Assembly (NCBI RefSeq): GCF_000236705.1
Contig: NC_016599.1
Location: 868,001 to 932,000 of the forward strand
Source of the DNA: Owenweeksia hongkongensis DSM 17368
Lineage (GTDB): Bacteria > Bacteroidota > Bacteroidia > Flavobacteriales > Schleiferiaceae
Length of the DNA stretch: 64,000 bases
Direction of reading: 5' to 3'
Position numbers and translations under genes: made by a program. A model generated the notes under the pieces. It worked only from the letters and a program-made list of their open reading frames with translations. It was not told the origin of the DNA and made no database searches. Shown one piece after another: positions 1-64,000 of the stretch. Within the stretch, counting starts at the first letter, position 1, and each line of letters starts with the position of its first letter.

Positions 1-2
1 CA

Positions 3-1874
3 AGAGAGGCCCTCAATATTTATCACAAAGCTGCAGACGAGCTAACTACAAAAAATGCAAAACTGCTGCAAGCTAAGGTATACGCCAAATTAGGCACCAC
101 ATCCCTCCAAATAGGATATTATCCCAAAGCGATTACTGAGCTTAAATCGGCTCTGGAAATTTATAAGCAACTTGGTAAAGACTCCATTGTAGCCGAGCTG
201 TATAGTGACCTTGGCTCGGCCTATTACTTTGGTGAAATAAAAGGTGGAAATGAGGCAGAGAAGTATTTTCAAAAGGCTTATGCTGCATTTAGCAAAATAG
301 GGTTACCCGTATCCGCACAGTTTAATGCTAATTACTTAGGTTACATACATTGGGCAAAGGGTGAAAAGGAAAAAGCACTGGAAATCCATAAGTTATGTCT
401 CGCAGTATTTAATACCTTAAATAATTTAAAAGGTAGAACAATATGTCACAGCGATATTGGCTTTACTCTAAATTCTCTGGGCAGATATACTGAAGCACTG
501 GACTACAATCTCAAAGCACTGGAGCTAGCCACACAAATGGAGGATGCGCTCGTAATAACTCCCATTCTAAACAATATTGGAATTAGTTACATCAATCTTA
601 ATGATTTAAATCAGGCAGAAAAATACTCCCTGCTAAGTCTTGATAAGGCCAAAGAAACAAGTCAAAACCTTAGAACCAAAGAAGCCTTGTCCAATTTACA
701 TAATGTTTACGCTCAAATGGGAGACTATAAAAAGGCGTATAACATTCATCTTCAGCTAAAAGTTATTAATGATTCTATAAAAGACCTTGCCGCAGTCAGG
801 AAGCTAACCCAACGTGATGAACAAGCTGCATTTTCTCTAAAGCAAGCACAAATGAAAGCTCAGCAAGCAGAAAAGGATGCCCTTGCAACTGCAAGACTAA
901 AGCATGAAAAGGATAGAAATATTGCTTTAATGACTGGCATCGGAATGTTAGTAATTATAGCTTTATTACTCACCCTGAATATAAGAGCACGAATAAAAAG
1001 ATCGAAACTTCTTAAAAAGAAAAACAATCAACTAGAAGACTCTAATCTGCTTATTGCCAAGCAAAATCAAAAATTACTTGAAAATCAAAATGAAATAGAA
1101 GAAAATAATGAAGAATTAGAAACACTTTTAGATGAACTAAAGCGAGCACAATCAAAGCTTATTCAATACGAAAAATTAGCATCGCTAGGTGTGCTTACTT
1201 CTGGTGTGGCTCATGAAATAAATAACCCCCTCAATTTTATTAAGTCCGGCATTTACGCTCTTGAAGAAATTATAGAAAAACTTCCGGATGAAGAAGACAA
1301 GGAATTATCTATCACCATCGTAGAGCATATTGACACAGGAATGGAGCGAATCAATTATGTGATTGGTGAACTCAATCGCTTTAGCGGTAATAGCATAAGT
1401 AAAGATTTAGTCCCTTGCGATATCCGTAAAATTTTAGAAAATTGTCTTTTAGTATTAAAACCAAAAATTGATAGTGCAATTTGTACTATTAGCACTAATT
1501 TTGCCCATCATAATACGATAATACAAGGACACGAAGGAAGTCTACATCAGATATTTACAAATATTTTAGAAAACTCCATTCTCTCTATTACTAAATCAGG
1601 AACTATTACAATTTCCACTAAAATTTTAGAATCCAATCAATTGGAAATAAAAATTGAGGACACCGGCTGCGGAATGAGTGAGAAAATAATTCATCATGCA
1701 TTTGATCCATTTTTTACAACAAGACCGCCAGGCGAAGGCACAGGACTTGGACTTTATGTAAGTTACAAGCTTATCACTTCCCATCTTGGGAGCATAAACC
1801 TTCAGTCTACAGAAAATGTTGGTACGGTATGTACCATTAAATTACCACTAAATTCTTCAAAGAATGACGCATAA
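3..1874 (+). CDS. TPR sensor histidine kinase, 5' end outside window
   Basis: The frame is open from the first bases of the window, so the ATG at 537 is internal and the true start lies upstream. The visible 623 residues begin with about 270 residues of tetratricopeptide-type helices. One membrane segment follows (about nt 918-983), then a charged coiled coil and a kinase core. The H-box reads SGVAHEINNPL, with the phospho-acceptor His codon at 1212. The N-box-like stretch is HQIFTNILENS, the G1 box IEDTGCGMS, and the F/G2 boxes DPFFTTRPPGEGTGLGL. This is a membrane-bound HisKA/HATPase kinase with a TPR sensor region whose N-terminus is not seen. It overlaps the response regulator by 11 nt, so the two are probably co-translated partners. 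A second kinase of the same design lies at 58962-61400. Confidence 0.9.
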   Translation, partial: REALNIYHKAADELTTKNAKLLQAKVYAKLGTTSLQIGYYPKAITELKSALEIYKQLGKDSIVAELYSDLGSAYYFGEIKGGNEAEKYFQKAYAAFSKIGLPVSAQFNANYLGYIHWAKGEKEKALEIHKLCLAVFNTLNNLKGRTICHSDIGFTLNSLGRYTEALDYNLKALELATQMEDALVITPILNNIGISYINLNDLNQAEKYSLLSLDKAKETSQNLRTKEALSNLHNVYAQMGDYKKAYNIHLQLKVINDSIKDLAAVRKLTQRDEQAAFSLKQAQMKAQQAEKDALATARLKHEKDRNIALMTGIGMLVIIALLLTLNIRARIKRSKLLKKKNNQLEDSNLLIAKQNQKLLENQNEIEENNEELETLLDELKRAQSKLIQYEKLASLGVLTSGVAHEINNPLNFIKSGIYALEEIIEKLPDEEDKELSITIVEHIDTGMERINYVIGELNRFSGNSISKDLVPCDIRKILENCLLVLKPKIDSAICTISTNFAHHNTIIQGHEGSLHQIFTNILENSILSITKSGTITISTKILESNQLEIKIEDTGCGMSEKIIHHAFDPFFTTRPPGEGTGLGLYVSYKLITSHLGSINLQSTENVGTVCTIKLPLNSSKNDA

Positions 1875-2256
1875 TCCTCCTATCAAAGTACTTTATGTGG
1901 ATGATGAGCCTATAAATACGACTCTATTTAAAATTAACTTTAAAAAACATTTCGAGGTTATCCTATCAATGTCTGGCGAAGAAGCTTTAGCAAAACTAGA
2001 AGCAAATGAAGATATAGACGTAGTAGTTTCTGACTTTAAGATGCCAGGGCTTAATGGAGTTGAGTTTATCCGTGAAGCAAATGAAAAATATGGCCAGCGT
2101 CCATCTGTGATTCTTACAGGATTTGATACTAACAAGGATATTGAAGAAGCTATGCAAGATGGAAATGTAAATGCACTTTTACATAAGCCCATGGATAAGG
2201 AAGAGTTAATTGAGACAGTAAATAAGTGTTATAAAAACTTTCATCCTTCTTTATAA
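1864..2256 (+). CDS. Single-domain response regulator
   Basis: This 130-residue protein is a lone receiver (CheY-like) domain with no output domain. All phosphorylation residues are present: acidic pair D13/D14, phospho-acceptor D57 in SDFKMPG, T85 in ILTG and K108 in HKP. The ATG lies inside the end of the upstream kinase gene (11 nt overlap), which argues for translational coupling. The kinase is the likely phosphodonor. With no output domain, it should act by protein contact or by relaying phosphate to another protein; which one cannot be told from the sequence. A terminator follows directly. Confidence 0.9.
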   Translation: MTHNPPIKVLYVDDEPINTTLFKINFKKHFEVILSMSGEEALAKLEANEDIDVVVSDFKMPGLNGVEFIREANEKYGQRPSVILTGFDTNKDIEEAMQDGNVNALLHKPMDKEELIETVNKCYKNFHPSL

Positions 2257-2281
2257 AAGAAATAAAACTAAAGCGCATAAA

Positions 2282-2307
2282 AAAACCCGGCTATTTGGCC
2301 GGGTTTT
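2282..2307. terminator. Bidirectional rho-independent terminator
   Basis: The arms AAAACCCGGC (2282-2291) and GCCGGGTTTT (2298-2307) pair perfectly around a 6-nt loop. A-rich and T-rich flanks sit on either side. It lies between the convergent response regulator and sucC genes and can serve both. Confidence 0.85.
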
Positions 2308-2332
2308 CTATTATATGTGCTTTGATAGACTC

Positions 2333-3523
2333 TTAACCTATCAATTCTTTCACTTTATCAGCTGCTTCTTTAAGAACGATTGCAGAGTGTACTTCTAGCC
2401 CACTTTCGTCAATCATTTTCTTAGCTTCTTCAGCGTTTGTTCCTTGTAACCTTACAATAATAGGAACGTTGATGTCGCCAATATTTTGGTATGCATCAAT
2501 TACACCTTGTGCTACACGATCACAACGAACGATACCTCCAAAGATGTTTACCAAAATTGCCTCTACTTTCTCATCCTGAAGAATGATACGGAAAGCTTTC
2601 TCTACACGAGCAGCGTCAGCGGTACCACCTACGTCAAGGAAGTTAGCCGGGTTACCACCTGCCATTTTGATAATATCCATAGTAGCCATTGCAAGACCAG
2701 CACCGTTTACCATACATCCTACGTTACCGTCAAGGTTTACGAAGTTTAGACCAGCTTCACCAGCTTCTACATCAATAGGATCTTCTTCACGCTTGTCGCG
2801 CATTTCTGCGTAATCTTTGTGACGGAAAAGACCGTTGTCATCCAAAGTTACTTTAGCATCGACAGCAAGAATCTTGTCGTCAGAAGTTTTAAGCACAGGG
2901 TTGATTTCAAACAAAGAAGCATCGATACCATCATAAGCCTTGTAAAGAGACATTACGAATTTGGTCATTTCTTTAAATGCTTTTCCGCTAAGACCAAGGT
3001 TAAAGGCAATCTTGCGAGCCTGAAATCCTTGAAGACCAACTTTAGGATCAATCTCTTCAGTAAAAATCAAGTGTGGAGTTTTGTCCGCCACTTCTTCGAT
3101 ATCCATTCCACCTTCGGTAGAATACATAATCATATTACGGCCTGTGTTACGGTTTAGCAATACAGACATGTAGATTTCAGAAGTTTCGCTATCACCAGGA
3201 TAGTATACATCCTCTGCAACCAAAACCTGGTGTACCTTTTTACCTTCAGCAGAAGTTTGAGGAGTAACCAATTGCATTCCGATAATGTCTGAAGCAATAT
3301 TTTTTACGTCATCAAGAGATTTTGCAAGCTTCACACCGCCACCTTTTCCGCGACCACCAGCGTGAATTTGTGCTTTCAAAACCCACCATCCGGTGCCAGT
3401 TTCCTCGCTCAATTTCTTTGCAGCTGCTACGGCTTCATCAGGCGTAGATGCAACAATACCGCGCTGTACAGTCACTCCGTATGAGGCAAGTATTTCTTTA
3501 CCTTGATATTCGTGTAGATTCAT
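2333..3523 (-). CDS. sucC: Succinate-CoA ligase (ADP-forming), beta subunit
   Basis: The enzyme makes ATP (or GTP) from succinyl-CoA in the TCA cycle, as a complex with the alpha subunit SucD. No sucD is adjacent here. The protein starts MNLHEYQGKEIL, the classic SucC N-terminus. It carries the ATP-grasp stretch GGRGKGGGVKLA and the C-terminal ligase motifs NFLDVGG and NIFGGIVRCD. At 396 residues it is close to the E. coli length (388). An in-frame ATG at 3622 would add 33 residues with no family counterpart. A -7 promoter box lies between the two starts, so 3523 is preferred. Confidence 0.95.
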   Translation of the reverse strand: MNLHEYQGKEILASYGVTVQRGIVASTPDEAVAAAKKLSEETGTGWWVLKAQIHAGGRGKGGGVKLAKSLDDVKNIASDIIGMQLVTPQTSAEGKKVHQVLVAEDVYYPGDSETSEIYMSVLLNRNTGRNMIMYSTEGGMDIEEVADKTPHLIFTEEIDPKVGLQGFQARKIAFNLGLSGKAFKEMTKFVMSLYKAYDGIDASLFEINPVLKTSDDKILAVDAKVTLDDNGLFRHKDYAEMRDKREEDPIDVEAGEAGLNFVNLDGNVGCMVNGAGLAMATMDIIKMAGGNPANFLDVGGTADAARVEKAFRIILQDEKVEAILVNIFGGIVRCDRVAQGVIDAYQNIGDINVPIIVRLQGTNAEEAKKMIDESGLEVHSAIVLKEAADKVKELIG

Positions 3524-3555
3524 ATATCGTATTTTTATTTTTATAAGAAGTGGCG

Positions 3556-3563
3556 CAAAAATA
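3556..3563 (-). promoter_or_regulatory. Promoter -7 box of sucC
   Basis: The minus strand reads TATTTTTG, a full match to the Bacteroidota -7 consensus TAnnTTTG, 33 nt upstream of the chosen sucC ATG. A TTTT run about 20 nt further upstream may stand for the weak -33 element. The box supports the shorter sucC start. Confidence 0.5.
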
Positions 3564-3643
3564 GCGGTATCATTCATTTGGAGAAAATTTTCGGGCGCTT
3601 TTATCAATCTTTTCACTTCCACCCCATTAAACTCCCATATTGA

Positions 3644-4207
3644 CTACAATGAAAAATAAAATTGACCATCGGTTATAAGAAGAGTATCTGGATACTTCTC
3701 TGCATCACAACCTTGTACTTTATACATATGCAGCGCAAATCTCCCAGTAACTTCATTGAAATTATTGCGTTGCCCATCAAGAACGATCCAATTGTTAATG
3801 GAATCACTTTCTACAACTTCAAATATTTCGCAACCCACATCATAAAATTTTCGTGACGAAAAAAAGCCAGATACCTGCGTTACTAATTCTGGAGCAATTG
3901 TACCTAGCGAATCGATGTTGTAAATTCTTTGAACAGAATCCAGTTTATTATGCACATACTCAATGCTTAAAACTTCCCATGGCGATGGTTCTCCGCCCGA
4001 CATGCGGTATTTTTCCAATGCCATTAGAAACTTATCTCCGCGTTTCTTAGCCCTCACTTCTGTATCTAGCAACTCACCACTTATTTTAAATGAAGCTTTG
4101 CCTACAGAAGGAATATCTGTCTTAGCGTTTTTTTCGCAGGATGAAAGTAGAGTTACTGCCAATAAAAATATTGACATTAAAATACTTTCAAATAAGTATA
4201 TTTTCAT
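3644..4207 (-). CDS. Lipoprotein of a three-gene paralogue array (copy 1)
   Basis: This 187-residue protein has a lipoprotein signal peptide ending in LLSSC, so it should be lipid-anchored in the envelope. The mature part contains GKASFKISGELLD, a DSVQRIY stretch and the C-terminal motif LLITDGQFYFSL. The two genes upstream (4237-4788, 4818-5384) share this layout and C-terminus, so all three come from tandem duplication. I recognise no family with certainty. The pattern, a small lipoprotein with one beta-rich domain and a few Cys, is common in Bacteroidota and of unknown function. Confidence 0.8.
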   Translation of the reverse strand: MKIYLFESILMSIFLLAVTLLSSCEKNAKTDIPSVGKASFKISGELLDTEVRAKKRGDKFLMALEKYRMSGGEPSPWEVLSIEYVHNKLDSVQRIYNIDSLGTIAPELVTQVSGFFSSRKFYDVGCEIFEVVESDSINNWIVLDGQRNNFNEVTGRFALHMYKVQGCDAEKYPDTLLITDGQFYFSL

Positions 4208-4236
4208 GTTTTGTTTGATAACGGGGTTCTTGCGTA

Positions 4237-4788
4237 TTACAATGAAAAGTAAAATTGACCATCGGTGATTAATATAGTATCTGAGTAAAGTGCGGAAGAG
4301 CAGCCTCCTTCTTTGTACATATACATAGAAAAACTACCACGTACATCATTAAAGTTATTCTTCTCCTTATCTATTCTTACCCAGTTTTTAATTGAATCTT
4401 GTCCAATAACTTTATAGGAGTCACAAAGGATATCGTAAAACTCGAGCGTAGCAAATGATCCCGTAACCGAGTTACTATATGATACTCCACTTCCGTATAT
4501 CCGCTGAGTAGAATCCGTTGTTTTCATGAAATTATCTATACTTAAAGTTTCCCAAGGGTATAGGTCTCCATGCTGCTCTCTATAATGCTCCAGTATGATT
4601 ACGAGCTTGCCGTCTCTATTCAAAACTTTTATTCCTGCATTTAAGGGCTCTCCATTTACTTTGAAGAATGCTCTACCATCAGTTGAAAAAACATTTCCTT
4701 GGCTTTCTTCTTTTTCACAAGATGATAGAAGAGCTACCGCCAACAGGAATATTGACATTGGGATACTTTTAAATAGGCATTGTTTCAT
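4237..4788 (-). CDS. Lipoprotein paralogue (copy 2)
   Basis: This is a 183-residue lipoprotein paralogue with signal peptide core SIFLLAVALLSSC and C-terminus ILITDGQFYFSL. An in-frame ATG at 4818 overlaps the stop of copy 3 as TAATG and would add 10 residues. In the homologous spacer before copy 1 the same position reads TAATA, so that ATG is not conserved, whereas the ATG at 4788 aligns with the start of copy 1. I therefore chose 4788. Function is unknown. Confidence 0.8.
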   Translation of the reverse strand: MKQCLFKSIPMSIFLLAVALLSSCEKEESQGNVFSTDGRAFFKVNGEPLNAGIKVLNRDGKLVIILEHYREQHGDLYPWETLSIDNFMKTTDSTQRIYGSGVSYSNSVTGSFATLEFYDILCDSYKVIGQDSIKNWVRIDKEKNNFNDVRGSFSMYMYKEGGCSSALYSDTILITDGQFYFSL

Positions 4789-4817
4789 GTTCAACTTGGT
4801 AACAGGGTTGTTGTGCA

Positions 4818-5384
4818 TTATAATACAAAGTAAAATTGGCCATCGGTAATCAGTAAAGTATCTGGGTAAATAGTTGAGCTACAAGATGATGTTCTGTACA
4901 AATGCATTGAAAAACTCCCCCATACTTTCTTAAAGTCATTTTTCTGTTGATTTATCCGTACCCAATTGTTTACAGAGTCTTGCTCTATTACCTCATAATA
5001 ATCACATTGCACATGACCGAGTTCCTGATTAGTAGAAAAAGAGCCAGAAACCGTTGTCACCAGCCAAGGTGCTGTAGAAATTAAAGAATCAAGCATAAAG
5101 ATTCTCTGAATCGAATCTTCCTTTTTACGAATCATTGAAATTCCAATATCCTCCCAAGGCACCATCATCCCATCTATTTCCTCGAAATGGGTCATTATGA
5201 TACTCACTTTATCACCTCTATGCCTAGAGTTTACCTCAGCTCCCCAATCCATTCCATTAATTTTGGCTGATGCCTTTCCTTGAGTTTCAATATCCCCGGT
5301 TTCGTCTCTTTCACATGAAATCATGCCCAAAACGAATAAAAGTGTTATAACAAAAGGGTATGATAAATTGATAAACCTATTCAT
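4818..5384 (-). CDS. Lipoprotein paralogue (copy 3, first in the array)
   Basis: This is a 188-residue lipoprotein paralogue with lipobox LGMISC and C-terminus LLITDGQFYFVL. It shares GKASAKING, DSIQRIF and QDSVNNWVRI with copies 1 and 2. An upstream ATG at 5405 is possible and would add 7 residues. The shorter start gives the better n-region (MNRF followed by the hydrophobic core). It is first in transcription order, and its signal peptide is the least like the other two. Function is unknown. Confidence 0.75.
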   Translation of the reverse strand: MNRFINLSYPFVITLLFVLGMISCERDETGDIETQGKASAKINGMDWGAEVNSRHRGDKVSIIMTHFEEIDGMMVPWEDIGISMIRKKEDSIQRIFMLDSLISTAPWLVTTVSGSFSTNQELGHVQCDYYEVIEQDSVNNWVRINQQKNDFKKVWGSFSMHLYRTSSCSSTIYPDTLLITDGQFYFVL

Positions 5385-5503
5385 TAAAAGAGTAATATTT
5401 GTCATTCAAAAAATTATCCAGCGCAAAGAACAAAATTTAAATTCAGATTAAACTAAATCCATTCATGAAGTTGTTGCGTTCAATAAATGTCCACTCTATA
5501 TCG

Positions 5504-5511
5504 TAGGTTTG
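5504..5511 (+). promoter_or_regulatory. Promoter -7 box of the lolD-like gene
   Basis: TAGGTTTG matches TAnnTTTG exactly and lies 20 nt before the ATG at 5532. No convincing -33 TTTG is seen at the usual distance. Confidence 0.45.
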
Positions 5512-5531
5512 ACACTTCAACGCATTGAAAG

Positions 5532-6212
5532 ATGATACAAGCACAACAAATTGAAAAATCCTACGGCTCACTAAAAGTGTTGAAAGGTGTAAATCTGGAA
5601 ATTAACCAGGGGGAAATTGTTTCCATCATGGGTGATTCTGGTGCCGGAAAAACCACCTTGCTCCAAATTTTGGGCACTTTAGAAAATCCTGATAGCGGAT
5701 TGCTTCATATAAATGGCGAAGATGTTTTTAAGCTTTCGCAAAAAAAACTCTCAAAGTTTAGAAATGACCACATCGGTTTTGTGTTTCAGTTTCATCACCT
5801 CCTGCCGGAGTTCACTGCTTTAGAAAATGTTTGCATTCCCGGCTTTATTGGCAAAAGGTCAAAGCCTGAAGTAGAAAAACGCGCTAAAGAACTGCTTGAT
5901 TTTTTGGGATTAAAAGATAGAATGACACATAAACCCTCAGCCATGAGTGGTGGTGAACAACAACGTGTGGCCGTGGCCCGTGCGCTGATCAATAATCCTT
6001 CGGTAATATTGGCCGATGAGCCCACAGGAAATCTGGATTCCAAAAATGCGGAAGAATTGCACCGTCTGTTTTTTGAAATCAGGAATGAATTTAACAACAC
6101 CTTTGTGGTAATTACCCATAACCCCGAGTTGGCAAACCTTGCAGACCGTAAGCTAAAAATGATAGACGGCCTGCTGGAAAATCAGTCGCTCGAAGGTGTA
6201 AGAAAACATTAA
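5532..6212 (+). CDS. lolD: LolD-like ABC transporter ATP-binding protein
   Basis: This 226-residue ABC ATPase has all nucleotide-binding motifs: Walker [10 protein letters not shown] (34-42), Q-loop Q86, signature MSGGEQQR (138-145), Walker B VILADEP (158-164) followed by TGNLD, and switch H196. The TGNLDSKN stretch and the short length place it in the MacB/LolD/FtsE group. These ATPases pair with FtsX-type permeases, and LolD powers lipoprotein release from the inner membrane. No permease gene is adjacent, so the exact partner is inferred. The next gene begins 24 nt downstream, and both probably share the promoter at 5504. Confidence 0.8.
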
Positions 6213-6236
6213 TTTAGCTGGCTCAATTTGCATCAA

Positions 6237-6836
6237 ATGATCCAATCGAAAATAAAAGAACTTATAGCCAAAGAGGTAGAAGCCATTCAGAACATTCCGA
6301 TTGACGGAATTATTCAGGAAGCTGTGGCTTTGATTAAAGAACAAGTTCACAACAAAAACGGAAAAGTTGTAATCAGTGGGATGGGCAAAGCCGGACAAAT
6401 CGGTTTAAACATTGGCACCACACTAAGCTCCACAGGAACTCCGGCAGTGTTTATGCACCCAAGCGAAGCACAGCATGGCGATCTGGGAATGGTGCAAGCA
6501 AATGATGTTCTCCTGCTTATTTCAAACTCCGGGAAAACCCGGGAGATTATTGAACTTGAACATTTGGCAAAACGCCTTTATCCAAATATTAAAATCATTG
6601 GCCTTACAGGAAACCCTGATGGCCCGTTGGCCCAGTTTAGCGACATCTGCCTAAGTACCGGAAACCCAAAGGAGATTTGTCCACTAGACCTCACTCCTAC
6701 TACTTCTACCACGGTAATGAGCGTAGTTGGTGATATTTTGGTGGTATTAATGATGGAAGAAATTGGTTTTAGCAAAGAGGAATATTCGAAGAGACACCAT
6801 AGTGGGTATTTGGGTGATATGGCGAGGAAGAAATAG
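6237..6836 (+). CDS. Arabinose-5-phosphate isomerase-like SIS protein (KdsD type, no CBS domains)
   Basis: This 199-residue sugar isomerase (SIS) domain protein carries GMGKAGQIG, STGTPAVFMHPSEA, HGDLGMV and ISNSGKT, all typical of the KpsF/GutQ/KdsD family. That family converts ribulose-5-phosphate to arabinose-5-phosphate, the first committed step to KDO. It ends after HHSGYLGDMARKK and lacks the usual C-terminal CBS pair. The ATG at 6237 is preferred over a TTG three codons earlier. The KDO-8-P synthase and phosphatase genes lie downstream but are split off by a secreted-protein gene, so the pathway is only loosely clustered. Confidence 0.8.
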   Translation: MIQSKIKELIAKEVEAIQNIPIDGIIQEAVALIKEQVHNKNGKVVISGMGKAGQIGLNIGTTLSSTGTPAVFMHPSEAQHGDLGMVQANDVLLLISNSGKTREIIELEHLAKRLYPNIKIIGLTGNPDGPLAQFSDICLSTGNPKEICPLDLTPTTSTTVMSVVGDILVVLMMEEIGFSKEEYSKRHHSGYLGDMARKK

Positions 6837-7233
6837 ACTTCCGTGTTATTTTCTTGAAACTGCTTTTGAAAGCAATCGTAACAATACCTCGATAGTCCGG
6901 ATTAGCACTTTGTCATTAATGTTTGAGAAACACCGATTACATTATTTGATTTGCCATTATGTGCACACATTACTTCTGGTGATAACAATGAAGGTGTCTG
7001 TAAAATGAACCAAAACTTAGACTTCTTTAATTCTATAACCCTATCCTTCGCTACTTTTTAAAAAGATCAATCTTCCAAAACAGTACCTAAACTTAGGTAT
7101 AAACCTAAAGTAGAATTTGACTCTTTAAAGTACTTTCTAAAGTTTTACTTTGCATCAAAATATTTTGCGAAATAAATGAATTTGAATATGACATTCATTA
7201 TGTAGAAATAGCAAAATAAAATCAACACTAACA
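6837..7233. other. Intergenic region without a gene
   Basis: No credible coding frame is seen. A short inverted repeat, ACCTAA/TTAGGT, lies near 7086-7099. AT-rich sequence just before the next gene contains near-matches to the -7 box (for example TTACTTTG), so the promoter of the beta-propeller gene probably lies there. Confidence 0.5.
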
Positions 7234-8961
7234 ATGATCAACTACACTAAAAACTCGCTACTCAAGCTAACACTTTGCCTATTACTTTTGGCAGGTATGA
7301 ACACCACCTTTGCACAAACCTGGAATCAATTAGGGATGGATATGGATGGTGAAACCCCCAATAATCAATCAGGTGCGGCTTTAAGCCTAAGTGCAGATGG
7401 CTTGACACTAGCTATTGGAGCAACCGGAAATTACGGAAGCGGATCTAAAGCAGGTCATGTGAGAGTATATAGCCTGGACACAGCCACGTGGACTCAGATA
7501 GGTGCAGACATTGATGGTGAAGCAGCCTTTGATCATTCGGGTGTTTCGATAAGTCTTAGTGCGGATAGCATGACGGTAGCTATTGGTGCAACTGGGAATA
7601 ACGGAAACGGTGCATATTCTGGTCATGTTCGGGTATATAGTTTTATTTCTGGAGCATGGACGCAGATAGGTGCAGACATTGACGGAGAAGCAGCGGATGA
7701 CTTATCCGGCCGCTCTGTAAGCCTAAGTGCTGATGGCTTAACGGTAGCCATAGGGGCACCAGAAAATGACGGAAATGGATCAAATGCCGGACACGTACGC
7801 GTATACAGTTTGATTTCGGGCGTATGGACACAGCAGGGTGCGGACATTGACGGTGAAGCCACCGATGACGAATCAGGCTGGTCAGTAAGCCTTAGTGCGG
7901 ATAGCTTAACTGTAGCCATTGGTGCACCTAATAATGACGGAAATGGTCAGGATGCAGGCCATGTACGGGTATTTAAATTGGATACGGGTGCTTGGATTCA
8001 ACAAGGTGCAGACATTGATGGTGAAGCCATTGGCGATTTGTCTGGTCAATCCGTAAGTCTCAGTGCAGATGGCTTAACAGTGGCAGTTGGCGCACGTTAT
8101 AATGATGAAAATGGAACGGATGCTGGCCATGTACGTGTGTATGAATTGATTTCTGGTGTATGGACACAAAAAGGATCTGATATTGACGGTGAAGCAGCCG
8201 ATGATAGGTCAGGCGGATCTATAAGTCTTAGTGCAGATGGCCTAACCCTAGCTATTGGAGCACAATTAAATGATGGTAATGGATCGAATGCCGGACATGT
8301 ACGGATATATAAGTTTACTACCGGTGAATGGACACAACTAGGCCCCGACATTGAAGGTGAAGCAATGAATGATGAATCAGGACTTTCCGTAAACCTCAGC
8401 GCTGATAGTTTGACTGTAGCTGTGGGAGCGAGGTTTAATGATGGTAACGGAAATGATGCTGGACATGTGAGGGCATATAAATTTTGCCCTGTAGATGTGT
8501 CAATTACAAATAATGCCCCCACACTTACAGCTAACACATTTGGGGCTACCTACCAATGGCTAGATTGTGATAATAACTTTGACAGCATAGTTGGAGAAAC
8601 CAGTCGATCATTTATCCCCAGAAAAAATGGTAACTATGCTGTAGCAGTAAGTCAAAATGGTTGTACCGGCATTTCTTATTGTGAAGCAGTACACAATGCT
8701 GGGCTTGCGGAAAATAGCTTTGGCAATAACTTTAAACTATACCCCAATCCTACTGATGGAAATCTACACATTGAGTTCGGAAAAACATATAAATATACTA
8801 GCATAACCGTTACTAATCAAGTGGGACAAGAAGTATTGAAAAAGGAATTGGGCCATGCCCACTCGGTAGACTTAAATCTTGATGTAATGCCAGGTATTTA
8901 CTTTTTAGAAATTCTTTCAAGTAAGGGCCACAGAGCATTGCTGAAAGTGGTAAAACAATAA
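7234..8961 (+). CDS. Secreted seven-repeat beta-propeller protein with T9SS sorting domain
   Basis: This 575-residue protein has a signal peptide (cleavage near FAQ, residues 26-28). Seven tandem repeats of about 56 residues follow, each with the pattern SLSADGLTVAIGA, NDGNG, AGHVRVY, W(T)Q.G.DIDGE. The repeats resemble FG-GAP/integrin-type propeller blades, and the NDGNG loop looks like a calcium-binding loop. Seven is the usual blade number for a closed propeller. An Ig/PKD-like linker (TYQWLDCDNN) comes next, then a T9SS type A sorting domain starting KLYPNPTDGNL. It is probably exported by the Por system to the cell surface. It interrupts the KDO gene cluster and has no evident link to it. 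Confidence 0.85.
   Translation: MINYTKNSLLKLTLCLLLLAGMNTTFAQTWNQLGMDMDGETPNNQSGAALSLSADGLTLAIGATGNYGSGSKAGHVRVYSLDTATWTQIGADIDGEAAFDHSGVSISLSADSMTVAIGATGNNGNGAYSGHVRVYSFISGAWTQIGADIDGEAADDLSGRSVSLSADGLTVAIGAPENDGNGSNAGHVRVYSLISGVWTQQGADIDGEATDDESGWSVSLSADSLTVAIGAPNNDGNGQDAGHVRVFKLDTGAWIQQGADIDGEAIGDLSGQSVSLSADGLTVAVGARYNDENGTDAGHVRVYELISGVWTQKGSDIDGEAADDRSGGSISLSADGLTLAIGAQLNDGNGSNAGHVRIYKFTTGEWTQLGPDIEGEAMNDESGLSVNLSADSLTVAVGARFNDGNGNDAGHVRAYKFCPVDVSITNNAPTLTANTFGATYQWLDCDNNFDSIVGETSRSFIPRKNGNYAVAVSQNGCTGISYCEAVHNAGLAENSFGNNFKLYPNPTDGNLHIEFGKTYKYTSITVTNQVGQEVLKKELGHAHSVDLNLDVMPGIYFLEILSSKGHRALLKVVKQ
7321..8490 (+). repeat. Seven in-frame ~168-bp tandem repeats
   Basis: The coding sequence repeats about every 165-168 nt, each unit encoding one propeller blade. 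Phrases such as GACATTGATGGTGAAGC recur with few changes. The DNA similarity is enough to allow recombination between units and so change in blade number. Confidence 0.75.
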
Positions 8962-9335
8962 ATACTGTATACCCCATGCATTTCTTGATTCCTGTGTTTT
9001 CCACATATGGACAATTGCTTATAAAAATACTCTCTGCTCAATCAAACCAACACCTCATTTAACAGTGGCATACGAAGTCTAACAAAACAAAAGTTCTTTA
9101 AAATGCTCTCCCCGATAATTATCGGGGTTGCATGCTTTTTATCAATGAAAAAGTATGAGTCATGCGGCTTGAGCAATGATATTTTTCGGCTAAAATATGA
9201 GAATGTCCTCCTCCACCTCGTACCTCGGCACCTCCTCCTTAGGAGGACATGGGCCTTATGCTCGAGGGGATGTTTGAAACACGGGGGTGGACAACAAGAG
9301 ATTTAAAGCACACCTCAAAATCCTTCCCAAACCCT
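8962..9335. other. Gene-free spacer containing a hairpin-rich block
   Basis: About 370 nt between the propeller gene and kdsA. No frame here has protein-like composition or an initiation site I trust. Its main content is the run of inverted repeats at 9110-9250. Confidence 0.6.
9110..9250. repeat. Block of four consecutive hairpins
   Basis: There are four inverted repeats in 141 nt. (1) A perfect 18-nt palindrome CCCCGATAATTATCGGGG at 9110-9127. (2) CATGCTTTTT/AAAAAGTATG at 9131-9157 with one mismatch. (3) ATATTTT/AAAATAT at 9179-9198 around TCGGCT. (4) ATGTCCTCCT/AGGAGGACAT at 9203-9250, a perfect 10-bp stem around a C-rich 28-nt loop. Palindromes like the first are frequent extragenic repeats in Flavobacteriia; the whole block could be a repeat mosaic or a structured RNA. 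Confidence 0.6.
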
Positions 9336-9343
9336 TACTTTTG
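9336..9343 (+). promoter_or_regulatory. Promoter -7 box of kdsA
   Basis: TACTTTTG is an exact TAnnTTTG match 21 nt before the kdsA ATG at 9365. It implies that kdsA-kdsC is transcribed independently of the propeller gene upstream. Confidence 0.5.
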
Positions 9344-9364
9344 CAAGCAAATATTCTGAACCGA

Positions 9365-10141
9365 ATGAAATTCACACTTATAGCTGGCCCCTGTGCCATA
9401 GAAGATAAAGAGATGGCGCTGCACATCGGAAAGACGGTGAAAGCCATTTGCGATGAGCTGGACATCCGCTACATTTTTAAAGGAAGCTACCGCAAGGCCA
9501 ACCGCTCTAAGCTAGACAGCTTCACTGGAATTGGTGATGAAAATGCCCTTCAAATATTAAAAGAAGTTGGTGAAGAGTTAGGTGTAGAAACCATTACCGA
9601 TATTCACGAAAGCCACGAAGCAGATCTCGTTGCAAAATATGTGGACCATATTCAGATTCCTGCTTTTCTTTGTCGCCAAACGGAACTTCTACTTGCTGCC
9701 GGTAAAACCGGTAAAGGTGTGAACATCAAAAAAGGTCAGTTTCTTTCACCAGAAGCTATGATGTTCCCAGTGGAGAAAGTGCTTTCTACAGGAAACAAAA
9801 ATGCTTGGGTGTGTGAACGCGGCACCACTTTCGGTTACTCCGATCTTATTGTTGACGCTACTTCTATTTCAAGATTGAAAGCTCACGGTGTGCCCGTAAT
9901 CATGGATTGTACACATTCTGTACAAAAGCCAAATCGCACTGAGGGCGTAACAGGTGGTGATCCCAGTTTGATTGAGACTATCGCTCTTTCGGCTATTGCC
10001 ACTGGAGCTGATGGTTTCTTTATCGAAACTCACCCTGATCCAAAATCGGCCAAAAGTGACCCTCACACGATGCTTCAGCTGGATAAGCTAAAGCCGATTC
10101 TTGAAAAATGTATGAAAATCAGAAACGTGCTCAATGGCTGA
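9365..10141 (+). CDS. kdsA: 3-deoxy-8-phosphooctulonate (KDO-8-P) synthase
   Basis: KdsA condenses arabinose-5-phosphate with phosphoenolpyruvate to KDO-8-phosphate for lipid A-core assembly in the cytoplasm. The 258-residue protein begins MKFTLIAGPCAIED and carries the substrate loop YRKANRSKLDSF, plus CRQTELL, KKGQFLSPE and DCTHSVQKP. A Cys follows GP in the N-terminal motif, as in metal-dependent KdsA enzymes such as that of Aquifex; E. coli has Asn at that place. A longer GTG-initiated frame from 9287 is rejected because it adds 26 non-family residues and spans the promoter box. It overlaps kdsC by 8 nt. Confidence 0.95.
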   Translation: MKFTLIAGPCAIEDKEMALHIGKTVKAICDELDIRYIFKGSYRKANRSKLDSFTGIGDENALQILKEVGEELGVETITDIHESHEADLVAKYVDHIQIPAFLCRQTELLLAAGKTGKGVNIKKGQFLSPEAMMFPVEKVLSTGNKNAWVCERGTTFGYSDLIVDATSISRLKAHGVPVIMDCTHSVQKPNRTEGVTGGDPSLIETIALSAIATGADGFFIETHPDPKSAKSDPHTMLQLDKLKPILEKCMKIRNVLNG

Positions 10142-10772
10142 TACCTCTCTTTTCGTTAGCAATATTCAGTATTTGGTAAAGAAGGGCTTGTTACGAAACG
10201 AGCCTTCCTCTTTCGATTTAGATACCCTACTCGAGGTAAGCAAAACTACTTCTATTCCTGTTGAGCATCTTTTACATAAAAACTTGGAGAAGCGCGAGTC
10301 TATCCGCAATCGTGCTATCAAAATGCTCATCATGGATTGTGATGGAGTACTGACGGATGGTGCTATGATTTTTAGTAAAAACGGTGATGAGATAAAGCGC
10401 TTTAACGCTAAGGATGGACAAGGCATAAAGCAATGTCGTGAAAACGGCATCAACACCGGAATCATCAGTGCTGGAATTAGCACTGGCCTGGTAGAAAAGC
10501 GTGCAGAAATGCTTGGCGTAAAACATGTCTACGTTGGCAAACAACCTAAGTTGGAAATTCTGAATGATTGGCTTTTAGAGCTAAATCTTAAATTTGAAGA
10601 TATCGCCTACATCGGTGATGATGTTACCGATATTCCTATTCTCGAAAAAGTGGGAGCTTCCTTCTGCCCTGCCGATGCCGTATCTGCTGTAAAGCAAACC
10701 GCTGAAGTGGTGCTAAGCCTAAACGGTGGTGCAGGCTGTGTGAGGGAGTTGATTGAGGATTATTTGGTTTGA
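10134..10772 (+). CDS. kdsC: KDO-8-phosphate phosphatase (KdsC-like HAD) with N-terminal extension
   Basis: This is a HAD-superfamily phosphatase without a cap domain, the type that removes phosphate from KDO-8-P. Motif I is DCDGVLTDG (68-76), with nucleophile D68 and acid/base D70. Motif II is SAG, and motif IV is GDDVTD. The ends KDGQGIK and NGGAGCVREL are typical of KdsC. The 212-residue protein is longer than usual: about 60 residues precede the HAD core. They resemble the C-terminal half of an Xre-type helix-turn-helix (NIQYLVKKG, then LDTLLEVSKTTSIPVEHLL). The start overlaps kdsA by 8 nt, so the pair is translationally coupled. Confidence 0.88.
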   Translation: MADTSLFVSNIQYLVKKGLLRNEPSSFDLDTLLEVSKTTSIPVEHLLHKNLEKRESIRNRAIKMLIMDCDGVLTDGAMIFSKNGDEIKRFNAKDGQGIKQCRENGINTGIISAGISTGLVEKRAEMLGVKHVYVGKQPKLEILNDWLLELNLKFEDIAYIGDDVTDIPILEKVGASFCPADAVSAVKQTAEVVLSLNGGAGCVRELIEDYLV

Positions 10773-10788
10773 TCAAAGTCCAGAAATT

Positions 10789-10853
10789 CCCCTTCAATGT
10801 TTGAAGGGGTGCCCAGAGGGCGGGGTAGTTAGATGATTAGGAAAAATTTTCCT
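10789..10853. repeat. Two extragenic palindromes after kdsC
   Basis: CCCCTTCAA/TTGAAGGGG (10789-10809, 3-nt loop) is followed by AGGAAAA/TTTTCCT (10839-10853). They lie between the convergent kdsC and the 10886-12526 gene. Neither has a clean T-run, so they look more like dispersed repeats than a canonical terminator, although the first could still halt transcription. Confidence 0.5.
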
Positions 10854-10885
10854 GTTCCATTTAATCTATTAATTGTAGAATGCTC

Positions 10886-12526
10886 CTATTCCTTTATTAA
10901 TTTTTGACTTATCACCTCCTCACCTATTTGCACCTGTAAAAAGTAAATTCCTTTTGGCAGTCCATTTAGATTGATCGTCATCTTGGTGTCTGTCAAAGAA
11001 TTAATATTCAACTCTACTTCTCGGCCATCGAGACTAAATAGCTGCATAGACTCCAAATCTTTAAGATCACCTTCTATATGAAAGTCATCAACTACAGGAT
11101 TTGGGTAAAAAGAAACTTTGGAAACACCGCTTACTTCTTCAATCCCTATGCTTGAAGTAATAAATACACATGCAGAATTATCACTTAGGTTATCTTCTTG
11201 TCGATTGTCTGGAACTGCTACGTAAAAACATCCCTGACCAGAAGGCCATTCCACTCTAATATTTACGTTCCTTGTAAAACTCCTAGTTTCTCCCGGAGGC
11301 ACTAGTAATTTTTTTATTGAGTTATGTCTAGACACACAGCCGTGCATACCTGAAAAGTGATTATACAATACTCTAAACTGATGAATGGTATCGCTACCAC
11401 GATTAGTCACGAAAAGTTTATATTCTTGGTATTGCCAAAACGCTGTGGTAGAAAGTACCTGTACGAATACCGCACTATCCATACTAATTTCATTTCTTTC
11501 AATTTCGTTCGGTGCAGAAATATCAGCCTTCAACAGAACTTGGTTAAGTTCTAAAGATGGAGAGTATACAGAACCCGCAACACACAATATGGTATTACTA
11601 TCTGAAGGATATACATCTACAATATCAAATTGTGTAGCTAGACCTTTTATACTATCTATGTCAATAATTGTCAAATCAGGTAAGCGTAAGGTCAAAACTC
11701 TTGAAGCATCCATTAAAAACAAATGATTATCTACAATGTGATAAATTTGATAACCAGGGATAGCATGACTTGTATAAGATGTAAGCGTTGTATCCATCTT
11801 TACAATAGAATCTGCAGTTAACAGAAGTATAGAGTCAATGTCATAAAAATGAGCATACTTTACATCTGAAGGCACAAATTGAGGTATTCCCCAATAATTT
11901 TGTGGACCCTCTTCAAAAACCTTGAACTTACAAACATTCCCACCGAAAAGTGTTGACACTTGTAGCATAAACTCTCCATCATACATTGGCGCAATAAAAT
12001 CTCCCTGTTCAGAGATTAGCGAGCCATTTTCATCAAGTCTTTCTAATTTATTGCTTACAGGAAAATACCCCCAGGGTTGAAGTGAATTATGCCAAAATGC
12101 TATACTCGTATCATTTAAAAACTTGGCCTGCCACACATCATCAACATCTAACCCTATATTCTTTGTATTTAAAATAACAAAACTGGCGGTATCAATTTCC
12201 ACATAATTGATTTCGCTATTGTTCCCACAACCATGCTGTTGATTGGCAACTATGTGTAACTTTCCATTTGAAAACCTATAATCCCATAAACCTGAAGCGA
12301 TATTGAAACTCCCTACTTGTACATATTCATCGCTAATTAGTTTATACTTCTGTAGATACGCCATTGAATCTCGCACAGAATTATACTTACTCAAAACAAT
12401 CAATGTGTTCCCTGTAACAGATAGTATTTTAGATGGTCGACCATTATAGTTCAAATTATATGTGGTGATTTGTGCATTTCCTGAAAGGGAAAACAAAAAA
12501 GCGATAGTCAGAAGGAGTCTTTTCAT
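10886..12526 (-). CDS. Secreted protein with T9SS type A sorting domain
   Basis: This 546-residue protein has a clear signal peptide from the ATG at 12526 (MKRLLLTIAFLFSLSGNAQ); an upstream in-frame start at 12556 would spoil it. The middle 400 residues show beta-rich, propeller-like sequence but no motif I can name. Around two-thirds along (FRVLYNHFSG, GQGCFYVAVPDN, DNLSDNSACVF) it resembles CARDB-type beta-sandwich adhesion domains. The last 80 residues are a T9SS sorting domain (VSFYPNPVVDDF, ending GIYFLQVQIGEEVISQKLIKE-like). It is probably a cell-surface or secreted product. No functional link to its neighbours is visible. Confidence 0.8.
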   Translation of the reverse strand: MKRLLLTIAFLFSLSGNAQITTYNLNYNGRPSKILSVTGNTLIVLSKYNSVRDSMAYLQKYKLISDEYVQVGSFNIASGLWDYRFSNGKLHIVANQQHGCGNNSEINYVEIDTASFVILNTKNIGLDVDDVWQAKFLNDTSIAFWHNSLQPWGYFPVSNKLERLDENGSLISEQGDFIAPMYDGEFMLQVSTLFGGNVCKFKVFEEGPQNYWGIPQFVPSDVKYAHFYDIDSILLLTADSIVKMDTTLTSYTSHAIPGYQIYHIVDNHLFLMDASRVLTLRLPDLTIIDIDSIKGLATQFDIVDVYPSDSNTILCVAGSVYSPSLELNQVLLKADISAPNEIERNEISMDSAVFVQVLSTTAFWQYQEYKLFVTNRGSDTIHQFRVLYNHFSGMHGCVSRHNSIKKLLVPPGETRSFTRNVNIRVEWPSGQGCFYVAVPDNRQEDNLSDNSACVFITSSIGIEEVSGVSKVSFYPNPVVDDFHIEGDLKDLESMQLFSLDGREVELNINSLTDTKMTINLNGLPKGIYFLQVQIGEEVISQKLIKE

Positions 12527-12565
12527 AACTATAAATCTAAAGCTTTTCCGCAACACTCTAAACGC

Positions 12566-12600
12566 AAAAAACCCCGCTCCGAACGCTTTCGAAGCAGGGT
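12566..12600 (-). terminator. Rho-independent terminator of fabI
   Basis: On the minus strand ACCCTGCT pairs with AGCGGGGT (one G-T pair), enclosing a second stem CGAA/TTCG, and a T6 run follows. It lies 36 nt past the fabI stop codon. Confidence 0.8.
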
Positions 12601-12635
12601 CTTAATATTTACTTGAATTAAGTAATTCGCTAAAA

Positions 12636-13460
12636 CTACTCGCTTTCGTTATTCATAAACTGCGCCATCACAGCATCACTCACGCCTACATTGCTAAAAC
12701 CTCCATCATGATATAGGTTTTGCATAGTCACCTTACGAGTAAGGTCAGAGAACATAGAGATTACATATCCTGCACATTCATCTGCTGTAGCATTACCTAG
12801 AGGGCTCATTTTGTCAGCATAATTGATAAAGCCATCAAAGCCTTTAACTCCGCTTCCTGCGGTGGTTGCCGTTGGAGATTGAGAAATGGTATTCACCCGA
12901 ACTTTGTTACGAACACCCCAGTGGTATCCAAAGCTACGGGCAATACTTTCAAGATATGACTTGTTATCTGCCATATCATTATAGTCAGGGAATGTACGCT
13001 GAGCGGCCATATAGGTAAGAGCCATAATACTACCCCACTCATTCATGCTGTCCAGTTTCCAGGCAGTTTGCATCACTTTGTGAAATGATACTGCTGAAAT
13101 ATCCCAACCTTTGGCCATCCAATCATAGTTAAGGTCTGTATAGTGTTGACCTTTTCTTACGTTGATAGACATACCGATTGAATGCAAAACGAAATCCAGC
13201 TTACCTCCTAATTTCTCTTCAGCTTGCTTAAAGAGGTTTTCAAGATCTTCCATATTTGTTGCATCGGCAGGAATCACTTCAGAACCAGTTTGCTCAGCCA
13301 GTTTATTTATGGCTCCCATACGCAAGGCGACAGGTGCATTTGTCAAAATAAATTTTGCTCCATGCTCATTTGCTTGTTGAGCAACTTTCCATGCTATGGA
13401 GTTTTCATCTAAGGCTCCGAATATTATTCCTCTCTTTCCTTCTAAAAGTTTTGCAGACAT
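12636..13460 (-). CDS. fabI: Enoyl-[acyl-carrier-protein] reductase (NADH)
   Basis: FabI catalyses the last reduction of each fatty-acid elongation round. The 274-residue short-chain dehydrogenase starts with the nucleotide-binding stretch RGIIFGALDENSIAW and continues VLHSIGM. The catalytic Tyr-Lys pair is in PDYNDMADNK, Tyr and Lys separated by six residues as in E. coli FabI, and a second Tyr sits in LTYMAAQR. Length is near the family norm (about 262). The MADNK variant differs from the E. coli sequence around the active-site Lys. It has its own promoter region and terminator, so it is probably monocistronic. Confidence 0.93.
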   Translation of the reverse strand: MSAKLLEGKRGIIFGALDENSIAWKVAQQANEHGAKFILTNAPVALRMGAINKLAEQTGSEVIPADATNMEDLENLFKQAEEKLGGKLDFVLHSIGMSINVRKGQHYTDLNYDWMAKGWDISAVSFHKVMQTAWKLDSMNEWGSIMALTYMAAQRTFPDYNDMADNKSYLESIARSFGYHWGVRNKVRVNTISQSPTATTAGSGVKGFDGFINYADKMSPLGNATADECAGYVISMFSDLTRKVTMQNLYHDGGFSNVGVSDAVMAQFMNNESE

Positions 13461-13483
13461 AAAATTGGTTTTTTTGAAGGCGG

Positions 13484-13491
13484 TAAAGTTA
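13484..13491 (-). promoter_or_regulatory. Likely -7 box of fabI
   Basis: The minus strand reads TAACTTTA, seven of eight positions of TAnnTTTG, 24 nt upstream of the ATG. It is weak evidence on its own; spacing is right. Confidence 0.35.
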
Positions 13492-13686
13492 GAATATTTA
13501 GCAAACTAGCGTGAATAATACTACGCTTGAATTTCAGGCTGGCAAAACGTTTTTACCAGCCTTCTTTAATTAATATTCAAGCCATTGCCATCCACTTAGT
13601 TAAGTAGTACCTCAATCACTTTTAGTCTTCTTGATAAGTTATTTGAATACCTCTTATTTAGACTGGTAATCCTCTCTTCTCCTTCT

Positions 13687-13694
13687 TACATTTG
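13687..13694 (+). promoter_or_regulatory. Promoter -7 box of the radical SAM gene
   Basis: TACATTTG is an exact -7 match 41 nt before the ATG at 13736. The rest of the 275-nt divergent spacer with fabI holds nothing else recognisable. Confidence 0.4.
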
Positions 13695-13735
13695 GGTAAC
13701 TAGGTCGATTTGTATAAGCTTTTGAATGTCAGCTG

Positions 13736-14803
13736 ATGGATTATAAAAAAGGAAGAGGAGCACAAATAAATACGCATAATCGCTTTGCGCAAAACAACTA
13801 CGAGGTAGAAGATGAGTATCTGGAATTTCTACGATTGAATGATGAAGATACTAGTTTGGAGCAAAAGACGAAGTTCATTGAGGTTTACCCAAAATCTATT
13901 GTAAACAAGGTTGCAAGCCCGGACGTGGGCATGGCCTGGAGTATGAACCCGTACCAAGGCTGTGAGCATGGTTGCACCTATTGCTATGCTCGTAATTCAC
14001 ATGAATATTGGGGCTACAGTGCCGGAAGCGAGTTTGAGCAAATCATTTTGGTAAAGAAAAATGCTCCACAACTTTTAGAGAAGCATCTACAGAAAAAATC
14101 CTGGGAGCCAGAGCCTATTATGCTCTCTGGAAATACGGATTGTTACCAGCCCGCTGAAGCCAAATTTGGCATAACCCGAAAACTATTAGAAGTATTATTA
14201 AAGTACAAAAATCCAGTAGGCATTATTACCAAAAATGCACTCATTCAGCGTGATTTAGATATACTGAAAGAACTGAATAATTATGGCTTGCTAAAAGTGA
14301 GTTTGTCCATCACAAGTCTGGAAGAAGGTCTGAGAAGAAAACTGGAGCCTAGAACAGCTTCTGTAAAACGAAAGCTTCAAACCATTGAGCTATTTGCCAA
14401 ACATAACATCCCTGTAAATGTAATGATGGCCCCTATTATCCCCGGTTTGAATAGCCATGAGATTTTGCCTTTAGCCAAAACTGTATCTGATGCGGGAGCG
14501 CTTTCTATAAACTACACCACGGTAAGGCTAAATGGACAAATTGGTGAGATTTTTCTGGATTGGTTGGATCACAATTTTCCCGACCGGGCACAAAAAGTAA
14601 AACACCAAATAGAAGAACTACACGGTGGTAATTTGAATGACTCAGAATATGGACGAAGGATGCGTGGTGATGGCAAGATAGCCGAACAAATACGCAGTTT
14701 ATTTATGCTTGCACGGAAAAAGTACTTTAAAGGGAAGGCAATGCCCGAGTATAATTTTGAGCATTTTGTACGAGCCCCAAAAGGACAAATGGAATTATTC
14801 TAG
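13736..14803 (+). CDS. PA0069/SplB-like radical SAM protein
   Basis: This 355-residue protein has the radical SAM cluster motif CEHGCTYC (C76, C80, C83), here a CX3CX2C signature followed by YARNSHEYWG. Further features are the SGNTDCYQPAE stretch, TKNALI, the SITSLEE strand and VNVMMAPIIPGLN. These match the PA0069 (Rv2578c) branch related to spore photoproduct lyase. The family binds a 4Fe-4S cluster and cleaves S-adenosylmethionine; its substrate is not established. The gene is alone, divergent from fabI and convergent with a small lipoprotein gene that it overlaps by 4 nt. Confidence 0.88.
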   Translation: MDYKKGRGAQINTHNRFAQNNYEVEDEYLEFLRLNDEDTSLEQKTKFIEVYPKSIVNKVASPDVGMAWSMNPYQGCEHGCTYCYARNSHEYWGYSAGSEFEQIILVKKNAPQLLEKHLQKKSWEPEPIMLSGNTDCYQPAEAKFGITRKLLEVLLKYKNPVGIITKNALIQRDLDILKELNNYGLLKVSLSITSLEEGLRRKLEPRTASVKRKLQTIELFAKHNIPVNVMMAPIIPGLNSHEILPLAKTVSDAGALSINYTTVRLNGQIGEIFLDWLDHNFPDRAQKVKHQIEELHGGNLNDSEYGRRMRGDGKIAEQIRSLFMLARKKYFKGKAMPEYNFEHFVRAPKGQMELF

Positions 14804-15009
14804 TCTAGAATACAAACCACACTTTGCCCATTCGCATTGAAAGTATCCTGCTGATCTTCACATTCACTTTTTGCATCGTCCTCCTTTATGCTTTGGTATT
14901 CATACTCCTGCGTGTAACCATCTTCCGTGCATACGCACGTGTATTCTTTTCGGCAAGAACTCAAAATTACTACAGCAGCCACGGCTCCGATATACAGTAC
15001 ATTTTTCAT
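14800..15009 (-). CDS. Small Cys-rich lipoprotein (paralogue A)
   Basis: This 69-residue protein has a lipoprotein signal peptide (VVILSSC). The mature part reads CRKEYTCVC, then an acidic stretch, then SEC and VVC, giving four Cys besides the lipidated one. The same spacing pattern (CxK-YTCxC ... C ... C) occurs in the 63-residue protein at 16083-16274. The start at 15009 is chosen because it begins the signal peptide; an in-frame start at 15054 would add 15 residues in front. Function is unknown. It sits beside a membrane protein with a thioredoxin-like CxxC domain, which may act on its cysteines. Confidence 0.75.
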   Translation of the reverse strand: MKNVLYIGAVAAVVILSSCRKEYTCVCTEDGYTQEYEYQSIKEDDAKSECEDQQDTFNANGQSVVCILD

Positions 15010-15096
15010 AAAACTACAAGTGAAGGTTTTAAATATTGGCTTGTTTAAGCACACACCGAATATAAGAAAACAACGAACCTAATTGTCTACTTAATA

Positions 15097-16008
15097 TTAG
15101 CTTTTACCATTCAGGAAGTTTGTGATTTCTTTTTCGTCAATAGTTCTGTAATTCATCTCAGAAATAACTTTTCCATCTTCAATTAACAATGTCAAAGGCA
15201 TCATTCCTTTAGTAATACTCAAGAAAGGTTCGCGAGGTAAACGTGAAAATTCAAAAACCTGAGAATGCGTTTCTTCAAAAAACTCAATGGGATTTCCACT
15301 CATTCCTCCAAAAATAATATTTACTTGAGACCTTTGGATGTCATTTTTTCTAACTAAAGCAGAGATACGTTCGGACGACATTTTACAGTACTTACATTTC
15401 ATGCTATAAAAACTAAGCATCTTTCGCCCTTTTAAAAATTTTGTGGAAATTTCTCCATTAGCAATCGCATCATCTAATGCAGTCTGATTGTATTCTGCCG
15501 AATTGAATTGTCCTTTTACAAAAAGATCTGGTGGAGAAATTACAAAAGGTACAATAACAGAAGCTGCAAAAACCAAACTCACCACTAGCTGCTTAAGACG
15601 AAAATCGAATGTAACATCATCTTTCCTTATCAGTAATAATAGACCGATAAGTACCACGTTTTTTAGGAGTGATTCAGCTGGGGACATTTCCATAAGCTCT
15701 CCTAAACAAAAACAGTTTTCATCGCTACCAAGCAGCAACTGTTTTGCTAAGAAGCCAGTCAGAACTAATATAAACAGAAATGTAAGTCTCCAAATAGCTT
15801 TATAACCTAGCTTAAAAATAATTCCAACACCAGCTATTATTTCTGCCGCAACTATCAATCTAGCTACCACACTTGCTCCGTCAAATGAAAGAAAACTAGA
15901 TCTGAAAACATACACCTCGAATGCCCCCATTGCATCGAGCTTTCCATAGGCTGAAAAAATAAAAAACACCCCAACGATGAGGCGAAGAGCAAGTTTTAAC
16001 CACTTCAT
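15097..16008 (-). CDS. MauE/DoxX-like membrane protein fused to a thioredoxin-like domain
   Basis: This 303-residue protein begins with about five membrane segments (residues 5-21, 47-68, 72-92, 113-127, 140-157). They form a MauE/DoxX-type domain with a CFC motif (C99, C101) after the third segment. From about residue 165 a periplasmic domain follows with C205-K-Y-C208, a thioredoxin-type CxxC. MauE is needed for disulfide-rich methylamine dehydrogenase, and related membrane domains pass electrons to or from thioredoxin folds. The likely role is thiol-disulfide exchange in the periplasm. It lies between two genes for small Cys-rich lipoproteins, which are natural candidate substrates; that link is inference. 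Confidence 0.8.
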   Translation of the reverse strand: MKWLKLALRLIVGVFFIFSAYGKLDAMGAFEVYVFRSSFLSFDGASVVARLIVAAEIIAGVGIIFKLGYKAIWRLTFLFILVLTGFLAKQLLLGSDENCFCLGELMEMSPAESLLKNVVLIGLLLLIRKDDVTFDFRLKQLVVSLVFAASVIVPFVISPPDLFVKGQFNSAEYNQTALDDAIANGEISTKFLKGRKMLSFYSMKCKYCKMSSERISALVRKNDIQRSQVNIIFGGMSGNPIEFFEETHSQVFEFSRLPREPFLSITKGMMPLTLLIEDGKVISEMNYRTIDEKEITNFLNGKS

Positions 16009-16031
16009 AATTCAAAATATTAAGCACAAAA

Positions 16032-16059
16032 AAAAGCTATATTTTTCAATATAGCTTTT
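16032..16059 (-). terminator. Rho-independent terminator of the 16083-16274 gene
   Basis: Perfect 11-bp arms AAAAGCTATAT/ATATAGCTTTT surround a 6-nt loop. On the minus strand the stem ends in a T-rich run. It separates the lipoprotein gene from the MauE-like gene, so they may be only partly co-transcribed. Confidence 0.8.
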
Positions 16060-16082
16060 CAAGTATTAAAACTTTTAGAGTC

Positions 16083-16274
16083 TTACTTCAACTCACACTC
16101 AGATCCGCCAGCTTCTAGAGCATCACAAGCGTCCTCAGCATCTCCTTTCTTTTGGTCTTCTAATTCAAAACTTGTTGATACACCAAGAATAGTACATTCA
16201 CATGTGTAATCTTTTTTGCAGCTAGCCAATGAACCGATAGCAGCGATAGCGAATACGAAAAGTAATTTTTTCAT
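16083..16274 (-). CDS. Small Cys-rich lipoprotein (paralogue B)
   Basis: This 63-residue protein has lipoprotein signal peptide AIGSLASC. The mature part reads CKKDYTCEC, then an acidic helix-like stretch, then DAC and SEC. Its four non-lipid Cys match paralogue A (14800-15009) in order and approximate spacing. Two disulfides or a metal site are possible. The two paralogues flank the MauE/thioredoxin-like gene, all on the same strand. No known family is recognised. Confidence 0.75.
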   Translation of the reverse strand: MKKLLFVFAIAAIGSLASCKKDYTCECTILGVSTSFELEDQKKGDAEDACDALEAGGSECELK

Positions 16275-16638
16275 CTTAAGAATAATTGTTAAATGAGGTT
16301 AAAACAAACAGCTTTTTACTGTTTTTAATTATCTGCAGCAATTTTAGGAAAAAAAAATTGGATTATGCAAAACTGAGGTCGGAATCTACACGCCTATTTT
16401 TTTGCTAACAAACACAACCCCTTTAAAAACAATTACTTACAAGTAAAAATGTGAAAAGAAATTGCAAACCCTAATAATTTCCTCAAGTTTAAGTTCTTAA
16501 AGCTGATTATAACCTTTAAGCTCTGAATCCAAAAGGCTTGCATTTACGAATCGTATTCTTTGGTTCATTTGTGTCTCACCTATCCAGAAATATAAAACCT
16601 AAAAATGCTGCCGTGTAAAAAACTTTAAAATTCCAACC
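16275..16638. other. Intergenic region without a gene
   Basis: It is AT-rich, with homopolymer A and T runs and a minor inverted repeat near 16434-16445. No promoter box is convincing, and no RNA gene or reading frame is supported. Confidence 0.5.
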
Positions 16639-17049
16639 TTAACTTCTCCATTCAAAACTGACGTTCTGCTTTAAGTCAGAAGCTAGACTTTTCGCTACGG
16701 GGCAGTTTAAACCAATGCCTTCAAGTATTTTTTTGGTTTTATCATCACAGTTCTGCTTAAGCGAAATCTTTACACCTACCTCTCCTACTTTTCTAGGGTT
16801 GTCATCCATCACCTTTATGATTTCTGCCGAGGCATCTTCCAAGTCAAAACCGAGAGACTGTGCTTTAATTCCCATTACCGTGAGCATGCATGCTCCAAGT
16901 GCTGTGGCCAATAAATCAGTTGGTGAAAACGCTTCACCTTTACCATAATTATCAGTTGGTGCATCTGTAATTATTTTTTGGCCGGACTTTAAGTGCTCAG
17001 CTTCTGTACGCAGTCCACCTTGGTAAACTATTTTAGATGTAGCTCCCAT
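16639..17049 (-). CDS. OsmC-family thiol peroxidase-like protein
   Basis: This 136-residue OsmC-fold protein has both reactive cysteines in place: C54 in ALGACM and C116 in GLNCPVAKSL. The family reduces organic or fatty-acid hydroperoxides using these two Cys. The sequence FSPTDLLATALGAC is typical of the YhfA-like OsmC branch. Its ATG overlaps the stop of yebC (TAATG), so it is the second gene of a two-gene operon and translation is coupled. Confidence 0.88.
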   Translation of the reverse strand: MGATSKIVYQGGLRTEAEHLKSGQKIITDAPTDNYGKGEAFSPTDLLATALGACMLTVMGIKAQSLGFDLEDASAEIIKVMDDNPRKVGEVGVKISLKQNCDDKTKKILEGIGLNCPVAKSLASDLKQNVSFEWRS

Positions 17050-17759
17050 TATGCAATGTTGTTAAATACAGCCTGAACATCGTCATCATCATCAATCTTT
17101 TCCAACATTTTTTCAATGTCTACCATCTGTTCTTCCGTAAATTCCACAGGAGTAGTTGGAAATCTTTGTAATGAGGCTTTGCTCGCTTCAATACCCTTTT
17201 CTTCTAATGCTGAAGATAATGTTCCAAAGGCAGTGTAGTCTCCATACAAGTACACAGTTTCTTCATCCACATCAATCTCTTCCAGTCCAGCGTCAATAAG
17301 CTCAAGCTCCAATTCTTCTGTATCTTCAATTTTACTGGCTTCAATCTCAAATACTGCCTTACGATCAAACATAAATTCAAGTGATCCGGTAGGAACGATT
17401 GCTCCACCTGCCTTATTGAAATATGATTTTACGTTAGCTACTGTTCTGGTAGTGTTATCAGAAGCGCACTCTACAAAAACTAAAACTCCATGAGGGCCTT
17501 TGCCTTCATAGTTTACTTCTACATAGTTTTCTGCATCATTGCCCGAAGCCCTTTTTATAGCATTCTCGATATTGTCTTTGGGCATGTTTTGCGCCTTCGC
17601 ATTTTGAATGGCTGTGCGCAAAGCTGAGTTTGTATCAGGATCTATCCCTCCCTCTTTTGCAGCCATGGTAATGGCTTTGGCCAATCGAGGAAATATTCTG
17701 GACATCTTGCCCCATCTCTTTTCTTTTGCTGCTCTTCTATATTCAAATGCTCTTCCCAT
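17049..17759 (-). CDS. yebC: YebC/PmpR-family protein
   Basis: This 236-residue protein starts [21 protein letters not shown], the Bacteroidota form of the YebC N-terminus. [34 protein letters not shown] is recognisable in pieces (residues 37-70), as is the later [18 protein letters not shown]. The tail is acidic ([12 protein letters not shown]). The family was named as transcriptional regulators; some members help ribosomes through proline-rich stretches. It is transcribed from a good promoter at 17787 and is followed by osmC with overlapping stop and start codons. Confidence 0.93.
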
Positions 17760-17786
17760 ATAATCTTATCTTTTTTTCAAGGAGCA

Positions 17787-17815
17787 CAAAAATAATTATA
17801 TCCTTTATACTTCAA
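17787..17815 (-). promoter_or_regulatory. Promoter of yebC-osmC
   Basis: On the minus strand TTG (17813-17815), an 18-nt spacer and TATTTTTG (17787-17794) give a -33/-7 pair of the Bacteroidota type. The -7 box lies 28 nt upstream of the yebC ATG. Confidence 0.55.
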
Positions 17816-17828
17816 TGCTTACAGAAGT

Positions 17829-18074
17829 TTAATCCAAATACTTTCCTCCCATTCTCTTGATACCTACTTTGAGCATTGTGGCTGTAAAACCAGTGATCAC
17901 TGACCATCCTATGACATGTAACCAGTTTATATCTTCATCCTTTACTGCATTTGGTGGTTCTTTATCAAAAATACCTTCATAACCTTTTTCCATTATTCTT
18001 TTCAAAAAAAATCCGGCAGCCAAGGCTCCAAGTCCTACTGCTATTTCTTTTGCTTGCTTTTCAGAAATGTTCAT
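17829..18074 (-). CDS. DUF4235-like small membrane protein
   Basis: This 81-residue protein has two hydrophobic segments, VGLGALAAGFFLKRIME and WLHVIGWSVITGFTATML. They are joined by a KEPPNAVKDEDINW loop typical of DUF4235. It is the last gene of a YihY-DUF1206-DUF4235 run on the minus strand, 31 nt after DUF1206. Function is unknown; the set is all inner-membrane proteins. Confidence 0.7.
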   Translation of the reverse strand: MNISEKQAKEIAVGLGALAAGFFLKRIMEKGYEGIFDKEPPNAVKDEDINWLHVIGWSVITGFTATMLKVGIKRMGGKYLD

Positions 18075-18105
18075 AATTAGTCGATTTTATTTAATTTTTA
18101 AATTT

Positions 18106-18900
18106 TTATAAAAGTTTAGTCATATTACTATAGCGCGCCACCAGAATACAAAATAAACCATAGCTCAAAAACCCTAATGCTAATACTCCCATGAGAATAC
18201 GACCATAGTCGTAAGTTAATAGATGCCGAAAAGCCCCAGTGGTACCATCATAGGCATCAGCATTATGATCCAGAATAACTATTAGTAATAAATAGGACAA
18301 TATTCCAAAAAGGGCAAATCTTGCGTAATAACCAATTCGCCCCGTATACTTTACCAATTTATAAGCCTTATCTGGCTGGTCATCAATTTGAATCATATAT
18401 TTTCCTGTAAAAGCTAAATAACCCTGAAATATAGCCTGACCAGCAACTCCTATAGCAATAGCCCCGATAAGCCAGGGCCCAATGTTTGTTTCCAAAAGTT
18501 TACCCAGCATTACTTTTTCTTTTTCTCCACCCGAAGATGCTTTTCCAAAAAGTGCCTTGGCAAAAGAAAAGGCAATGGAGCCATAAAATAAACCAGAATA
18601 CACATATTGAACTCTTACACCATATCGTTTTACATCGGCTACATCTTCACCCCTGGGGTCGGCATACGCCAGATAAAACCGCCATAAGGTATATGCTACC
18701 AGCCCCAATGCTACAATAGCTACCATTATTTTACCGGCAGGGATATCCAATAGAAAAAGCATCACACCTTTTTGATCAGAAACTTTTCCTCCTAGGCCAA
18801 ATGCAGCCATAGTTACAAGAGCTCCCAACAATACATATATCATCCCCTTAGTGCCAAAACCCAATTGCCGTAGCCGCTGTAGCCTTTTTTCTCTGTCCAT
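18106..18900 (-). CDS. DUF1206 membrane protein
   Basis: This 264-residue protein has six membrane segments arranged as three two-helix repeats. Each repeat begins with a GYxxRG-like phrase (LGFGTKGMIYVLLGAL, YGVRVQYVYSGLFYG, TGRIGYYARFALFGI). This is the DUF1206 pattern. No catalytic residues are evident. Its start directly abuts the stop of the YihY gene, so they form one transcript. The function of the family is not known. Confidence 0.8.
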   Translation of the reverse strand: MDREKRLQRLRQLGFGTKGMIYVLLGALVTMAAFGLGGKVSDQKGVMLFLLDIPAGKIMVAIVALGLVAYTLWRFYLAYADPRGEDVADVKRYGVRVQYVYSGLFYGSIAFSFAKALFGKASSGGEKEKVMLGKLLETNIGPWLIGAIAIGVAGQAIFQGYLAFTGKYMIQIDDQPDKAYKLVKYTGRIGYYARFALFGILSYLLLIVILDHNADAYDGTTGAFRHLLTYDYGRILMGVLALGFLSYGLFCILVARYSNMTKLL

Positions 18901-19833
18901 TTAGTCTTTTATAGGTTCCGGTTTATCTTCCATATTTTTAAGAATATGCTCTGCACGCCATTTAGCATGTTTACTAGGTCGTATTTTATGATTGTATTTA
19001 CGGGCATGCACTTGCGTAAATTCAGCACCGAAAAACAAAATAAGGCAAGTATAATTTACCCATATCATAACCAAAATGATAGTGCCTGCCGCTCCAAAAC
19101 TAGAAGACGGGTCAGCATGCGCAAAGTAGAGACCTAGCAATGTTTTACCAATTGAAAACAAAACTGCAGTCACAATACTACCCACCCAAACCGATTTCCA
19201 GGAAATTTCGACATCCGGCAAAAACTTAAACATTACTGCAAAAAGCAAGGAAACCACTCCTAAGGATAGTACGAAGTTGAGTAACTGAACCGCATATAAT
19301 AATACATCTCCAAAATTATTGTCAATCCAGTTTCCTAGAATTGATATAATTGCAGAAAGTACCAGTGTGATAAGGAGCAAAAAAGCTATTACTAAAATTA
19401 ACCCCAGAGAAGAAGCTCTATCTAATATTAGTTTTTTGATTCCATTTTCAGGACTAGACTCTACATCCCAAATATAGTTGAGGGATTTCTGCAATTGAAA
19501 AAATAGGGTGGTAGCACCAAAAATTAATGTAAGCACTCCAATAGTTTTCATCACAAAATTACTATCGTTAAGCTCTACATTTGCAAGCAAATCTTCTATT
19601 CCTGTTGCAGCCTCCGGTCCCATAAATTGGGAAACTTGAGCACTAATCTCTCCTCTGATCGCCTCTGGACCAAATAGTGAACCCGCCACCCAGATTACAA
19701 TCATTAATAAACCTGGTATAGAAAATATTGCATAGTAAGCAATAATGGCGCTTTGACGAAATGGGTCGCTATCATTCCAACTTTTTGCAGTGGCTTTTAG
19801 CATTTCCCAAATACTCTTAGGGTTTATCCTCAT
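18901..19833 (-). CDS. YihY/virulence factor BrkB-family membrane protein
   Basis: This 310-residue protein has about six membrane segments and the family phrases SAIIAYYAIFSIPGLL, GATTLFFQLQKSLNYIWDV, FKFLPDVEISWKSVWVG and SSSFGAAGTIILVMIWVNYTCLILFFGAEFT (positions 236-267). The family was once called ribonuclease BN by mistake; its role is unsettled, with transport or envelope functions proposed. The C-terminal 35 residues are cytoplasmic and charged. It is first in an operon with DUF1206 and DUF4235 genes. Confidence 0.88.
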   Translation of the reverse strand: MRINPKSIWEMLKATAKSWNDSDPFRQSAIIAYYAIFSIPGLLMIVIWVAGSLFGPEAIRGEISAQVSQFMGPEAATGIEDLLANVELNDSNFVMKTIGVLTLIFGATTLFFQLQKSLNYIWDVESSPENGIKKLILDRASSLGLILVIAFLLLITLVLSAIISILGNWIDNNFGDVLLYAVQLLNFVLSLGVVSLLFAVMFKFLPDVEISWKSVWVGSIVTAVLFSIGKTLLGLYFAHADPSSSFGAAGTIILVMIWVNYTCLILFFGAEFTQVHARKYNHKIRPSKHAKWRAEHILKNMEDKPEPIKD

Positions 19834-19941
19834 CTTTAATATTATCTTTCTTTTAGTTTATAACCCAAAAAGGACTGTTTTGTTAATTGGTTTTTGAAAA
19901 ACCTTTATAATGAATCAGGGTTTCATTACAAAACATATTAT

Positions 19942-21756
19942 ATGAGCGTAGATGCTTACATCGTAATTGCCATACTTGTGGTGGCACTTTTTCTCTTTAT
20001 TACAGAAAAAGTTTCCATCGATCTTACGGCTATATTGATTGCTGTGTCGCTTATGCTCACCGGGGTTGTAAGCATTCCTGAAGGACTATCAGGATTTAGT
20101 AACCAAGCCACTATTACCATTTTGGCTTTGCTCATTCTTTCTGCCGGCTTAGAGGAAACAGGCTTACTCGAACGTTTAGGTTTTAGTTTATCAAAATTAG
20201 CATCGAGCAGTGTTCCTATTACTTTATTGGTAATAATGATTCCTGCGGCTATTTTAAGCGCATTCCTTAATAATACTGCGGTTATCACCATTTTCCTACC
20301 CATCGTAATTACAATGGCTAACCAAAAAAACATTTCGCCCTCACTCCTACTCATGCCATTGGCTTTTGTGAGTATCCTTGGCGGGATGAGTACGCTGATA
20401 GGAACCAGTACAAACCTTTTGGTAAACACAGTTGCTCGGCAATACGGTACCGATGTTTTAACCTTTTTCGAATTTGCTCCCTACGGTATTGCTGGTGTAA
20501 TATTCTGCATATTTTTCTTTGCTTTTGGCGGATATAAGCTAATTCCTTCTCGTAAGCGCGTGAAGGATTACAACCAAAAATTCACTACTGATACTTACCA
20601 AGCCGAGATAGTAATTTCTAATCCCGAATACATTAACTCCCTAAATCTAAAAGAGCTTTTTAAGAAGAAAGAAATTGAAATCATAAAACTGCTTAGAAAA
20701 CGAGAAGTACAAAATGTACAGCTCCACTTAGATGAACTGGAAAAAGATGACAGGCTTATTATAAAGGCAGATGTAAAAGCGTTGATAAGCTTACAGGAAG
20801 ACGATGGATTGACGCTGCATACCGGTATTAAAGAAGGACTGGAAAAAGATAAAGACAGTATAATTGCCGAAACCGTAGTCAGCCCTTCGTCTTCCCTTGC
20901 AGGTAATTTATTTAACCCTGCTTCCTTCCATAGAAAATACGGTGCTTACCCTTTAGCTATTCGTCAGGTGAGTGATGTATACTTTAGGAATCTTGGCAAA
21001 AGACTTTTTGCGATAAATCGCATCAATATTGGTGATAGTATTTTGGTGGAAGCACCTCCTCATTTTTTTGAAAAACCAGAAGTAAAACACGACCTCATTC
21101 AATACAGGATATTACAAGGAAAGTCAAAACCTATCTTCAAACAACTTTTAGCAGCTGGCATCATCTTGATGGTAGTTCTATTGGCTGCGCTCAATATTAT
21201 ACCAATTGCAGTAAGTGCTCTTGGTGGAGTTGTTCTTATGGCTTTTTTAGGGATATTTAAAACCGAAAAGCTTTACGAAAAGATTGACTGGAGAATTTAC
21301 TTTCTACTTGCCGGGATTATTCCACTTGGCGTTGCCATGCAAAACACCGGTTTGGATAAAGAAATGGCAGCTTTGGTAATATCAAGTACTGACGGTTTTG
21401 AGCCATTTTGGGTGATTCTGGCCTTTTTCTTAACTACAACGCTGGTGACTAATTTTATTTCAAATAATGCAGCCGCACTTCTTATGGCTCCTGTAGTTCT
21501 AAGCCTTGCCGGGCAAACAGACATTGACCCTAAAGCTCTTCTGCTAGCCGTGACTTTTGGTGCCAGCACCTGTTTTGTTTCACCCTTGGGCTATCACACT
21601 TTGGCCATTATTTATGGCCCTGGTAAATACAAGTTTAGCGACTACCTGCGGGCTGGCTTACCTATTACATTGGTGATTGCATTTCTATTCAGCTTGATGT
21701 TAGATTATAATTATAATGGAGAAGCGGCCATCATCCGCTCACTCTTAGCTCAATAA
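19942..21756 (+). CDS. SLC13/DASS-type transporter with two TrkA-C domains
   Basis: This 604-residue transporter has an N-terminal membrane half (SVDAYIVIAILVVALFLF onward, with FLNNTAVITIFLPIV and GGMSTLIGTSTNLLV). Two cytosolic RCK/TrkA-C-like domains follow (about residues 205-290 and 320-385). The C-terminal membrane half has the matching NFISNNAAALLMAPVV and GASTCFVSPLGYHT. The paired NNTA/SNNAA and TST motifs mark the DASS/ArsB-like fold. Family members with central TrkA-C domains move sulfate, silicate-like or dicarboxylate anions; the substrate here is not known. An in-frame TTG at 19894 is rejected in favour of the ATG at 19942. Confidence 0.85.
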   Translation: MSVDAYIVIAILVVALFLFITEKVSIDLTAILIAVSLMLTGVVSIPEGLSGFSNQATITILALLILSAGLEETGLLERLGFSLSKLASSSVPITLLVIMIPAAILSAFLNNTAVITIFLPIVITMANQKNISPSLLLMPLAFVSILGGMSTLIGTSTNLLVNTVARQYGTDVLTFFEFAPYGIAGVIFCIFFFAFGGYKLIPSRKRVKDYNQKFTTDTYQAEIVISNPEYINSLNLKELFKKKEIEIIKLLRKREVQNVQLHLDELEKDDRLIIKADVKALISLQEDDGLTLHTGIKEGLEKDKDSIIAETVVSPSSSLAGNLFNPASFHRKYGAYPLAIRQVSDVYFRNLGKRLFAINRINIGDSILVEAPPHFFEKPEVKHDLIQYRILQGKSKPIFKQLLAAGIILMVVLLAALNIIPIAVSALGGVVLMAFLGIFKTEKLYEKIDWRIYFLLAGIIPLGVAMQNTGLDKEMAALVISSTDGFEPFWVILAFFLTTTLVTNFISNNAAALLMAPVVLSLAGQTDIDPKALLLAVTFGASTCFVSPLGYHTLAIIYGPGKYKFSDYLRAGLPITLVIAFLFSLMLDYNYNGEAAIIRSLLAQ

Positions 21757-21790
21757 AAAAAGGCTGACTCATTTCTGAATCAGCCTTTCG
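21755..21790. terminator. Bidirectional terminator
   Basis: AAAGGCTGA (21759-21767) and TCAGCCTTT (21780-21788) form a 9-bp stem around a 12-nt loop. An A-run lies before it. It separates the convergent transporter and gyrA genes. Confidence 0.75.
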
Positions 21791-21814
21791 CATTATTTAT
21801 AAAGGAAGTTTGAT

Positions 21815-24400
21815 TTATTCCTCCTCGCCATCAGCTTCAGGAGTTTCTCCCTCTGTGGTGTCTTCGGTTTCTTCAGTTGCAGCGGCACCTTCGGCACCCT
21901 CTACTACTGTTCCTTCCATTCCTTCTTCACCTTCCAGTAGTTCCTCATCCTCTTCTTCAGCGGCAGGTACTTTAGCTACAGAAGCAATTGCATCCTTCTT
22001 CTTAAGGTTGATAATACGCACACCCTGAGTTGCGCGGCCCATTACTCTAAGCTCGGCCACTCCTGTTCTTATCATCACACCACTCTTGTTAATGATTACC
22101 AAATCCTCTTCATCGCTTACAGCCTTAATAGCTACAAGGTTTCCGGTTTTTTCCGTAGTGTTAAGTGTTTTCACACCTTTACCACCTCTGTTGGTCACAC
22201 GGTAATCCTCAAGAAGTGTACGTTTTCCGTATCCTTTTTCAGTAACTACAAGAATTGTTGGCTCTTCTTCCCCGTGAGGAACAGTCACCATTCCGATTAC
22301 TTCGTCTTCTTCGTTTTCAAGAGTTACACCACGCACACCACTGGCATTTCTACCCATAGAGCGAACGTTCTCTTCATTAAAGCGAATTGCTTTACCACTC
22401 TTCTTAGCCATTAGGATTTCATCCTTACCGGTAGTCAATTTAGCTTCAAGCAGAAGGTCACCTTCTCTTACAGTAATAGCATTAATACCATTAACACGTG
22501 GACGAGAATAAGCTTCTAAAGGAGTCTTTTTAATAACACCCTTTTCAGTAACCATCACAATAAAGTGGCTATTGATATACTCTTCGTCTTTAAGGTCTTT
22601 GGTGTTTATAAACGCTCTTACCTTATCATCCTGAGGAATATTGATCAAGTTTTGGATAGCTCGTCCTTTGCTGGCTTTTGAGCCTTCAGGAATTTCATAA
22701 ACTCTCAACCAATAACATCTTCCCCACTCTGTAAAGAATAGCATATACTGGTGGTTGGTAGCTACAAATATGTGCTCCACAAAGTCGGCATCACGTGTAT
22801 TCACACCTTTTTGTCCAACACCACCACGGTTTTGTTTTTTGTATTCGGTAAGCGGTGTACGCTTGATATATCCAGCATGAGAAATGGTAATTACCACTTC
22901 TTCGTTAGGAATCATATCTTCGATGCTCACATCACCACCAGCATACTCGATGTCAGTTCTGCGCTCATCACCGTACTTTTCTTTTACTTCTTCAAGCTCT
23001 TCTTTAATGATGGTCATTCTAAGATCTTCCTCAGCAAGAATACGCTTGAAATAAGCGATTCTTTCCATCAACTCAGCATACTCTTCTTTAATCTTATCGC
23101 GCTCAAGTCCGGTAAGCTTTTGTAGACGCAAATCAAGGATTGCTCGAGCCTGAAGCTCTGAAAGGTTATAATTGCCCATCAAACCATTACGCGCTTCTTC
23201 TGGAGTTTGTGACCCACGGATAAGTGCAATGATTTCGTCAAGGTGATCCAAAGCAATTAGCAATCCTTCAAGGATATGTGCTCTTTCTTCTGCTTTGCGC
23301 AATTCATACTTTGTTCTTCTGATTACCACATCTACGCGGTGCTCCACAAAGTATTTGATAAGCTCTTTAAGGTTAAGCTGCTCAGGACGTCCTTTTACAA
23401 GGGCAATATTATTTACCGAAAAAGAAGACTGAAGAGCCGTGTACTTGTAAAGCTTGTTTAGTACCACATTTGGCACAGCATCACGCTTTAGATAATACAC
23501 GATACGCATTCCCTTACGGTCACTTTCATCCTTAATATCAGAAATACCGTCAAGCTTCTTATCATTGATAAGGTCTGCGGTTTTCTTAATCATGTCAGCC
23601 TTATTTACCTGAAATGGAATTTCGGTAACAATGATACATTCCCTACCTTTTACTTCTTCCATGGTCGCTTTCGCGCGAAGCACAATTCTTCCACGACCAG
23701 TTTCAAAGGCATCCTTAACTCCATCGTATCCATATATAGTACCCCCCGTTGGGAAGTCAGGAGCGGTAATATGCTGCATTAGCTCCTCAATGGTAATGTC
23801 ATAATTCTCGATGTAGGCAATGATTCCATTCACTACCTCTGTAAGGTTGTGAGGTGGCATATTAGTAGCCATACCTACTGCAATACCACTTGCCCCGTTT
23901 ACCAAAAGGTTTGGAATACGGGTAGGTAATACGGTTGGTTCGCTTAACGTATCATCAAAGTTTAGCTGTGTATCCACAGTTTCCTTGTCAATATCGGCAA
24001 GCATTTCTTCAGATATTTTCTGAAGCTTGGCTTCGGTATATCGCATTGCTGCGGGCGGATCACCATCCACACTACCAAAGTTACCCTGTCCGTTTACCAT
24101 CATGTAGCGCAAACTCCATGGTTGCGCCATACGTACCATAGCATCATATACAGAAGTATCACCATGTGGGTGAAACTTACCCAGTACCTCTCCTACAATA
24201 CGAGCTGATTTTTTATGAGAACGGTTAGAAAGTACTCCTAACTCGTACATTCCGTATAAAACCCTGCGGTGTACGGGCTTCATACCATCACGTACATCTG
24301 GTAGTGCACGTGAAACGATCACCGACATAGAGTAGTCGATGTAAGAGGATTTCATTTCCTCTTCAATGTTAATAGGTATTATTCTTTCGCCTTCGGCCAT
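21815..24400 (-). CDS. gyrA: DNA gyrase subunit A
   Basis: This 861-residue protein is the DNA-cleaving subunit of gyrase. The catalytic Tyr is Y121 in AAMRYTEAK. The quinolone region reads [19 protein letters not shown], with T82 at the position of E. coli S83 and D86 at that of D87. The C-terminal beta-pinwheel has the GyrA box as [10 protein letters not shown]. The last 45 residues are a low-complexity acidic tail rich in E, G and T. gyrA is divergent from clpC across a 260-nt spacer. No clear -7 box was found for it; TATATTTA on the minus strand at 24447-24454 is the nearest match. Confidence 0.97.
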
Positions 24401-24544
24401 GTTGTCAGTGTTTTACCTTACTATAAAGTATAGGTTATTCAAGCCGTAAATATAAGTACTCTTATACCCTATAAAAGTCGCCAAACCCCTTATTTCTTCA
24501 CAATATTCCCTTTTTGGCTGTTAATAATTATAAAGTAACCCTTA

Positions 24545-24575
24545 TTTGGCCGTTCCATCAATAAAGCTACATTTG
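24545..24575 (+). promoter_or_regulatory. Promoter of clpC (full -33/-7 match)
   Basis: TTTG (24545-24548), a 19-nt spacer and TACATTTG (24568-24575) match the Bacteroidota promoter consensus at every defined position. The start of transcription should be near 24581, leaving a leader of about 80 nt before the clpC ATG. Confidence 0.7.
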
Positions 24576-24660
24576 AGAATAAGCCTCAATGGCATAATAT
24601 TCGTAAGTTTATTTGTAAGAACCCACGGATTACTATAATTCCCTTTTTAGAAAAATAGAT

Positions 24661-27207
24661 ATGGACGAAAACTTTTCACCCCGAGTAAAAGACGTGATCA
24701 GCTATAGCAAAGAAGAAGCTATACGACTGGGACACGACTACATAGGTACTGAACATTTGATGCTTGGATTGATTCGTGAAGGTGAAGGTAGTGCCATCCA
24801 GATTTTAGAAGATCTGGGTGTAGATGTACCCGCTTTCCGAAGAAAAATAGAGGCCATTAGCGCCCCCAATATCTCAGGTCAAATAAATACAAAGAAGAAC
24901 CTACCGCTTACAAGACAAGCGGAAAAAGCACTGAAAACCACGTTTTTAGAAGCTAAACTTTTTCAAAGCAATCAAATTCGCACCTCGCACCTTTTGCTGT
25001 GTATACTGCGCAATGACGATGATCCTGTGTCCCGAATTTTGAGACATTATGAAATTAATTACGATAACGTAAAAACAGAGTATCAATCGCATTATGCTGA
25101 TGAACTAAAAGATAAACCGCGTGCCGAAATGTCTTATGGTGAAGATGATGATGACTTTGAACGTAAAGACCCTGGCTACACTGGTGGTAAAGGAAAAACT
25201 GAAACAAAAACCAAGACTCCTGTTTTGGATAACTTTGGTAGAGACCTTACCAAATTGGCAGAAGATGGAAAACTTGATCCCGTAGTGGGAAGAGAAAAAG
25301 AGATTGAGCGTGTTTCTCAAATTCTTTCTCGTAGAAAGAAAAACAACCCCCTACTTATTGGTGAGCCTGGTGTTGGTAAATCTGCAATAGCAGAAGGACT
25401 AGCCTTGCGCATTGTGAAGAGAAAAGTATCTCGTGTACTTTTTGACAAGCGTGTAGTTACTTTAGATCTTGCTTCATTAGTAGCAGGAACAAAATACCGA
25501 GGCCAATTTGAAGAGCGTATGAAAGCTTTGATGAATGAGTTGGAGAAAAACGAAAACATCATTTTATTCATTGATGAACTTCACACAATTGTAGGTGCCG
25601 GTGGTGCTACTGGATCTTTGGATGCCAGCAATATGTTTAAGCCAGCTCTTGCACGTGGAGAAATTCAATGCATTGGAGCTACTACGCTTGACGAATACCG
25701 TCAATATATTGAGAAAGATGGTGCTCTGGAAAGGCGTTTCCAAAAAGTGATGGTAGATCCTACCACCCCTGATGAAACGATTCAGATCCTTAATAATATT
25801 AAGGATAAATACGAAGATCACCACAACGTAATTTATACTGAAGAAGCTATCAAAGCTTGCGTGGCTCTTACTTCTCGTTATATCAGCGATCGTCATTTGC
25901 CGGATAAGGCAATTGATGCATTGGATGAGGCTGGATCAAGAGTTCATATTACAAGCATTCATGTTCCTAAGGATGTAATGGAGCTTGAGAAAAAACTTGA
26001 AGAGATTCGCGAGCAGAAGATTCAGGTGGTGAAGAAACAGCGCTATGAAGAAGCTGCTAAACTTCGAGATGATGAAAAGCGTGTGGAAGGTCAACTTCAA
26101 GATGCTCAGGCTGCCTGGGAAGAAGAAGTGAAGAAGAACCGCGAAACTGTAGATGAGCCGGATGTAGCCGAAGTTGTAGCTATGATGACAGGTATTCCTG
26201 TACAGCGTGTGGCGCAGCATGAGAGCAATCGCCTTACCGGAATGGGCAAGGAAATGAAAAGCCAAATTATCGGTCAGGATGATGCGGTAGATAAGATTGT
26301 GAAAGCTATTCAGCGTAACCGTGCAGGATTGAAAGATCCGAATAAACCGATTGGTTCGTTCATCTTTTTAGGGCCTACTGGAGTTGGTAAAACTCAGCTT
26401 GCAAAGGAGCTTTCTAAAAGCTTATTTGACAGCGAAGATAATCTCATTCGAATTGATATGAGTGAGTACATGGAGAAATTTGCCATTTCAAGATTGGTAG
26501 GAGCGCCTCCCGGATACGTAGGATATGAAGAAGGCGGACAGCTTACTGAAAAGGTGCGCAGAAAACCTTATTCTGTAGTTCTTTTGGATGAGATTGAAAA
26601 AGCTCACCCGGATGTGTTTAACTTATTGCTACAAGCTCTGGATGATGGACATATGACGGATAGCTTGGGTCGCAAAGTTGACTTTAAGAATACCATCATT
26701 ATTATGACTTCTAACATCGGTACCCGCCAGTTGAAGGACTTTGGTGGCGGTGTAGGATTTGGCACAGCGGCTAAAACTTCTAACCCAAGTGATGTGGCCA
26801 AGGGTGTAATTGAAACCGCTCTTAAGCGTGCTTTTGCCCCTGAATTCTTGAACCGTATTGATGATGTAATTCTGTTCAACAGCCTTAGCAAAAAAGATAT
26901 CCTTAAGATTATCGATATCGAATTGGTAAAGCTTTACAAGCGTATTGAAGGACTTGGATACAATGTAAAAATGAGTACCAAGGCCAAGGAATATATTGCT
27001 GACAAAGGCTTTGACGAGAAGTTTGGTGCGCGCCCACTGGCACGCGCTATTCAGAAATATGTTGAAGATCCATTAGCAGAGCAAATCATAAACTCTGAAG
27101 TGGAAGAAGGTGATGAAATCTTTATCGACCTTAAGAAAGGTAAGGATGAGCAAGAAATCACCGTTACTATAAATAAGAAAACAGAAAAGGCTGAAGACGA
27201 ATCATAG
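24661..27207 (+). CDS. clpC: ATP-dependent Clp protease ATP-binding subunit ClpC
   Basis: ClpC unfolds proteins and feeds them to the ClpP peptidase. The 848-residue protein has a Clp-N double repeat (1-145). The first AAA+ domain has Walker A GEPGVGKS (234-241) and Walker B ILFIDELH (301-308). A UVR-type middle domain follows (RYEEAAKLRDDEKRV). The second AAA+ domain has Walker A GPTGVGKT (571-578) and Walker B VLLDEIEK. The short middle domain separates it from ClpB. It has its own strong promoter. An IS3-family element begins 7 nt after the stop codon and has displaced the gene's original terminator (28611-28648). Confidence 0.96.
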   Translation: MDENFSPRVKDVISYSKEEAIRLGHDYIGTEHLMLGLIREGEGSAIQILEDLGVDVPAFRRKIEAISAPNISGQINTKKNLPLTRQAEKALKTTFLEAKLFQSNQIRTSHLLLCILRNDDDPVSRILRHYEINYDNVKTEYQSHYADELKDKPRAEMSYGEDDDDFERKDPGYTGGKGKTETKTKTPVLDNFGRDLTKLAEDGKLDPVVGREKEIERVSQILSRRKKNNPLLIGEPGVGKSAIAEGLALRIVKRKVSRVLFDKRVVTLDLASLVAGTKYRGQFEERMKALMNELEKNENIILFIDELHTIVGAGGATGSLDASNMFKPALARGEIQCIGATTLDEYRQYIEKDGALERRFQKVMVDPTTPDETIQILNNIKDKYEDHHNVIYTEEAIKACVALTSRYISDRHLPDKAIDALDEAGSRVHITSIHVPKDVMELEKKLEEIREQKIQVVKKQRYEEAAKLRDDEKRVEGQLQDAQAAWEEEVKKNRETVDEPDVAEVVAMMTGIPVQRVAQHESNRLTGMGKEMKSQIIGQDDAVDKIVKAIQRNRAGLKDPNKPIGSFIFLGPTGVGKTQLAKELSKSLFDSEDNLIRIDMSEYMEKFAISRLVGAPPGYVGYEEGGQLTEKVRRKPYSVVLLDEIEKAHPDVFNLLLQALDDGHMTDSLGRKVDFKNTIIIMTSNIGTRQLKDFGGGVGFGTAAKTSNPSDVAKGVIETALKRAFAPEFLNRIDDVILFNSLSKKDILKIIDIELVKLYKRIEGLGYNVKMSTKAKEYIADKGFDEKFGARPLARAIQKYVEDPLAEQIINSEVEEGDEIFIDLKKGKDEQEITVTINKKTEKAEDES

Positions 27208-27266
27208 TCTGAGCTGTCCCGTCCTAAATAACCGATACAGGTTTTTATATAGATTAAACATAGTAA

Positions 27267-28118
27267 TTAAACCTTGGTGAAGCTAGCTTCACCAAGGTTT
27301 TGTTTTTTATAGGATTTTATTTTGACCTGATCTTGTTTATGCATTTGTTCTGGAGTGTTCATTTGGCAGGAGAGGTGTGGCCTTTGTTTATTATAAATGC
27401 TTACACTGTCTTCCACCAAAGGCTTCATGATGTCTAGTTTATCGGCCTTTACTACTTCAATAAATTCTTGCTTTAAAATACCGTTTATACGTTCCGCTAT
27501 GGCGTTGGCATATGGGTCATAAGACTCTGTCATGCTACAGGTTATTTTGGCTTTAGCCAGTTGTTTTTGGTAATCGGTGCTACAATATTGTAGGCCTCTG
27601 TCTGAGTGATGGATCAGAGGTTGGCTAGGGTATTTTCGATTTTTGATAGCTTGCTTTAAGGCAGATAGCGCACCATCCACACTCAAACTGTTTGATACAT
27701 TGTAGCCTACTATCTTTTTTGAGTAGGCATCGGTAACTAGAGCCAGGTACATGGGGTTTTCTCGGGTACCCACATAAGTTATATCGGCCACCCAAAGCTG
27801 CTCTGGCCGGGTAATGGGTAAGTCTGCAATCACGTTTTTGTGTTTGCGGAACCTATGGTGTGAGTTGGTGGTAATATGGTATGATTTCTTGGGTTGTATT
27901 AACATGTGATTTGCTTTTAGAATGTGGAACAATTTATCGCGACCCACGCCCAGTGCTTGCAGCTCTGGCTGTAGCAAGTGGTAAAGTTTACGTGTGCCTA
28001 GCCGAGGCATGGACATGCGCTTTTCCTGCACGAGTGATACTACTTTTTGCGCACGTTGCTTTTTGGCTTCTTCGGCTTTAATGGCGCGATAATAAACTTG
28101 ACGGCTATACCCGAACAA
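27267..28118 (-). CDS. IS3-family transposase OrfB (DDE integrase domain)
   Basis: This 283-residue frame starts at a TTG, but the frame is open about 100 nt further upstream and encodes ESLTATCRLFGYSRQ, typical OrfB sequence. The real product is therefore probably an OrfA-OrfB fusion made by frameshifting. The DDE catalytic triad is visible: D in LWVADITYVG, D in IHHSDRGLQY and E in NAIAERINGILKQEF. An HTH_21-type region precedes it. The C-terminal residues are encoded by a perfect 32-nt palindrome. No internal stop is seen in the catalytic domain. Confidence 0.9.
   Translation of the reverse strand: MFGYSRQVYYRAIKAEEAKKQRAQKVVSLVQEKRMSMPRLGTRKLYHLLQPELQALGVGRDKLFHILKANHMLIQPKKSYHITTNSHHRFRKHKNVIADLPITRPEQLWVADITYVGTRENPMYLALVTDAYSKKIVGYNVSNSLSVDGALSALKQAIKNRKYPSQPLIHHSDRGLQYCSTDYQKQLAKAKITCSMTESYDPYANAIAERINGILKQEFIEVVKADKLDIMKPLVEDSVSIYNKQRPHLSCQMNTPEQMHKQDQVKIKSYKKQNLGEASFTKV
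27269..27300 (+). terminator. Perfect 32-nt palindrome at the IS end, terminator-like on the plus strand
   Basis: Arms AAACCTTGGTGAAGC and GCTTCACCAAGGTTT flank TA; the whole 32 nt is self-complementary. On the plus strand a T-rich run (TGTTTTTTA) follows, giving a strong rho-independent terminator for transcripts entering from clpC. On the minus strand it codes for the last residues of the transposase. Confidence 0.75.
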
Positions 28119-28119
28119 T

Positions 28120-28557
28120 CTACAGGTAGCCGTTAGGCTTTCTTGGTAGTGTTCTTTGTATTGGTTGACTGTTCGGGTAAGGAGTTTTTCTGATTGGAAT
28201 ATTGTACTCTTTCTCGGCTATATCTATCATCATATCAAAGATGATCGCCTTTTTGTCGGCTCGTTCTATTTGATGTTCCAGCTGCTTTTTCTGCTTTTCT
28301 AATAGCCGAACTTTTTGCTCTAGTTCCATCAGTTTTTGTTCTGGAGTTTTGGGCATTTGTATTGGAGTTTGATTTTCCCAATCAAAGTTACCATACTTTC
28401 TTAACCAACTCAGCACAGTACTGCGAGCCTGAATGCCATATTTTCGGACTGCTCCATGCTGACTTAACTCGCCCCGTTCTATTTCTTGGACAACTTGCAG
28501 CTTGAAGTTTAAGCTGTAATCTTTTTGTGTACGCTTTACGTAGCCATTGTCTTTCAT
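28120..28557 (-). CDS. IS3-family transposase OrfA (HTH)
   Basis: This 145-residue helix-turn-helix protein has the DNA-binding region KVVQEIERGELSQHGAVRKYGI-like (about residues 20-42) and a leucine-zipper helix (LMELEQKVRLLEKQKKQLEHQIE, residues 91-113). It ends IPIRKTPYPNSQP... The OrfB frame is +1 relative to this frame rather than the usual -1. The minus strand has only five A in the run (28185-28189) where the slippage site is expected. One more A would restore the usual -1 arrangement, so a 1-nt deletion is suspected. Confidence 0.85.
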   Translation of the reverse strand: MKDNGYVKRTQKDYSLNFKLQVVQEIERGELSQHGAVRKYGIQARSTVLSWLRKYGNFDWENQTPIQMPKTPEQKLMELEQKVRLLEKQKKQLEHQIERADKKAIIFDMMIDIAEKEYNIPIRKTPYPNSQPIQRTLPRKPNGYL

Positions 28558-28610
28558 AAGGTTACAAATTTGTGTAACGCTATTTCAGGACGTGACAAGC
28601 AATAAATGTA

Positions 28611-28648
28611 AAATCCCTCTTGTGAAAGCATGGGGGATTTTTTTTTTA
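28611..28648 (+). terminator. Original clpC terminator, now beyond the IS
   Basis: AAATCCCTC pairs with GGGGGATTT (one G-T pair) around a 12-nt loop, followed by a run of about ten T. It is the first terminator downstream of clpC once the IS is removed, 17 nt after the clpC stop in the reconstructed sequence. Confidence 0.8.
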
Positions 28649-28803
28649 ATCAAGTCGAGCTTACCAGTATGTCATAGAACTACTAGGCATACCCTTTTTC
28701 AAATACACACCCTTCAGTTAACTTTCGTTTACTAATTGAATGGTGATTTTGCAACATAGTTGTACTACATTGGCTACTATGAAGAAACACTAAATTTAGA
28801 TAT

Positions 28804-30663
28804 ATGTACATCGATCAACTTGGACAAGGTATTAAAACAATACTCCTCACAATTTTCATGAGTTTAAGTCTATCCATCTATGCACACAATCACAATCAAA
28901 CGACCACCTACTTTAGCCATTTGTCTGAGATCAATAAAGAGTGGTTAAACCATAAAGAAGTTAGTCCTAAAGGAAATATTTCATTTAACTCAGACGCAGA
29001 CAGGATTCAATTACACCTCAATTTGGTAGTTAAGTATCTGACATCGAACAGAGCATCAAACTTAAACTCCACGCAACTTGCCAACAGAGCAAGCATGTTA
29101 GCAGAATTGCAAAAATATATCGACAAGAAAGTTTTTCCTGTGAATAAATACCATTCAGCTAGACAACCATACTTTGTTGATGATATAGGAACTAATTGTG
29201 CCGTTGGTCAAATGATATATATTTCAGGCTACGAGCACTTGGTAAGTAAAATCAGTGAAGAGCATAACTACGACTATATACAGGATATTAAAACAGAAGG
29301 ACTTACTGAATGGGCAAATGAGTTTGGGTTTACGATAGACGAACTAAAATGGATTCAACCTGGTTACCCTCCTTCTGCCAAGATTGAACAAGTTCTTGGT
29401 GGAACAAACGGAAGTGTCAATAAACTAGAATACAACTTCTATAACGGAAGCCTTACCATTGCAGGCGAATTCACTGAATTAAATAACCTACCGTGCCTAA
29501 ATGTTGGATTTTACCATAATAATCAACTTGCTTGCTTGGGCACTGGTGTTGATGGGATAATTTATGACGTAATTCATGAATCAGGTGCGGTTTACGTTTT
29601 TGGTGATTTAAATCATAATGGAGAAACCTACCCTGGTGCTAAATATGATGGCTCTACCTGGAGCTATATTGAGATACCCAATAGAGATGGAGCTATGTGC
29701 ACATCTGCTCATAGCGCAGGTATAGGACATCTATTGGAAATGGCCATTAATCATGATTCGATTCCGGGGCATCAGGAAATTTGGCATTTTCTAAATGACA
29801 GCACTTGGGAGAAGAAAGCAAAAGTAAAAGGAACTATTTTGGATATTCTTGCCAGTAGTTATGGTAGAGTTCATGTTGGTCATTTAGACACAGTAATGGT
29901 CTACAATTCAAATTCTATAGTTGACACCACTCTCACTGTAAATAATGTTCTTATTAATACAAACTATTCTAACATCTGGTATGGAATCGGTAGTAGTGTA
30001 AGTGATACGGTAAATGCTGTAGCATATATTGGTGGGGCATTAATTTTTGGAGGAACATGTAGTTACCAACCGGGGTCAAATAATATATGCCTAAGTAGAT
30101 ATTTCAATTCAACCTTGCAACCATTATTTCTTAATAATTATGGTACAGAAAACTTTTCAATTAAAGCCATTTCTTATTACTCTGGTAACGAATTGACATT
30201 TGGGGGTGACGTTAATTTTATGCAGCCTATGGGAACATTTGGAAGCAAAATTGCCACTTATAATTTGGTGCACAATTATATTAAACCGATTGCCTTGCTA
30301 GATAAGCCGGTAAATAGCCTAGCGCATTTAGATGGGGATTTATACATTGGCGGGAGCTTTCAAACCAATTTGGGTGTTCAAAATATTAACTTCCTTGCCA
30401 GAGAGGTAACATCTGTTGGAACAAATGAATTTTCTGCCAATGAGAATTTCCAGGTTTATCCTAATCCTTTCACTTCATCACTCCATTTAATAGGCATAGA
30501 AAATGGAATAAGTTATTCTCTATTGAGCATTAATGGCCAAACTCTAAAAAAAGGAATTGTGATGAATGAAGAAATTACTGATCTTGATTTTTTAACCAAT
30601 GGAGTCTATCTATTGCGCATAGAATCATCTAATGGACATATTGTTAGGAGAATATTTAAATAA
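28804..30663 (+). CDS. Secreted T9SS protein with uncharacterised N-terminal module
   Basis: This 619-residue protein has a signal peptide-like N-terminus ending near SIYAHN. Residues about 85-195 form a compact module with RQPYFVDDIGTNCAVGQMIY, then SEEHNYDYIQDI, TEWANEFGFT, and the end IDELKWIQPGYPP. I have the impression that this module recurs in secreted Bacteroidota proteins, but I cannot name it. Residues 200-530 look like a beta-propeller (repeated short strands such as VYVFGDL, ALIFGGTC, LYIGGSFQ). The end is a T9SS type A sorting domain (FQVYPNPFTSS). It is transcribed away from the IS and has no obvious partner. Confidence 0.75.
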   Translation: MYIDQLGQGIKTILLTIFMSLSLSIYAHNHNQTTTYFSHLSEINKEWLNHKEVSPKGNISFNSDADRIQLHLNLVVKYLTSNRASNLNSTQLANRASMLAELQKYIDKKVFPVNKYHSARQPYFVDDIGTNCAVGQMIYISGYEHLVSKISEEHNYDYIQDIKTEGLTEWANEFGFTIDELKWIQPGYPPSAKIEQVLGGTNGSVNKLEYNFYNGSLTIAGEFTELNNLPCLNVGFYHNNQLACLGTGVDGIIYDVIHESGAVYVFGDLNHNGETYPGAKYDGSTWSYIEIPNRDGAMCTSAHSAGIGHLLEMAINHDSIPGHQEIWHFLNDSTWEKKAKVKGTILDILASSYGRVHVGHLDTVMVYNSNSIVDTTLTVNNVLINTNYSNIWYGIGSSVSDTVNAVAYIGGALIFGGTCSYQPGSNNICLSRYFNSTLQPLFLNNYGTENFSIKAISYYSGNELTFGGDVNFMQPMGTFGSKIATYNLVHNYIKPIALLDKPVNSLAHLDGDLYIGGSFQTNLGVQNINFLAREVTSVGTNEFSANENFQVYPNPFTSSLHLIGIENGISYSLLSINGQTLKKGIVMNEEITDLDFLTNGVYLLRIESSNGHIVRRIFK

Positions 30664-30674
30664 CACTACTGCTA

Positions 30675-30696
30675 CCGCGAGTTTCTAAACTCGTGG
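30675..30696. repeat. Extragenic palindrome
   Basis: CCGCGAGTTT and AAACTCGTGG pair over 10 bp (one G-T) around CT, 11 nt after the preceding stop codon. No T-run follows. It resembles the dispersed REP-like repeats at 53.8-55.7 kb in design but not in sequence. Confidence 0.55.
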
Positions 30697-30886
30697 TTTC
30701 TAAGTTTTATTAAAATCCACCTCGAGCAATTCCTCTTCATAAATATATATAACGTAAGGGTTACTTTGCTGCTCCTTAAAACTTCTGAACTTTTCTCCAA
30801 ACGAAACATAGCTTTGCTTTAACTCTTGATTATTAACCTATTCAGATAATGGTAATATTATCACCTTTAAGAAAATCCCCTCCATC

Positions 30887-31543
30887 ATGAAACAAAACGC
30901 AGTGAGCATTCTTCTTTCCTTTGTTTTTCTAATAAATCTAAATACCCAAGCCCAAGATTTAAAAGGCTTCTCTGTAGACCTTAATTTAATTCGCTACTCA
31001 GAACCTTATGGTCTTTATATGGATTACTGTGAATGGTCTTTTGTTCCTGGTTTCACTATTAATTATTCCACTTCAAATCATCTAACCTACTTTGCCGGAT
31101 TACAGAATGTTAACACTGAAGTTAAAATAGGCGGAATTGATACTTATGAGCACTCTACTTCAAAAGGCGTTGAAATACGTGTTGGGGCCGGAATTTCAAC
31201 AAATAACGAAAAGCGCATATTCGTAAGGTTAAATTTAGAGGGCTTTGCAGAGGTATCAAAATTACGTGGAACTTACGACTCAGGCCCACAGTCACCAGGG
31301 GTGCCAAATGAATATGAACTCAACCACTGGCGAAGTTATTTTGGCATAGCCCCTAGTTTCTCAGTAAATTTTAAACTTACAGATAGGATAGTATTTTTTG
31401 CTGATACTCGTTTTAGATTCGGAAAAATGACTTTTTCCGGCACTGAAACAACGTTTTGGACCAATACATTGTACCAAGACCACTCAGAGTGGGTTGGCCT
31501 TTACGACCCGCTAAATAATCTTGGCTTTAGAATAAATTTATAA
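30887..31543 (+). CDS. Putative outer-membrane beta-barrel protein
   Basis: This 218-residue protein has a signal peptide ending TQAQ. It then shows alternating beta strands (FSVDLNLIRY, FVPGFTINYS, VEIRVGAGIS, RIFVRLNLEGFAEV, GIAPSFSVNFKL, IVFFADTRFRFG) and ends in LGFRINL. This pattern fits an 8-strand outer-membrane barrel. No family is recognised, and no neighbour points to a role. Confidence that it is a real gene is high; the fold is inferred. Confidence 0.65.
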   Translation: MKQNAVSILLSFVFLINLNTQAQDLKGFSVDLNLIRYSEPYGLYMDYCEWSFVPGFTINYSTSNHLTYFAGLQNVNTEVKIGGIDTYEHSTSKGVEIRVGAGISTNNEKRIFVRLNLEGFAEVSKLRGTYDSGPQSPGVPNEYELNHWRSYFGIAPSFSVNFKLTDRIVFFADTRFRFGKMTFSGTETTFWTNTLYQDHSEWVGLYDPLNNLGFRINL

Positions 31544-31703
31544 GGATACTTTTTTTTGCCTCCCTCTTTTGTTTAATATAAAAAGACTTCGAGATTTTGC
31601 AAACCTAGAAGATTGAGTTGAGACTACAACATTACTGATTTTAACGTTTGTAGTAAAATTTCCTATTTTGTACGCGCTTTACTCATACATTTTACAGGGA
31701 AAC

Positions 31704-32477
31704 ATGGATTCGGATTTACTCGATTTCTACAACGAAATCTTTGAAACTAACTACAATCTTGACCGAGAAGAGGTCATCGTGCACATTAAGAAACTTAAAG
31801 AACTGGATAAATTTTTACCCCCCAGTTCCTCCTTTTTTATTTTGTCTGATACCCCAAATAACAATTTCCCATACGTCAGTAAAAATTTTGTAACCAACCT
31901 TGGCCTTGATCCAGAGCTCATGAATTCTGTAGGTGTACCTTACTGGTTGGGCCATCACCATCCAGACGACCTTCCTGTATGGATGCAGATTCTTCAAGAT
32001 TTAATGGGGTATACTCTTACTGAAGTGAAACCAGAAGATAGAAAAAAATTGTCCTACACCTGGACTTTTAGAGTTCGTACTGCTGCTGGTAATTTTGTGA
32101 ACTTATTTGAACACATGGTTCCCATGGAACTGGATGCCGAAGGCAAACCGGTGATTGGCTTAGCACACATAACTGTGGTGGGCGATGGTGAAGCTTTACC
32201 TCTAAAATGCAGTGTAAAAAAGCTAAATGACAATAATGAATATGAAACGCTTTTAACCAAAAACTACTCTCAAATTCTCCTTTCGGATGGAGTAACAAAC
32301 CGTGAACGGGATATTATTAGGCTTTTAGCACTTGGTAATAATAGTAAACAAATAAGCCAAAAGTTATTTATAAGTCCGCATACGGTAGATACTCATCGTA
32401 GAAATATTCTAAAAAAGCTAAAGGTATCTTCAACGGGAGAGTTAGTAGCATACTTTACACAACAACAATTGTTTTAA
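31704..32477 (+). CDS. PAS-like / LuxR-type transcriptional regulator
   Basis: This 257-residue protein has an N-terminal PAS-like sensor region (residues about 35-165, with YWLGHHHPDDLPVWMQILQ). A LuxR-type helix-turn-helix follows at the C-terminus (TNRERDIIRLLALGNNSKQI, then LFISPHTVDTHRRNILKKL). It has no receiver domain, so it is not a classical response regulator; a small ligand or cofactor may be sensed. The ATG at 31704 is chosen over an in-frame TTG at 31668. It is convergent with the giant adhesin gene downstream, and its targets are unknown. Confidence 0.8.
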   Translation: MDSDLLDFYNEIFETNYNLDREEVIVHIKKLKELDKFLPPSSSFFILSDTPNNNFPYVSKNFVTNLGLDPELMNSVGVPYWLGHHHPDDLPVWMQILQDLMGYTLTEVKPEDRKKLSYTWTFRVRTAAGNFVNLFEHMVPMELDAEGKPVIGLAHITVVGDGEALPLKCSVKKLNDNNEYETLLTKNYSQILLSDGVTNRERDIIRLLALGNNSKQISQKLFISPHTVDTHRRNILKKLKVSSTGELVAYFTQQQLF

Positions 32478-32538
32478 AAAAAACAGGTCCATTAATGCCT
32501 AAGCAGCAATGCACCTGCTCATCAATGAATAGGCAGTT

Positions 32539-35500
32539 TTATTCAATAATAATTTTCTTTTGCCAAAATTCTCCGGCACTACCTTCTACATTAATAATGT
32601 ACTGGCCATCAGGTAAGTGATTAACGTCAATCTTTAGCTTACCAGATTCAATACCCGTTGTGCTTTGGTTTAGCACTTTCTTACCCGAAATATCATTAAT
32701 CTGAATTTCCTTAATACTCAACTCGGAATTATCCCAGACAAGATTCAGCTGATCGTTTACTGGATTTGGATAAATTTTAATACTCTTGATGGCTTTAATC
32801 TCTTCAAGCCCAATTTGATTAAGCTTAAAAGCTTTAGTATGTGAAGTTCCACAAGCATTTTTTACAGTAAGCTTTACCAAATAAGTAAGACCCGGTGTAA
32901 TATAAGTGTGAATAGGATTAACACCCGTACCCGTATTTCCATCACCAAAATCCCAATCATAGCTTACTGCATTGGCTGAAGCAGAACCATCAAATTGCAC
33001 ATTCATACCTGCTCCTGTGGTAGAAATAATATTATACGTCCAGCTGGCCAATGCTGGTGCACAGGCAATTATATTTTTAGAAACGGTAACGCTGTCTCCA
33101 CAATCATTGAATGCTGTGAGCGTAACTGTTTTGGTACCTGACGAAGTAAATTTAAAAGTGATACTTGTTCCCGTTGTATCTGTACCATCAATTTTCCATT
33201 TAAAGAAAGTTGCATTGGTTGAACTTGAAGCGTCAAATCTTATAGAATCAGCAATGGGTGTTTGACTAAAGTCCGCTTTTAAGGTATCACACACCTGAAT
33301 GGTGTCAAACACTACCGTTGTATCACCACAATCAGAAAATGCATTCATAGCTACAGTATAAGTTCCAGGCATACCATATAAGTGATTGGGATTAATGGCT
33401 GATGAATTTGATCCATCGCCAAAGTCCCAATACAACGAGTCAGCATTGGTGGTACTCCCCGAGTTAAAATCCACCCTTAGCCAGCTATTGATGTTGGCAA
33501 ACGAAGCCCCTATTGAAGGACATACTAAAGTAGTTTGATTGGCACTTGCCCATGCACTCAGGTTGCCCGCGCCACAACTATCTCTCACATAAAAGTCGTA
33601 AGCAGTAGAACTAGCAAGGCCAGTAATCGTAAAGGGATTTGTATTGGCCACCACTAAAGTTCCTGCACCTTGGGTAAACCCGGATGGGCCATACTCTATT
33701 AGCCAACCACTAGTTCCCCCAGAAGTCCAACCCAATGTGACTGAACTTGCTGTAGCACCAGTAGTAACAAGATTTGATGGCTTAGGGCAAGTTGGTTGCT
33801 CATGCACACTCAAATCATCTATCGCTATGACTGCGTTAAGTGCTGACGTTGTAGTTCGGTAACCTATAAACCTTACCTTGATAAAGTCATTTGCATACGC
33901 TGAAATATCTACAGTGGCTTCCTTCCAGGCATCTGCTTTAGAAACTTGTTGTTGCCCTACAAGTGCAAACTCGCGGCTCCAGTTGTACCCATCAAAAACT
34001 TCTATAACAAGTGAATCTATACCTGCTCCAAACATGTGATACCAAAAGCTTAACTCTGGTGTATTCAAAGGAATGGTGTTGATTATTGGAGAAACCACGG
34101 TACCACTTTTGGATTGATCCGCTGTACCAAGGTTATTCTGCGCATGCAGAAATTTACCGGTGCCAGAGGTATGATCAACTGATGGCCCTGTAAAAAAGGT
34201 GCTAACCATTTGACGAGCTCCCCAAACATAATTCACACTATTGTCTTGTTTCCAACAGGGATCTATCTTTCCTGCTACATATGTGGTGTTAGGAATGATC
34301 CAACTATTTCCATCAAATGTTTCTAAATATGGCGCTAGCACGGGTATGCAATCCGTTGTATCCCTCACCGGACCTATCCATTCAGACACATCTGCAAGAC
34401 CACAACTATCACCTAAGTAAAACTTGTAACCCGTATTAGCCGTAAGGCCAGTTATGGTAAATGGATTACTGGCTGCATTTACTATGGTTCCAGATCCCGG
34501 TGTAAAACCTGAAGGGCCATATTCTATATTCCAATTGCTAGCTCCACCTGTTGTCCATTGCAGGGTAACGGAGTAATTGGTAGTTCCTACAACGACTAAA
34601 TCCTGAGGGTTAGGACAACTAGGCCCTTCATGAATATCTACATCATCAATGGCTACATCAGCAAACGATCCAGAACCCAGTTTGTCTGCTACAAAACGAA
34701 CTCGAACTGTATCATTTGCATAAGCTGATAAATCTACTACTGCTTCTTTCCAGGCATCAATATCTGAATATTGTTGCTCACCAGATTTGCTCCATACCTG
34801 AGTATATCCATTTCCCTTATCCACTTGCACCGCAAGAGTGCCAATATTAGGACCAAACATATGATACCAAAAACTCAATTCAGGATTAATTAATGCACTG
34901 AGATCAATGGAAGGCGATTCTATGAAGGCTGAGAAGGACCCGGAACCTACAGAGAACATGCTAGATTCTGCGTGTATAAAATTTCCATTACCAGAGGTAT
35001 GATCAGCTGCCGGACCAGTAAGATTGCCACTCGATACTTTAGGCCCAGGATTCCAAAAGTAATCTACCAATGGGGTTCTGACCCAACACTGACCGACAGT
35101 TCCAGTATCGTCCATACCTATACCTCGCCCCCATTGACTTCCGTCAAAATTCTCAGTAAACGGTGCCAAAAGTGGTAAACAGTCTGTAGAAACACTAATT
35201 GGCCCTACCCACAAACTGGTATCTGTAGTGCTGCAAATATCTCTCACATAAAAATCATAACTCGTTGAGCTGTTCAGACCATTTATGATGAAAGGGTTTG
35301 TATTAGCTAATACTCTTGTGCCCGTGCCCAAAGCAAACCCTGAGGTTCCGTATTCTATATTCCAGTTATTGGCGCCTCCACTAGTCCAACTTAAGGTAAT
35401 ACTATCAAGCCCTTTGGCTGCAACGCTAAGATTACTTGGTCTTGGGCATGTTGGCTGCTCATGGATATCTATATCATCAATAGAAATTGGTGCACCAGCT

Positions 35501-37725
35501 ACTATCTTCTGGTAGTAACTAAATTTTAACTTAATAGTATCATTTGCATAATAGCTCAGATCAATTAGGTATTCTTCCCAAGGTGCAGATTGAGATAGTT
35601 GCTGTTGCCCAACTATTACTCCTCCTCTATTCCAGGCTTGCCCATCAAAAACATCAATCCTTAGAGAGTCGATACCACTTCCAAACATATGATACCAAAA
35701 AGAAAGTTCCGGCACGTTAAGAGGTGAAAGATCAATCAGTTTTGACTCTACATATCCTACTAATGAACCTCCATATGATGATCCAATACGATTCACTCCA
35801 GACAAAAATTTACCTGTTCCACTGGTATGATCAGCAATTGGTCCTGAGAAAAAAGCTCCAGCCGATGGTACTGGAACCATTTGATAGTTTACCAAATCAT
35901 TTCTACGCCAACATATATCAAGGTTTCCCCCAGTTCCAAATGTTAAAACTACCCACTGGGGGCTATCAAAATTTTCGGTATATGGCGCTGCCGCAGGATT
36001 ACAATCCGTTTTACCGTTAATAGGCCCTACCCAAGCCGAAACATCAGTAGCCCCACAACTATCTCTTACATAAAAATCATAGGTGGTACTTGCTGAAAGC
36101 CCATTAACTACAAAAGGATTGGAGTTAGTATTTACCATCGTACCATTTCCTTGCGTGAAGCCAGTCGGGCCATATTCTATTTGCCAATTGGATGCACCAC
36201 CACTCGCCCATTGCAGTACGGCCGTAGTATTAGTCAATCCCACTATGGTTAAATCTTGAGGTTTTGGACAAGTAGGCTGTTCGTGTATATCTATATCATC
36301 AATAGAAATCCAAGCATAAGATCCGTTTGTTAGTTCACGATAATAAGTAAATCTTAGTTTTATAGTATCATTTGAATAGGCACTCATATCTATGACATAT
36401 TCTTCCCAAGGATCTGACTTAGCAGCTTGCTGTGAGCCTACAATACAAGCTTCTTTAGTCCAGCTTTTGCCGTCAAATATATCTACTCGAAGTGAGTCAA
36501 TATGCATACCAGCCATGTGGTACCAAAAGGATAACTCAGGAACAGTCAAAGGACTTAAGTCAATCAATTTAGACTCGATTGCACCTGACGCTGAGGGGGT
36601 CGCGTTAACCCCAACTACTCGAGCTGACAAAAATTTACCTGTGCCTGTGGTATGATCAACTAATGGTCCTGAATAAAACCATGTGACCGTATTGGTTGGC
36701 ACCATTTGATAGTTCACTGTTTCATCACGATACCAGCATGGTCTCAAGTTCCCAGGAGCGGCAACCGTACCAAGAGTCCATTGTGCACCATCAAACGTTT
36801 CTGTATAAGGCGCTATGGCTGGCAAACAGTCTGTGCCTGCCTCAATAGGCCCAATCCATGCTGAAACATCGGTGGCACTGCAACTATCTCTTACATAAAA
36901 CTCATAGTCAGTATTTCGAGAGAGTCCCTTTACTACATATGGGTTGGAGTTAGCACTTACCAAAGTTCCGGTTCCAACTGTAAATCCTACAGGACCATAT
37001 TCAATTTGCCAATTTGAAGCACCACCAGACTGCCAACTAAGTGAAGCCGAAATATTTGTTGTTCCCACCAAAACCAAATCCTGAGGTTTAGGACACGGTG
37101 GAACTTCATGAATATCTATGTCGTCAATAGCTACATCTCCAGAAACGCCCGTACTAGTTTGGTAAGAAATGAACTTTAACGTTATTGTAGAATCAGCGTA
37201 AGAAGCCAAGTTTATTGTAGCCTCCCTCCATGCGTCTGCTTTAGCTGTTTGCTGTTGCCCTGTTTTTGCAAACACAGAAATATAACTTACACCTCCGTTA
37301 GTTGAAACAAAAACCTCTAGCAAGTTAACATCCGCACCAAACATGTGATACCAAAAGGTAAGCTCCGGCACCGTTAGAGCTGATAAATCTATCTGAGGAG
37401 TAATTATTTTCGCTGTATCAGGAAATATTCCAAATGTTGTTCTTTCGGAGAAAAGATACTTGCCACTACCCGTGGTATGATCACCAGATGGACCGGATTG
37501 TGAAGACGAAAGCTGTGATGGACCAACTTTCATTAAAAAATGACTCTGATAATCCCGTTTGAAGCAGGTATCAATAGTTCCATTACTAGAAAAACCAGAT
37601 CCCGTATTCCAGTCAGAAGATTCAAAATCTTCTGACCAAGGAGCAGAAACCGTTGAACAAGGAGTGGTTTGACCTACCAACAGTTGAAAGGTTGTTAATA
37701 GAAATAATAGATATTTATATTTCAT
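32539..37725 (-). CDS. Giant T9SS surface protein A: 5 MAM-like, 5 FN3, 3 PKD domains
   Basis: This 1728-residue secreted protein has a signal peptide (MKYKYLLFLLTTFQLLVGQ). Five alternating modules follow: a MAM-like jelly-roll (FDG..W, CW.RD, DHTSGTGKFL, PELSFWYHMFG, IDDIDIHEQPTCPKP) and a fibronectin III domain (WQIEYGP, ASTTYDFYVRDSCG). Three PKD-type domains come next (LYWDFGDGSN, FKWKIDGTDT, YDWDFGDGNT), then a T9SS type A sorting domain (IKIYPNPVND). Such modular proteins are generally cell-surface adhesins or secreted matrix proteins. The protein is a paralogue of the 2512-residue product just upstream; the shared PKD region is nearly identical at the DNA level. No enzymatic domain is seen. 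Confidence 0.9.
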   Translation of the reverse strand: MKYKYLLFLLTTFQLLVGQTTPCSTVSAPWSEDFESSDWNTGSGFSSNGTIDTCFKRDYQSHFLMKVGPSQLSSSQSGPSGDHTTGSGKYLFSERTTFGIFPDTAKIITPQIDLSALTVPELTFWYHMFGADVNLLEVFVSTNGGVSYISVFAKTGQQQTAKADAWREATINLASYADSTITLKFISYQTSTGVSGDVAIDDIDIHEVPPCPKPQDLVLVGTTNISASLSWQSGGASNWQIEYGPVGFTVGTGTLVSANSNPYVVKGLSRNTDYEFYVRDSCSATDVSAWIGPIEAGTDCLPAIAPYTETFDGAQWTLGTVAAPGNLRPCWYRDETVNYQMVPTNTVTWFYSGPLVDHTTGTGKFLSARVVGVNATPSASGAIESKLIDLSPLTVPELSFWYHMAGMHIDSLRVDIFDGKSWTKEACIVGSQQAAKSDPWEEYVIDMSAYSNDTIKLRFTYYRELTNGSYAWISIDDIDIHEQPTCPKPQDLTIVGLTNTTAVLQWASGGASNWQIEYGPTGFTQGNGTMVNTNSNPFVVNGLSASTTYDFYVRDSCGATDVSAWVGPINGKTDCNPAAAPYTENFDSPQWVVLTFGTGGNLDICWRRNDLVNYQMVPVPSAGAFFSGPIADHTSGTGKFLSGVNRIGSSYGGSLVGYVESKLIDLSPLNVPELSFWYHMFGSGIDSLRIDVFDGQAWNRGGVIVGQQQLSQSAPWEEYLIDLSYYANDTIKLKFSYYQKIVAGAPISIDDIDIHEQPTCPRPSNLSVAAKGLDSITLSWTSGGANNWNIEYGTSGFALGTGTRVLANTNPFIINGLNSSTSYDFYVRDICSTTDTSLWVGPISVSTDCLPLLAPFTENFDGSQWGRGIGMDDTGTVGQCWVRTPLVDYFWNPGPKVSSGNLTGPAADHTSGNGNFIHAESSMFSVGSGSFSAFIESPSIDLSALINPELSFWYHMFGPNIGTLAVQVDKGNGYTQVWSKSGEQQYSDIDAWKEAVVDLSAYANDTVRVRFVADKLGSGSFADVAIDDVDIHEGPSCPNPQDLVVVGTTNYSVTLQWTTGGASNWNIEYGPSGFTPGSGTIVNAASNPFTITGLTANTGYKFYLGDSCGLADVSEWIGPVRDTTDCIPVLAPYLETFDGNSWIIPNTTYVAGKIDPCWKQDNSVNYVWGARQMVSTFFTGPSVDHTSGTGKFLHAQNNLGTADQSKSGTVVSPIINTIPLNTPELSFWYHMFGAGIDSLVIEVFDGYNWSREFALVGQQQVSKADAWKEATVDISAYANDFIKVRFIGYRTTTSALNAVIAIDDLSVHEQPTCPKPSNLVTTGATASSVTLGWTSGGTSGWLIEYGPSGFTQGAGTLVVANTNPFTITGLASSTAYDFYVRDSCGAGNLSAWASANQTTLVCPSIGASFANINSWLRVDFNSGSTTNADSLYWDFGDGSNSSAINPNHLYGMPGTYTVAMNAFSDCGDTTVVFDTIQVCDTLKADFSQTPIADSIRFDASSSTNATFFKWKIDGTDTTGTSITFKFTSSGTKTVTLTAFNDCGDSVTVSKNIIACAPALASWTYNIISTTGAGMNVQFDGSASANAVSYDWDFGDGNTGTGVNPIHTYITPGLTYLVKLTVKNACGTSHTKAFKLNQIGLEEIKAIKSIKIYPNPVNDQLNLVWDNSELSIKEIQINDISGKKVLNQSTTGIESGKLKIDVNHLPDGQYIINVEGSAGEFWQKKIIIE

Positions 37726-37832
37726 TTCAAGCTTATTGTGTTAACTCCTGAATTAATGAAAATAAACATTTTTTTTGCACCACACGAAGTTTCTAATCAA
37801 TTGACTTCTTGAAAGTTAAAGCTTTTCTAGTT

Positions 37833-40800
37833 CTATTTTATTTGAATTTTCTGTTGCCAGAATTCACCAGAGGTACCATCTGCACTGATAATGTATTGGC
37901 CTGCCGGTAAGTGACTAACATCAATGGAAAGTTTACCCGAGTTATCATCAAGCACGTTTTGTTTGAATAACTGCTTACCAGAAATACCATTTATACGAAC
38001 CTCTTTTAAAACCAGTTCAGATCCACTCCAAATCAGCTCTAAATAATCACTTGCCGGGTTAGGATAAACTTTGATACTTTTAACAACTTCAATCTCAGTC
38101 AATCCTATTTCATTAAGCTTAAAGGCTTTGGCATGTGGGGTTCCACAAGCATTTTTTACAGTAAGTCTTACTAAATAGGTTAAACTTGGTGTGATGTATG
38201 TATGCTGAGGACTGACACCTGTACCTGAATTTCCATCGCCAAAATCCCAATCATAGCTTACGGCATTAGTGGAAGCCGATCCGTCAAACTGAACATTCAT
38301 ACCTGCGGATGTGGTGGATATAATATTGTATGTCCAACTGGCTAGAGCGGGTGGACAAGCATTCACATTTTTAGAAACAGTAACACTGTCTCCACAATCA
38401 TTGAATGCTGTGAGCGTAACTGTTTTGGTACCTGACGAAGTAAATTTAAAAGTGATACTTGTTCCCGTTGTATCTGTACCATCTATTTTCCATTTAAAGA
38501 AAGTTGCATTTGTTGATGCTGAAGCATCAAATCTTATGGAATCAGCTATAGGAGTTTGACTAAAGTCGGCTTTTAAGGTATCACACACCTGAATGGTGTC
38601 AAACACTACCGTTGTATCTCCACAATCAGAAAATGCATTCATAGCTACAGTATAAGTTCCAGGCATACCATATAAGTGATTGGGATTAATGGCTGATGAA
38701 TTTGACCCATCGCCAAAGTCCCAATACAACGAGTCAGCATTGGTGGTGCTACCTGAATTGAAAGCTACACTTAACCAGCTATTGGTGTTGGCAAAGGAGG
38801 CTCCTATTGATGGACATGTTAAAGTAGTTCTACTGGCACTGACCCATGCACTCAGATTGCCCACTCCACAACTATCCTGGATGTATACATCATATCCCGT
38901 ATTGCCTTGCAAACCAGAAACCACAAGTGGGGAGTTTGAGTTTGGATAAAATGTTCCACTACCCTGTGCTTGACCAGACTCTACCACTTCTACCGTAGCA
39001 TTTGCCGAGCTTACCCAATTTACGGTAAAGCCCGTTGCATTTACTGATGTAAAAGAAATACCTGCTGGGGCTGAGCATGATACGGGGTCGCTTATTACGC
39101 TAACCTCATCAATACATACATCTCCAGCAATTCCAGAGTTGGTCCCAATAAATTTAAACCTCACTGTATCTCCAGAGTAAGCGGTGAGCATTATAGAATC
39201 TACCAGCCAAGCGGCCGCATTAGAAAATTGCTGCTGACCTGTATACGTTTTCACATTGGCCCCAAATCCGCTACCATTATCTATTTGAATAGTCATAGAA
39301 GTGATACTATTACCAAACATGTGATAGGCATATTTGAACCTTGGGTTTTGAAGCGAACTTGGGATGTAAATAAATGGAGTCGTAATTTCTCCAGCACCTG
39401 ATGCCCCGCCACTTGCTTCTGTGTAGATATAATTTCCTGAGATGGAAACATCACTAAGGGGTCCAGTACCACCACTTGAGGTTGTACCCGAACCTGTTCC
39501 AAAATTTGGGTTACTAATGCTAGGCCTTGACCAGCAATTGCTAATCTGGTTACCAACATTACCAAGACCAGTTCCTTCTACCCACACAGACCCATCAAAG
39601 TTTTCAGCCCATGGAGCAGTAGCCACTCCGCAAAGTGTAGTACCTATTTCAGGCCCATTCCATATACTCACATCACCTGCCGTACAACTATCTTTTATAA
39701 AAATGTCATAACTCGAAGATGGACTCAAGCCATTTATAACAAATGGATTTGTGGAGGCTGGAACTATAGTAAGTGCAACAGAAGTACCGGATGGCCTATA
39801 CCCAACTAACCAGTTGCTGGCACCACCTGTAGTCCAGCTTATTGTAATACTGGTATTAGTAGATGTTGTAACTGCCAAGTTTTGTGGCTCCGGACAGCTT
39901 GGTTCTTCATCAATAGTAAGGTCATCAAAAGCAACATCAGCTGCTGTAGTAAAACTTGCTTTTGTTGCCTTTATTCTTACGACAATTGTATCATTGATGT
40001 AAGATGCTAAACTTACCACTGCCTCATCCCAAGGATCTGTGTTGGAAGTATGTTGTTGCCCTGTTTTGGACCATACCTGTGTAAAACCAGTTCCATTATC
40101 TATCTCTACTGACATGCTGCCTATACCATTTCCAAACATATGGTACCAAAAACGCATCTCTGGAGCTGCTAAAGAACTTAGATCTATTGGCGGAGTTTCT
40201 AAGAAAGCATCAAATGGTGCAGTACCGCCACCAAAAACAGATTCTGCAAAAACATACTTTCCAGATCCTGTGGTGTGATCGCCAGAAGGCCCTGTAAAGG
40301 TCGGTGGAAAAGGTATTGGGCCAGTTCTCCAAAAATAATTAGTCAAAGGTGTTCTCACCCAGCATTGATCTACACTCCCAGTATCATTAAAGTTTGGTCC
40401 AGACTGCCAAATTACACCTTCAAAATCTTCACTATATGGTGCTAGCACTGGTAAGCAATCTGTAGATTTAGTTACATATCCTAACCAGTCGCTCACATCT
40501 GCTGTACCGCAGCTATCACGAACATAAAAATCATAAGTGGTGGAACTGAGCAATGCATTAATTGTAAAAGGATTTGTAGCAGCTGCCACAATGGTTCCTG
40601 CTCCCTGGGTAAAACCTGAGGGGCCATATTCTATTTGCCAATTACTTGCACCACCGGTAGTCCAACCCAAAGTAACGGAGTTTGAGGTAGCGGCTGTAGC
40701 TACAAGGTTAGAAGGTTTAGGGCAACTTGGTTGTTCATGTACACTTAAATCATCAATTGCTATAACTGAGTTAAATGCAAAAGTGGAATTTCTATAGCCG

Positions 40801-43800
40801 GTAAACCTAACTTTGATAGTATCATTCGCATAGGCGGAAATATCTACTATTGCTTCTTTCCAAGGGTCAGTTTTAGATATCTGTTGTTGACCTGACAAAG
40901 TCAGCTCTTGACTCCAAGATGCACCATCATACAGCTCCAAAACAAGTGAATCAATATCAGCTCCAAACATATGATACCAAAAGCTTAATTCAGGGGTATT
41001 AAGAGGAACTGTATTAATGAGTGGCGAAACCACTACTCCATTATTAGATTGGGTAACTGTACCAAAAGTACGGTGTGTATAAAGAAATTTACCTGTACCA
41101 GAAGTATGATCTGCAGATGGACCTGTGGTAGCTGTAGTTACAGTTTGGCGTGCACCCCAAACGTAGTTTACAGTATTATCCCTGTCCCAACAGGGATCAA
41201 GATTACCAGCCACAAAAGTGCTTGGCGGAACAACCCATGAATTTCCATCAAATGTTTCAAGGTATGGTGTGGTGACAGGATTACAATCTGTGGTATCACC
41301 TACAGGACCTACCCAATCAGAAACATCTGCCAGACCACAGCTATCTCTTACATAAAATTCATAACCAGTACTTGCAGAAAGTCCTGTAACGGTAAATGGA
41401 TTGGTTGTGGCATTTACAATAGTACCAGTTCCTAAGGTAAAACCTGGTGAACCATATTCTATATTCCAACCTGTAGCTCCACCAGTAGTCCATTGTAGGG
41501 TAACAGTGCTATTGGTTGTACCCACTACCAAGAGGTCCTGAGGTTTTGGACAACTAGGCGCTTCATGAATGTCTATATCATCAATAGCTGCGTCAGCCTG
41601 AGTATTAAAGCTGGCTTTATCAGCCTTAAAGCGAATCTGAATAGTATCATTTGCATAAGGAGCTAAGCTTATTACCGCTTCTTTCCAAGCCTCTGTACCA
41701 GAATTTTGCTGTTGACCTGATTTAGTCCATACCTGTGTATATCCACTTCCATCATCAACTTCTACAGTAAGGTTACCTATGGCATTACCAAACATGTGAT
41801 ACCAAAAAGTAAGTTCAGGAACTGTTAACGCACTAAGATCAATTAATGGTGATTCAATAAATGCGTCAAATGGAGCTGTTCCACCCCCAAAGATAGATTC
41901 GGCATATATATATTTACCGTTGCCTGTAGTGTGATCTACCGCTGGTCCAGTAAATGTAGAAGGAAAAATTGGTGGGCCGGGTTTCCACAAATAATTGGAC
42001 AAAGGAGTTCTGGCCCAGCATTGCCCAATACTACCAGTGTCATTGAAATTTGGTCCAACTGCCCATGGACTTCCGTCAAAATTTTCGGTAAAAGGAGCTA
42101 AAAGGGGTAAACAGTCAGTTGTGGCATTGATAGGACCAACCCAAAAGCTTGTATCAGTAGCACTACAACTATCTCTTACGTAAAAATCATAGCTCGTTGA
42201 GCTATTTAACCCTGTTACCGTAAACGGGTTTGTGGTGGCAGTAACCCTTGCACCTGTACCTATAGTAAACCCTGGTGTTCCATACTCAATATTCCAATTG
42301 GTGGCTCCACCGGTAGTCCAACTTAAGGTAACAGAATTGGATGATGTTGAACTTAAAGTTAAGTTACTGGGCTTAGGACACGTTGGCTGTTCATGAATGT
42401 CTATATCATCAATACAAATAGTCGAATTGAAGGCAAAGGTGGAATTTCGATAGTAGGTAAATTTAAGCTTTATAGTATCATTTGCATAACTACTAATATC
42501 CACAAGATACTCTTCCCAAGGATCAGTCTTTGCAGTTTGCTGCGATCCAATAATGGCTCCACCTCTACTCCAGCTTTGGCCATCAAAAATATCTATGCGC
42601 AAAGAATCGATATCAACCCCAAACATGTGATACCAAAAGGTAAGCTCTGGAATAGTGAGCGCTGTAAGGTCAATCAGTTTTGATTCAACCTCTCCTTCCA
42701 TAGATTGGCCTAGTGTGCCAAAAAAACGCTGTGCAGCCAAAAACTTACCGGTACCTGAAGTATGATCTATGCTGGCCCCGGTAGAGAATGAGGTGACAGT
42801 AGTTACAGGTGTCATTTGATAGTTTACTGTTTCATCTCTACCCCAGCATTGGTCAATATTCCCTGGAACAGTAAATGTTCCAATAGTCCATTGTGATCCA
42901 TCAAAATTTTCTGTGTATGGTGCACTCACCGGGTTACAATCTGTCTTACCAGTCACTGGCCCTAACCACAACGAAACATCATTGGCGCCACAACTATCTC
43001 TTACATAAAAATCATAAATAAAGTTTGGAGAAAGACCAGTAAGAACAAAAGGGTTAGCGTTGGTATTGACCTTAGTACCATTTCCTGGGGTAAAGCCTGT
43101 TGGCCCGTATTCTATTTGCCAATTAGCAGCACCACCACTTGTCCATTGTAGCGAAGTAGTTGAATTTGTAACTCCTAACAACATCAAATTTTGGGGCTTG
43201 GGGCATGTTGGCTGTTCATGAATATCTATATCATCTATAGAAATAGCTGAGTTAAAAGCAAATGTGGAATTTCGATAGTAGCTAAATCTCAACTTTATAG
43301 TATCATTTGCATAAGCACTCATATTTATAATATACTCCTCCCATGCATCCGCTTTAGCTGTTTGTTGTTGCCCAATAATAGCACCGCCTCTACTCCAGTT
43401 CTGACCATCAAAAATATCAACTCTCAAAGAGTCTATATCTCCACCAAACATATGGTACCAAAAAGAAAGCTCGGGAACAGTTAGTGACGAAAGATCAATT
43501 AATCCAGACTCAACCACACCGGAATTGGATTGAGCCAAGGTTCCAAAAAACCTTTGTGCAGACAAAAATTTGCCTGTTCCACTGGTATGATCTACGGATG
43601 GCCCAGTGCCAAAACTGGTGGTAGAACTCATAGGAGTCATTTGGTAATTCACTGTTTCATCGCGATACCAGCAGGCATCTATATTTCCAGGAACAGTAAA
43701 TGTTCCAATTGTCCATTGAGAACCATCAAAGTTTTCGGTATACGGAGCTACAGTTGGAAGACAAGCTGTTCTTGCAAATACAGGACCTATCCAAGCTGAT

Positions 43801-45371
43801 ACATCTGATATTCCACAACTATCTCTCACATAAAAATCATAATCGGTACTAGCGCTTAAACCTAAAACCACAAAAGGGTTGGAGTTAGCATTTACAATCG
43901 TTCCATTTCCTTGAGTAAAACCTACCGGGCCGTATTCTATTTGCCAATTGGAAGCTCCACCGCTTTGCCATTGCATAGATGCTGAGTTGCTCGTTGCTCC
44001 CAACAAAACAAGATTTTGAGGCTTAGGGCAACTCGGCTGTTCATGAATATCTATATCATCAATTGCCAAATCTCCTCCCGTACCTGCTGTTATTTGGTAT
44101 GAAATAAACTTCAATTGAATAGTGTCATTGGCATAAGAAGATAAGTTTACCACAGCCTCTTTCCACGCATCAGCAGAACTCGTCTGCTGTTGACCTTGTT
44201 TCGAAAAAACTGATGTATAACTTGCCCCTCCATTATTAGACACAAATACTTCCAGTAAATTAACATCAGGACCAAACATGTGATACCAAAAAGACAGTTC
44301 GGGTATAGTAAGTGGTGATAAATCAATTGGAGGAGAAACTATATGTGCGGTGTCTGGAAAAGTACCAAACTGAATTCTTTCGGAAAACAAATATTTACCC
44401 GCCCCTGAGGTATGATCACCTGAAGGACCAGAGTTAAATGGCAAAAACTGTGGTGGGCCAACTTTCATTAAAAAATGTCCTTGATAATCGCGATTAAAGC
44501 ATGTATCAATTGTTCCCCTTCCAAAAAAGCCAGTACCCGTATTCCAATCTACCGACTCAAAATCTTCAGACCATGGAGCAGCAGTAACTGCGCAGCTAGT
44601 TCTAAAAGACTGGATACTCGTCCAAAAACTCACATCAGCAAGCCCACAACTGTCTCTCAATCTAAACTCATAACGCGTACTAGGGTTGAGACCACTTAAA
44701 GTATATGGATTTGTGGACATTGGCAACATTGTGCCACTACCAGGGGTAAATCCCACGGGTCCATATTCTATCTGCCAATTAGAGGCACCTCCTGTAGTCC
44801 AACTAATATTGGCGCTGGTAGCCGAAATAGATCCTACTGACACCGCGGAAGGTGGCAAACAGGTAGGTGCCGCCACGTGATGAACTGTAATTTTATAAGA
44901 GTTATTTACTATTCTTTGAGCTGTAGTAGAGCACCCTCCACCGGTAAAAGATCTAAACGCATGAAGCTTAAACTGCAATCCCCCAGTGGGTACTAATCCA
45001 TTTGCAATAGAAATTCCATTTCTTGAGTAAGATTGTGTGCCATTGCCATTTGTAGGTGGCCCAAAAGTTACACTTGCCTCCTTGGTGCTTGTGGTTACAC
45101 ATTCTAAATAGGAACTTTGCTCACTTATCCAATCATTATTTAAAGCCATAAAATCATACTCCACATCAATTGCTGTAACATATCTTCCCGCGGGAACGGG
45201 CACATTTAGTATTCCAGGACAGCTGGAATTTAAGCTTATTGTGGTAGTGCCTGTAAAGTGATCGCTTGATATATTTCCGGCTGAATACGTGGCTATAGTA
45301 GTAGTTTGGGCAAAAGCTGAATTGCTAAATAAAAGTACAGAGAATAGGTAGGCTAGATAATATTTTAACAT
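37833..45371 (-). CDS. Giant T9SS surface protein B: 7 MAM-like, 8 FN3, 3 PKD domains
   Basis: This 2512-residue protein has signal peptide MLKYYLAYLFSVLLFSNSAFAQ and a unique N-terminal domain of about 160 residues (TTTISLNSSCPGILNVPVPAGRY). Eight FN3 domains then alternate with seven MAM-like domains, followed by three PKD domains and a T9SS sorting domain (IKVYPNPASD). MAM modules 2 and 3 are almost the same (both DGSQWTIGTFTVPGNID), pointing to recent internal duplication. Calculated size is well over 250 kDa. With its paralogue downstream (107-nt gap, same strand) it probably forms an adhesin pair. The gene pair fills over 12 kb. Confidence 0.9.
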   Translation of the reverse strand: MLKYYLAYLFSVLLFSNSAFAQTTTIATYSAGNISSDHFTGTTTISLNSSCPGILNVPVPAGRYVTAIDVEYDFMALNNDWISEQSSYLECVTTSTKEASVTFGPPTNGNGTQSYSRNGISIANGLVPTGGLQFKLHAFRSFTGGGCSTTAQRIVNNSYKITVHHVAAPTCLPPSAVSVGSISATSANISWTTGGASNWQIEYGPVGFTPGSGTMLPMSTNPYTLSGLNPSTRYEFRLRDSCGLADVSFWTSIQSFRTSCAVTAAPWSEDFESVDWNTGTGFFGRGTIDTCFNRDYQGHFLMKVGPPQFLPFNSGPSGDHTSGAGKYLFSERIQFGTFPDTAHIVSPPIDLSPLTIPELSFWYHMFGPDVNLLEVFVSNNGGASYTSVFSKQGQQQTSSADAWKEAVVNLSSYANDTIQLKFISYQITAGTGGDLAIDDIDIHEQPSCPKPQNLVLLGATSNSASMQWQSGGASNWQIEYGPVGFTQGNGTIVNANSNPFVVLGLSASTDYDFYVRDSCGISDVSAWIGPVFARTACLPTVAPYTENFDGSQWTIGTFTVPGNIDACWYRDETVNYQMTPMSSTTSFGTGPSVDHTSGTGKFLSAQRFFGTLAQSNSGVVESGLIDLSSLTVPELSFWYHMFGGDIDSLRVDIFDGQNWSRGGAIIGQQQTAKADAWEEYIINMSAYANDTIKLRFSYYRNSTFAFNSAISIDDIDIHEQPTCPKPQNLMLLGVTNSTTSLQWTSGGAANWQIEYGPTGFTPGNGTKVNTNANPFVLTGLSPNFIYDFYVRDSCGANDVSLWLGPVTGKTDCNPVSAPYTENFDGSQWTIGTFTVPGNIDQCWGRDETVNYQMTPVTTVTSFSTGASIDHTSGTGKFLAAQRFFGTLGQSMEGEVESKLIDLTALTIPELTFWYHMFGVDIDSLRIDIFDGQSWSRGGAIIGSQQTAKTDPWEEYLVDISSYANDTIKLKFTYYRNSTFAFNSTICIDDIDIHEQPTCPKPSNLTLSSTSSNSVTLSWTTGGATNWNIEYGTPGFTIGTGARVTATTNPFTVTGLNSSTSYDFYVRDSCSATDTSFWVGPINATTDCLPLLAPFTENFDGSPWAVGPNFNDTGSIGQCWARTPLSNYLWKPGPPIFPSTFTGPAVDHTTGNGKYIYAESIFGGGTAPFDAFIESPLIDLSALTVPELTFWYHMFGNAIGNLTVEVDDGSGYTQVWTKSGQQQNSGTEAWKEAVISLAPYANDTIQIRFKADKASFNTQADAAIDDIDIHEAPSCPKPQDLLVVGTTNSTVTLQWTTGGATGWNIEYGSPGFTLGTGTIVNATTNPFTVTGLSASTGYEFYVRDSCGLADVSDWVGPVGDTTDCNPVTTPYLETFDGNSWVVPPSTFVAGNLDPCWDRDNTVNYVWGARQTVTTATTGPSADHTSGTGKFLYTHRTFGTVTQSNNGVVVSPLINTVPLNTPELSFWYHMFGADIDSLVLELYDGASWSQELTLSGQQQISKTDPWKEAIVDISAYANDTIKVRFTGYRNSTFAFNSVIAIDDLSVHEQPSCPKPSNLVATAATSNSVTLGWTTGGASNWQIEYGPSGFTQGAGTIVAAATNPFTINALLSSTTYDFYVRDSCGTADVSDWLGYVTKSTDCLPVLAPYSEDFEGVIWQSGPNFNDTGSVDQCWVRTPLTNYFWRTGPIPFPPTFTGPSGDHTTGSGKYVFAESVFGGGTAPFDAFLETPPIDLSSLAAPEMRFWYHMFGNGIGSMSVEIDNGTGFTQVWSKTGQQHTSNTDPWDEAVVSLASYINDTIVVRIKATKASFTTAADVAFDDLTIDEEPSCPEPQNLAVTTSTNTSITISWTTGGASNWLVGYRPSGTSVALTIVPASTNPFVINGLSPSSSYDIFIKDSCTAGDVSIWNGPEIGTTLCGVATAPWAENFDGSVWVEGTGLGNVGNQISNCWSRPSISNPNFGTGSGTTSSGGTGPLSDVSISGNYIYTEASGGASGAGEITTPFIYIPSSLQNPRFKYAYHMFGNSITSMTIQIDNGSGFGANVKTYTGQQQFSNAAAWLVDSIMLTAYSGDTVRFKFIGTNSGIAGDVCIDEVSVISDPVSCSAPAGISFTSVNATGFTVNWVSSANATVEVVESGQAQGSGTFYPNSNSPLVVSGLQGNTGYDVYIQDSCGVGNLSAWVSASRTTLTCPSIGASFANTNSWLSVAFNSGSTTNADSLYWDFGDGSNSSAINPNHLYGMPGTYTVAMNAFSDCGDTTVVFDTIQVCDTLKADFSQTPIADSIRFDASASTNATFFKWKIDGTDTTGTSITFKFTSSGTKTVTLTAFNDCGDSVTVSKNVNACPPALASWTYNIISTTSAGMNVQFDGSASTNAVSYDWDFGDGNSGTGVSPQHTYITPSLTYLVRLTVKNACGTPHAKAFKLNEIGLTEIEVVKSIKVYPNPASDYLELIWSGSELVLKEVRINGISGKQLFKQNVLDDNSGKLSIDVSHLPAGQYIISADGTSGEFWQQKIQIK

Positions 45372-45521
45372 GGTCTAGGGAATAATTGATCTTTCGTGTG
45401 AAAATACAAAGTTTTGCCATAAATATTTATAAACGAGAGGCTTAATAGCTAATCAATTAGGCTCAATTAGTAAACGATTTAACTTTATTTATTTTGGTAA
45501 TACTATTCCTACCAAGCTGAT

Positions 45522-45554
45522 TTTGCTTTCTGTAGAACAGAACAATTACATTTG
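45522..45554 (+). promoter_or_regulatory. Promoter of the DUF4159 operon, almost touching the start codon
   Basis: TTTG (45522-45525), a 21-nt spacer and TACATTTG (45547-45554) form a full consensus pair. The ATG of the next gene is at 45559, only 4 nt after the -7 box, so the message would begin at or next to the start codon. Confidence 0.55.
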
Positions 45555-45558
45555 CTGC

Positions 45559-46230
45559 ATGACTAAAAAAATTCTCTTTAGCTGCATTTTAGTTTTCGGA
45601 ATTACAGCTTTGCTGACAGCTCAATATTCTCAAAAACTTGCTTTATTAAAATATAATGGAGGTGGCGATTGGTACTCCAACCCTACTGCATTGGTAAACT
45701 TGGCTTTATACTCCAATCAAAATCTCAACACTTCTATTGACCCAGAATATGAAGTCGTAGAAGTGGGTTCTTCCGACATTTTCAATTATCCTTTTATACA
45801 CATGACCGGCCACGGAAATGTGATTTTCTCCGAGGCAGAGGCTCGAAACCTACGATCCTATCTACAGTCAGGTGGTTTCATCCATATTGATGACAATTAT
45901 GGCATGGACAAATTTATCCGGCCGGAATTGAAGAAAATTTTTCCAAATTCCGAATTGGCACCAATCCCTCCATCTCATAAAATTTTTGCCCAACACTATG
46001 CCTTTCCAGATGGTTTGCCCAAAATACATGAGCATGATAATAAACCACCCGAAGCTTATGGCATTTTTATAGATGGTAGGCTCACCTTATTGTACACGTT
46101 TGAAAGTGACCTAAGTGATGGCTGGGAAGACGAAGAAGTACATAATGACCCTCCACAAGTGCGTGAACAAGCCTTGCAAATGGGAGCCAATATTCTTCAA
46201 TATGTATTGAACGGTGAGGTAAAACCATGA
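45559..46230 (+). CDS. DUF4159 secreted protein
   Basis: This 223-residue protein has a signal peptide (MTKKILFSCILVFGITALLTAQ). The DUF4159 phrases are LALLKYNGGGDWYSNPTALVNL, PFIHMTGHG, LRSYLQSGGFIHIDDNYG (residues 99-116) and GIFIDGRLTLLYTFESDLSDGWED. The domain has a glutamine-amidotransferase-like fold but lacks an obvious catalytic Cys. In other genomes it goes with MoxR/BatA-type gene sets; here its partner is a methyltransferase whose ATG overlaps its stop (ATGA). The ATG at 45559 is required for the signal peptide; a TTG at 45523 lies inside the promoter. Confidence 0.85.
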   Translation: MTKKILFSCILVFGITALLTAQYSQKLALLKYNGGGDWYSNPTALVNLALYSNQNLNTSIDPEYEVVEVGSSDIFNYPFIHMTGHGNVIFSEAEARNLRSYLQSGGFIHIDDNYGMDKFIRPELKKIFPNSELAPIPPSHKIFAQHYAFPDGLPKIHEHDNKPPEAYGIFIDGRLTLLYTFESDLSDGWEDEEVHNDPPQVREQALQMGANILQYVLNGEVKP

Positions 46231-47390
46231 CTCAAAACGAGATAGATTTTATTTGTAAAAACAATTCTTTTATAAAAGAACTCATCAGTCAAGACCCTGT
46301 AAAACTCCTTTTTAAACATGGCAAGGACGAAGGCAAAAAACTACTGATTGGACAGATTGCATCTCGCCAAAGGATTAAAAAGAAGTTGCCTTCATGGTAT
46401 GATAATTACAATCTCATATTTCTACCAGGACTCAGCCTCGAGCAATCAAGCTCAGAAGATACTGCGACTTTAAAAGCTAAACTCATTTCCGGAAAACACT
46501 TGCTCGATATTACAGGAGGCCTGGGTGTAGATAGTTATTTTCTCTCACACAATTTTGAGCAAACTACCTATGTAGAGCAAAATCCAGAACTTTTTAAGGT
46601 AGCGAGTCACAATCTGAGTTCATTGAGTAAACGAATTAGAACCGTTTGCGATGATGGCTTAGATATTTTGAAAAGTAGCGATGCGGATGTGGTATATATA
46701 GATCCTTACCGAAGAGATTCTAGCAATCAAAAAATGGTTTCGCTAGCAGATTGTGAACCTAATGTATTGGACATACAGCCTTTGCTCACACAAAGGAAGC
46801 GAATCACTTACATCAAGGCCAGCCCCATGTTGAGCATCCATAGCACCTTAGAAGAACTTCAAGATGTAAGTGAAGTATGGATAATCAGCAATCGAAATGA
46901 ATGCAAAGAGGTTATTTTCAAACTACAAGAAAATCAAGATTCAGCTGTAAAGGTTAGGACTTTTAACTTAGGGCTTGGAGAAACAGAAGAATTCGAATTT
47001 GAGCTCTCCCCTAATGTTAAAACTGATATCTCCTTTTCCGAACCATTGACTTACCTGTATGAACCTAATGCTTCAATTTTAAAAAGTGGTGGTCAGGATT
47101 TTTTAGCTAAAAAATTAGCTTTAAACAAATTACACCCAAACAGTAACTTTTTTACTTCATCTGAAAAGGTTGACGATTTTCAAGGGAAATCTTTTGAAAT
47201 TATAGAAGTACTCACCCCATTTCATCCTTCATTAAAAAAAGGACGCTTCAATGTAATTAGCCGAAACTTCCCAAAGAAGGCAAACGAAATAGAAAAGAAA
47301 CTAAAACTACTTTCCCATAAAGAAGACTATTTGCTTGCCACAAAAACCATTGGCGAAAAGCACATTTTCATCAAGGCAAAATTACTGTAA
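46227..47390 (+). CDS. Class I SAM-dependent methyltransferase with THUMP-like domain
   Basis: This 387-residue protein has the SAM-binding motif HLLDITGGLGVDSYFLS and acidic motif II (TTYVEQNPEL). A VVYIDPYRRDSSNQK stretch takes the place of the DPPY active-site loop. The C-terminal third (FTPFHPSLKKGRFNVISRNFP-like) matches THUMP-like domains that follow this type of methyltransferase in Bacteroidota. The likely substrate is RNA, but this is not established. It overlaps the DUF4159 gene by 4 nt and should be co-translated with it. Confidence 0.85.
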   Translation: MTQNEIDFICKNNSFIKELISQDPVKLLFKHGKDEGKKLLIGQIASRQRIKKKLPSWYDNYNLIFLPGLSLEQSSSEDTATLKAKLISGKHLLDITGGLGVDSYFLSHNFEQTTYVEQNPELFKVASHNLSSLSKRIRTVCDDGLDILKSSDADVVYIDPYRRDSSNQKMVSLADCEPNVLDIQPLLTQRKRITYIKASPMLSIHSTLEELQDVSEVWIISNRNECKEVIFKLQENQDSAVKVRTFNLGLGETEEFEFELSPNVKTDISFSEPLTYLYEPNASILKSGGQDFLAKKLALNKLHPNSNFFTSSEKVDDFQGKSFEIIEVLTPFHPSLKKGRFNVISRNFPKKANEIEKKLKLLSHKEDYLLATKTIGEKHIFIKAKLL

Positions 47391-47485
47391 CACTTTCGCT
47401 AAAAGCCCCATATACAGCGGTAAATAAATCACACCTCGCATATTACCTGCGCATTGTTTAATATTGGTACTTTAGTGGGTTATTA

Positions 47486-50400
47486 ATGAACATTAAAGCT
47501 TGTCATAGCGTCCTCATACTCTTCTTCCTATTCTTAGGAAGTTGCCCTTTGATAGGGCAAGAAGCTACCTTTATTCCAAATAACGGTCAGTGGGAAGGCG
47601 ATTTTGAATATAAAACCAACCTAAGCAGTGGGGCCGCATTTTTTGACAAAAACGGCTTCTACACTCTCCTCATTCCTGGTGAAGGACACCACCATCATTC
47701 CCATGAAGGAAGTGGTAAGCCTGTAACTGAAAAGCAACAAGCCGTAAACATACGGATGAACTGGGTAAATGGGCAAGCAGAAAAACTCATACCAACCAAA
47801 AGTACCAACTACTACCGCAACTATATTCTAGGTAAAAAACCCTCCCGCTGGAAAACGAAAGTATCTGTATTTGAAGAACTGATCTACCAAAATATTTACC
47901 CTGGAGTAGATGTGAAATATTACAGTACCGAAGGGCTGTTTAAGTATGATTTGTATTTAGCCTCTGGCGTTCCGGCTTCTACAATCAAAATGAAATACTC
48001 GGGAATTAAATCAATTGAAGTTAAGAGGAATCGCCTGAATATTATCACCGAACTTGGAAATATTGAAGAATGGATTCCGGAAGCATATCAGGAAATAGGT
48101 GACCAAAAGAAAAAGGTAAACTGTTACTATATAGTAGAAGGAAACACAGTGAGTTTTAAACTCGGAAAGCATGATACAAATTACCCCGTGGTTATAGATC
48201 CAATATTGGTATTCTCGTCTTTCTCAGGTAGTATTGCTAATAACTTTGGTTTTACCGCCACTTATGACAATCATGGTAATTTTTATGGTGGTGGAGCCGC
48301 ACTTAACGTTGGTTTTCAAGGTACCCCCGGTGTTGTTCAAATTCCTTTTGGTGGTGGCCCAATGGATGTTACGATTAATAAATTTTCAAGTGACGGTACA
48401 AGTTTACTATATGCAACGCATTTAGGTGGTGGACGGTCTGACGCACCTCACAGTCTTAATATAACTCCACAAAATGAACTACTGATTTTAGGCAATACCG
48501 ATTCTGATAATTTTCCTACCACTACCGGAGCTTTTCAAACGAATTTTGTACAAGGGCCTAATTTTTCAAATTCAGCAACCTTTCCCTACTATAATAAAGG
48601 ATCAAACATTTTTGTAGCAAAGCTGAGTAGTGACGGAACAAACCTTATTTCATCTTCCCTTTTAGGCGATAGCGGTGGCGATGGTATAAACATGAAAATT
48701 TATAGAAATTATGGTGACCGTTTTCGCGGAGATATTTTAGCACTTTCCAATGGAAACATTGCATTTACATCAAGCTCTCTTTCTAAAAACTTACCATTAA
48801 TCAACAATGGAATAAACACCACTGGGTCTGATCAAAATGCCATTGTAGTAGTCATGAATTCTAGTCTATCTCAAATTGTGTGGGGCTCATATTTTGGTGG
48901 TGACGTCCATGAGTCAGGTTATTCCGTAAAATCAGATGGGACCTATCTCTATGTGGCTGGAGCTACCAACAGCGCCTCAATTCCTGCTTCTACGGGAGGT
49001 CTAAATTCTTCTAACATAGGTAAGTTAGACGGCTATATTGCAAAATTTCAAATTTCTAATGGAGCACTCATTCAAAGCACCTATTTGGGAGGAGCAGAAG
49101 ATGATCAAGCCTTCTTTTTAGATATTGACAAAGACAACAACATTTATATCCATGGTCAAACTGAAAGTACCATTCCTGTTTCCAGCAATACTTATGGTAC
49201 TAGCGGGGCGCAGCAATTCATTCAAAAGTTAAATAATAATTTAACCACTTTACAGTGGAGTACTAATGTGGGAACAGGAACCAAAAGTGATTGGGTTCCC
49301 ACAGCCTTTATGGTAGATCGCTGCTATAATATTTATATGAGCGGTTGGAATGGAGGTTCGAATACTTCGGTTGCGACTGGTGGTTTTTCTTCAAATAACA
49401 CAAATGGTCTCCCTACTTCTCCTGATGCTTTTCAAAATACCACAGATGGAAGTGATTTCTATTTCATGATACTGACTAAAGACGCCCAATCCTTTCTGTT
49501 TGGAAGTTATTTTGGCGGAACCTCTGAAGAACATGTGGATGGAGGAACGAGCCGATTTAGCCCGGACGGTGTGATTTATCAGGCTGTATGTGCTGGCTGC
49601 TTTGGAGGGACATTTCCTACTACTCCAAACTCATACTCTCCTACAAAGCCAAACAATGATTGTAATCTTGGAGCCATAAAAATCGACTTTCAGCAAACTG
49701 TTCGGGCAAATGCCACCATTGACCCAGTTATGGGTATTGATACTATTTGTGATACACTTTTTGTGAATTTTTCAAATACTAGTATACATGCTAATAAGTT
49801 TCACTGGGACTTTGGAAATGGGCAAACTTCAAACTTATATCAACCAAGCGTTAAGTACACCGCATTTGGTAGCTATACCATTACTTTAGTGGCCGAGGAT
49901 ACTGTTTGTGATTTATCAGATACTTCCTCCATTGTGATTAATCATCAACAGGGCGCCACGGTAATTGCCGATTTTGAAGCTTCTTATGCAGGCTGTAATA
50001 ATAACTACGAGGCTAATTTTAAAAATTACTCAAGCAATACTGATACCTATGAATGGGATTTTGGTGATGGAAGCACTTCCAATTTACAAGAGCCTACTCA
50101 CTCCTTTCCTGATACAGGTACTTACAAAGTTCAATTAATCTCAATCAGTTCGGACTGTAACAGACGGGATACCTTAACCAAAATTGTCACTTTTTCAGAT
50201 ACAGTAATTACTCCTAATGTTTTTACCTCCTACCCTGATTGCAGTGATGGAAAAATTGAAGTGACTATTGAAAACAATCGTAAACGTTATAATTACCGTT
50301 GGATTTATAACGGCAAAGGATTTAGCGGAGCACACCCTGAGATTAGGTTTCAACAAAGAGGACTCCATAAGGTAATGCTTACTATTGAGGACACTCTTTG

Positions 50401-50713
50401 TAATGCTACCCACGATTTTGCTTTTGACCTAAATGTACAAACCATCAATAAATCTACCTTCATCCCAAATTCATTTACCCCTGATGGGGATGGTATAAAT
50501 GATCAATTTGAAATATTTGGTGAAAATTGTAAAGACAGTGACTACATGCGTATTTACAACCGCTGGGGACAATTGATTTTTCAAACCAACAGTCCATTCG
50601 ATACCTATTGGGACGGTACCTATAAAGGTAAACCCGTCCCACAAGGTGTATATACTTTTTCGCTAAAAACCGGTGAAGATGTAACCAAAAATACGGTATT
50701 GCTTATCCGCTAA
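47486..50713 (+). CDS. Secreted DUF7948/PKD protein with CHU_C (T9SS type B) C-terminus
   Basis: This 1075-residue protein starts with a signal peptide (cleavage near LIGQ; the SCPL phrase could also be read as a lipobox). Residues about 27-240 match the DUF7948 type (FIPNNGQWEGDFEYKTN, NIYPGVDVKYYS). Residues 240-735 are SBBP-like beta-propeller repeats (LLYATHLGG, VWGSYFGG, LIQSTYLGG, FLFGSYFGG). Two PKD domains follow (FHWDFGNGQ, YEWDFGDGS). The end is a gliding-motility-type CHU_C domain (FIPNSFTPDGDGIND, YNRWGQLIFQT, GVYTFSLKTG). It should be secreted by T9SS as a type B substrate. Confidence 0.9.
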   Translation: MNIKACHSVLILFFLFLGSCPLIGQEATFIPNNGQWEGDFEYKTNLSSGAAFFDKNGFYTLLIPGEGHHHHSHEGSGKPVTEKQQAVNIRMNWVNGQAEKLIPTKSTNYYRNYILGKKPSRWKTKVSVFEELIYQNIYPGVDVKYYSTEGLFKYDLYLASGVPASTIKMKYSGIKSIEVKRNRLNIITELGNIEEWIPEAYQEIGDQKKKVNCYYIVEGNTVSFKLGKHDTNYPVVIDPILVFSSFSGSIANNFGFTATYDNHGNFYGGGAALNVGFQGTPGVVQIPFGGGPMDVTINKFSSDGTSLLYATHLGGGRSDAPHSLNITPQNELLILGNTDSDNFPTTTGAFQTNFVQGPNFSNSATFPYYNKGSNIFVAKLSSDGTNLISSSLLGDSGGDGINMKIYRNYGDRFRGDILALSNGNIAFTSSSLSKNLPLINNGINTTGSDQNAIVVVMNSSLSQIVWGSYFGGDVHESGYSVKSDGTYLYVAGATNSASIPASTGGLNSSNIGKLDGYIAKFQISNGALIQSTYLGGAEDDQAFFLDIDKDNNIYIHGQTESTIPVSSNTYGTSGAQQFIQKLNNNLTTLQWSTNVGTGTKSDWVPTAFMVDRCYNIYMSGWNGGSNTSVATGGFSSNNTNGLPTSPDAFQNTTDGSDFYFMILTKDAQSFLFGSYFGGTSEEHVDGGTSRFSPDGVIYQAVCAGCFGGTFPTTPNSYSPTKPNNDCNLGAIKIDFQQTVRANATIDPVMGIDTICDTLFVNFSNTSIHANKFHWDFGNGQTSNLYQPSVKYTAFGSYTITLVAEDTVCDLSDTSSIVINHQQGATVIADFEASYAGCNNNYEANFKNYSSNTDTYEWDFGDGSTSNLQEPTHSFPDTGTYKVQLISISSDCNRRDTLTKIVTFSDTVITPNVFTSYPDCSDGKIEVTIENNRKRYNYRWIYNGKGFSGAHPEIRFQQRGLHKVMLTIEDTLCNATHDFAFDLNVQTINKSTFIPNSFTPDGDGINDQFEIFGENCKDSDYMRIYNRWGQLIFQTNSPFDTYWDGTYKGKPVPQGVYTFSLKTGEDVTKNTVLLIR

Positions 50714-52221
50714 AAGATAAGCTCGCTGTCTATTTCTAGATCTGCAATAAATGCTTTCGCTCTTGCAATGTCATTTGACAGAATCCTATCCTTATCAATA
50801 AATGGAACCTCCTGGCGGAAAGTTTCAATGAACGATTCTATAAAGGGCGAAGTTTTATCATCTCTAAAGTAAAGAGCTTGAGAAGCACAAATTAGCTCAA
50901 TAGCCAAAACAGTTTCCAGATTATCAACTACCTGCCAAGCCTTAGTTGCTGCATTGGCCCCCATACTCACGTGATCTTCCTGCCCGTTAGACGAAACAAT
51001 AGAGTCAACAGAAGCAGGTGTACAAAGCTGCTTGTTTTTACTAACGATAGATGCAGCTGTATACTGAGCAATCATCAAACCTGAATTGAGCCCGGGAGTT
51101 GCCACTAAATAAGTAGGCAATGCTCTCTGTCCGCTCACCAAAAGGTAAGTTCTACGCTCTGAAATATTGGCTAATTCAGCTGTTGCGATGGCCAGCATAT
51201 CCAGGGCTATGGCCAAAGTTTGACCATGGAAATTTCCTCCGCTGATGATTTTATCAGCTTCAGGGAAAATCTTTGGATTATCCGTAACCGAATTGATTTC
51301 GGTGGTAAATACCTTTTGAACGTATTCCAAAGCATCCTTGGTAGCACCATGTACCTGAGGGATACAACGGAAAGAATAAGGATCCTGAACATGTTGCTTT
51401 TTGCGACCTATAAGCTCGCTGCCTTCCAAAAACTCGCGCACAGCCTCAGCTGTTTTTATCTGTCCATTGTGCGGACGAGCATGATGAATCAACGGATCAA
51501 AAGGCTCAGGACGACCGTCAAAACCTTCAAGTGAAGCTGTTGCAATCAGGTCTGCCAGATAGCTTAACTTCAACCCTTTGAAAAGTGCCGAGCAACCATA
51601 GCTGGCCATAAACTGTGTTCCGTTAAGCAAAGCCAAACCTTCTTTTGATTGAAGCTCAATGGCAGAAAGATTGTGCTCTTTGAGCACTTCAGCCGCAGGT
51701 TTCAACTCGCCATCCATGTACATTTCCCCTTCGCCAAGTAATGGCAATGAAAGATGTGCCAATGGCGCCAAATCACCAGAGGCGCCCAATGAACCTTGCT
51801 CAAATACTTTTGGCAACAGCTCATTATTATAAAAATAAAGAAGGCGCTCCACCACTTGGCGGCTAATACCCGAATGGCCATAAGACAAAGACTGAGCTTT
51901 TAGCAAAAGCATCAACTTCACTAACTCCTGTGGCACCTCTGCTCCTGTTCCGCAGCTATGAGATTTCACAAGGTTTTCCTGTAGCTGCGAAAGGTCATGC
52001 CCTTCAATGGTAATATTATACAAAGACCCAAAGCCAGTATTTATACCATAAATGGGATCTTCTGCTTCCTTTATTTTGTTGTCTAAATATTCGCGACAAG
52101 CGTCAATGCTTTTCTTTGCTTCATCCGAAAGTTGAACTTCCAGATTTTCGCTAAACATTTCATACAGCCCCTTTAGTGAGATATGGGCTGCTGATATATT
52201 GTGAACCTTAGTGTCGGCCAT
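50710..52221 (-). CDS. hutH: Histidine ammonia-lyase
   Basis: HutH deaminates histidine to urocanate, the first step of histidine breakdown. The 503-residue protein has the A147-S148-G149 triad that cyclises to the MIO cofactor, within GSLGASGDLAPLAH, and the early active-site YGINTGFG (Y58). S87-H88 match the Ser-His pair of histidine-specific lyases, which argues against tyrosine or phenylalanine ammonia-lyase. No hutU, hutI or hutG is nearby. Its ATG lies inside the end of hisS (14-nt overlap), so expression is coupled to histidyl-tRNA synthetase. It overlaps the CHU_C gene end by 4 nt. Confidence 0.9.
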   Translation of the reverse strand: MADTKVHNISAAHISLKGLYEMFSENLEVQLSDEAKKSIDACREYLDNKIKEAEDPIYGINTGFGSLYNITIEGHDLSQLQENLVKSHSCGTGAEVPQELVKLMLLLKAQSLSYGHSGISRQVVERLLYFYNNELLPKVFEQGSLGASGDLAPLAHLSLPLLGEGEMYMDGELKPAAEVLKEHNLSAIELQSKEGLALLNGTQFMASYGCSALFKGLKLSYLADLIATASLEGFDGRPEPFDPLIHHARPHNGQIKTAEAVREFLEGSELIGRKKQHVQDPYSFRCIPQVHGATKDALEYVQKVFTTEINSVTDNPKIFPEADKIISGGNFHGQTLAIALDMLAIATAELANISERRTYLLVSGQRALPTYLVATPGLNSGLMIAQYTAASIVSKNKQLCTPASVDSIVSSNGQEDHVSMGANAATKAWQVVDNLETVLAIELICASQALYFRDDKTSPFIESFIETFRQEVPFIDKDRILSNDIARAKAFIADLEIDSELIF

Positions 52222-53599
52222 ATTGGTTTCCTTTTTGAGTAGAAAAATGTTCTAGTAATTCGATGCGGCTGTATTCTTTCTGCTCCCCGCTCAGCATATT
52301 TTTCATGCTAAATTTTCCGGCCTCCATCTCCTGGCTACCTATCATTACCACGTTTGGAATATTCTTTTTATTGGCAAAATCCAGTTGCTTTTTCATTTTG
52401 GCATTATCCGGATACACTTCCGCTTTTACGCCAAGGTCACGAAGATCATTCGCCAAAGTAAGGCTGAAAAGACTTTCCTTTTCGCCAAAGTTCACAAACA
52501 TCACTTCCGTAGAAGCTACTTGCTCATCGGTAAACAAATTCAGCTCTTCCATCACAATTTGGATGCGATCCAAGCCAAATGAAATACCAATTCCCGAAAG
52601 GTTTTTTATTCCAAAAATACCGGTAAGGTCATCATAGCGACCACCGCCACCGATGGAGCCCATTTCTACATTCTTGGCTTTCACCTCAAAGATGGCTCCT
52701 GTGTAATAGTCCAATCCACGGGCCAGGCTAATGTCCAGCACTACTTCATTTTTAAGATTTAGCTGCTTTAAATTTTCCAGTAAAAACTTAGCTTCCTCTA
52801 CTCCTTTGGCGCCAACTTCAGTAGAAGAAACCAATTTGGAAACTACTTCCAATCGCTCTTCATTACTTCCTGTAGCTCCTATTATTTCAAAAAGGCCATC
52901 TCCTACTTTTGGGTCAAAACCATTTTTGTCCAATTCTTTTCTTACGCCTTCCTCACCAATCTTATCTAGCTTATCCAAAATGATGGTAAACTCTCCTAAC
53001 CTTTCGGTAATGCCCAGCGCTGCGGCTAAACCACCTAGGAGTTTTCTATTATTCATGTGAATGGCTGCATCCACGCCAAGTGTTTTGAAAACCTCGTCAT
53101 ACATGCGGATAAACTCCAGCTCTAAAAGCAAAGAGTCAGATCCTACCGCATCAGCATCGCATTGATAAAACTCGCGGAAGCGCCCTTTTTGTGGTCGGTC
53201 TGCACGCCAAACCGGTTGAATTTGAAAACGCTTAAAAGGAAAATGAAGATCATTTTGGTTTTGCACTACGAAGCGCGCAAAGGGCACAGTAAGATCGTAG
53301 CGAAGAGCTTTCTCAGAAACAGACTGGCCAAACGCATTGGAATCATCCGCTACAAAGGCATCTTTATTTGATTTCTTAATGAAATCTCCAGAGTTCAATA
53401 TTTTAAAAATCAAGCGATCACCTTCTTCACCATACTTTCCGGTAAGGGTGCCAAGGTTTTCCATAGCTGGAGTTTCGATAGGCAAAAAGCCATATTTACG
53501 AAACACCTCTTTTAAAACGCTCAGAATATATTCGCGTTTTTGCATCGCCTCTGGCAACAAATCGCGTGTGCCCTTAGGCAAGCTCGGTTTTACAGACAT
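52208..53599 (-). CDS. hisS: Histidine-tRNA ligase
   Basis: HisS charges tRNA-His. The 463-residue class II synthetase has motif 2 FQIQPVWRADRPQKGRFREFYQCD, visible as FKRFQIQPVWRADRPQ then GRFREFYQCDADAVG. Also present are the histidine-binding LARGLDYYTG, motif 3 GGGGRYDDL and GISFGLDRI, and a C-terminal anticodon-binding domain. The length is slightly above the E. coli enzyme (424). The stop codon lies inside hutH. A -7 box is found at 53628. Confidence 0.95.
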   Translation of the reverse strand: MSVKPSLPKGTRDLLPEAMQKREYILSVLKEVFRKYGFLPIETPAMENLGTLTGKYGEEGDRLIFKILNSGDFIKKSNKDAFVADDSNAFGQSVSEKALRYDLTVPFARFVVQNQNDLHFPFKRFQIQPVWRADRPQKGRFREFYQCDADAVGSDSLLLELEFIRMYDEVFKTLGVDAAIHMNNRKLLGGLAAALGITERLGEFTIILDKLDKIGEEGVRKELDKNGFDPKVGDGLFEIIGATGSNEERLEVVSKLVSSTEVGAKGVEEAKFLLENLKQLNLKNEVVLDISLARGLDYYTGAIFEVKAKNVEMGSIGGGGRYDDLTGIFGIKNLSGIGISFGLDRIQIVMEELNLFTDEQVASTEVMFVNFGEKESLFSLTLANDLRDLGVKAEVYPDNAKMKKQLDFANKKNIPNVVMIGSQEMEAGKFSMKNMLSGEQKEYSRIELLEHFSTQKGNQYGRH

Positions 53600-53627
53600 A
53601 CTATTTTTTGAATTTAGTAAGAAGCCG

Positions 53628-53635
53628 CAAAATTA
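53628..53635 (-). promoter_or_regulatory. Promoter -7 box of hisS-hutH
   Basis: The minus strand reads TAATTTTG, an exact -7 match 28 nt upstream of the hisS ATG. No -33 element is obvious. Confidence 0.45.
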
Positions 53636-53805
53636 TAAGAAATATCGGGCTTAGGGTGGCTGTATACCGTTTTAAAAAAGATCTAATTGTGAATTATATC
53701 AAGCTGTTTTTCCCCCGCCTTTCAGGCGCCCCTCCCGAGGGAGACATAACTTTGTGCTCCGCTTACGGAGCTGGCCTTCCGTGTATAGTAGTTTAGTACT
53801 TAGAA

Positions 53806-53823
53806 CGGATTACAAATCCGCGC
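53806..53823. repeat. REP-like palindrome, copy 1
   Basis: CGGATT/AATCCG pairs around ACA, followed by CGC. Related copies are at 55171-55187, 55576-55596 and 55630-55650, all in gene-free DNA. Confidence 0.7.
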
Positions 53824-53924
53824 TGACCGGAAACTCTTCTCTACTTTCATTTTCTTTACTACTTTGTACATGATTTAAAATCAAGTAACACGCTTTAGTA
53901 GCCTTCCTTCTTTATGCTAAATAC

Positions 53925-54653
53925 ATGATCAAATTCTCTCTGAAATGTTTTTTAATATTCGTATTGGTAACAAGTGTACCGGCAAACCTCTATTCACAGA
54001 ATTCCGCAGATTCAATCAAGTGGAAGACTAACAATGTAATTGCTCTCTTTCCAAAAAATTATTCTAAAAACAATGGTCTAATAATTACTGATGCGATAAA
54101 TAAATATCAAAACTCCAACGGCTTTCACCTAGAAATTATCGGGCGGGGGTTTGCCACGATGACTACTCCACGTTCCACTTTTATTATTTCGGACACATTT
54201 GATCTAAGTAATCTTAATGACACCCTAGATTCTTGGACTACCAGCAAAGTAAACGGGCTATCCGTTTCTCCATTTGGACTATTGAGCAACAGTAATTTTA
54301 AGGGACTTTCAATAAATGGTTTTGGGTTTTATATACCAAGATTGAGCGGTATGGGAATTTCAATATTTGAAGCTCAAAGTATCAAGGCGCAAGGATTGAT
54401 AGTTTCTGCCGGATGGACAAGGGTTGGTCTCATGCAAGGTGTTGAAGTTGCCGGCTTCAATGGTTGTTGGATTTTAAATGGGCTTCAACTTGGAATTACC
54501 AACTCCTGTAAGCGAGGTAAAGGCTTGCAAATAGGTTTATTTAATAGCTCAGATGACTTTAGAGGAGTTCAGATTGGACTATTGAATAGGATTGGAAAGT
54601 TGTATGTACCTGTGCTTAATTTGAATTTCAAGAAAAAAGAAGACTTCAGCTGA
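53925..54653 (+). CDS. LA_2272-like surface repeat protein
   Basis: This 242-residue protein has a signal peptide ending ANLYSQ. Its C-terminal half carries short repeats of the type GLQLGITNS, GLQIGLFNSS and GVQIGLLNRIG, as in LA_2272-type surface repeat proteins. Such repeats form a beta-helix-like stack. The N-terminal half has no motif I recognise. There is no sorting domain at the end, so it may stay in the periplasm or outer membrane. Function is unknown. Confidence 0.7.
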   Translation: MIKFSLKCFLIFVLVTSVPANLYSQNSADSIKWKTNNVIALFPKNYSKNNGLIITDAINKYQNSNGFHLEIIGRGFATMTTPRSTFIISDTFDLSNLNDTLDSWTTSKVNGLSVSPFGLLSNSNFKGLSINGFGFYIPRLSGMGISIFEAQSIKAQGLIVSAGWTRVGLMQGVEVAGFNGCWILNGLQLGITNSCKRGKGLQIGLFNSSDDFRGVQIGLLNRIGKLYVPVLNLNFKKKEDFS

Positions 54654-54791
54654 CGATAACTGTGAGCTTTCACTGGGAAGTTAGAGCGGATTGGTTCAGA
54701 TGTTTAAAACGTCTATTTTTGTGAGAGGTTAAGAATCACATTAGCTTATGAAGCTATTACTAATGGACTCTTAGAAACCAACAGTTCCATC

Positions 54792-55013
54792 ATGAAAACA
54801 GAGAACACATTCATCATACACCCTGAAACCAAAGAGCAGGAAAATGCCCTTAAGGCTTTTATAAAAGCACTTAAGATGAAGTTTGAAATAAGTGAGAGGA
54901 AAACCTATGATTCTGAATTTGTGGCTAAAGTAGAGGAAATCAGAAATCAAGCTTATGAGGGAAAAACCACAAAAGTTGACAAAGACGATCTCAAAGAATT
55001 TTTAGGCTTGTAA
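54792..55013 (+). CDS. Antitoxin-like protein (DUF2683/RelB-type) of a broken toxin-antitoxin pair
   Basis: This 73-residue protein reads MKTENTFIIHPETKEQENAL then KAFIKALKMKFEISERK and YDSEFVAKVEEI, typical of small Bacteroidota antitoxins paired with YoeB/Txe RNases. Immediately after its stop codon, in the same frame, lies the C-terminal part of such a toxin (55014-55127). The antitoxin reading frame is intact; its toxin is not. Confidence 0.75.
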   Translation: MKTENTFIIHPETKEQENALKAFIKALKMKFEISERKTYDSEFVAKVEEIRNQAYEGKTTKVDKDDLKEFLGL

Positions 55014-55127
55014 ATAAAACATGAACTTACCGGATGTTGGTCACGGAGAATAAATAAAGAACATCGCCTTGTCTACGAGGTTGCTGAAAACGAAATCTTC
55101 ATTCTATCGGTTAAAGGACATTATTGA
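55014..55127 (+). pseudogene. YoeB/Txe toxin remnant (C-terminal 37 codons)
   Basis: Directly after the antitoxin stop the same frame encodes KHELTGCWSRRINKEHRLVY, then EVAENEIFILSVKGHY and a stop. This is the characteristic C-terminal part of YoeB-type mRNA interferases, with the WSRRI arginine and terminal His-Tyr. The first 45-50 residues of the toxin are missing, and no start codon precedes the remnant in a usable position. It looks like an internal deletion that joined the antitoxin end to the middle of the toxin gene. Confidence 0.85.
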
Positions 55128-55170
55128 TAATGTCGTCTCTATGGGTATATTTTGCGTAGAAGCTTCGCCA

Positions 55171-55187
55171 GAATTACAAATCCGCGC
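55171..55187. repeat. REP-like palindrome, degenerate copy 2
   Basis: GAATTACAAATCCGCGC shares the right arm and centre with copy 1 but has lost the pairing left arm. It lies between the toxin remnant and the next gene. Confidence 0.55.
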
Positions 55188-55199
55188 GAACTAGAGACT

Positions 55200-55397
55200 C
55201 TATTTTAACAACACTTCCCAGAATAATAAGTAAATCCCAAGTATAATCGCCCCCACAGCTGCTCCATTTACTCTTATCGAATATAATCTATCATAGCCAT
55301 CCTCACTCTCTCGCTCCTTCCTTTTCGAAAGAATATACTGAACTATCCCAAACACAAGACAGCCAACCCCGAGAAATATATACTTCCAGTTCTCCAT
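55200..55397 (-). CDS. Small two-helix membrane protein
   Basis: This 65-residue protein has two hydrophobic segments (YIFLGVGCLVFGIVQYIL and GAAVGAIILGIYLLFWEVLL) joined by a charged loop rich in Lys, Arg and Glu. The organisation is believable for a small inner-membrane protein. No family is recognised. It lies among repeats and decayed genes, so function may be lost or minor. Confidence 0.55.
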   Translation of the reverse strand: MENWKYIFLGVGCLVFGIVQYILSKRKERESEDGYDRLYSIRVNGAAVGAIILGIYLLFWEVLLK

Positions 55398-55505
55398 TGT
55401 TTTATCTATTCAAAGACTCAAAATGTTTTTTTTTTTTGCATTGGATAAAGCTGCTGTGGATACTTTCGTACTAGCGCGAATTAGAAGCCATACCAATCCT
55501 TAATA

Positions 55506-55568
55506 TCACAACTTCAATCCCCCTTCCTTCCCAGCAACATTATAAGCCCACCAATTCCTAAAAAAACC
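55506..55568 (-). pseudogene. Copied 3' fragment of the downstream glycosyltransferase gene
   Basis: On the minus strand this stretch encodes GFFRNWWAYNVAGKEGGLKL and a stop, the same as the last 20 residues of the glycosyltransferase at 56117-57109 with one change (Ile to Val). The DNA also matches closely. Upstream of it the similarity ends at the REP-like pair at 55576. It is a fragment, not a gene. Confidence 0.85.
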
Positions 55569-55575
55569 CGAGATG

Positions 55576-55650
55576 GCGCGGATTTGTAATCCGTGCCAAA
55601 TACCTTAATTGCTATAGTTGTTGTACTCCGCACGGATTACAAATCCGCGC
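55576..55650. repeat. Inverted pair of REP-like palindromes (REPIN-like)
   Basis: Two 21-nt copies, at 55576-55596 (starting GCGCGGATTTGTAATCC) and 55630-55650, are exact reverse complements of each other, separated by 33 nt. Each is itself palindromic (CGGATT/AATCCG). Together they can fold into one long hairpin. This is the layout of REPIN elements, which are spread by RAYT transposases; no such gene is in the window. Confidence 0.75.
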
Positions 55651-55661
55651 TAACTGGTAAG

Positions 55662-56066
55662 CTAATAATTATCATCCCTTCTTAAGAAAGAGTAAACCTC
55701 AATCGAATTATGTTTCTTAATCAAAATAGTGTCACTATCTGCTGCCTTAAACAATGAGTCTCCCACCTCCACAATTTCATTAATTCCAAATGAGCCTGCC
55801 CCTTTATCCTCTTCAGCTACAACTCCAAACTTGTCATTTCCAACTTGGAGCCTTGAAAAGACCGCTAAGTCTCTAAACCCATTCTCTATAAAGTTGTATT
55901 TAAAAAGTACTTTTCCTTTTATGGTTATTTCTTTTTGCAAAATTGGATACTCAAGTTGTAGCTCTTGGTCACGTAAAGAACCTTCCCGAATATTGTAAAC
56001 AATCACAGCTACCACCACTGCTAAAATTATGATTGCTCCGCAAATTTCTCCTTTCGTAAGTCGCAT
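55662..56066 (-). CDS. Single-pass membrane protein of unknown function
   Basis: This 134-residue protein has an N-terminal membrane anchor (ICGAIIILAVVVAVIVYNI) followed by a soluble, probably extracytoplasmic domain with beta-strand character (ITIKGKVLFKYNF, KFGVVAEE, NSIEVYSFLRRD). No family is recognised. It lies between the glycosyltransferase gene and the copied fragment of that gene's 3' end, as if inserted during a duplication. Confidence 0.6.
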   Translation of the reverse strand: MRLTKGEICGAIIILAVVVAVIVYNIREGSLRDQELQLEYPILQKEITIKGKVLFKYNFIENGFRDLAVFSRLQVGNDKFGVVAEEDKGAGSFGINEIVEVGDSLFKAADSDTILIKKHNSIEVYSFLRRDDNY

Positions 56067-56116
56067 AGAAGCTTTATTTTAAAATATTGATAAGGTTGTA
56101 ATGGATATCAAACACT

Positions 56117-57109
56117 CTACAACTTCAAACCACCTTCTTTACCTGCAATATTATAAGCCCACCAATTCCTAAAAAAACCCCAGCCATAACCGCTAAGCAT
56201 GGTAATGGAAGTAGCGATAGACAAAAATGCAACACCTATATTTTTGCTTTCGAGCAAAGCTCCTGCAAAAATGGCTACTAAATATGCGGCAAAGCCTCCC
56301 GCTGCGTATAAGGCCAATTCAGTAAATGGTGTAAACTGAAGCACCAAAACGGTGATCATGAAGAGTAAAAAGGCAAAAGGAAACATGTGGGTCAACTTAA
56401 GCTCTTCCTTATGGCGTTTGTAAATGTTGATGCGGGCTGCACCAAAGCGAAACACTTGTTTGAAAAACTGCTTTAGGCTAGTTCTGCGTTTGTGGTACAC
56501 ATAAGCTTCTTCAATAAGACCAACTTGGTATCCAGCCTTTATTACTCGAATACTCAGCTCAATATCTTCGCCACAGCGAAACTCTGAATATCCACCAACC
56601 GCCTCAAAAACCGAGCGTTTCATGCCCATATTAAAACCACGAGGGTGATAAGCTCCAACATGATTTTTCTTGCCGCGAATTCCTCCAGTGGTAAAAATGG
56701 AAGTCATGCTGTAAGAAATCGCCTTTTGAAGATTGGTAAAATCCTTATGCGCAGCATCTGGGCCACCAAAAGCATCCAAAGGATTTTGCTTTAAGTAGGC
56801 TTCAATATTATTGAGATAGTTCTCAGGAATGATACAATCCGAATCTAAGAAAATGATGTACTCCCCTTTGGCATGTTCAGCCGCACGGTTTCTGCCATCA
56901 CTCACCGAAAGGTACTCTTCATAAACTATGGTAAGCGGGTAATGACCGTTATTTTCGAAACGCTTAAGCTCAGGACGCAAAGTATCTCCGGGAGTTCCAT
57001 CGCCAAGTATAACTTCAAAGCTGTGGTGATTTTGCGAAAGCAAGCTTTCTAAAAACTCGGTTACTTCATCCGGTCTTTTGAAGGTGGGCGAAATAAGGGT
57101 AAACTTCAC
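56117..57109 (-). CDS. Family 2 glycosyltransferase with C-terminal membrane helices
   Basis: This 330-residue GT-A enzyme begins with FTLISPTFKRPDEVTEFL and has the metal-binding motif FLDSDCIIP and the later acidic motif CGEDIELSIRV. The last 80 residues hold about three membrane segments. It transfers a sugar from a nucleotide donor at the cytoplasmic face, probably to a lipid-linked or surface glycan. It follows the DPM1-like gene after a 4-nt gap, in a DUF4199-GT2-GT2 operon. Its 3' end is duplicated at 55506-55568. Confidence 0.88.
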   Translation of the reverse strand: MKFTLISPTFKRPDEVTEFLESLLSQNHHSFEVILGDGTPGDTLRPELKRFENNGHYPLTIVYEEYLSVSDGRNRAAEHAKGEYIIFLDSDCIIPENYLNNIEAYLKQNPLDAFGGPDAAHKDFTNLQKAISYSMTSIFTTGGIRGKKNHVGAYHPRGFNMGMKRSVFEAVGGYSEFRCGEDIELSIRVIKAGYQVGLIEEAYVYHKRRTSLKQFFKQVFRFGAARINIYKRHKEELKLTHMFPFAFLLFMITVLVLQFTPFTELALYAAGGFAAYLVAIFAGALLESKNIGVAFLSIATSITMLSGYGWGFFRNWWAYNIAGKEGGLKL

Positions 57110-57113
57110 GATG

Positions 57114-58070
57114 CTAGTCTAGGTTTAATCTTTGCCCAACGGTATACTCAGTTTTCCTTCCGCTATTGCGAACGATAAGCTCGGCTATAAATCCTGTAAG
57201 GAAAAGCATGGTTCCCAATATCATTGAGGTAAGCGAAATGTAAAACCAAGCGATATCAGTTACCAGTCGGGCCTTTTGGCCAATGCTCAACATATAAAGT
57301 TTATCAGCACCTATATAAACTATGGCTCCAAAACCTATTAAGAACATCAGCGTTCCGAAAAGGCCAAAGAAGTGCATAGGGCGCTTGGCAAACTTGGAAA
57401 TGAAGGCAAGGGTTACCAAATCTAAAAAGCCATTGACAAAACGCTCCAAACCAAACTTGGTAGTACCATATTTACGGGCACGGTGCTCCACTACTTTCTC
57501 CCCTATCTTTTTAAATCCGGCATTTTTTGCCAAAAAAGGAATGTACCGGTGCATTTCACCATGTACATCCACGTTTTTAACTACATCGTGTTTATATGCT
57601 TTCAAGCCGCAATTGAAATCATGCAGCTCGATATCGCTCATCTTGCGCGTAGCCCAGTTAAAAAGCTTGGTAGGAATAGTTTTAGAAATCGGATCATAGC
57701 GCTTTTTCTTCCATCCACTAATAAGATCATAACCTTCATCTACAATCATGGCGCGCATCCCTGGTATTTCATCCGGGCTATCCTGAAGATCGGCATCCAT
57801 GGTGAAAACTACATCACCTTGGGCGGCTTCAAAGCCTACATTCAACCCTGCCGACTTTCCGTGATTACGTCTGAATTTGATTGCTTTTACCTCGGGATGA
57901 GCAGCAGCCAATTCAGTAATAACCTGCCAACTGTTGTCGGTAGAGCCATCATCTACAAATATTACTTCATAAGAATAATTGTTGGCCACCATTACTTTGG
58001 CAATCCATCTATAAAGTTCCGGTAAGGACTCGTCTTCGTTATAAAGAGGAATTACTATAGAAATATCCAT
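57114..58070 (-). CDS. DPM1/ArnC-like family 2 glycosyltransferase
   Basis: This 318-residue enzyme starts ISIVIPLYNEDESLPELY, with VDDGSTDNSW for the nucleotide and TMDADLQDSPDEIP as the DxD motif. FNCGLKAYKHDVV follows. Two C-terminal membrane helices (MHFFGLFGTLMFLIGFGAIVY and IAWFYISLTSMILGTMLFLTG, separated by a short loop) are typical of polyprenyl-phosphate glycosyltransferases. It probably makes a polyprenyl-phosphate sugar donor at the inner membrane. It starts directly after the DUF4199 stop and precedes a second GT2 gene. Confidence 0.9.
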   Translation of the reverse strand: MDISIVIPLYNEDESLPELYRWIAKVMVANNYSYEVIFVDDGSTDNSWQVITELAAAHPEVKAIKFRRNHGKSAGLNVGFEAAQGDVVFTMDADLQDSPDEIPGMRAMIVDEGYDLISGWKKKRYDPISKTIPTKLFNWATRKMSDIELHDFNCGLKAYKHDVVKNVDVHGEMHRYIPFLAKNAGFKKIGEKVVEHRARKYGTTKFGLERFVNGFLDLVTLAFISKFAKRPMHFFGLFGTLMFLIGFGAIVYIGADKLYMLSIGQKARLVTDIAWFYISLTSMILGTMLFLTGFIAELIVRNSGRKTEYTVGQRLNLD

Positions 58071-58628
58071 CTATTCGTTGTCGCCATCTAGAGGTTGATA
58101 CTCAAAATTGGGCTTGTCTTTTTTCATTACCGCAGCCACGATAAGTCCCAAAATAGCGTAAAACACTATTCCCATAAAAAAGCCTTTTACCTGATTTAAA
58201 GCAGAAAATTGATTGTTTTCCTCCATAGCGCTCACCTGTTTTTCAATTTCAGATTCTGGTGTACCCAGCTTTTCCATAAAGGATACTGAAGTTTCTATGG
58301 TAAGTTCTTGCAGTTGATCAGCAGCCTCAGTATCAACAACTCCAAACAACAAAATTGCAAAAACAGTTGACAGTAAAGATGATAAAACAAAGGTTAGAAG
58401 GAACGTGGAGAAAGCATTCTTAAATGAAATGAACCCACCCATTGCAACCTTGGCTGTGCGCACAGCGATAATCAATAAGACAAAATTGATAACCCATAAT
58501 GAGATACCTGCCCACATATTCACCATGAGGTGCATATCTACTAAGTAGGCTATTAATGTGTAAGATATACCTATAGCGGCTATGATAGGGCCAAACTTTG
58601 AAGCGGCTGATTTTACGGCATTGTTCAT
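58071..58628 (-). CDS. DUF4199 membrane protein
   Basis: This 185-residue protein has four membrane segments (two early, one in FLLTFVLSSLLSTVFAILLFGVV, one near the end in GIVFYAILGLIVAAVM) and a soluble loop between the last two. The layout fits DUF4199. The ATG at 58628 is chosen over 58661 because the -7 box overlaps the longer start. It is the first gene of the operon with two glycosyltransferases, an arrangement I believe is common in Flavobacteriia. Function is unknown. Confidence 0.82.
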   Translation of the reverse strand: MNNAVKSAASKFGPIIAAIGISYTLIAYLVDMHLMVNMWAGISLWVINFVLLIIAVRTAKVAMGGFISFKNAFSTFLLTFVLSSLLSTVFAILLFGVVDTEAADQLQELTIETSVSFMEKLGTPESEIEKQVSAMEENNQFSALNQVKGFFMGIVFYAILGLIVAAVMKKDKPNFEYQPLDGDNE

Positions 58629-58658
58629 TGTCGAAATTCTATGTTTTAGGATAGGCGA

Positions 58659-58666
58659 CAAATATA
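58659..58666 (-). promoter_or_regulatory. Promoter -7 box of the DUF4199-GT2 operon
   Basis: The minus strand reads TATATTTG, an exact -7 match. The expected transcription start is near 58652, 24 nt before the ATG at 58628. It supports the shorter start. Confidence 0.55.
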
Positions 58667-58722
58667 GATAAAATGCCTTGCGAGAAAAGTGAAGAAAGTT
58701 TTAATGTTTCCAATGTTTATAC

Positions 58723-58730
58723 TACTTTTG
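58723..58730 (+). promoter_or_regulatory. Promoter -7 box of the SRP RNA
   Basis: TACTTTTG lies 7 nt before the first base of the predicted RNA. Because the RNA end is known from its fold, this pair calibrates the distance from box to start in this genome. Confidence 0.65.
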
Positions 58731-58736
58731 CCGACT

Positions 58737-58843
58737 AAGGCAAGTCCCATACAACCAGCTCCTGGTGAACTCCCCCAGGACGGGAACGTAGCAAGGGTAT
58801 CTGGTCGAGCGGTGTGATATGGATCGCTTGCCTTTCTTTTTTT
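58737..58843 (+). ncRNA. ffs: Signal recognition particle RNA (4.5S type)
   Basis: The sequence contains the conserved SRP core GGTGAACTCCCCCAGG, then ACGGGAACGTAGCAAGGGTA, which forms the Ffh-binding hairpin. The ends AAGGCAAG (58737-58744) and CTTGCCTT (58827-58834) pair to close the molecule. A T-rich terminator follows (to about 58843). The mature RNA is about 98 nt. It guides signal-bearing ribosomes to the membrane together with Ffh. Confidence 0.95.
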
Positions 58844-58961
58844 CTCTCCAGCAATTTCTCTCCCTCACTAAAAAAATAGAACAGCTTACTTAGTAAAAAG
58901 GTGAAATTGTGTTATCTTTCTTACTTTGGTACCTCATTAACCTTAACCTCTAACGCGATTA

Positions 58962-61400
58962 ATGAAGCTGACTAAAGACTATACTGTTTTAACGCTTCTT
59001 GTTTTAATATTCTCTATTAGCATTGTCTATGGTCAGTCTCTTAATGATGCTATGGAAGATAAGGAGGATGCTGTTATGGACAGTATCATCAATCATTTTC
59101 AACAATTTGCTTGGAAAGTAAACTCTACATCTCCTGACCTTGCACAAAGTTACCTAGACTCAGCTAGCAACTTTACCAACGCTCGTACACAAACATTAGC
59201 TTTAGCTAAAATCCTAGAAATCAAAGGAGCTCTGCACCTTGCTAATTTAAATTATAAAGAGGCGAGCATGGCTCTCAGGCAGAGTATCAACCTTTACAAT
59301 CAGAGCGACAAACATAAATTTCGCGCAGGCTTTGCTCAAATAGAACTCGGCACTATTTATTACAACCTTGGGCAGTATGAAGAAGCTATAAAATTTTATC
59401 AACCTGCCATTGACCTCTTTGATTCGGCTGATAAAGCCAATAAAGTATATGGTAAATCCCTTGCTCATAATAATATTGGATTGTGCCAATTACAATTTAA
59501 GGATTACTCAGGGGCTTTGAAATCTTTTAATAAAGGTCTTGAATATAGGCTTACACTACCCCAACCTGAACTAATTGCTCACAGTCACAACTACATAGCA
59601 AGGGTTCACAGCGATTTAGGGCACTATGCTAAGGCTGACTCAGTGATAAATGAAGGACTTGCATTAGACGGGCTTGATTCTAATAATATATGGTATAAAC
59701 AATTAGAACTTAAAAAAGGACATCTAAAAATCCTTCAAGGAAATACTGATGAAGCACAGATTCTATTGGACAAGGTGAATAGTTATGCATACACTAATAA
59801 ACAAGAAGAGCTTTATGAAGAGCTGAACCAAAGCTTAAGCAAACTTTATATTTCTACCAATGAATTTGACCAAGCGAAAGCCTATGCAACCAGAGGCTAT
59901 AGAGAACAACTTGCTGGCCGTGATTATAAAGGAGCTATCGCCTTTACTAATCTTAACAAAGAAATAGCGTTACAGCAAGGAAATACCGAAGATGCGCTTC
60001 TCTATTCAGAAAAGGTTTCAGCACTAAAAGATTCTTTTATCACCCAAAATAGCATTGCCCTAAAGGATTTAATGAATCTGGGCGGTGAAATGATAGAGGC
60101 TCAACATGAAAATAATGAGCTTCAGAATACTAAGAATGAATACTCAAATGTCATTGAAGATCAAAAAGATCTATTGATTGCTTCCGTTACATTAATAGTT
60201 TTACTTCTGCTTATAGCATATATAGTAACTCAACTTAACAATAAGTTGAAAGAAAATCAAAAAAACCAACGGGAGCTAAACCTAAGAATACTAGCTGTAA
60301 TCAATCGTTCTGAAAGTCTTATTATCTCTTTGGGAGCCGATGGCGTGATCCGTGTGATAAATAAACCAGCTGTAAATTTCTTTAAAAATTGGATTAACGT
60401 AGAATTGCAGGCCGGAGATCAGATGGAAGAAAAGCTTCTTGAAACAGAGGCTTTTTCATCTTGGAAAAATGCTTTGAAGAAGTCTAAATCTGTCAAACAT
60501 TGGAAGGAGGTATCTCAATTCAACATAAAAAAACAACGATATTATTTTCTAGAGAACTTCTCTTCTATTTCACATAAAGACGGCTCCTACGCTGGGCTTG
60601 TAATGGTAGCCAATGACATTACAAAAGAGCACGAGTTTAACATAAAAATGTCTGAGCAAAATAATAGCCTTGAAAAAAGCAATAAGGCTAAAGAGCGAAT
60701 GCTTTCTATTTTAGCTCATGATTTAAAAGATGCTGTTTATTCTGCCCACTCCCTCTCCGAGTTGGTTTTGGAAACTCCGGATGAATTTCCAAAAGAAGAG
60801 CTCATTCACCTATTCTCACTTCTTCACGGTAACTTTGATAAAACCAAAAGTTTGCTTGATGGCCTTCTTGACTGGATCAGAACCCAAACAGGTGGATTAG
60901 ATATCAACCCTACCCCTTTTATTTTATCAAATTTAGTCAGTGAAGTTTTTGAAGCATCTTATCCAAAGAGCATTTCTAAGAAAATTGCGCTGAGCATGGA
61001 AATTCCAAGTGACCTTGCAGTTTCAGGTGATCGTGAAATGATAAAGACAGTATTAAGAAATTTGGTAAATAACTCCCTGAAATACACCCAACCTGAATCT
61101 GGATGTGTAAAAGTAATTTCTGAACAAGATGGTGACATGATTTGTATTTCGGTGAAAGATAACGGTCAAGGGATTTCAAAAGAAAATCAGAAAAAACTGT
61201 TTCAAGGGCCAGGAAAGTTTACTACCATGGGAACTGCTAAGGAACAAGGTACAGGCTTTGGTTTGAGTTTGTGTAAAGAGCTAATAAATTTGCATAAAAG
61301 CGAACTATCCGTTAACTCGGAAGAAGGCGAAGGCAGTGAGTTTAAATTCCAATTGCCCATGGCTCACACAAACGATCTATCAAAAAAGCAACTTCATTAA
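58962..61400 (+). CDS. TPR / PAS-like sensor histidine kinase
   Basis: This 812-residue protein has a signal peptide (cleavage near VYGQS) and about seven TPR motifs in the periplasm (residues 60-370, with GALHLANLNYKEASMALRQS and ELGTIYYNLGQYEEAIKFY). One membrane helix follows (LLIASVTLIVLLLLIAYIV, about 404-422), then a PAS-like domain (450-565) and the kinase core. The H-box is LSILAHDLKDAVYSA, the N-box MIKTVLRNLVNNSLKYTQ, G1 VKDNGQGIS and G2 GTGFGLSLC. No receiver or HTH gene is adjacent, so its partner is unknown. Overall design matches the kinase at the left edge. Confidence 0.9.
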   Translation: MKLTKDYTVLTLLVLIFSISIVYGQSLNDAMEDKEDAVMDSIINHFQQFAWKVNSTSPDLAQSYLDSASNFTNARTQTLALAKILEIKGALHLANLNYKEASMALRQSINLYNQSDKHKFRAGFAQIELGTIYYNLGQYEEAIKFYQPAIDLFDSADKANKVYGKSLAHNNIGLCQLQFKDYSGALKSFNKGLEYRLTLPQPELIAHSHNYIARVHSDLGHYAKADSVINEGLALDGLDSNNIWYKQLELKKGHLKILQGNTDEAQILLDKVNSYAYTNKQEELYEELNQSLSKLYISTNEFDQAKAYATRGYREQLAGRDYKGAIAFTNLNKEIALQQGNTEDALLYSEKVSALKDSFITQNSIALKDLMNLGGEMIEAQHENNELQNTKNEYSNVIEDQKDLLIASVTLIVLLLLIAYIVTQLNNKLKENQKNQRELNLRILAVINRSESLIISLGADGVIRVINKPAVNFFKNWINVELQAGDQMEEKLLETEAFSSWKNALKKSKSVKHWKEVSQFNIKKQRYYFLENFSSISHKDGSYAGLVMVANDITKEHEFNIKMSEQNNSLEKSNKAKERMLSILAHDLKDAVYSAHSLSELVLETPDEFPKEELIHLFSLLHGNFDKTKSLLDGLLDWIRTQTGGLDINPTPFILSNLVSEVFEASYPKSISKKIALSMEIPSDLAVSGDREMIKTVLRNLVNNSLKYTQPESGCVKVISEQDGDMICISVKDNGQGISKENQKKLFQGPGKFTTMGTAKEQGTGFGLSLCKELINLHKSELSVNSEEGEGSEFKFQLPMAHTNDLSKKQLH

Positions 61401-61421
61401 GGTAGATACTATTTTACTTTC

Positions 61422-61429
61422 TACTTTTG
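61422..61429 (+). promoter_or_regulatory. Promoter -7 box of the transaldolase gene
   Basis: TACTTTTG is an exact -7 match, 22 nt before the ATG at 61452, placing the start near 61436. Confidence 0.5.
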
Positions 61430-61451
61430 CAGCTCACAATAAACATTTACC

Positions 61452-62108
61452 ATGAAATTTTTTATTGATACCGCTAATCTTGAACAAATCAAAGAAGCTC
61501 AGGATCTTGGAGTATTGGATGGTGTAACTACCAATCCGTCACTGATGGCCAAAGAAGGCATTACAGGTGAAGAAAACATCAAGCAACACTATTTGAAAAT
61601 CTGCGAATTGGTAGATGGTGATGTGAGTGCAGAGGTTATTTCAACCGATTTTGAAGGAATGATCAAGGAAGGAGAAGCTCTTGCTGCTCTTCACCCACAA
61701 ATCATTGTAAAAGTACCAATGATCAAAGATGGTATCAAAGCCCTTAAATACTTTAGTGACAACGGTATTAAAACCAACTGTACTCTAGTATTCTCTGCAG
61801 GCCAAGCACTTTTAGCAGCCAAAGCTGGAGCTACTTATGTTTCTCCATTTATTGGTCGTTTGGATGATATTTCAACCAATGGTTTAGAGTTAATCGAAAA
61901 GATTCGTCTAATCTATGACAACTACGGTTTTGAAACGGAAATTCTTGCTGCTTCTGTTCGTCATACTATGCACGTAATTGACTGCGCTGAAATTGGCGCT
62001 GATGTAATTACAGGTCCATTAAGCTCTATTACAGGTTTGCTTAATCATCCGCTTACTGATATTGGTTTGGAAAAATTCCTTGCTGATCATAAAAAAGCTG
62101 CTCAATAG
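61452..62108 (+). CDS. Transaldolase / fructose-6-phosphate aldolase family protein
   Basis: This 218-residue protein is of the short TalC/FSA type. It begins [20 protein letters not shown] and has [20 protein letters not shown], and the Schiff-base Lys K87 in [36 protein letters not shown] spans residues about 107-135. It works in the non-oxidative pentose phosphate pathway, or cleaves fructose-6-phosphate in the FSA subgroup; the two activities cannot be told apart here. It has its own promoter and terminator. Confidence 0.92.
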
Positions 62109-62132
62109 AATAACAGCAACATTTATATTTTC

Positions 62133-62162
62133 AATGCCTCTGAATATTCAGGGGCATTTTTT
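62133..62162 (+). terminator. Rho-independent terminator of the transaldolase gene
   Basis: AATGCCTCTGAAT pairs with ATTCAGGGGCATT (one G-T pair) and is followed by a T-run. It lies 25 nt after the stop codon. Confidence 0.85.
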
Positions 62163-62186
62163 ATTTTGGGTCATTAAAATTCAACC

Positions 62187-62810
62187 ATGGCAGAATTAGT
62201 AAAAATCTACCCTGAAAACCCGAATCCAAAAGCGATTCAAAAAGTAATAGACGTTTTAAAAAAAGGTGGTGTCATCATTTATCCTACAGATACGGTTTAC
62301 TCCTTTGGCTGTGATATTACTAAGTCTAGGGCTTTAGAGCAGGTTGCTCGTTTGAAAAATATTAAAATTGAAAAGGCCAATTTTTCCATTATTTTTTCAG
62401 ATTTGTCTCACCTTTCAGAATACACCAAACAAGTAGACACACCAACCTACAAATTGCTCAATCGTGCTCTTCCTGGTCCGTATACTTTCATTTTGGATGC
62501 CAGTAATGCCATTCCAAAAATCTTTAAAAGCAAAAAGAAAACAATTGGTATTCGTATTCCTGACAATAATATTCCTCGCGAAATAGTACGTGCTCTTGGA
62601 AATCCTATCATCGCTTCTTCTGTACATGATGAAGACGAAATCATTAATTACACCACCGATCCAGAGCTTATTTTAGAAAAATATGGCAAACAGGTAGATC
62701 TCATTATTGATGGCGGAATGGGAGATAATCATGACTCTACAGTTATTGATCTTACTTTGGGTAGCCCTGAAGTTATTCGGGAAGGAAAAGGTGACCTTTC
62801 CATCTTATGA
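62187..62810 (+). CDS. YrdC/Sua5/YciO-family protein (threonylcarbamoyl-AMP synthase-like)
   Basis: This 207-residue protein has the YrdC fold sequence GGVIIYPTDTVYSFGCDI, then LNRALPGPYTFILDAS, TIGIRIPDN and HDSTVIDLT. The family makes threonylcarbamoyl-adenylate for t6A37 in tRNAs, or is the related YciO, whose role is unsettled. The central NFSIIFSDLSHLSEY and the ALPGPYTFIL phrase look closer to YciO, so either call is possible. Its stop overlaps the next ATG (ATGA), so the two are coupled. Confidence 0.85.
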   Translation: MAELVKIYPENPNPKAIQKVIDVLKKGGVIIYPTDTVYSFGCDITKSRALEQVARLKNIKIEKANFSIIFSDLSHLSEYTKQVDTPTYKLLNRALPGPYTFILDASNAIPKIFKSKKKTIGIRIPDNNIPREIVRALGNPIIASSVHDEDEIINYTTDPELILEKYGKQVDLIIDGGMGDNHDSTVIDLTLGSPEVIREGKGDLSIL

Positions 62811-64000
62811 CAAAACGCATTTTACTAATAACCCATGCCATCATTCTTTTGGTGCTTTGGGTTTTAGCTTTTTTTACTGATGGCACAGGAGGTGGCGGTG
62901 ATTCTATCACCCACTTCTTTTTTGCTCAATTAGCTTGGAAAGAACCCATCAATTTTTTTGACCATTGGGGAAAACCATTTTTCACGCTATTTGCTTCACC
63001 ATGGGCTCAGTTTGGTTTTATTGGTATTAAATTTTTCAATATTTTCTGTGGTGTTTTTAGCTCCTACCTCACAGCTTTGATTGCCATACGCTTATCGAAG
63101 CCATGGCCCTGGGCAATAACAATTATGGCTTTTGTAGCACCCGCTTATTACACCTTTCTTTTCAGCGGACTTACCGAGCCTTTTTCATCTTTAGTAGTAG
63201 TTGGTGCTGTGTACCTCTGCCTTAGTGGCAAAATGGGTTGGGGATTATTTTTGGCATCATTTCTTCCATTTTGTAGATCCGAAGCACAGGTTTTTCTTCT
63301 CTTCTTCTTTGTCTTTGCCGTTTTAAATAAAGGTTGGAAACTCACTCCACTCCTACTTTCTGGCTACCTTATTTATGGCTTGGTAGGTTCCTTATATTTA
63401 GAAAGTCCATTATGGATTTTTGAAGTACCCTATAATCCTACTGGCTCGGTATATGGCCATGGTGAATGGTTGCATTATGTGAATATGCTTACTCACATGC
63501 TGGGGGTTCCCTTTATTATTTTGGCAGGCTTAGGTCTCATTCAATTTTTGCGTAAAGCTTTTATTCAGGGAAGTTTTAAGTGGAAATCCGAACTGTGGCT
63601 TGTCCATGGGATTTTCTTCTCGCTACTTGTAGGACATACCGTAGTGTGGGCTTTAGGGATTTATGGCAGCGCGGGCTTATCTCGAACATTAATCACCGTA
63701 TTTCCTCTTCTTTGGTTGATCATGCTGGATGGGCTAATTCTTTTAAAAGACACTTCCGCTAAGCTTTTTGCTGGCCGATCATATATCCTCCCGTTAACAA
63801 TTATTATCATTCAGGCCGGCATTACCTTCACTAGTCCGGTTTCAAAATATTACTACAATGCTCATTTAAAACTTAATGTAGAAGACCGTTTTATCAATTC
63901 TGAAATAGGCCCATTCATCAAAGAAAAGTATCCCGATATACGGCATTTTGTAATTGACAAGCCGTACCTCGCAATTGGACTAGGGATTAACTTTATTGAT
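62807..64000 (+). CDS. Multi-pass membrane protein (GT-C glycosyltransferase-like), 3' end outside window
   Basis: An ATG at 62807 overlaps the upstream stop codon by 4 nt, and the frame then stays open to the window edge (398 residues). The protein begins MTKRILLITHAIILLVLWVL and continues with many hydrophobic segments (for example GFIGIKFFNIFCGVFSSYL, SSLVVVGAVYLCLSG, HGIFFSLLVGHTVVWALGI). After the first helix comes GGGGDSITHFFFAQLAW, an acidic loop like that of GT-C polyprenyl-sugar transferases, with HWGKPFF soon after. A GT-C enzyme is the best guess; no family is certain. The C-terminus is missing. Confidence 0.75.
   Translation, partial: MTKRILLITHAIILLVLWVLAFFTDGTGGGGDSITHFFFAQLAWKEPINFFDHWGKPFFTLFASPWAQFGFIGIKFFNIFCGVFSSYLTALIAIRLSKPWPWAITIMAFVAPAYYTFLFSGLTEPFSSLVVVGAVYLCLSGKMGWGLFLASFLPFCRSEAQVFLLFFFVFAVLNKGWKLTPLLLSGYLIYGLVGSLYLESPLWIFEVPYNPTGSVYGHGEWLHYVNMLTHMLGVPFIILAGLGLIQFLRKAFIQGSFKWKSELWLVHGIFFSLLVGHTVVWALGIYGSAGLSRTLITVFPLLWLIMLDGLILLKDTSAKLFAGRSYILPLTIIIIQAGITFTSPVSKYYYNAHLKLNVEDRFINSEIGPFIKEKYPDIRHFVIDKPYLAIGLGINFID

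Follow-up and report, generated by a model that had tools for sequence, protein, structure and literature searches.

A MauE-thioredoxin membrane protein paired with small four-cysteine lipoproteins across the class Bacteroidia

We describe a three-gene locus, located in a 64,000-nucleotide stretch of the Owenweeksia hongkongensis DSM 17368 genome (hereafter the window), in which a fusion of a MauE-type membrane domain and a thioredoxin-like (Trx) domain is encoded between two small cysteine-rich lipoproteins. The association of the two protein types recurs throughout the class Bacteroidia and, on balance, we favor with modest confidence the view that the three genes form one system, in which a periplasmic disulfide-forming or disulfide-shuffling enzyme, MauE/MauD-like, acts on a variable family of lipoproteins. 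MauE and Trx domains were already known; the lipoprotein family, its pairing with the enzyme, a short partner protein and a terminator arrangement are absent from the libraries and papers searched, and a literature search of open-licence PMC papers returned no description of the lipoprotein/MauE-Trx pairing.

The locus

The three genes are encoded on the minus strand, in the order lipoprotein A (16083–16274), MauE-Trx fusion (15097–16008) and lipoprotein B (14800–15009). Lipoprotein A (63 aa) has a signal peptide, the lipobox LASC19, Lys21, the motif Cys25-x-Cys27, Cys50 and Cys60 (...LASCKKDYTCECT...C...C). Lipoprotein B (69 aa), whose start is an ATG inside an 84-aa GTG-initiated ORF, has the lipobox LSSC19, Lys21, Cys25-x-Cys27, Cys50 and Cys66 (...LSSCRKEYTCVCT...C...C), so that a protein with five cysteine residues lies on either side of the fusion. 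The two lipoproteins are 40% identical over 52 aa (E = 1.1e-9, in a search of the 4.0-Mb genome), and no other significant match, that is, no third paralogue, was obtained in the same genome. At the DNA level, the pattern CxK[DE]xxCxC occurs at four places of the genome, A and B being two of them, vs. one place for the reversed control. The motifs, the gene order and the common strand reported in a previous sequence-only reading of this locus are all present, and the paralogy that it claimed for the two lipoproteins is beyond chance.

A convergent gene at 13736–14803 encodes a 355-aa protein with radical-SAM-like cysteine motifs, its 3' end sharing 4 bases with the lipoprotein B gene; the congener G001 has this neighbor as well. 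Elsewhere in the window (32539–45371), two very large minus-strand ORFs, of 1728 and 2512 aa, adjoin each other.

The MauE-Trx enzyme

The fusion protein (303 aa) contains five predicted transmembrane helices (TMH), followed by the thioredoxin-like domain. Its N-terminal part matches the Pfam MauE model (PF07291; 57.3 bits, cut-off 27, residues 1–126), in line with the domain assigned beforehand, and no Pfam match of its own was obtained for the Trx domain. In the AlphaFold2 model (pLDDT 88, pTM 0.82), the five helices are recovered and the Trx domain starts at about residue 195, with a predicted fold that matches those of ResA, CcmG and TlpA (Foldseek; ResA, probability 1.00, E about 3e-4), which are reductases in vivo. 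The Cys99-Phe-Cys101 motif of the MauE domain (15706–15714, minus strand) is located in the loop between TMH 3 and TMH 4, which is predicted to be periplasmic since it contains no lysine or arginine and five aspartate or glutamate residues. By the positive-inside rule, loops 2-3 and 4-5 would lie in the cytoplasm together with the N-terminus, and the CFC loop and the Trx domain in the periplasm.

The Trx active site, C205-K-Y-C208 (15385–15396, minus strand), is invariant in alignments A1, A4 and A7, and Pro271 (15196–15198, minus strand), the candidate cis-proline of the Trx fold, is likewise invariant in the alignments; together, Cys205, Cys208 and Pro271 provide the CxxC motif and conserved proline that characterize a thioredoxin-like extracytoplasmic oxidoreductase. 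A single-sequence scan of the genome contigs with the fusion gave no match, and the search with a tighter alignment retrieved 495 relatives. Among the 81 fusion proteins whose loci are analyzed below, CPHC is the commonest active site (37/81), followed by CSHC, CPFC, CKYC and CPYC; CPHC is the active site of DsbA and CPYC that of DsbG. The CxC motif of the MauE domain is absent from 14 of the 81 proteins.

The lipoprotein family

In both A and B, the lipobox cysteine (LASC19 and LSSC19) is preceded by a basic N-terminus and then a hydrophobic segment, as expected for a lipoprotein, and these features are conserved in 65 relatives. For surface export of lipoproteins by the Bacteroidota signal LES, the optimum in Capnocytophaga is C-X-K-(D/E)2-X after the lipid cysteine (PMC5080379); the sequence here is C-K-K-D-Y, with lysine at position +3 in 175/184 cases and aspartate or glutamate at +4 in 135/184, the second acidic residue being absent.

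Beyond the lipid cysteine, four cysteine residues are present in 137 of 144 non-redundant lipoproteins, six in 6 and three in a single one, which is probably truncated. Three variants (two in one genome of family f35 and one in family f48) have lost C2 and C4 together, i.e., they keep the first cysteine of CxC and the helix cysteine, the second cysteine of CxC and the last one being lost. Since the mature cysteine residues are even-numbered and lost in pairs, we propose two disulfides per lipoprotein, and the even counts together with the few paired-loss variants point to C1-C3 and C2-C4 as the putative connectivity.

For mature lipoprotein A, a beta-beta-alpha-beta fold is predicted (pLDDT about 83–92), for which nothing better than E = 0.7 was found in the PDB with Foldseek. 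The sequence profile had no match among PDB chains, and the mature cysteine domain is not covered by any model of Pfam or NCBIfam; lipoprotein B gave weak matches in PHROG (E = 0.0036), one of them to the Cor superinfection exclusion protein. The family members are mostly shorter than 90 residues and, apart from the cysteine residues, their mature sequences are very variable; histidine and methionine each make up about 0.5% of the mature residues and neither is conserved. Paralogues at one locus have a median identity of 50% in the signal peptide vs. 34% in the mature part, so that the leader appears better conserved than the core, as in RiPP precursors, a resemblance that is only suggestive.

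At locus L162, a 120-aa ORF upstream of the fusion carries the four-cysteine module behind two GCT..A.NY...A..DDGSC repeats; because the lipid cysteine lies there outside the cysteine frame, the module is separable from it. In families f18 and f20, a second family of small cysteine-rich lipoproteins (CKKCxxC...YPEvCg...C) accompanies the fusion and four-cysteine lipoprotein genes: it is encoded downstream of the fusion in L156, L158, L161 and L163 and adjoins the lipoproteins in L178 and L186.

Pairing across Bacteroidia

We surveyed 395 species-representative genomes of the class Bacteroidia, in which ORFs were called mechanically, with search profiles derived from the family members found in this analysis. 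The fusion profile matched 79 of the 395 genomes, three of which matched at the N-terminus alone and were set aside, leaving 76 with the fusion; the lipoprotein profile matched 155 of 395 at E ≤ 1e-3. Gene adjacency was scored for 81 fusion genes on 80 stretches, of which 76 came from the class sample and four from the window's own family. A same-strand lipoprotein gene is present within 1 kb of the fusion in 64 of the 81 loci, in 19 of 20 GTDB families: upstream only in 52 loci, on both sides in nine and downstream only in three, the lipoprotein genes often being in tandem. The remaining 17 loci have no adjoining lipoprotein gene; ten of them belong to family f56, and these genomes have lipoproteins elsewhere. 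Other neighbors are common to 113 of 271 locus pairs within families vs. 52 of 2889 between families and, since they are so rarely common between families, the lipoprotein and fusion genes do not belong to a longer block of fixed gene order.

The co-occurrence search that the sequence-only reading had suggested was run on the 395 genomes, with the lipoprotein at E ≤ 1e-6 and either the fusion or the short form described below as partner: both are present in 76 genomes, the lipoprotein alone in 14, the partner alone in 17 and neither in 288, counts that ignore phylogeny. Partner genes are nearly always accompanied by a lipoprotein. In a set of 119 relatives, lipoproteins are present in five genomes, all five of which also have the fusion; the congener G001 has the identical three-gene order and G008 a single lipoprotein gene directly upstream of the fusion. 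The pairing also holds for divergent members, as in genus g3, where a fusion without CFC has a distinct five-cysteine lipoprotein (C[ND]KRVDCLCT...) upstream in 5/5 loci. A second, overlapping and less complete sample of 80 loci from Bacteroidota MAGs is in agreement: of the 77 that were scored, 36 have one to four upstream lipoproteins and 41 have none, 29 of the latter forming one clade that comprises the 29 loci nearest to the query.

The lipoproteins had been proposed to be dedicated substrates or carriers of the fusion protein. The functional link implied by that proposal is strongly supported by the adjacency in 19 of 20 families, the co-occurrence and the homologous short-form Trx protein that takes the position of the fusion where the latter is missing; the direction is not, since a genome can encode as many as 14 lipoproteins, often at sites other than that of the partner gene, and the fusion is missing from 25 of the 90 lipoprotein-bearing genomes. 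Lipoproteins without the fusion, which would speak against a dedicated role if they occurred regularly, are therefore found in part, 11 of those 25 genomes having the short form. The term fits better when reversed, the enzyme depending on the lipoproteins more than the lipoproteins on the enzyme. Outside Bacteroidia, full-length fusions without a lipoprotein are found in family f97 (L302–L306), which indicates that this kind of enzyme predates the pairing or extends beyond it; these f97 genes are often located beside pabB/pabA-like genes.

The short-form partner

In 8 of 20 inspected loci without the fusion, the lipoprotein gene lies beside a gene (on the same strand in seven, convergent in one) that encodes a membrane protein of 195–235 aa with a C-terminal Trx-like domain, whose active site is CPYC, CPFC, CPHC, CKYC or CHSC. 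This short form aligns to the last TMH and the Trx part of the fusion (hhalign, 99.2%). Strong matches came from 16 of the 395 genomes, all of them lacking the fusion, and in family f25 a third lipoprotein type (CKKQECCKLLTAKFC...NCD) is encoded directly upstream of it. Since the short form stands in for the fusion, the constant core would be a membrane-tethered CxxC domain and a small lipoprotein with a cysteine frame. The MauE dithiol is optional or dispensable, since CxC is missing from some fusions, as counted above, and nothing but the last TMHs and the Trx domain is retained in the short forms. Possible tandem remnants of the short-form gene were observed at G423:C2:128732-129898, and an in-frame stop was reported within the match at G276:C28:114568-115161.

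A hairpin between lipoprotein A and the fusion

A terminator-like hairpin, GAAAAGCTATATT-GAAA-AATATAGCTTTTT followed by a T-run, is present between the lipoprotein A and fusion genes (16031–16060, minus strand; z = -4.5). It is absent from the list of a GC-based terminator scan, which missed it because the stem is AT-rich. Comparable hairpins are found in 38 of 56 lipoprotein-to-fusion gaps vs. 2.9 expected from shuffles, and in 27 of 119 control gaps between other same-strand neighbors (p = 1.4e-8), a comparison in which some control gaps may lie between distinct transcription units and related loci do not count as independent cases. Such a terminator would give abundant lipoprotein mRNA and scarce enzyme mRNA, which fits the roles of substrate and catalyst. 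A regulatory hairpin was also considered between the fusion and lipoprotein B genes, where folding is no better than that of shuffles.

Proposed mechanism and alternatives

In the mechanism that we propose, the lipoproteins would be exported and then lipidated on the first cysteine, each mature domain being a beta-beta-alpha-beta unit held by two disulfides, for which C1-C3 and C2-C4 are the likeliest pairs; in lipoprotein A these would correspond to Cys25-Cys50 and Cys27-Cys60. The MauE-Trx protein would be anchored in the inner membrane. Its CxxC domain would face the periplasm, as would the second dithiol, CxC, that the membrane domain carries in most members, and the protein would install or reshuffle the disulfides of the newly exported lipoproteins in a MauE/MauD-like or DsbA/DsbG-like manner, a single enzyme serving every lipoprotein copy. 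The physical contact, the direction of electron flow, the disulfide connectivity and the periplasmic topology in this scheme are ones that we infer. Oxidation or isomerization, as proposed for MauE/MauD, is the favored reaction, because each lipoprotein apparently contains two disulfides, as many as 14 lipoproteins share one enzyme and the active sites are DsbA/DsbG-like.

The reductive direction is nevertheless a serious rival, since the nearest folds, ResA, CcmG and TlpA, are those of reductases. The lipoproteins could be redox carriers whose cysteine residues are reduced by MauE-Trx, electrons being passed across the periplasm toward the outer membrane in a DsbD- or CcdA-like way; CxC is plausible as a redox dithiol, and one enzyme with many lipoproteins could form a distribution network. 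We regard this as unlikely, since four cysteine residues retained together and lost in pairs are more readily explained by two permanent disulfides than by a single pair in exchange, the high variability of the mature sequences is unlike a redox partner, whose docking surface would be conserved, and the active sites are mainly CPHC, CPYC and CPFC. Cysteine parity, paired loss, DsbA/DsbG-like sites and the terminator, all read from sequence, would favor a two-disulfide substrate over an electron carrier.

A reduced state could also serve metal loading: four conserved cysteine residues including CxC can make a metal site, and TlpA, which is a structural neighbor of the Trx domain, reduces copper-binding proteins (4txv and 4txo are among the fold matches), so that the lipoproteins might bind a metal or cofactor through CxC...C...C, with MauE-Trx keeping the thiols reduced in a TlpA/Sco-like manner. 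To this we give little credence, considering the scarcity of histidine and methionine, neither of which is conserved, the lack of a recurring metal gene beside the inspected loci and the rise of the cysteine number by two (from four to six), in keeping with disulfides. That the genes are mere neighbors, travelling together by history without interaction, would accommodate the 14 of 90 genomes with lipoproteins and no partner, as well as the fusions without lipoproteins outside the class; it seems very improbable, since adjacency holds in 19 families while other neighbors change, a homologous short-form Trx protein replaces the fusion beside the lipoprotein, and divergent lipoprotein types adjoin the same enzyme.

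Significance

To our knowledge, the making and checking of periplasmic disulfides is poorly known in most Bacteroidota. The disulfide-forming reading would provide a pair of enzyme and substrate that is widespread and in which the gene order already indicates the likely substrate, and a clean experimental handle on the role of the MauE domain, a question open since methylamine dehydrogenase maturation. The pairing also points to a large and variable class of exported mini-lipoproteins. A further step, which we put forward as speculative and rather improbable, is that the membrane disulfide machine, in its MauE-Trx or short form, matures diversifying two-disulfide lipoproteins that interact at the cell surface with other microbes or the environment. 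The lipoproteins would then correspond, in lipid-anchored form, to secreted peptides rich in disulfides, as a family with a conserved leader, fixed cysteine residues and variable loops, in up to 14 copies per genome that are often in tandem.

Comparison with known systems

MauE and MauD participate in the maturation of the small subunit of methylamine dehydrogenase and are encoded in the methylamine utilization cluster. The system described here resembles them in having a MauE-type membrane domain and a Trx-like partner beside a gene for a small exported cysteine-rich protein. It differs in that the two domains form one fused chain, the MauE CxC motif is lost in some members, and the neighboring gene encodes, instead of a dehydrogenase subunit, a small lipoprotein that conserves four cysteine residues beyond the lipid one; no mau-like genes were seen on inspection of the neighboring ORFs of the window.

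The BT_3928 family of Bacteroidota (NF045576), which combines a MauE/DoxX domain and a Trx-like domain, is similar to the N-terminal MauE-like part of the fusion (residues 7–158), with a score of 47.9 bits vs. a cut-off of 250, and we rejected the fusion as a member. A second MauE protein of the genome, with 381 aa and encoded beside a folP-like gene (L001, 1501–2646), is the likely BT_3928 orthologue. Lipoproteins of the PG1828 family (NF050142) have a similar signal peptide and lipobox (residues 1–23); membership was also rejected, the score being 20.7 bits vs. a cut-off of 50 and the mature cysteine domain unmatched.

The C-terminal domain shares with ResA, CcmG, TlpA and StoA the predicted fold, the CxxC motif and the conserved proline, but the fusion has a five-TMH MauE-type anchor and is associated with lipoproteins and not with cytochrome c or CuA maturation. 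The closest precedent is found in Streptomyces, where candidate RiPP clusters identified with decRiPPter contain mauE and mauD homologues beside small cysteine-rich precursors, which they were proposed to modify (PMC7794033). In that case the precursors have at least eight cysteine residues and the host is an actinomycete, whereas here MauE homologues accompany lipoproteins with a four-cysteine frame in Bacteroidia.
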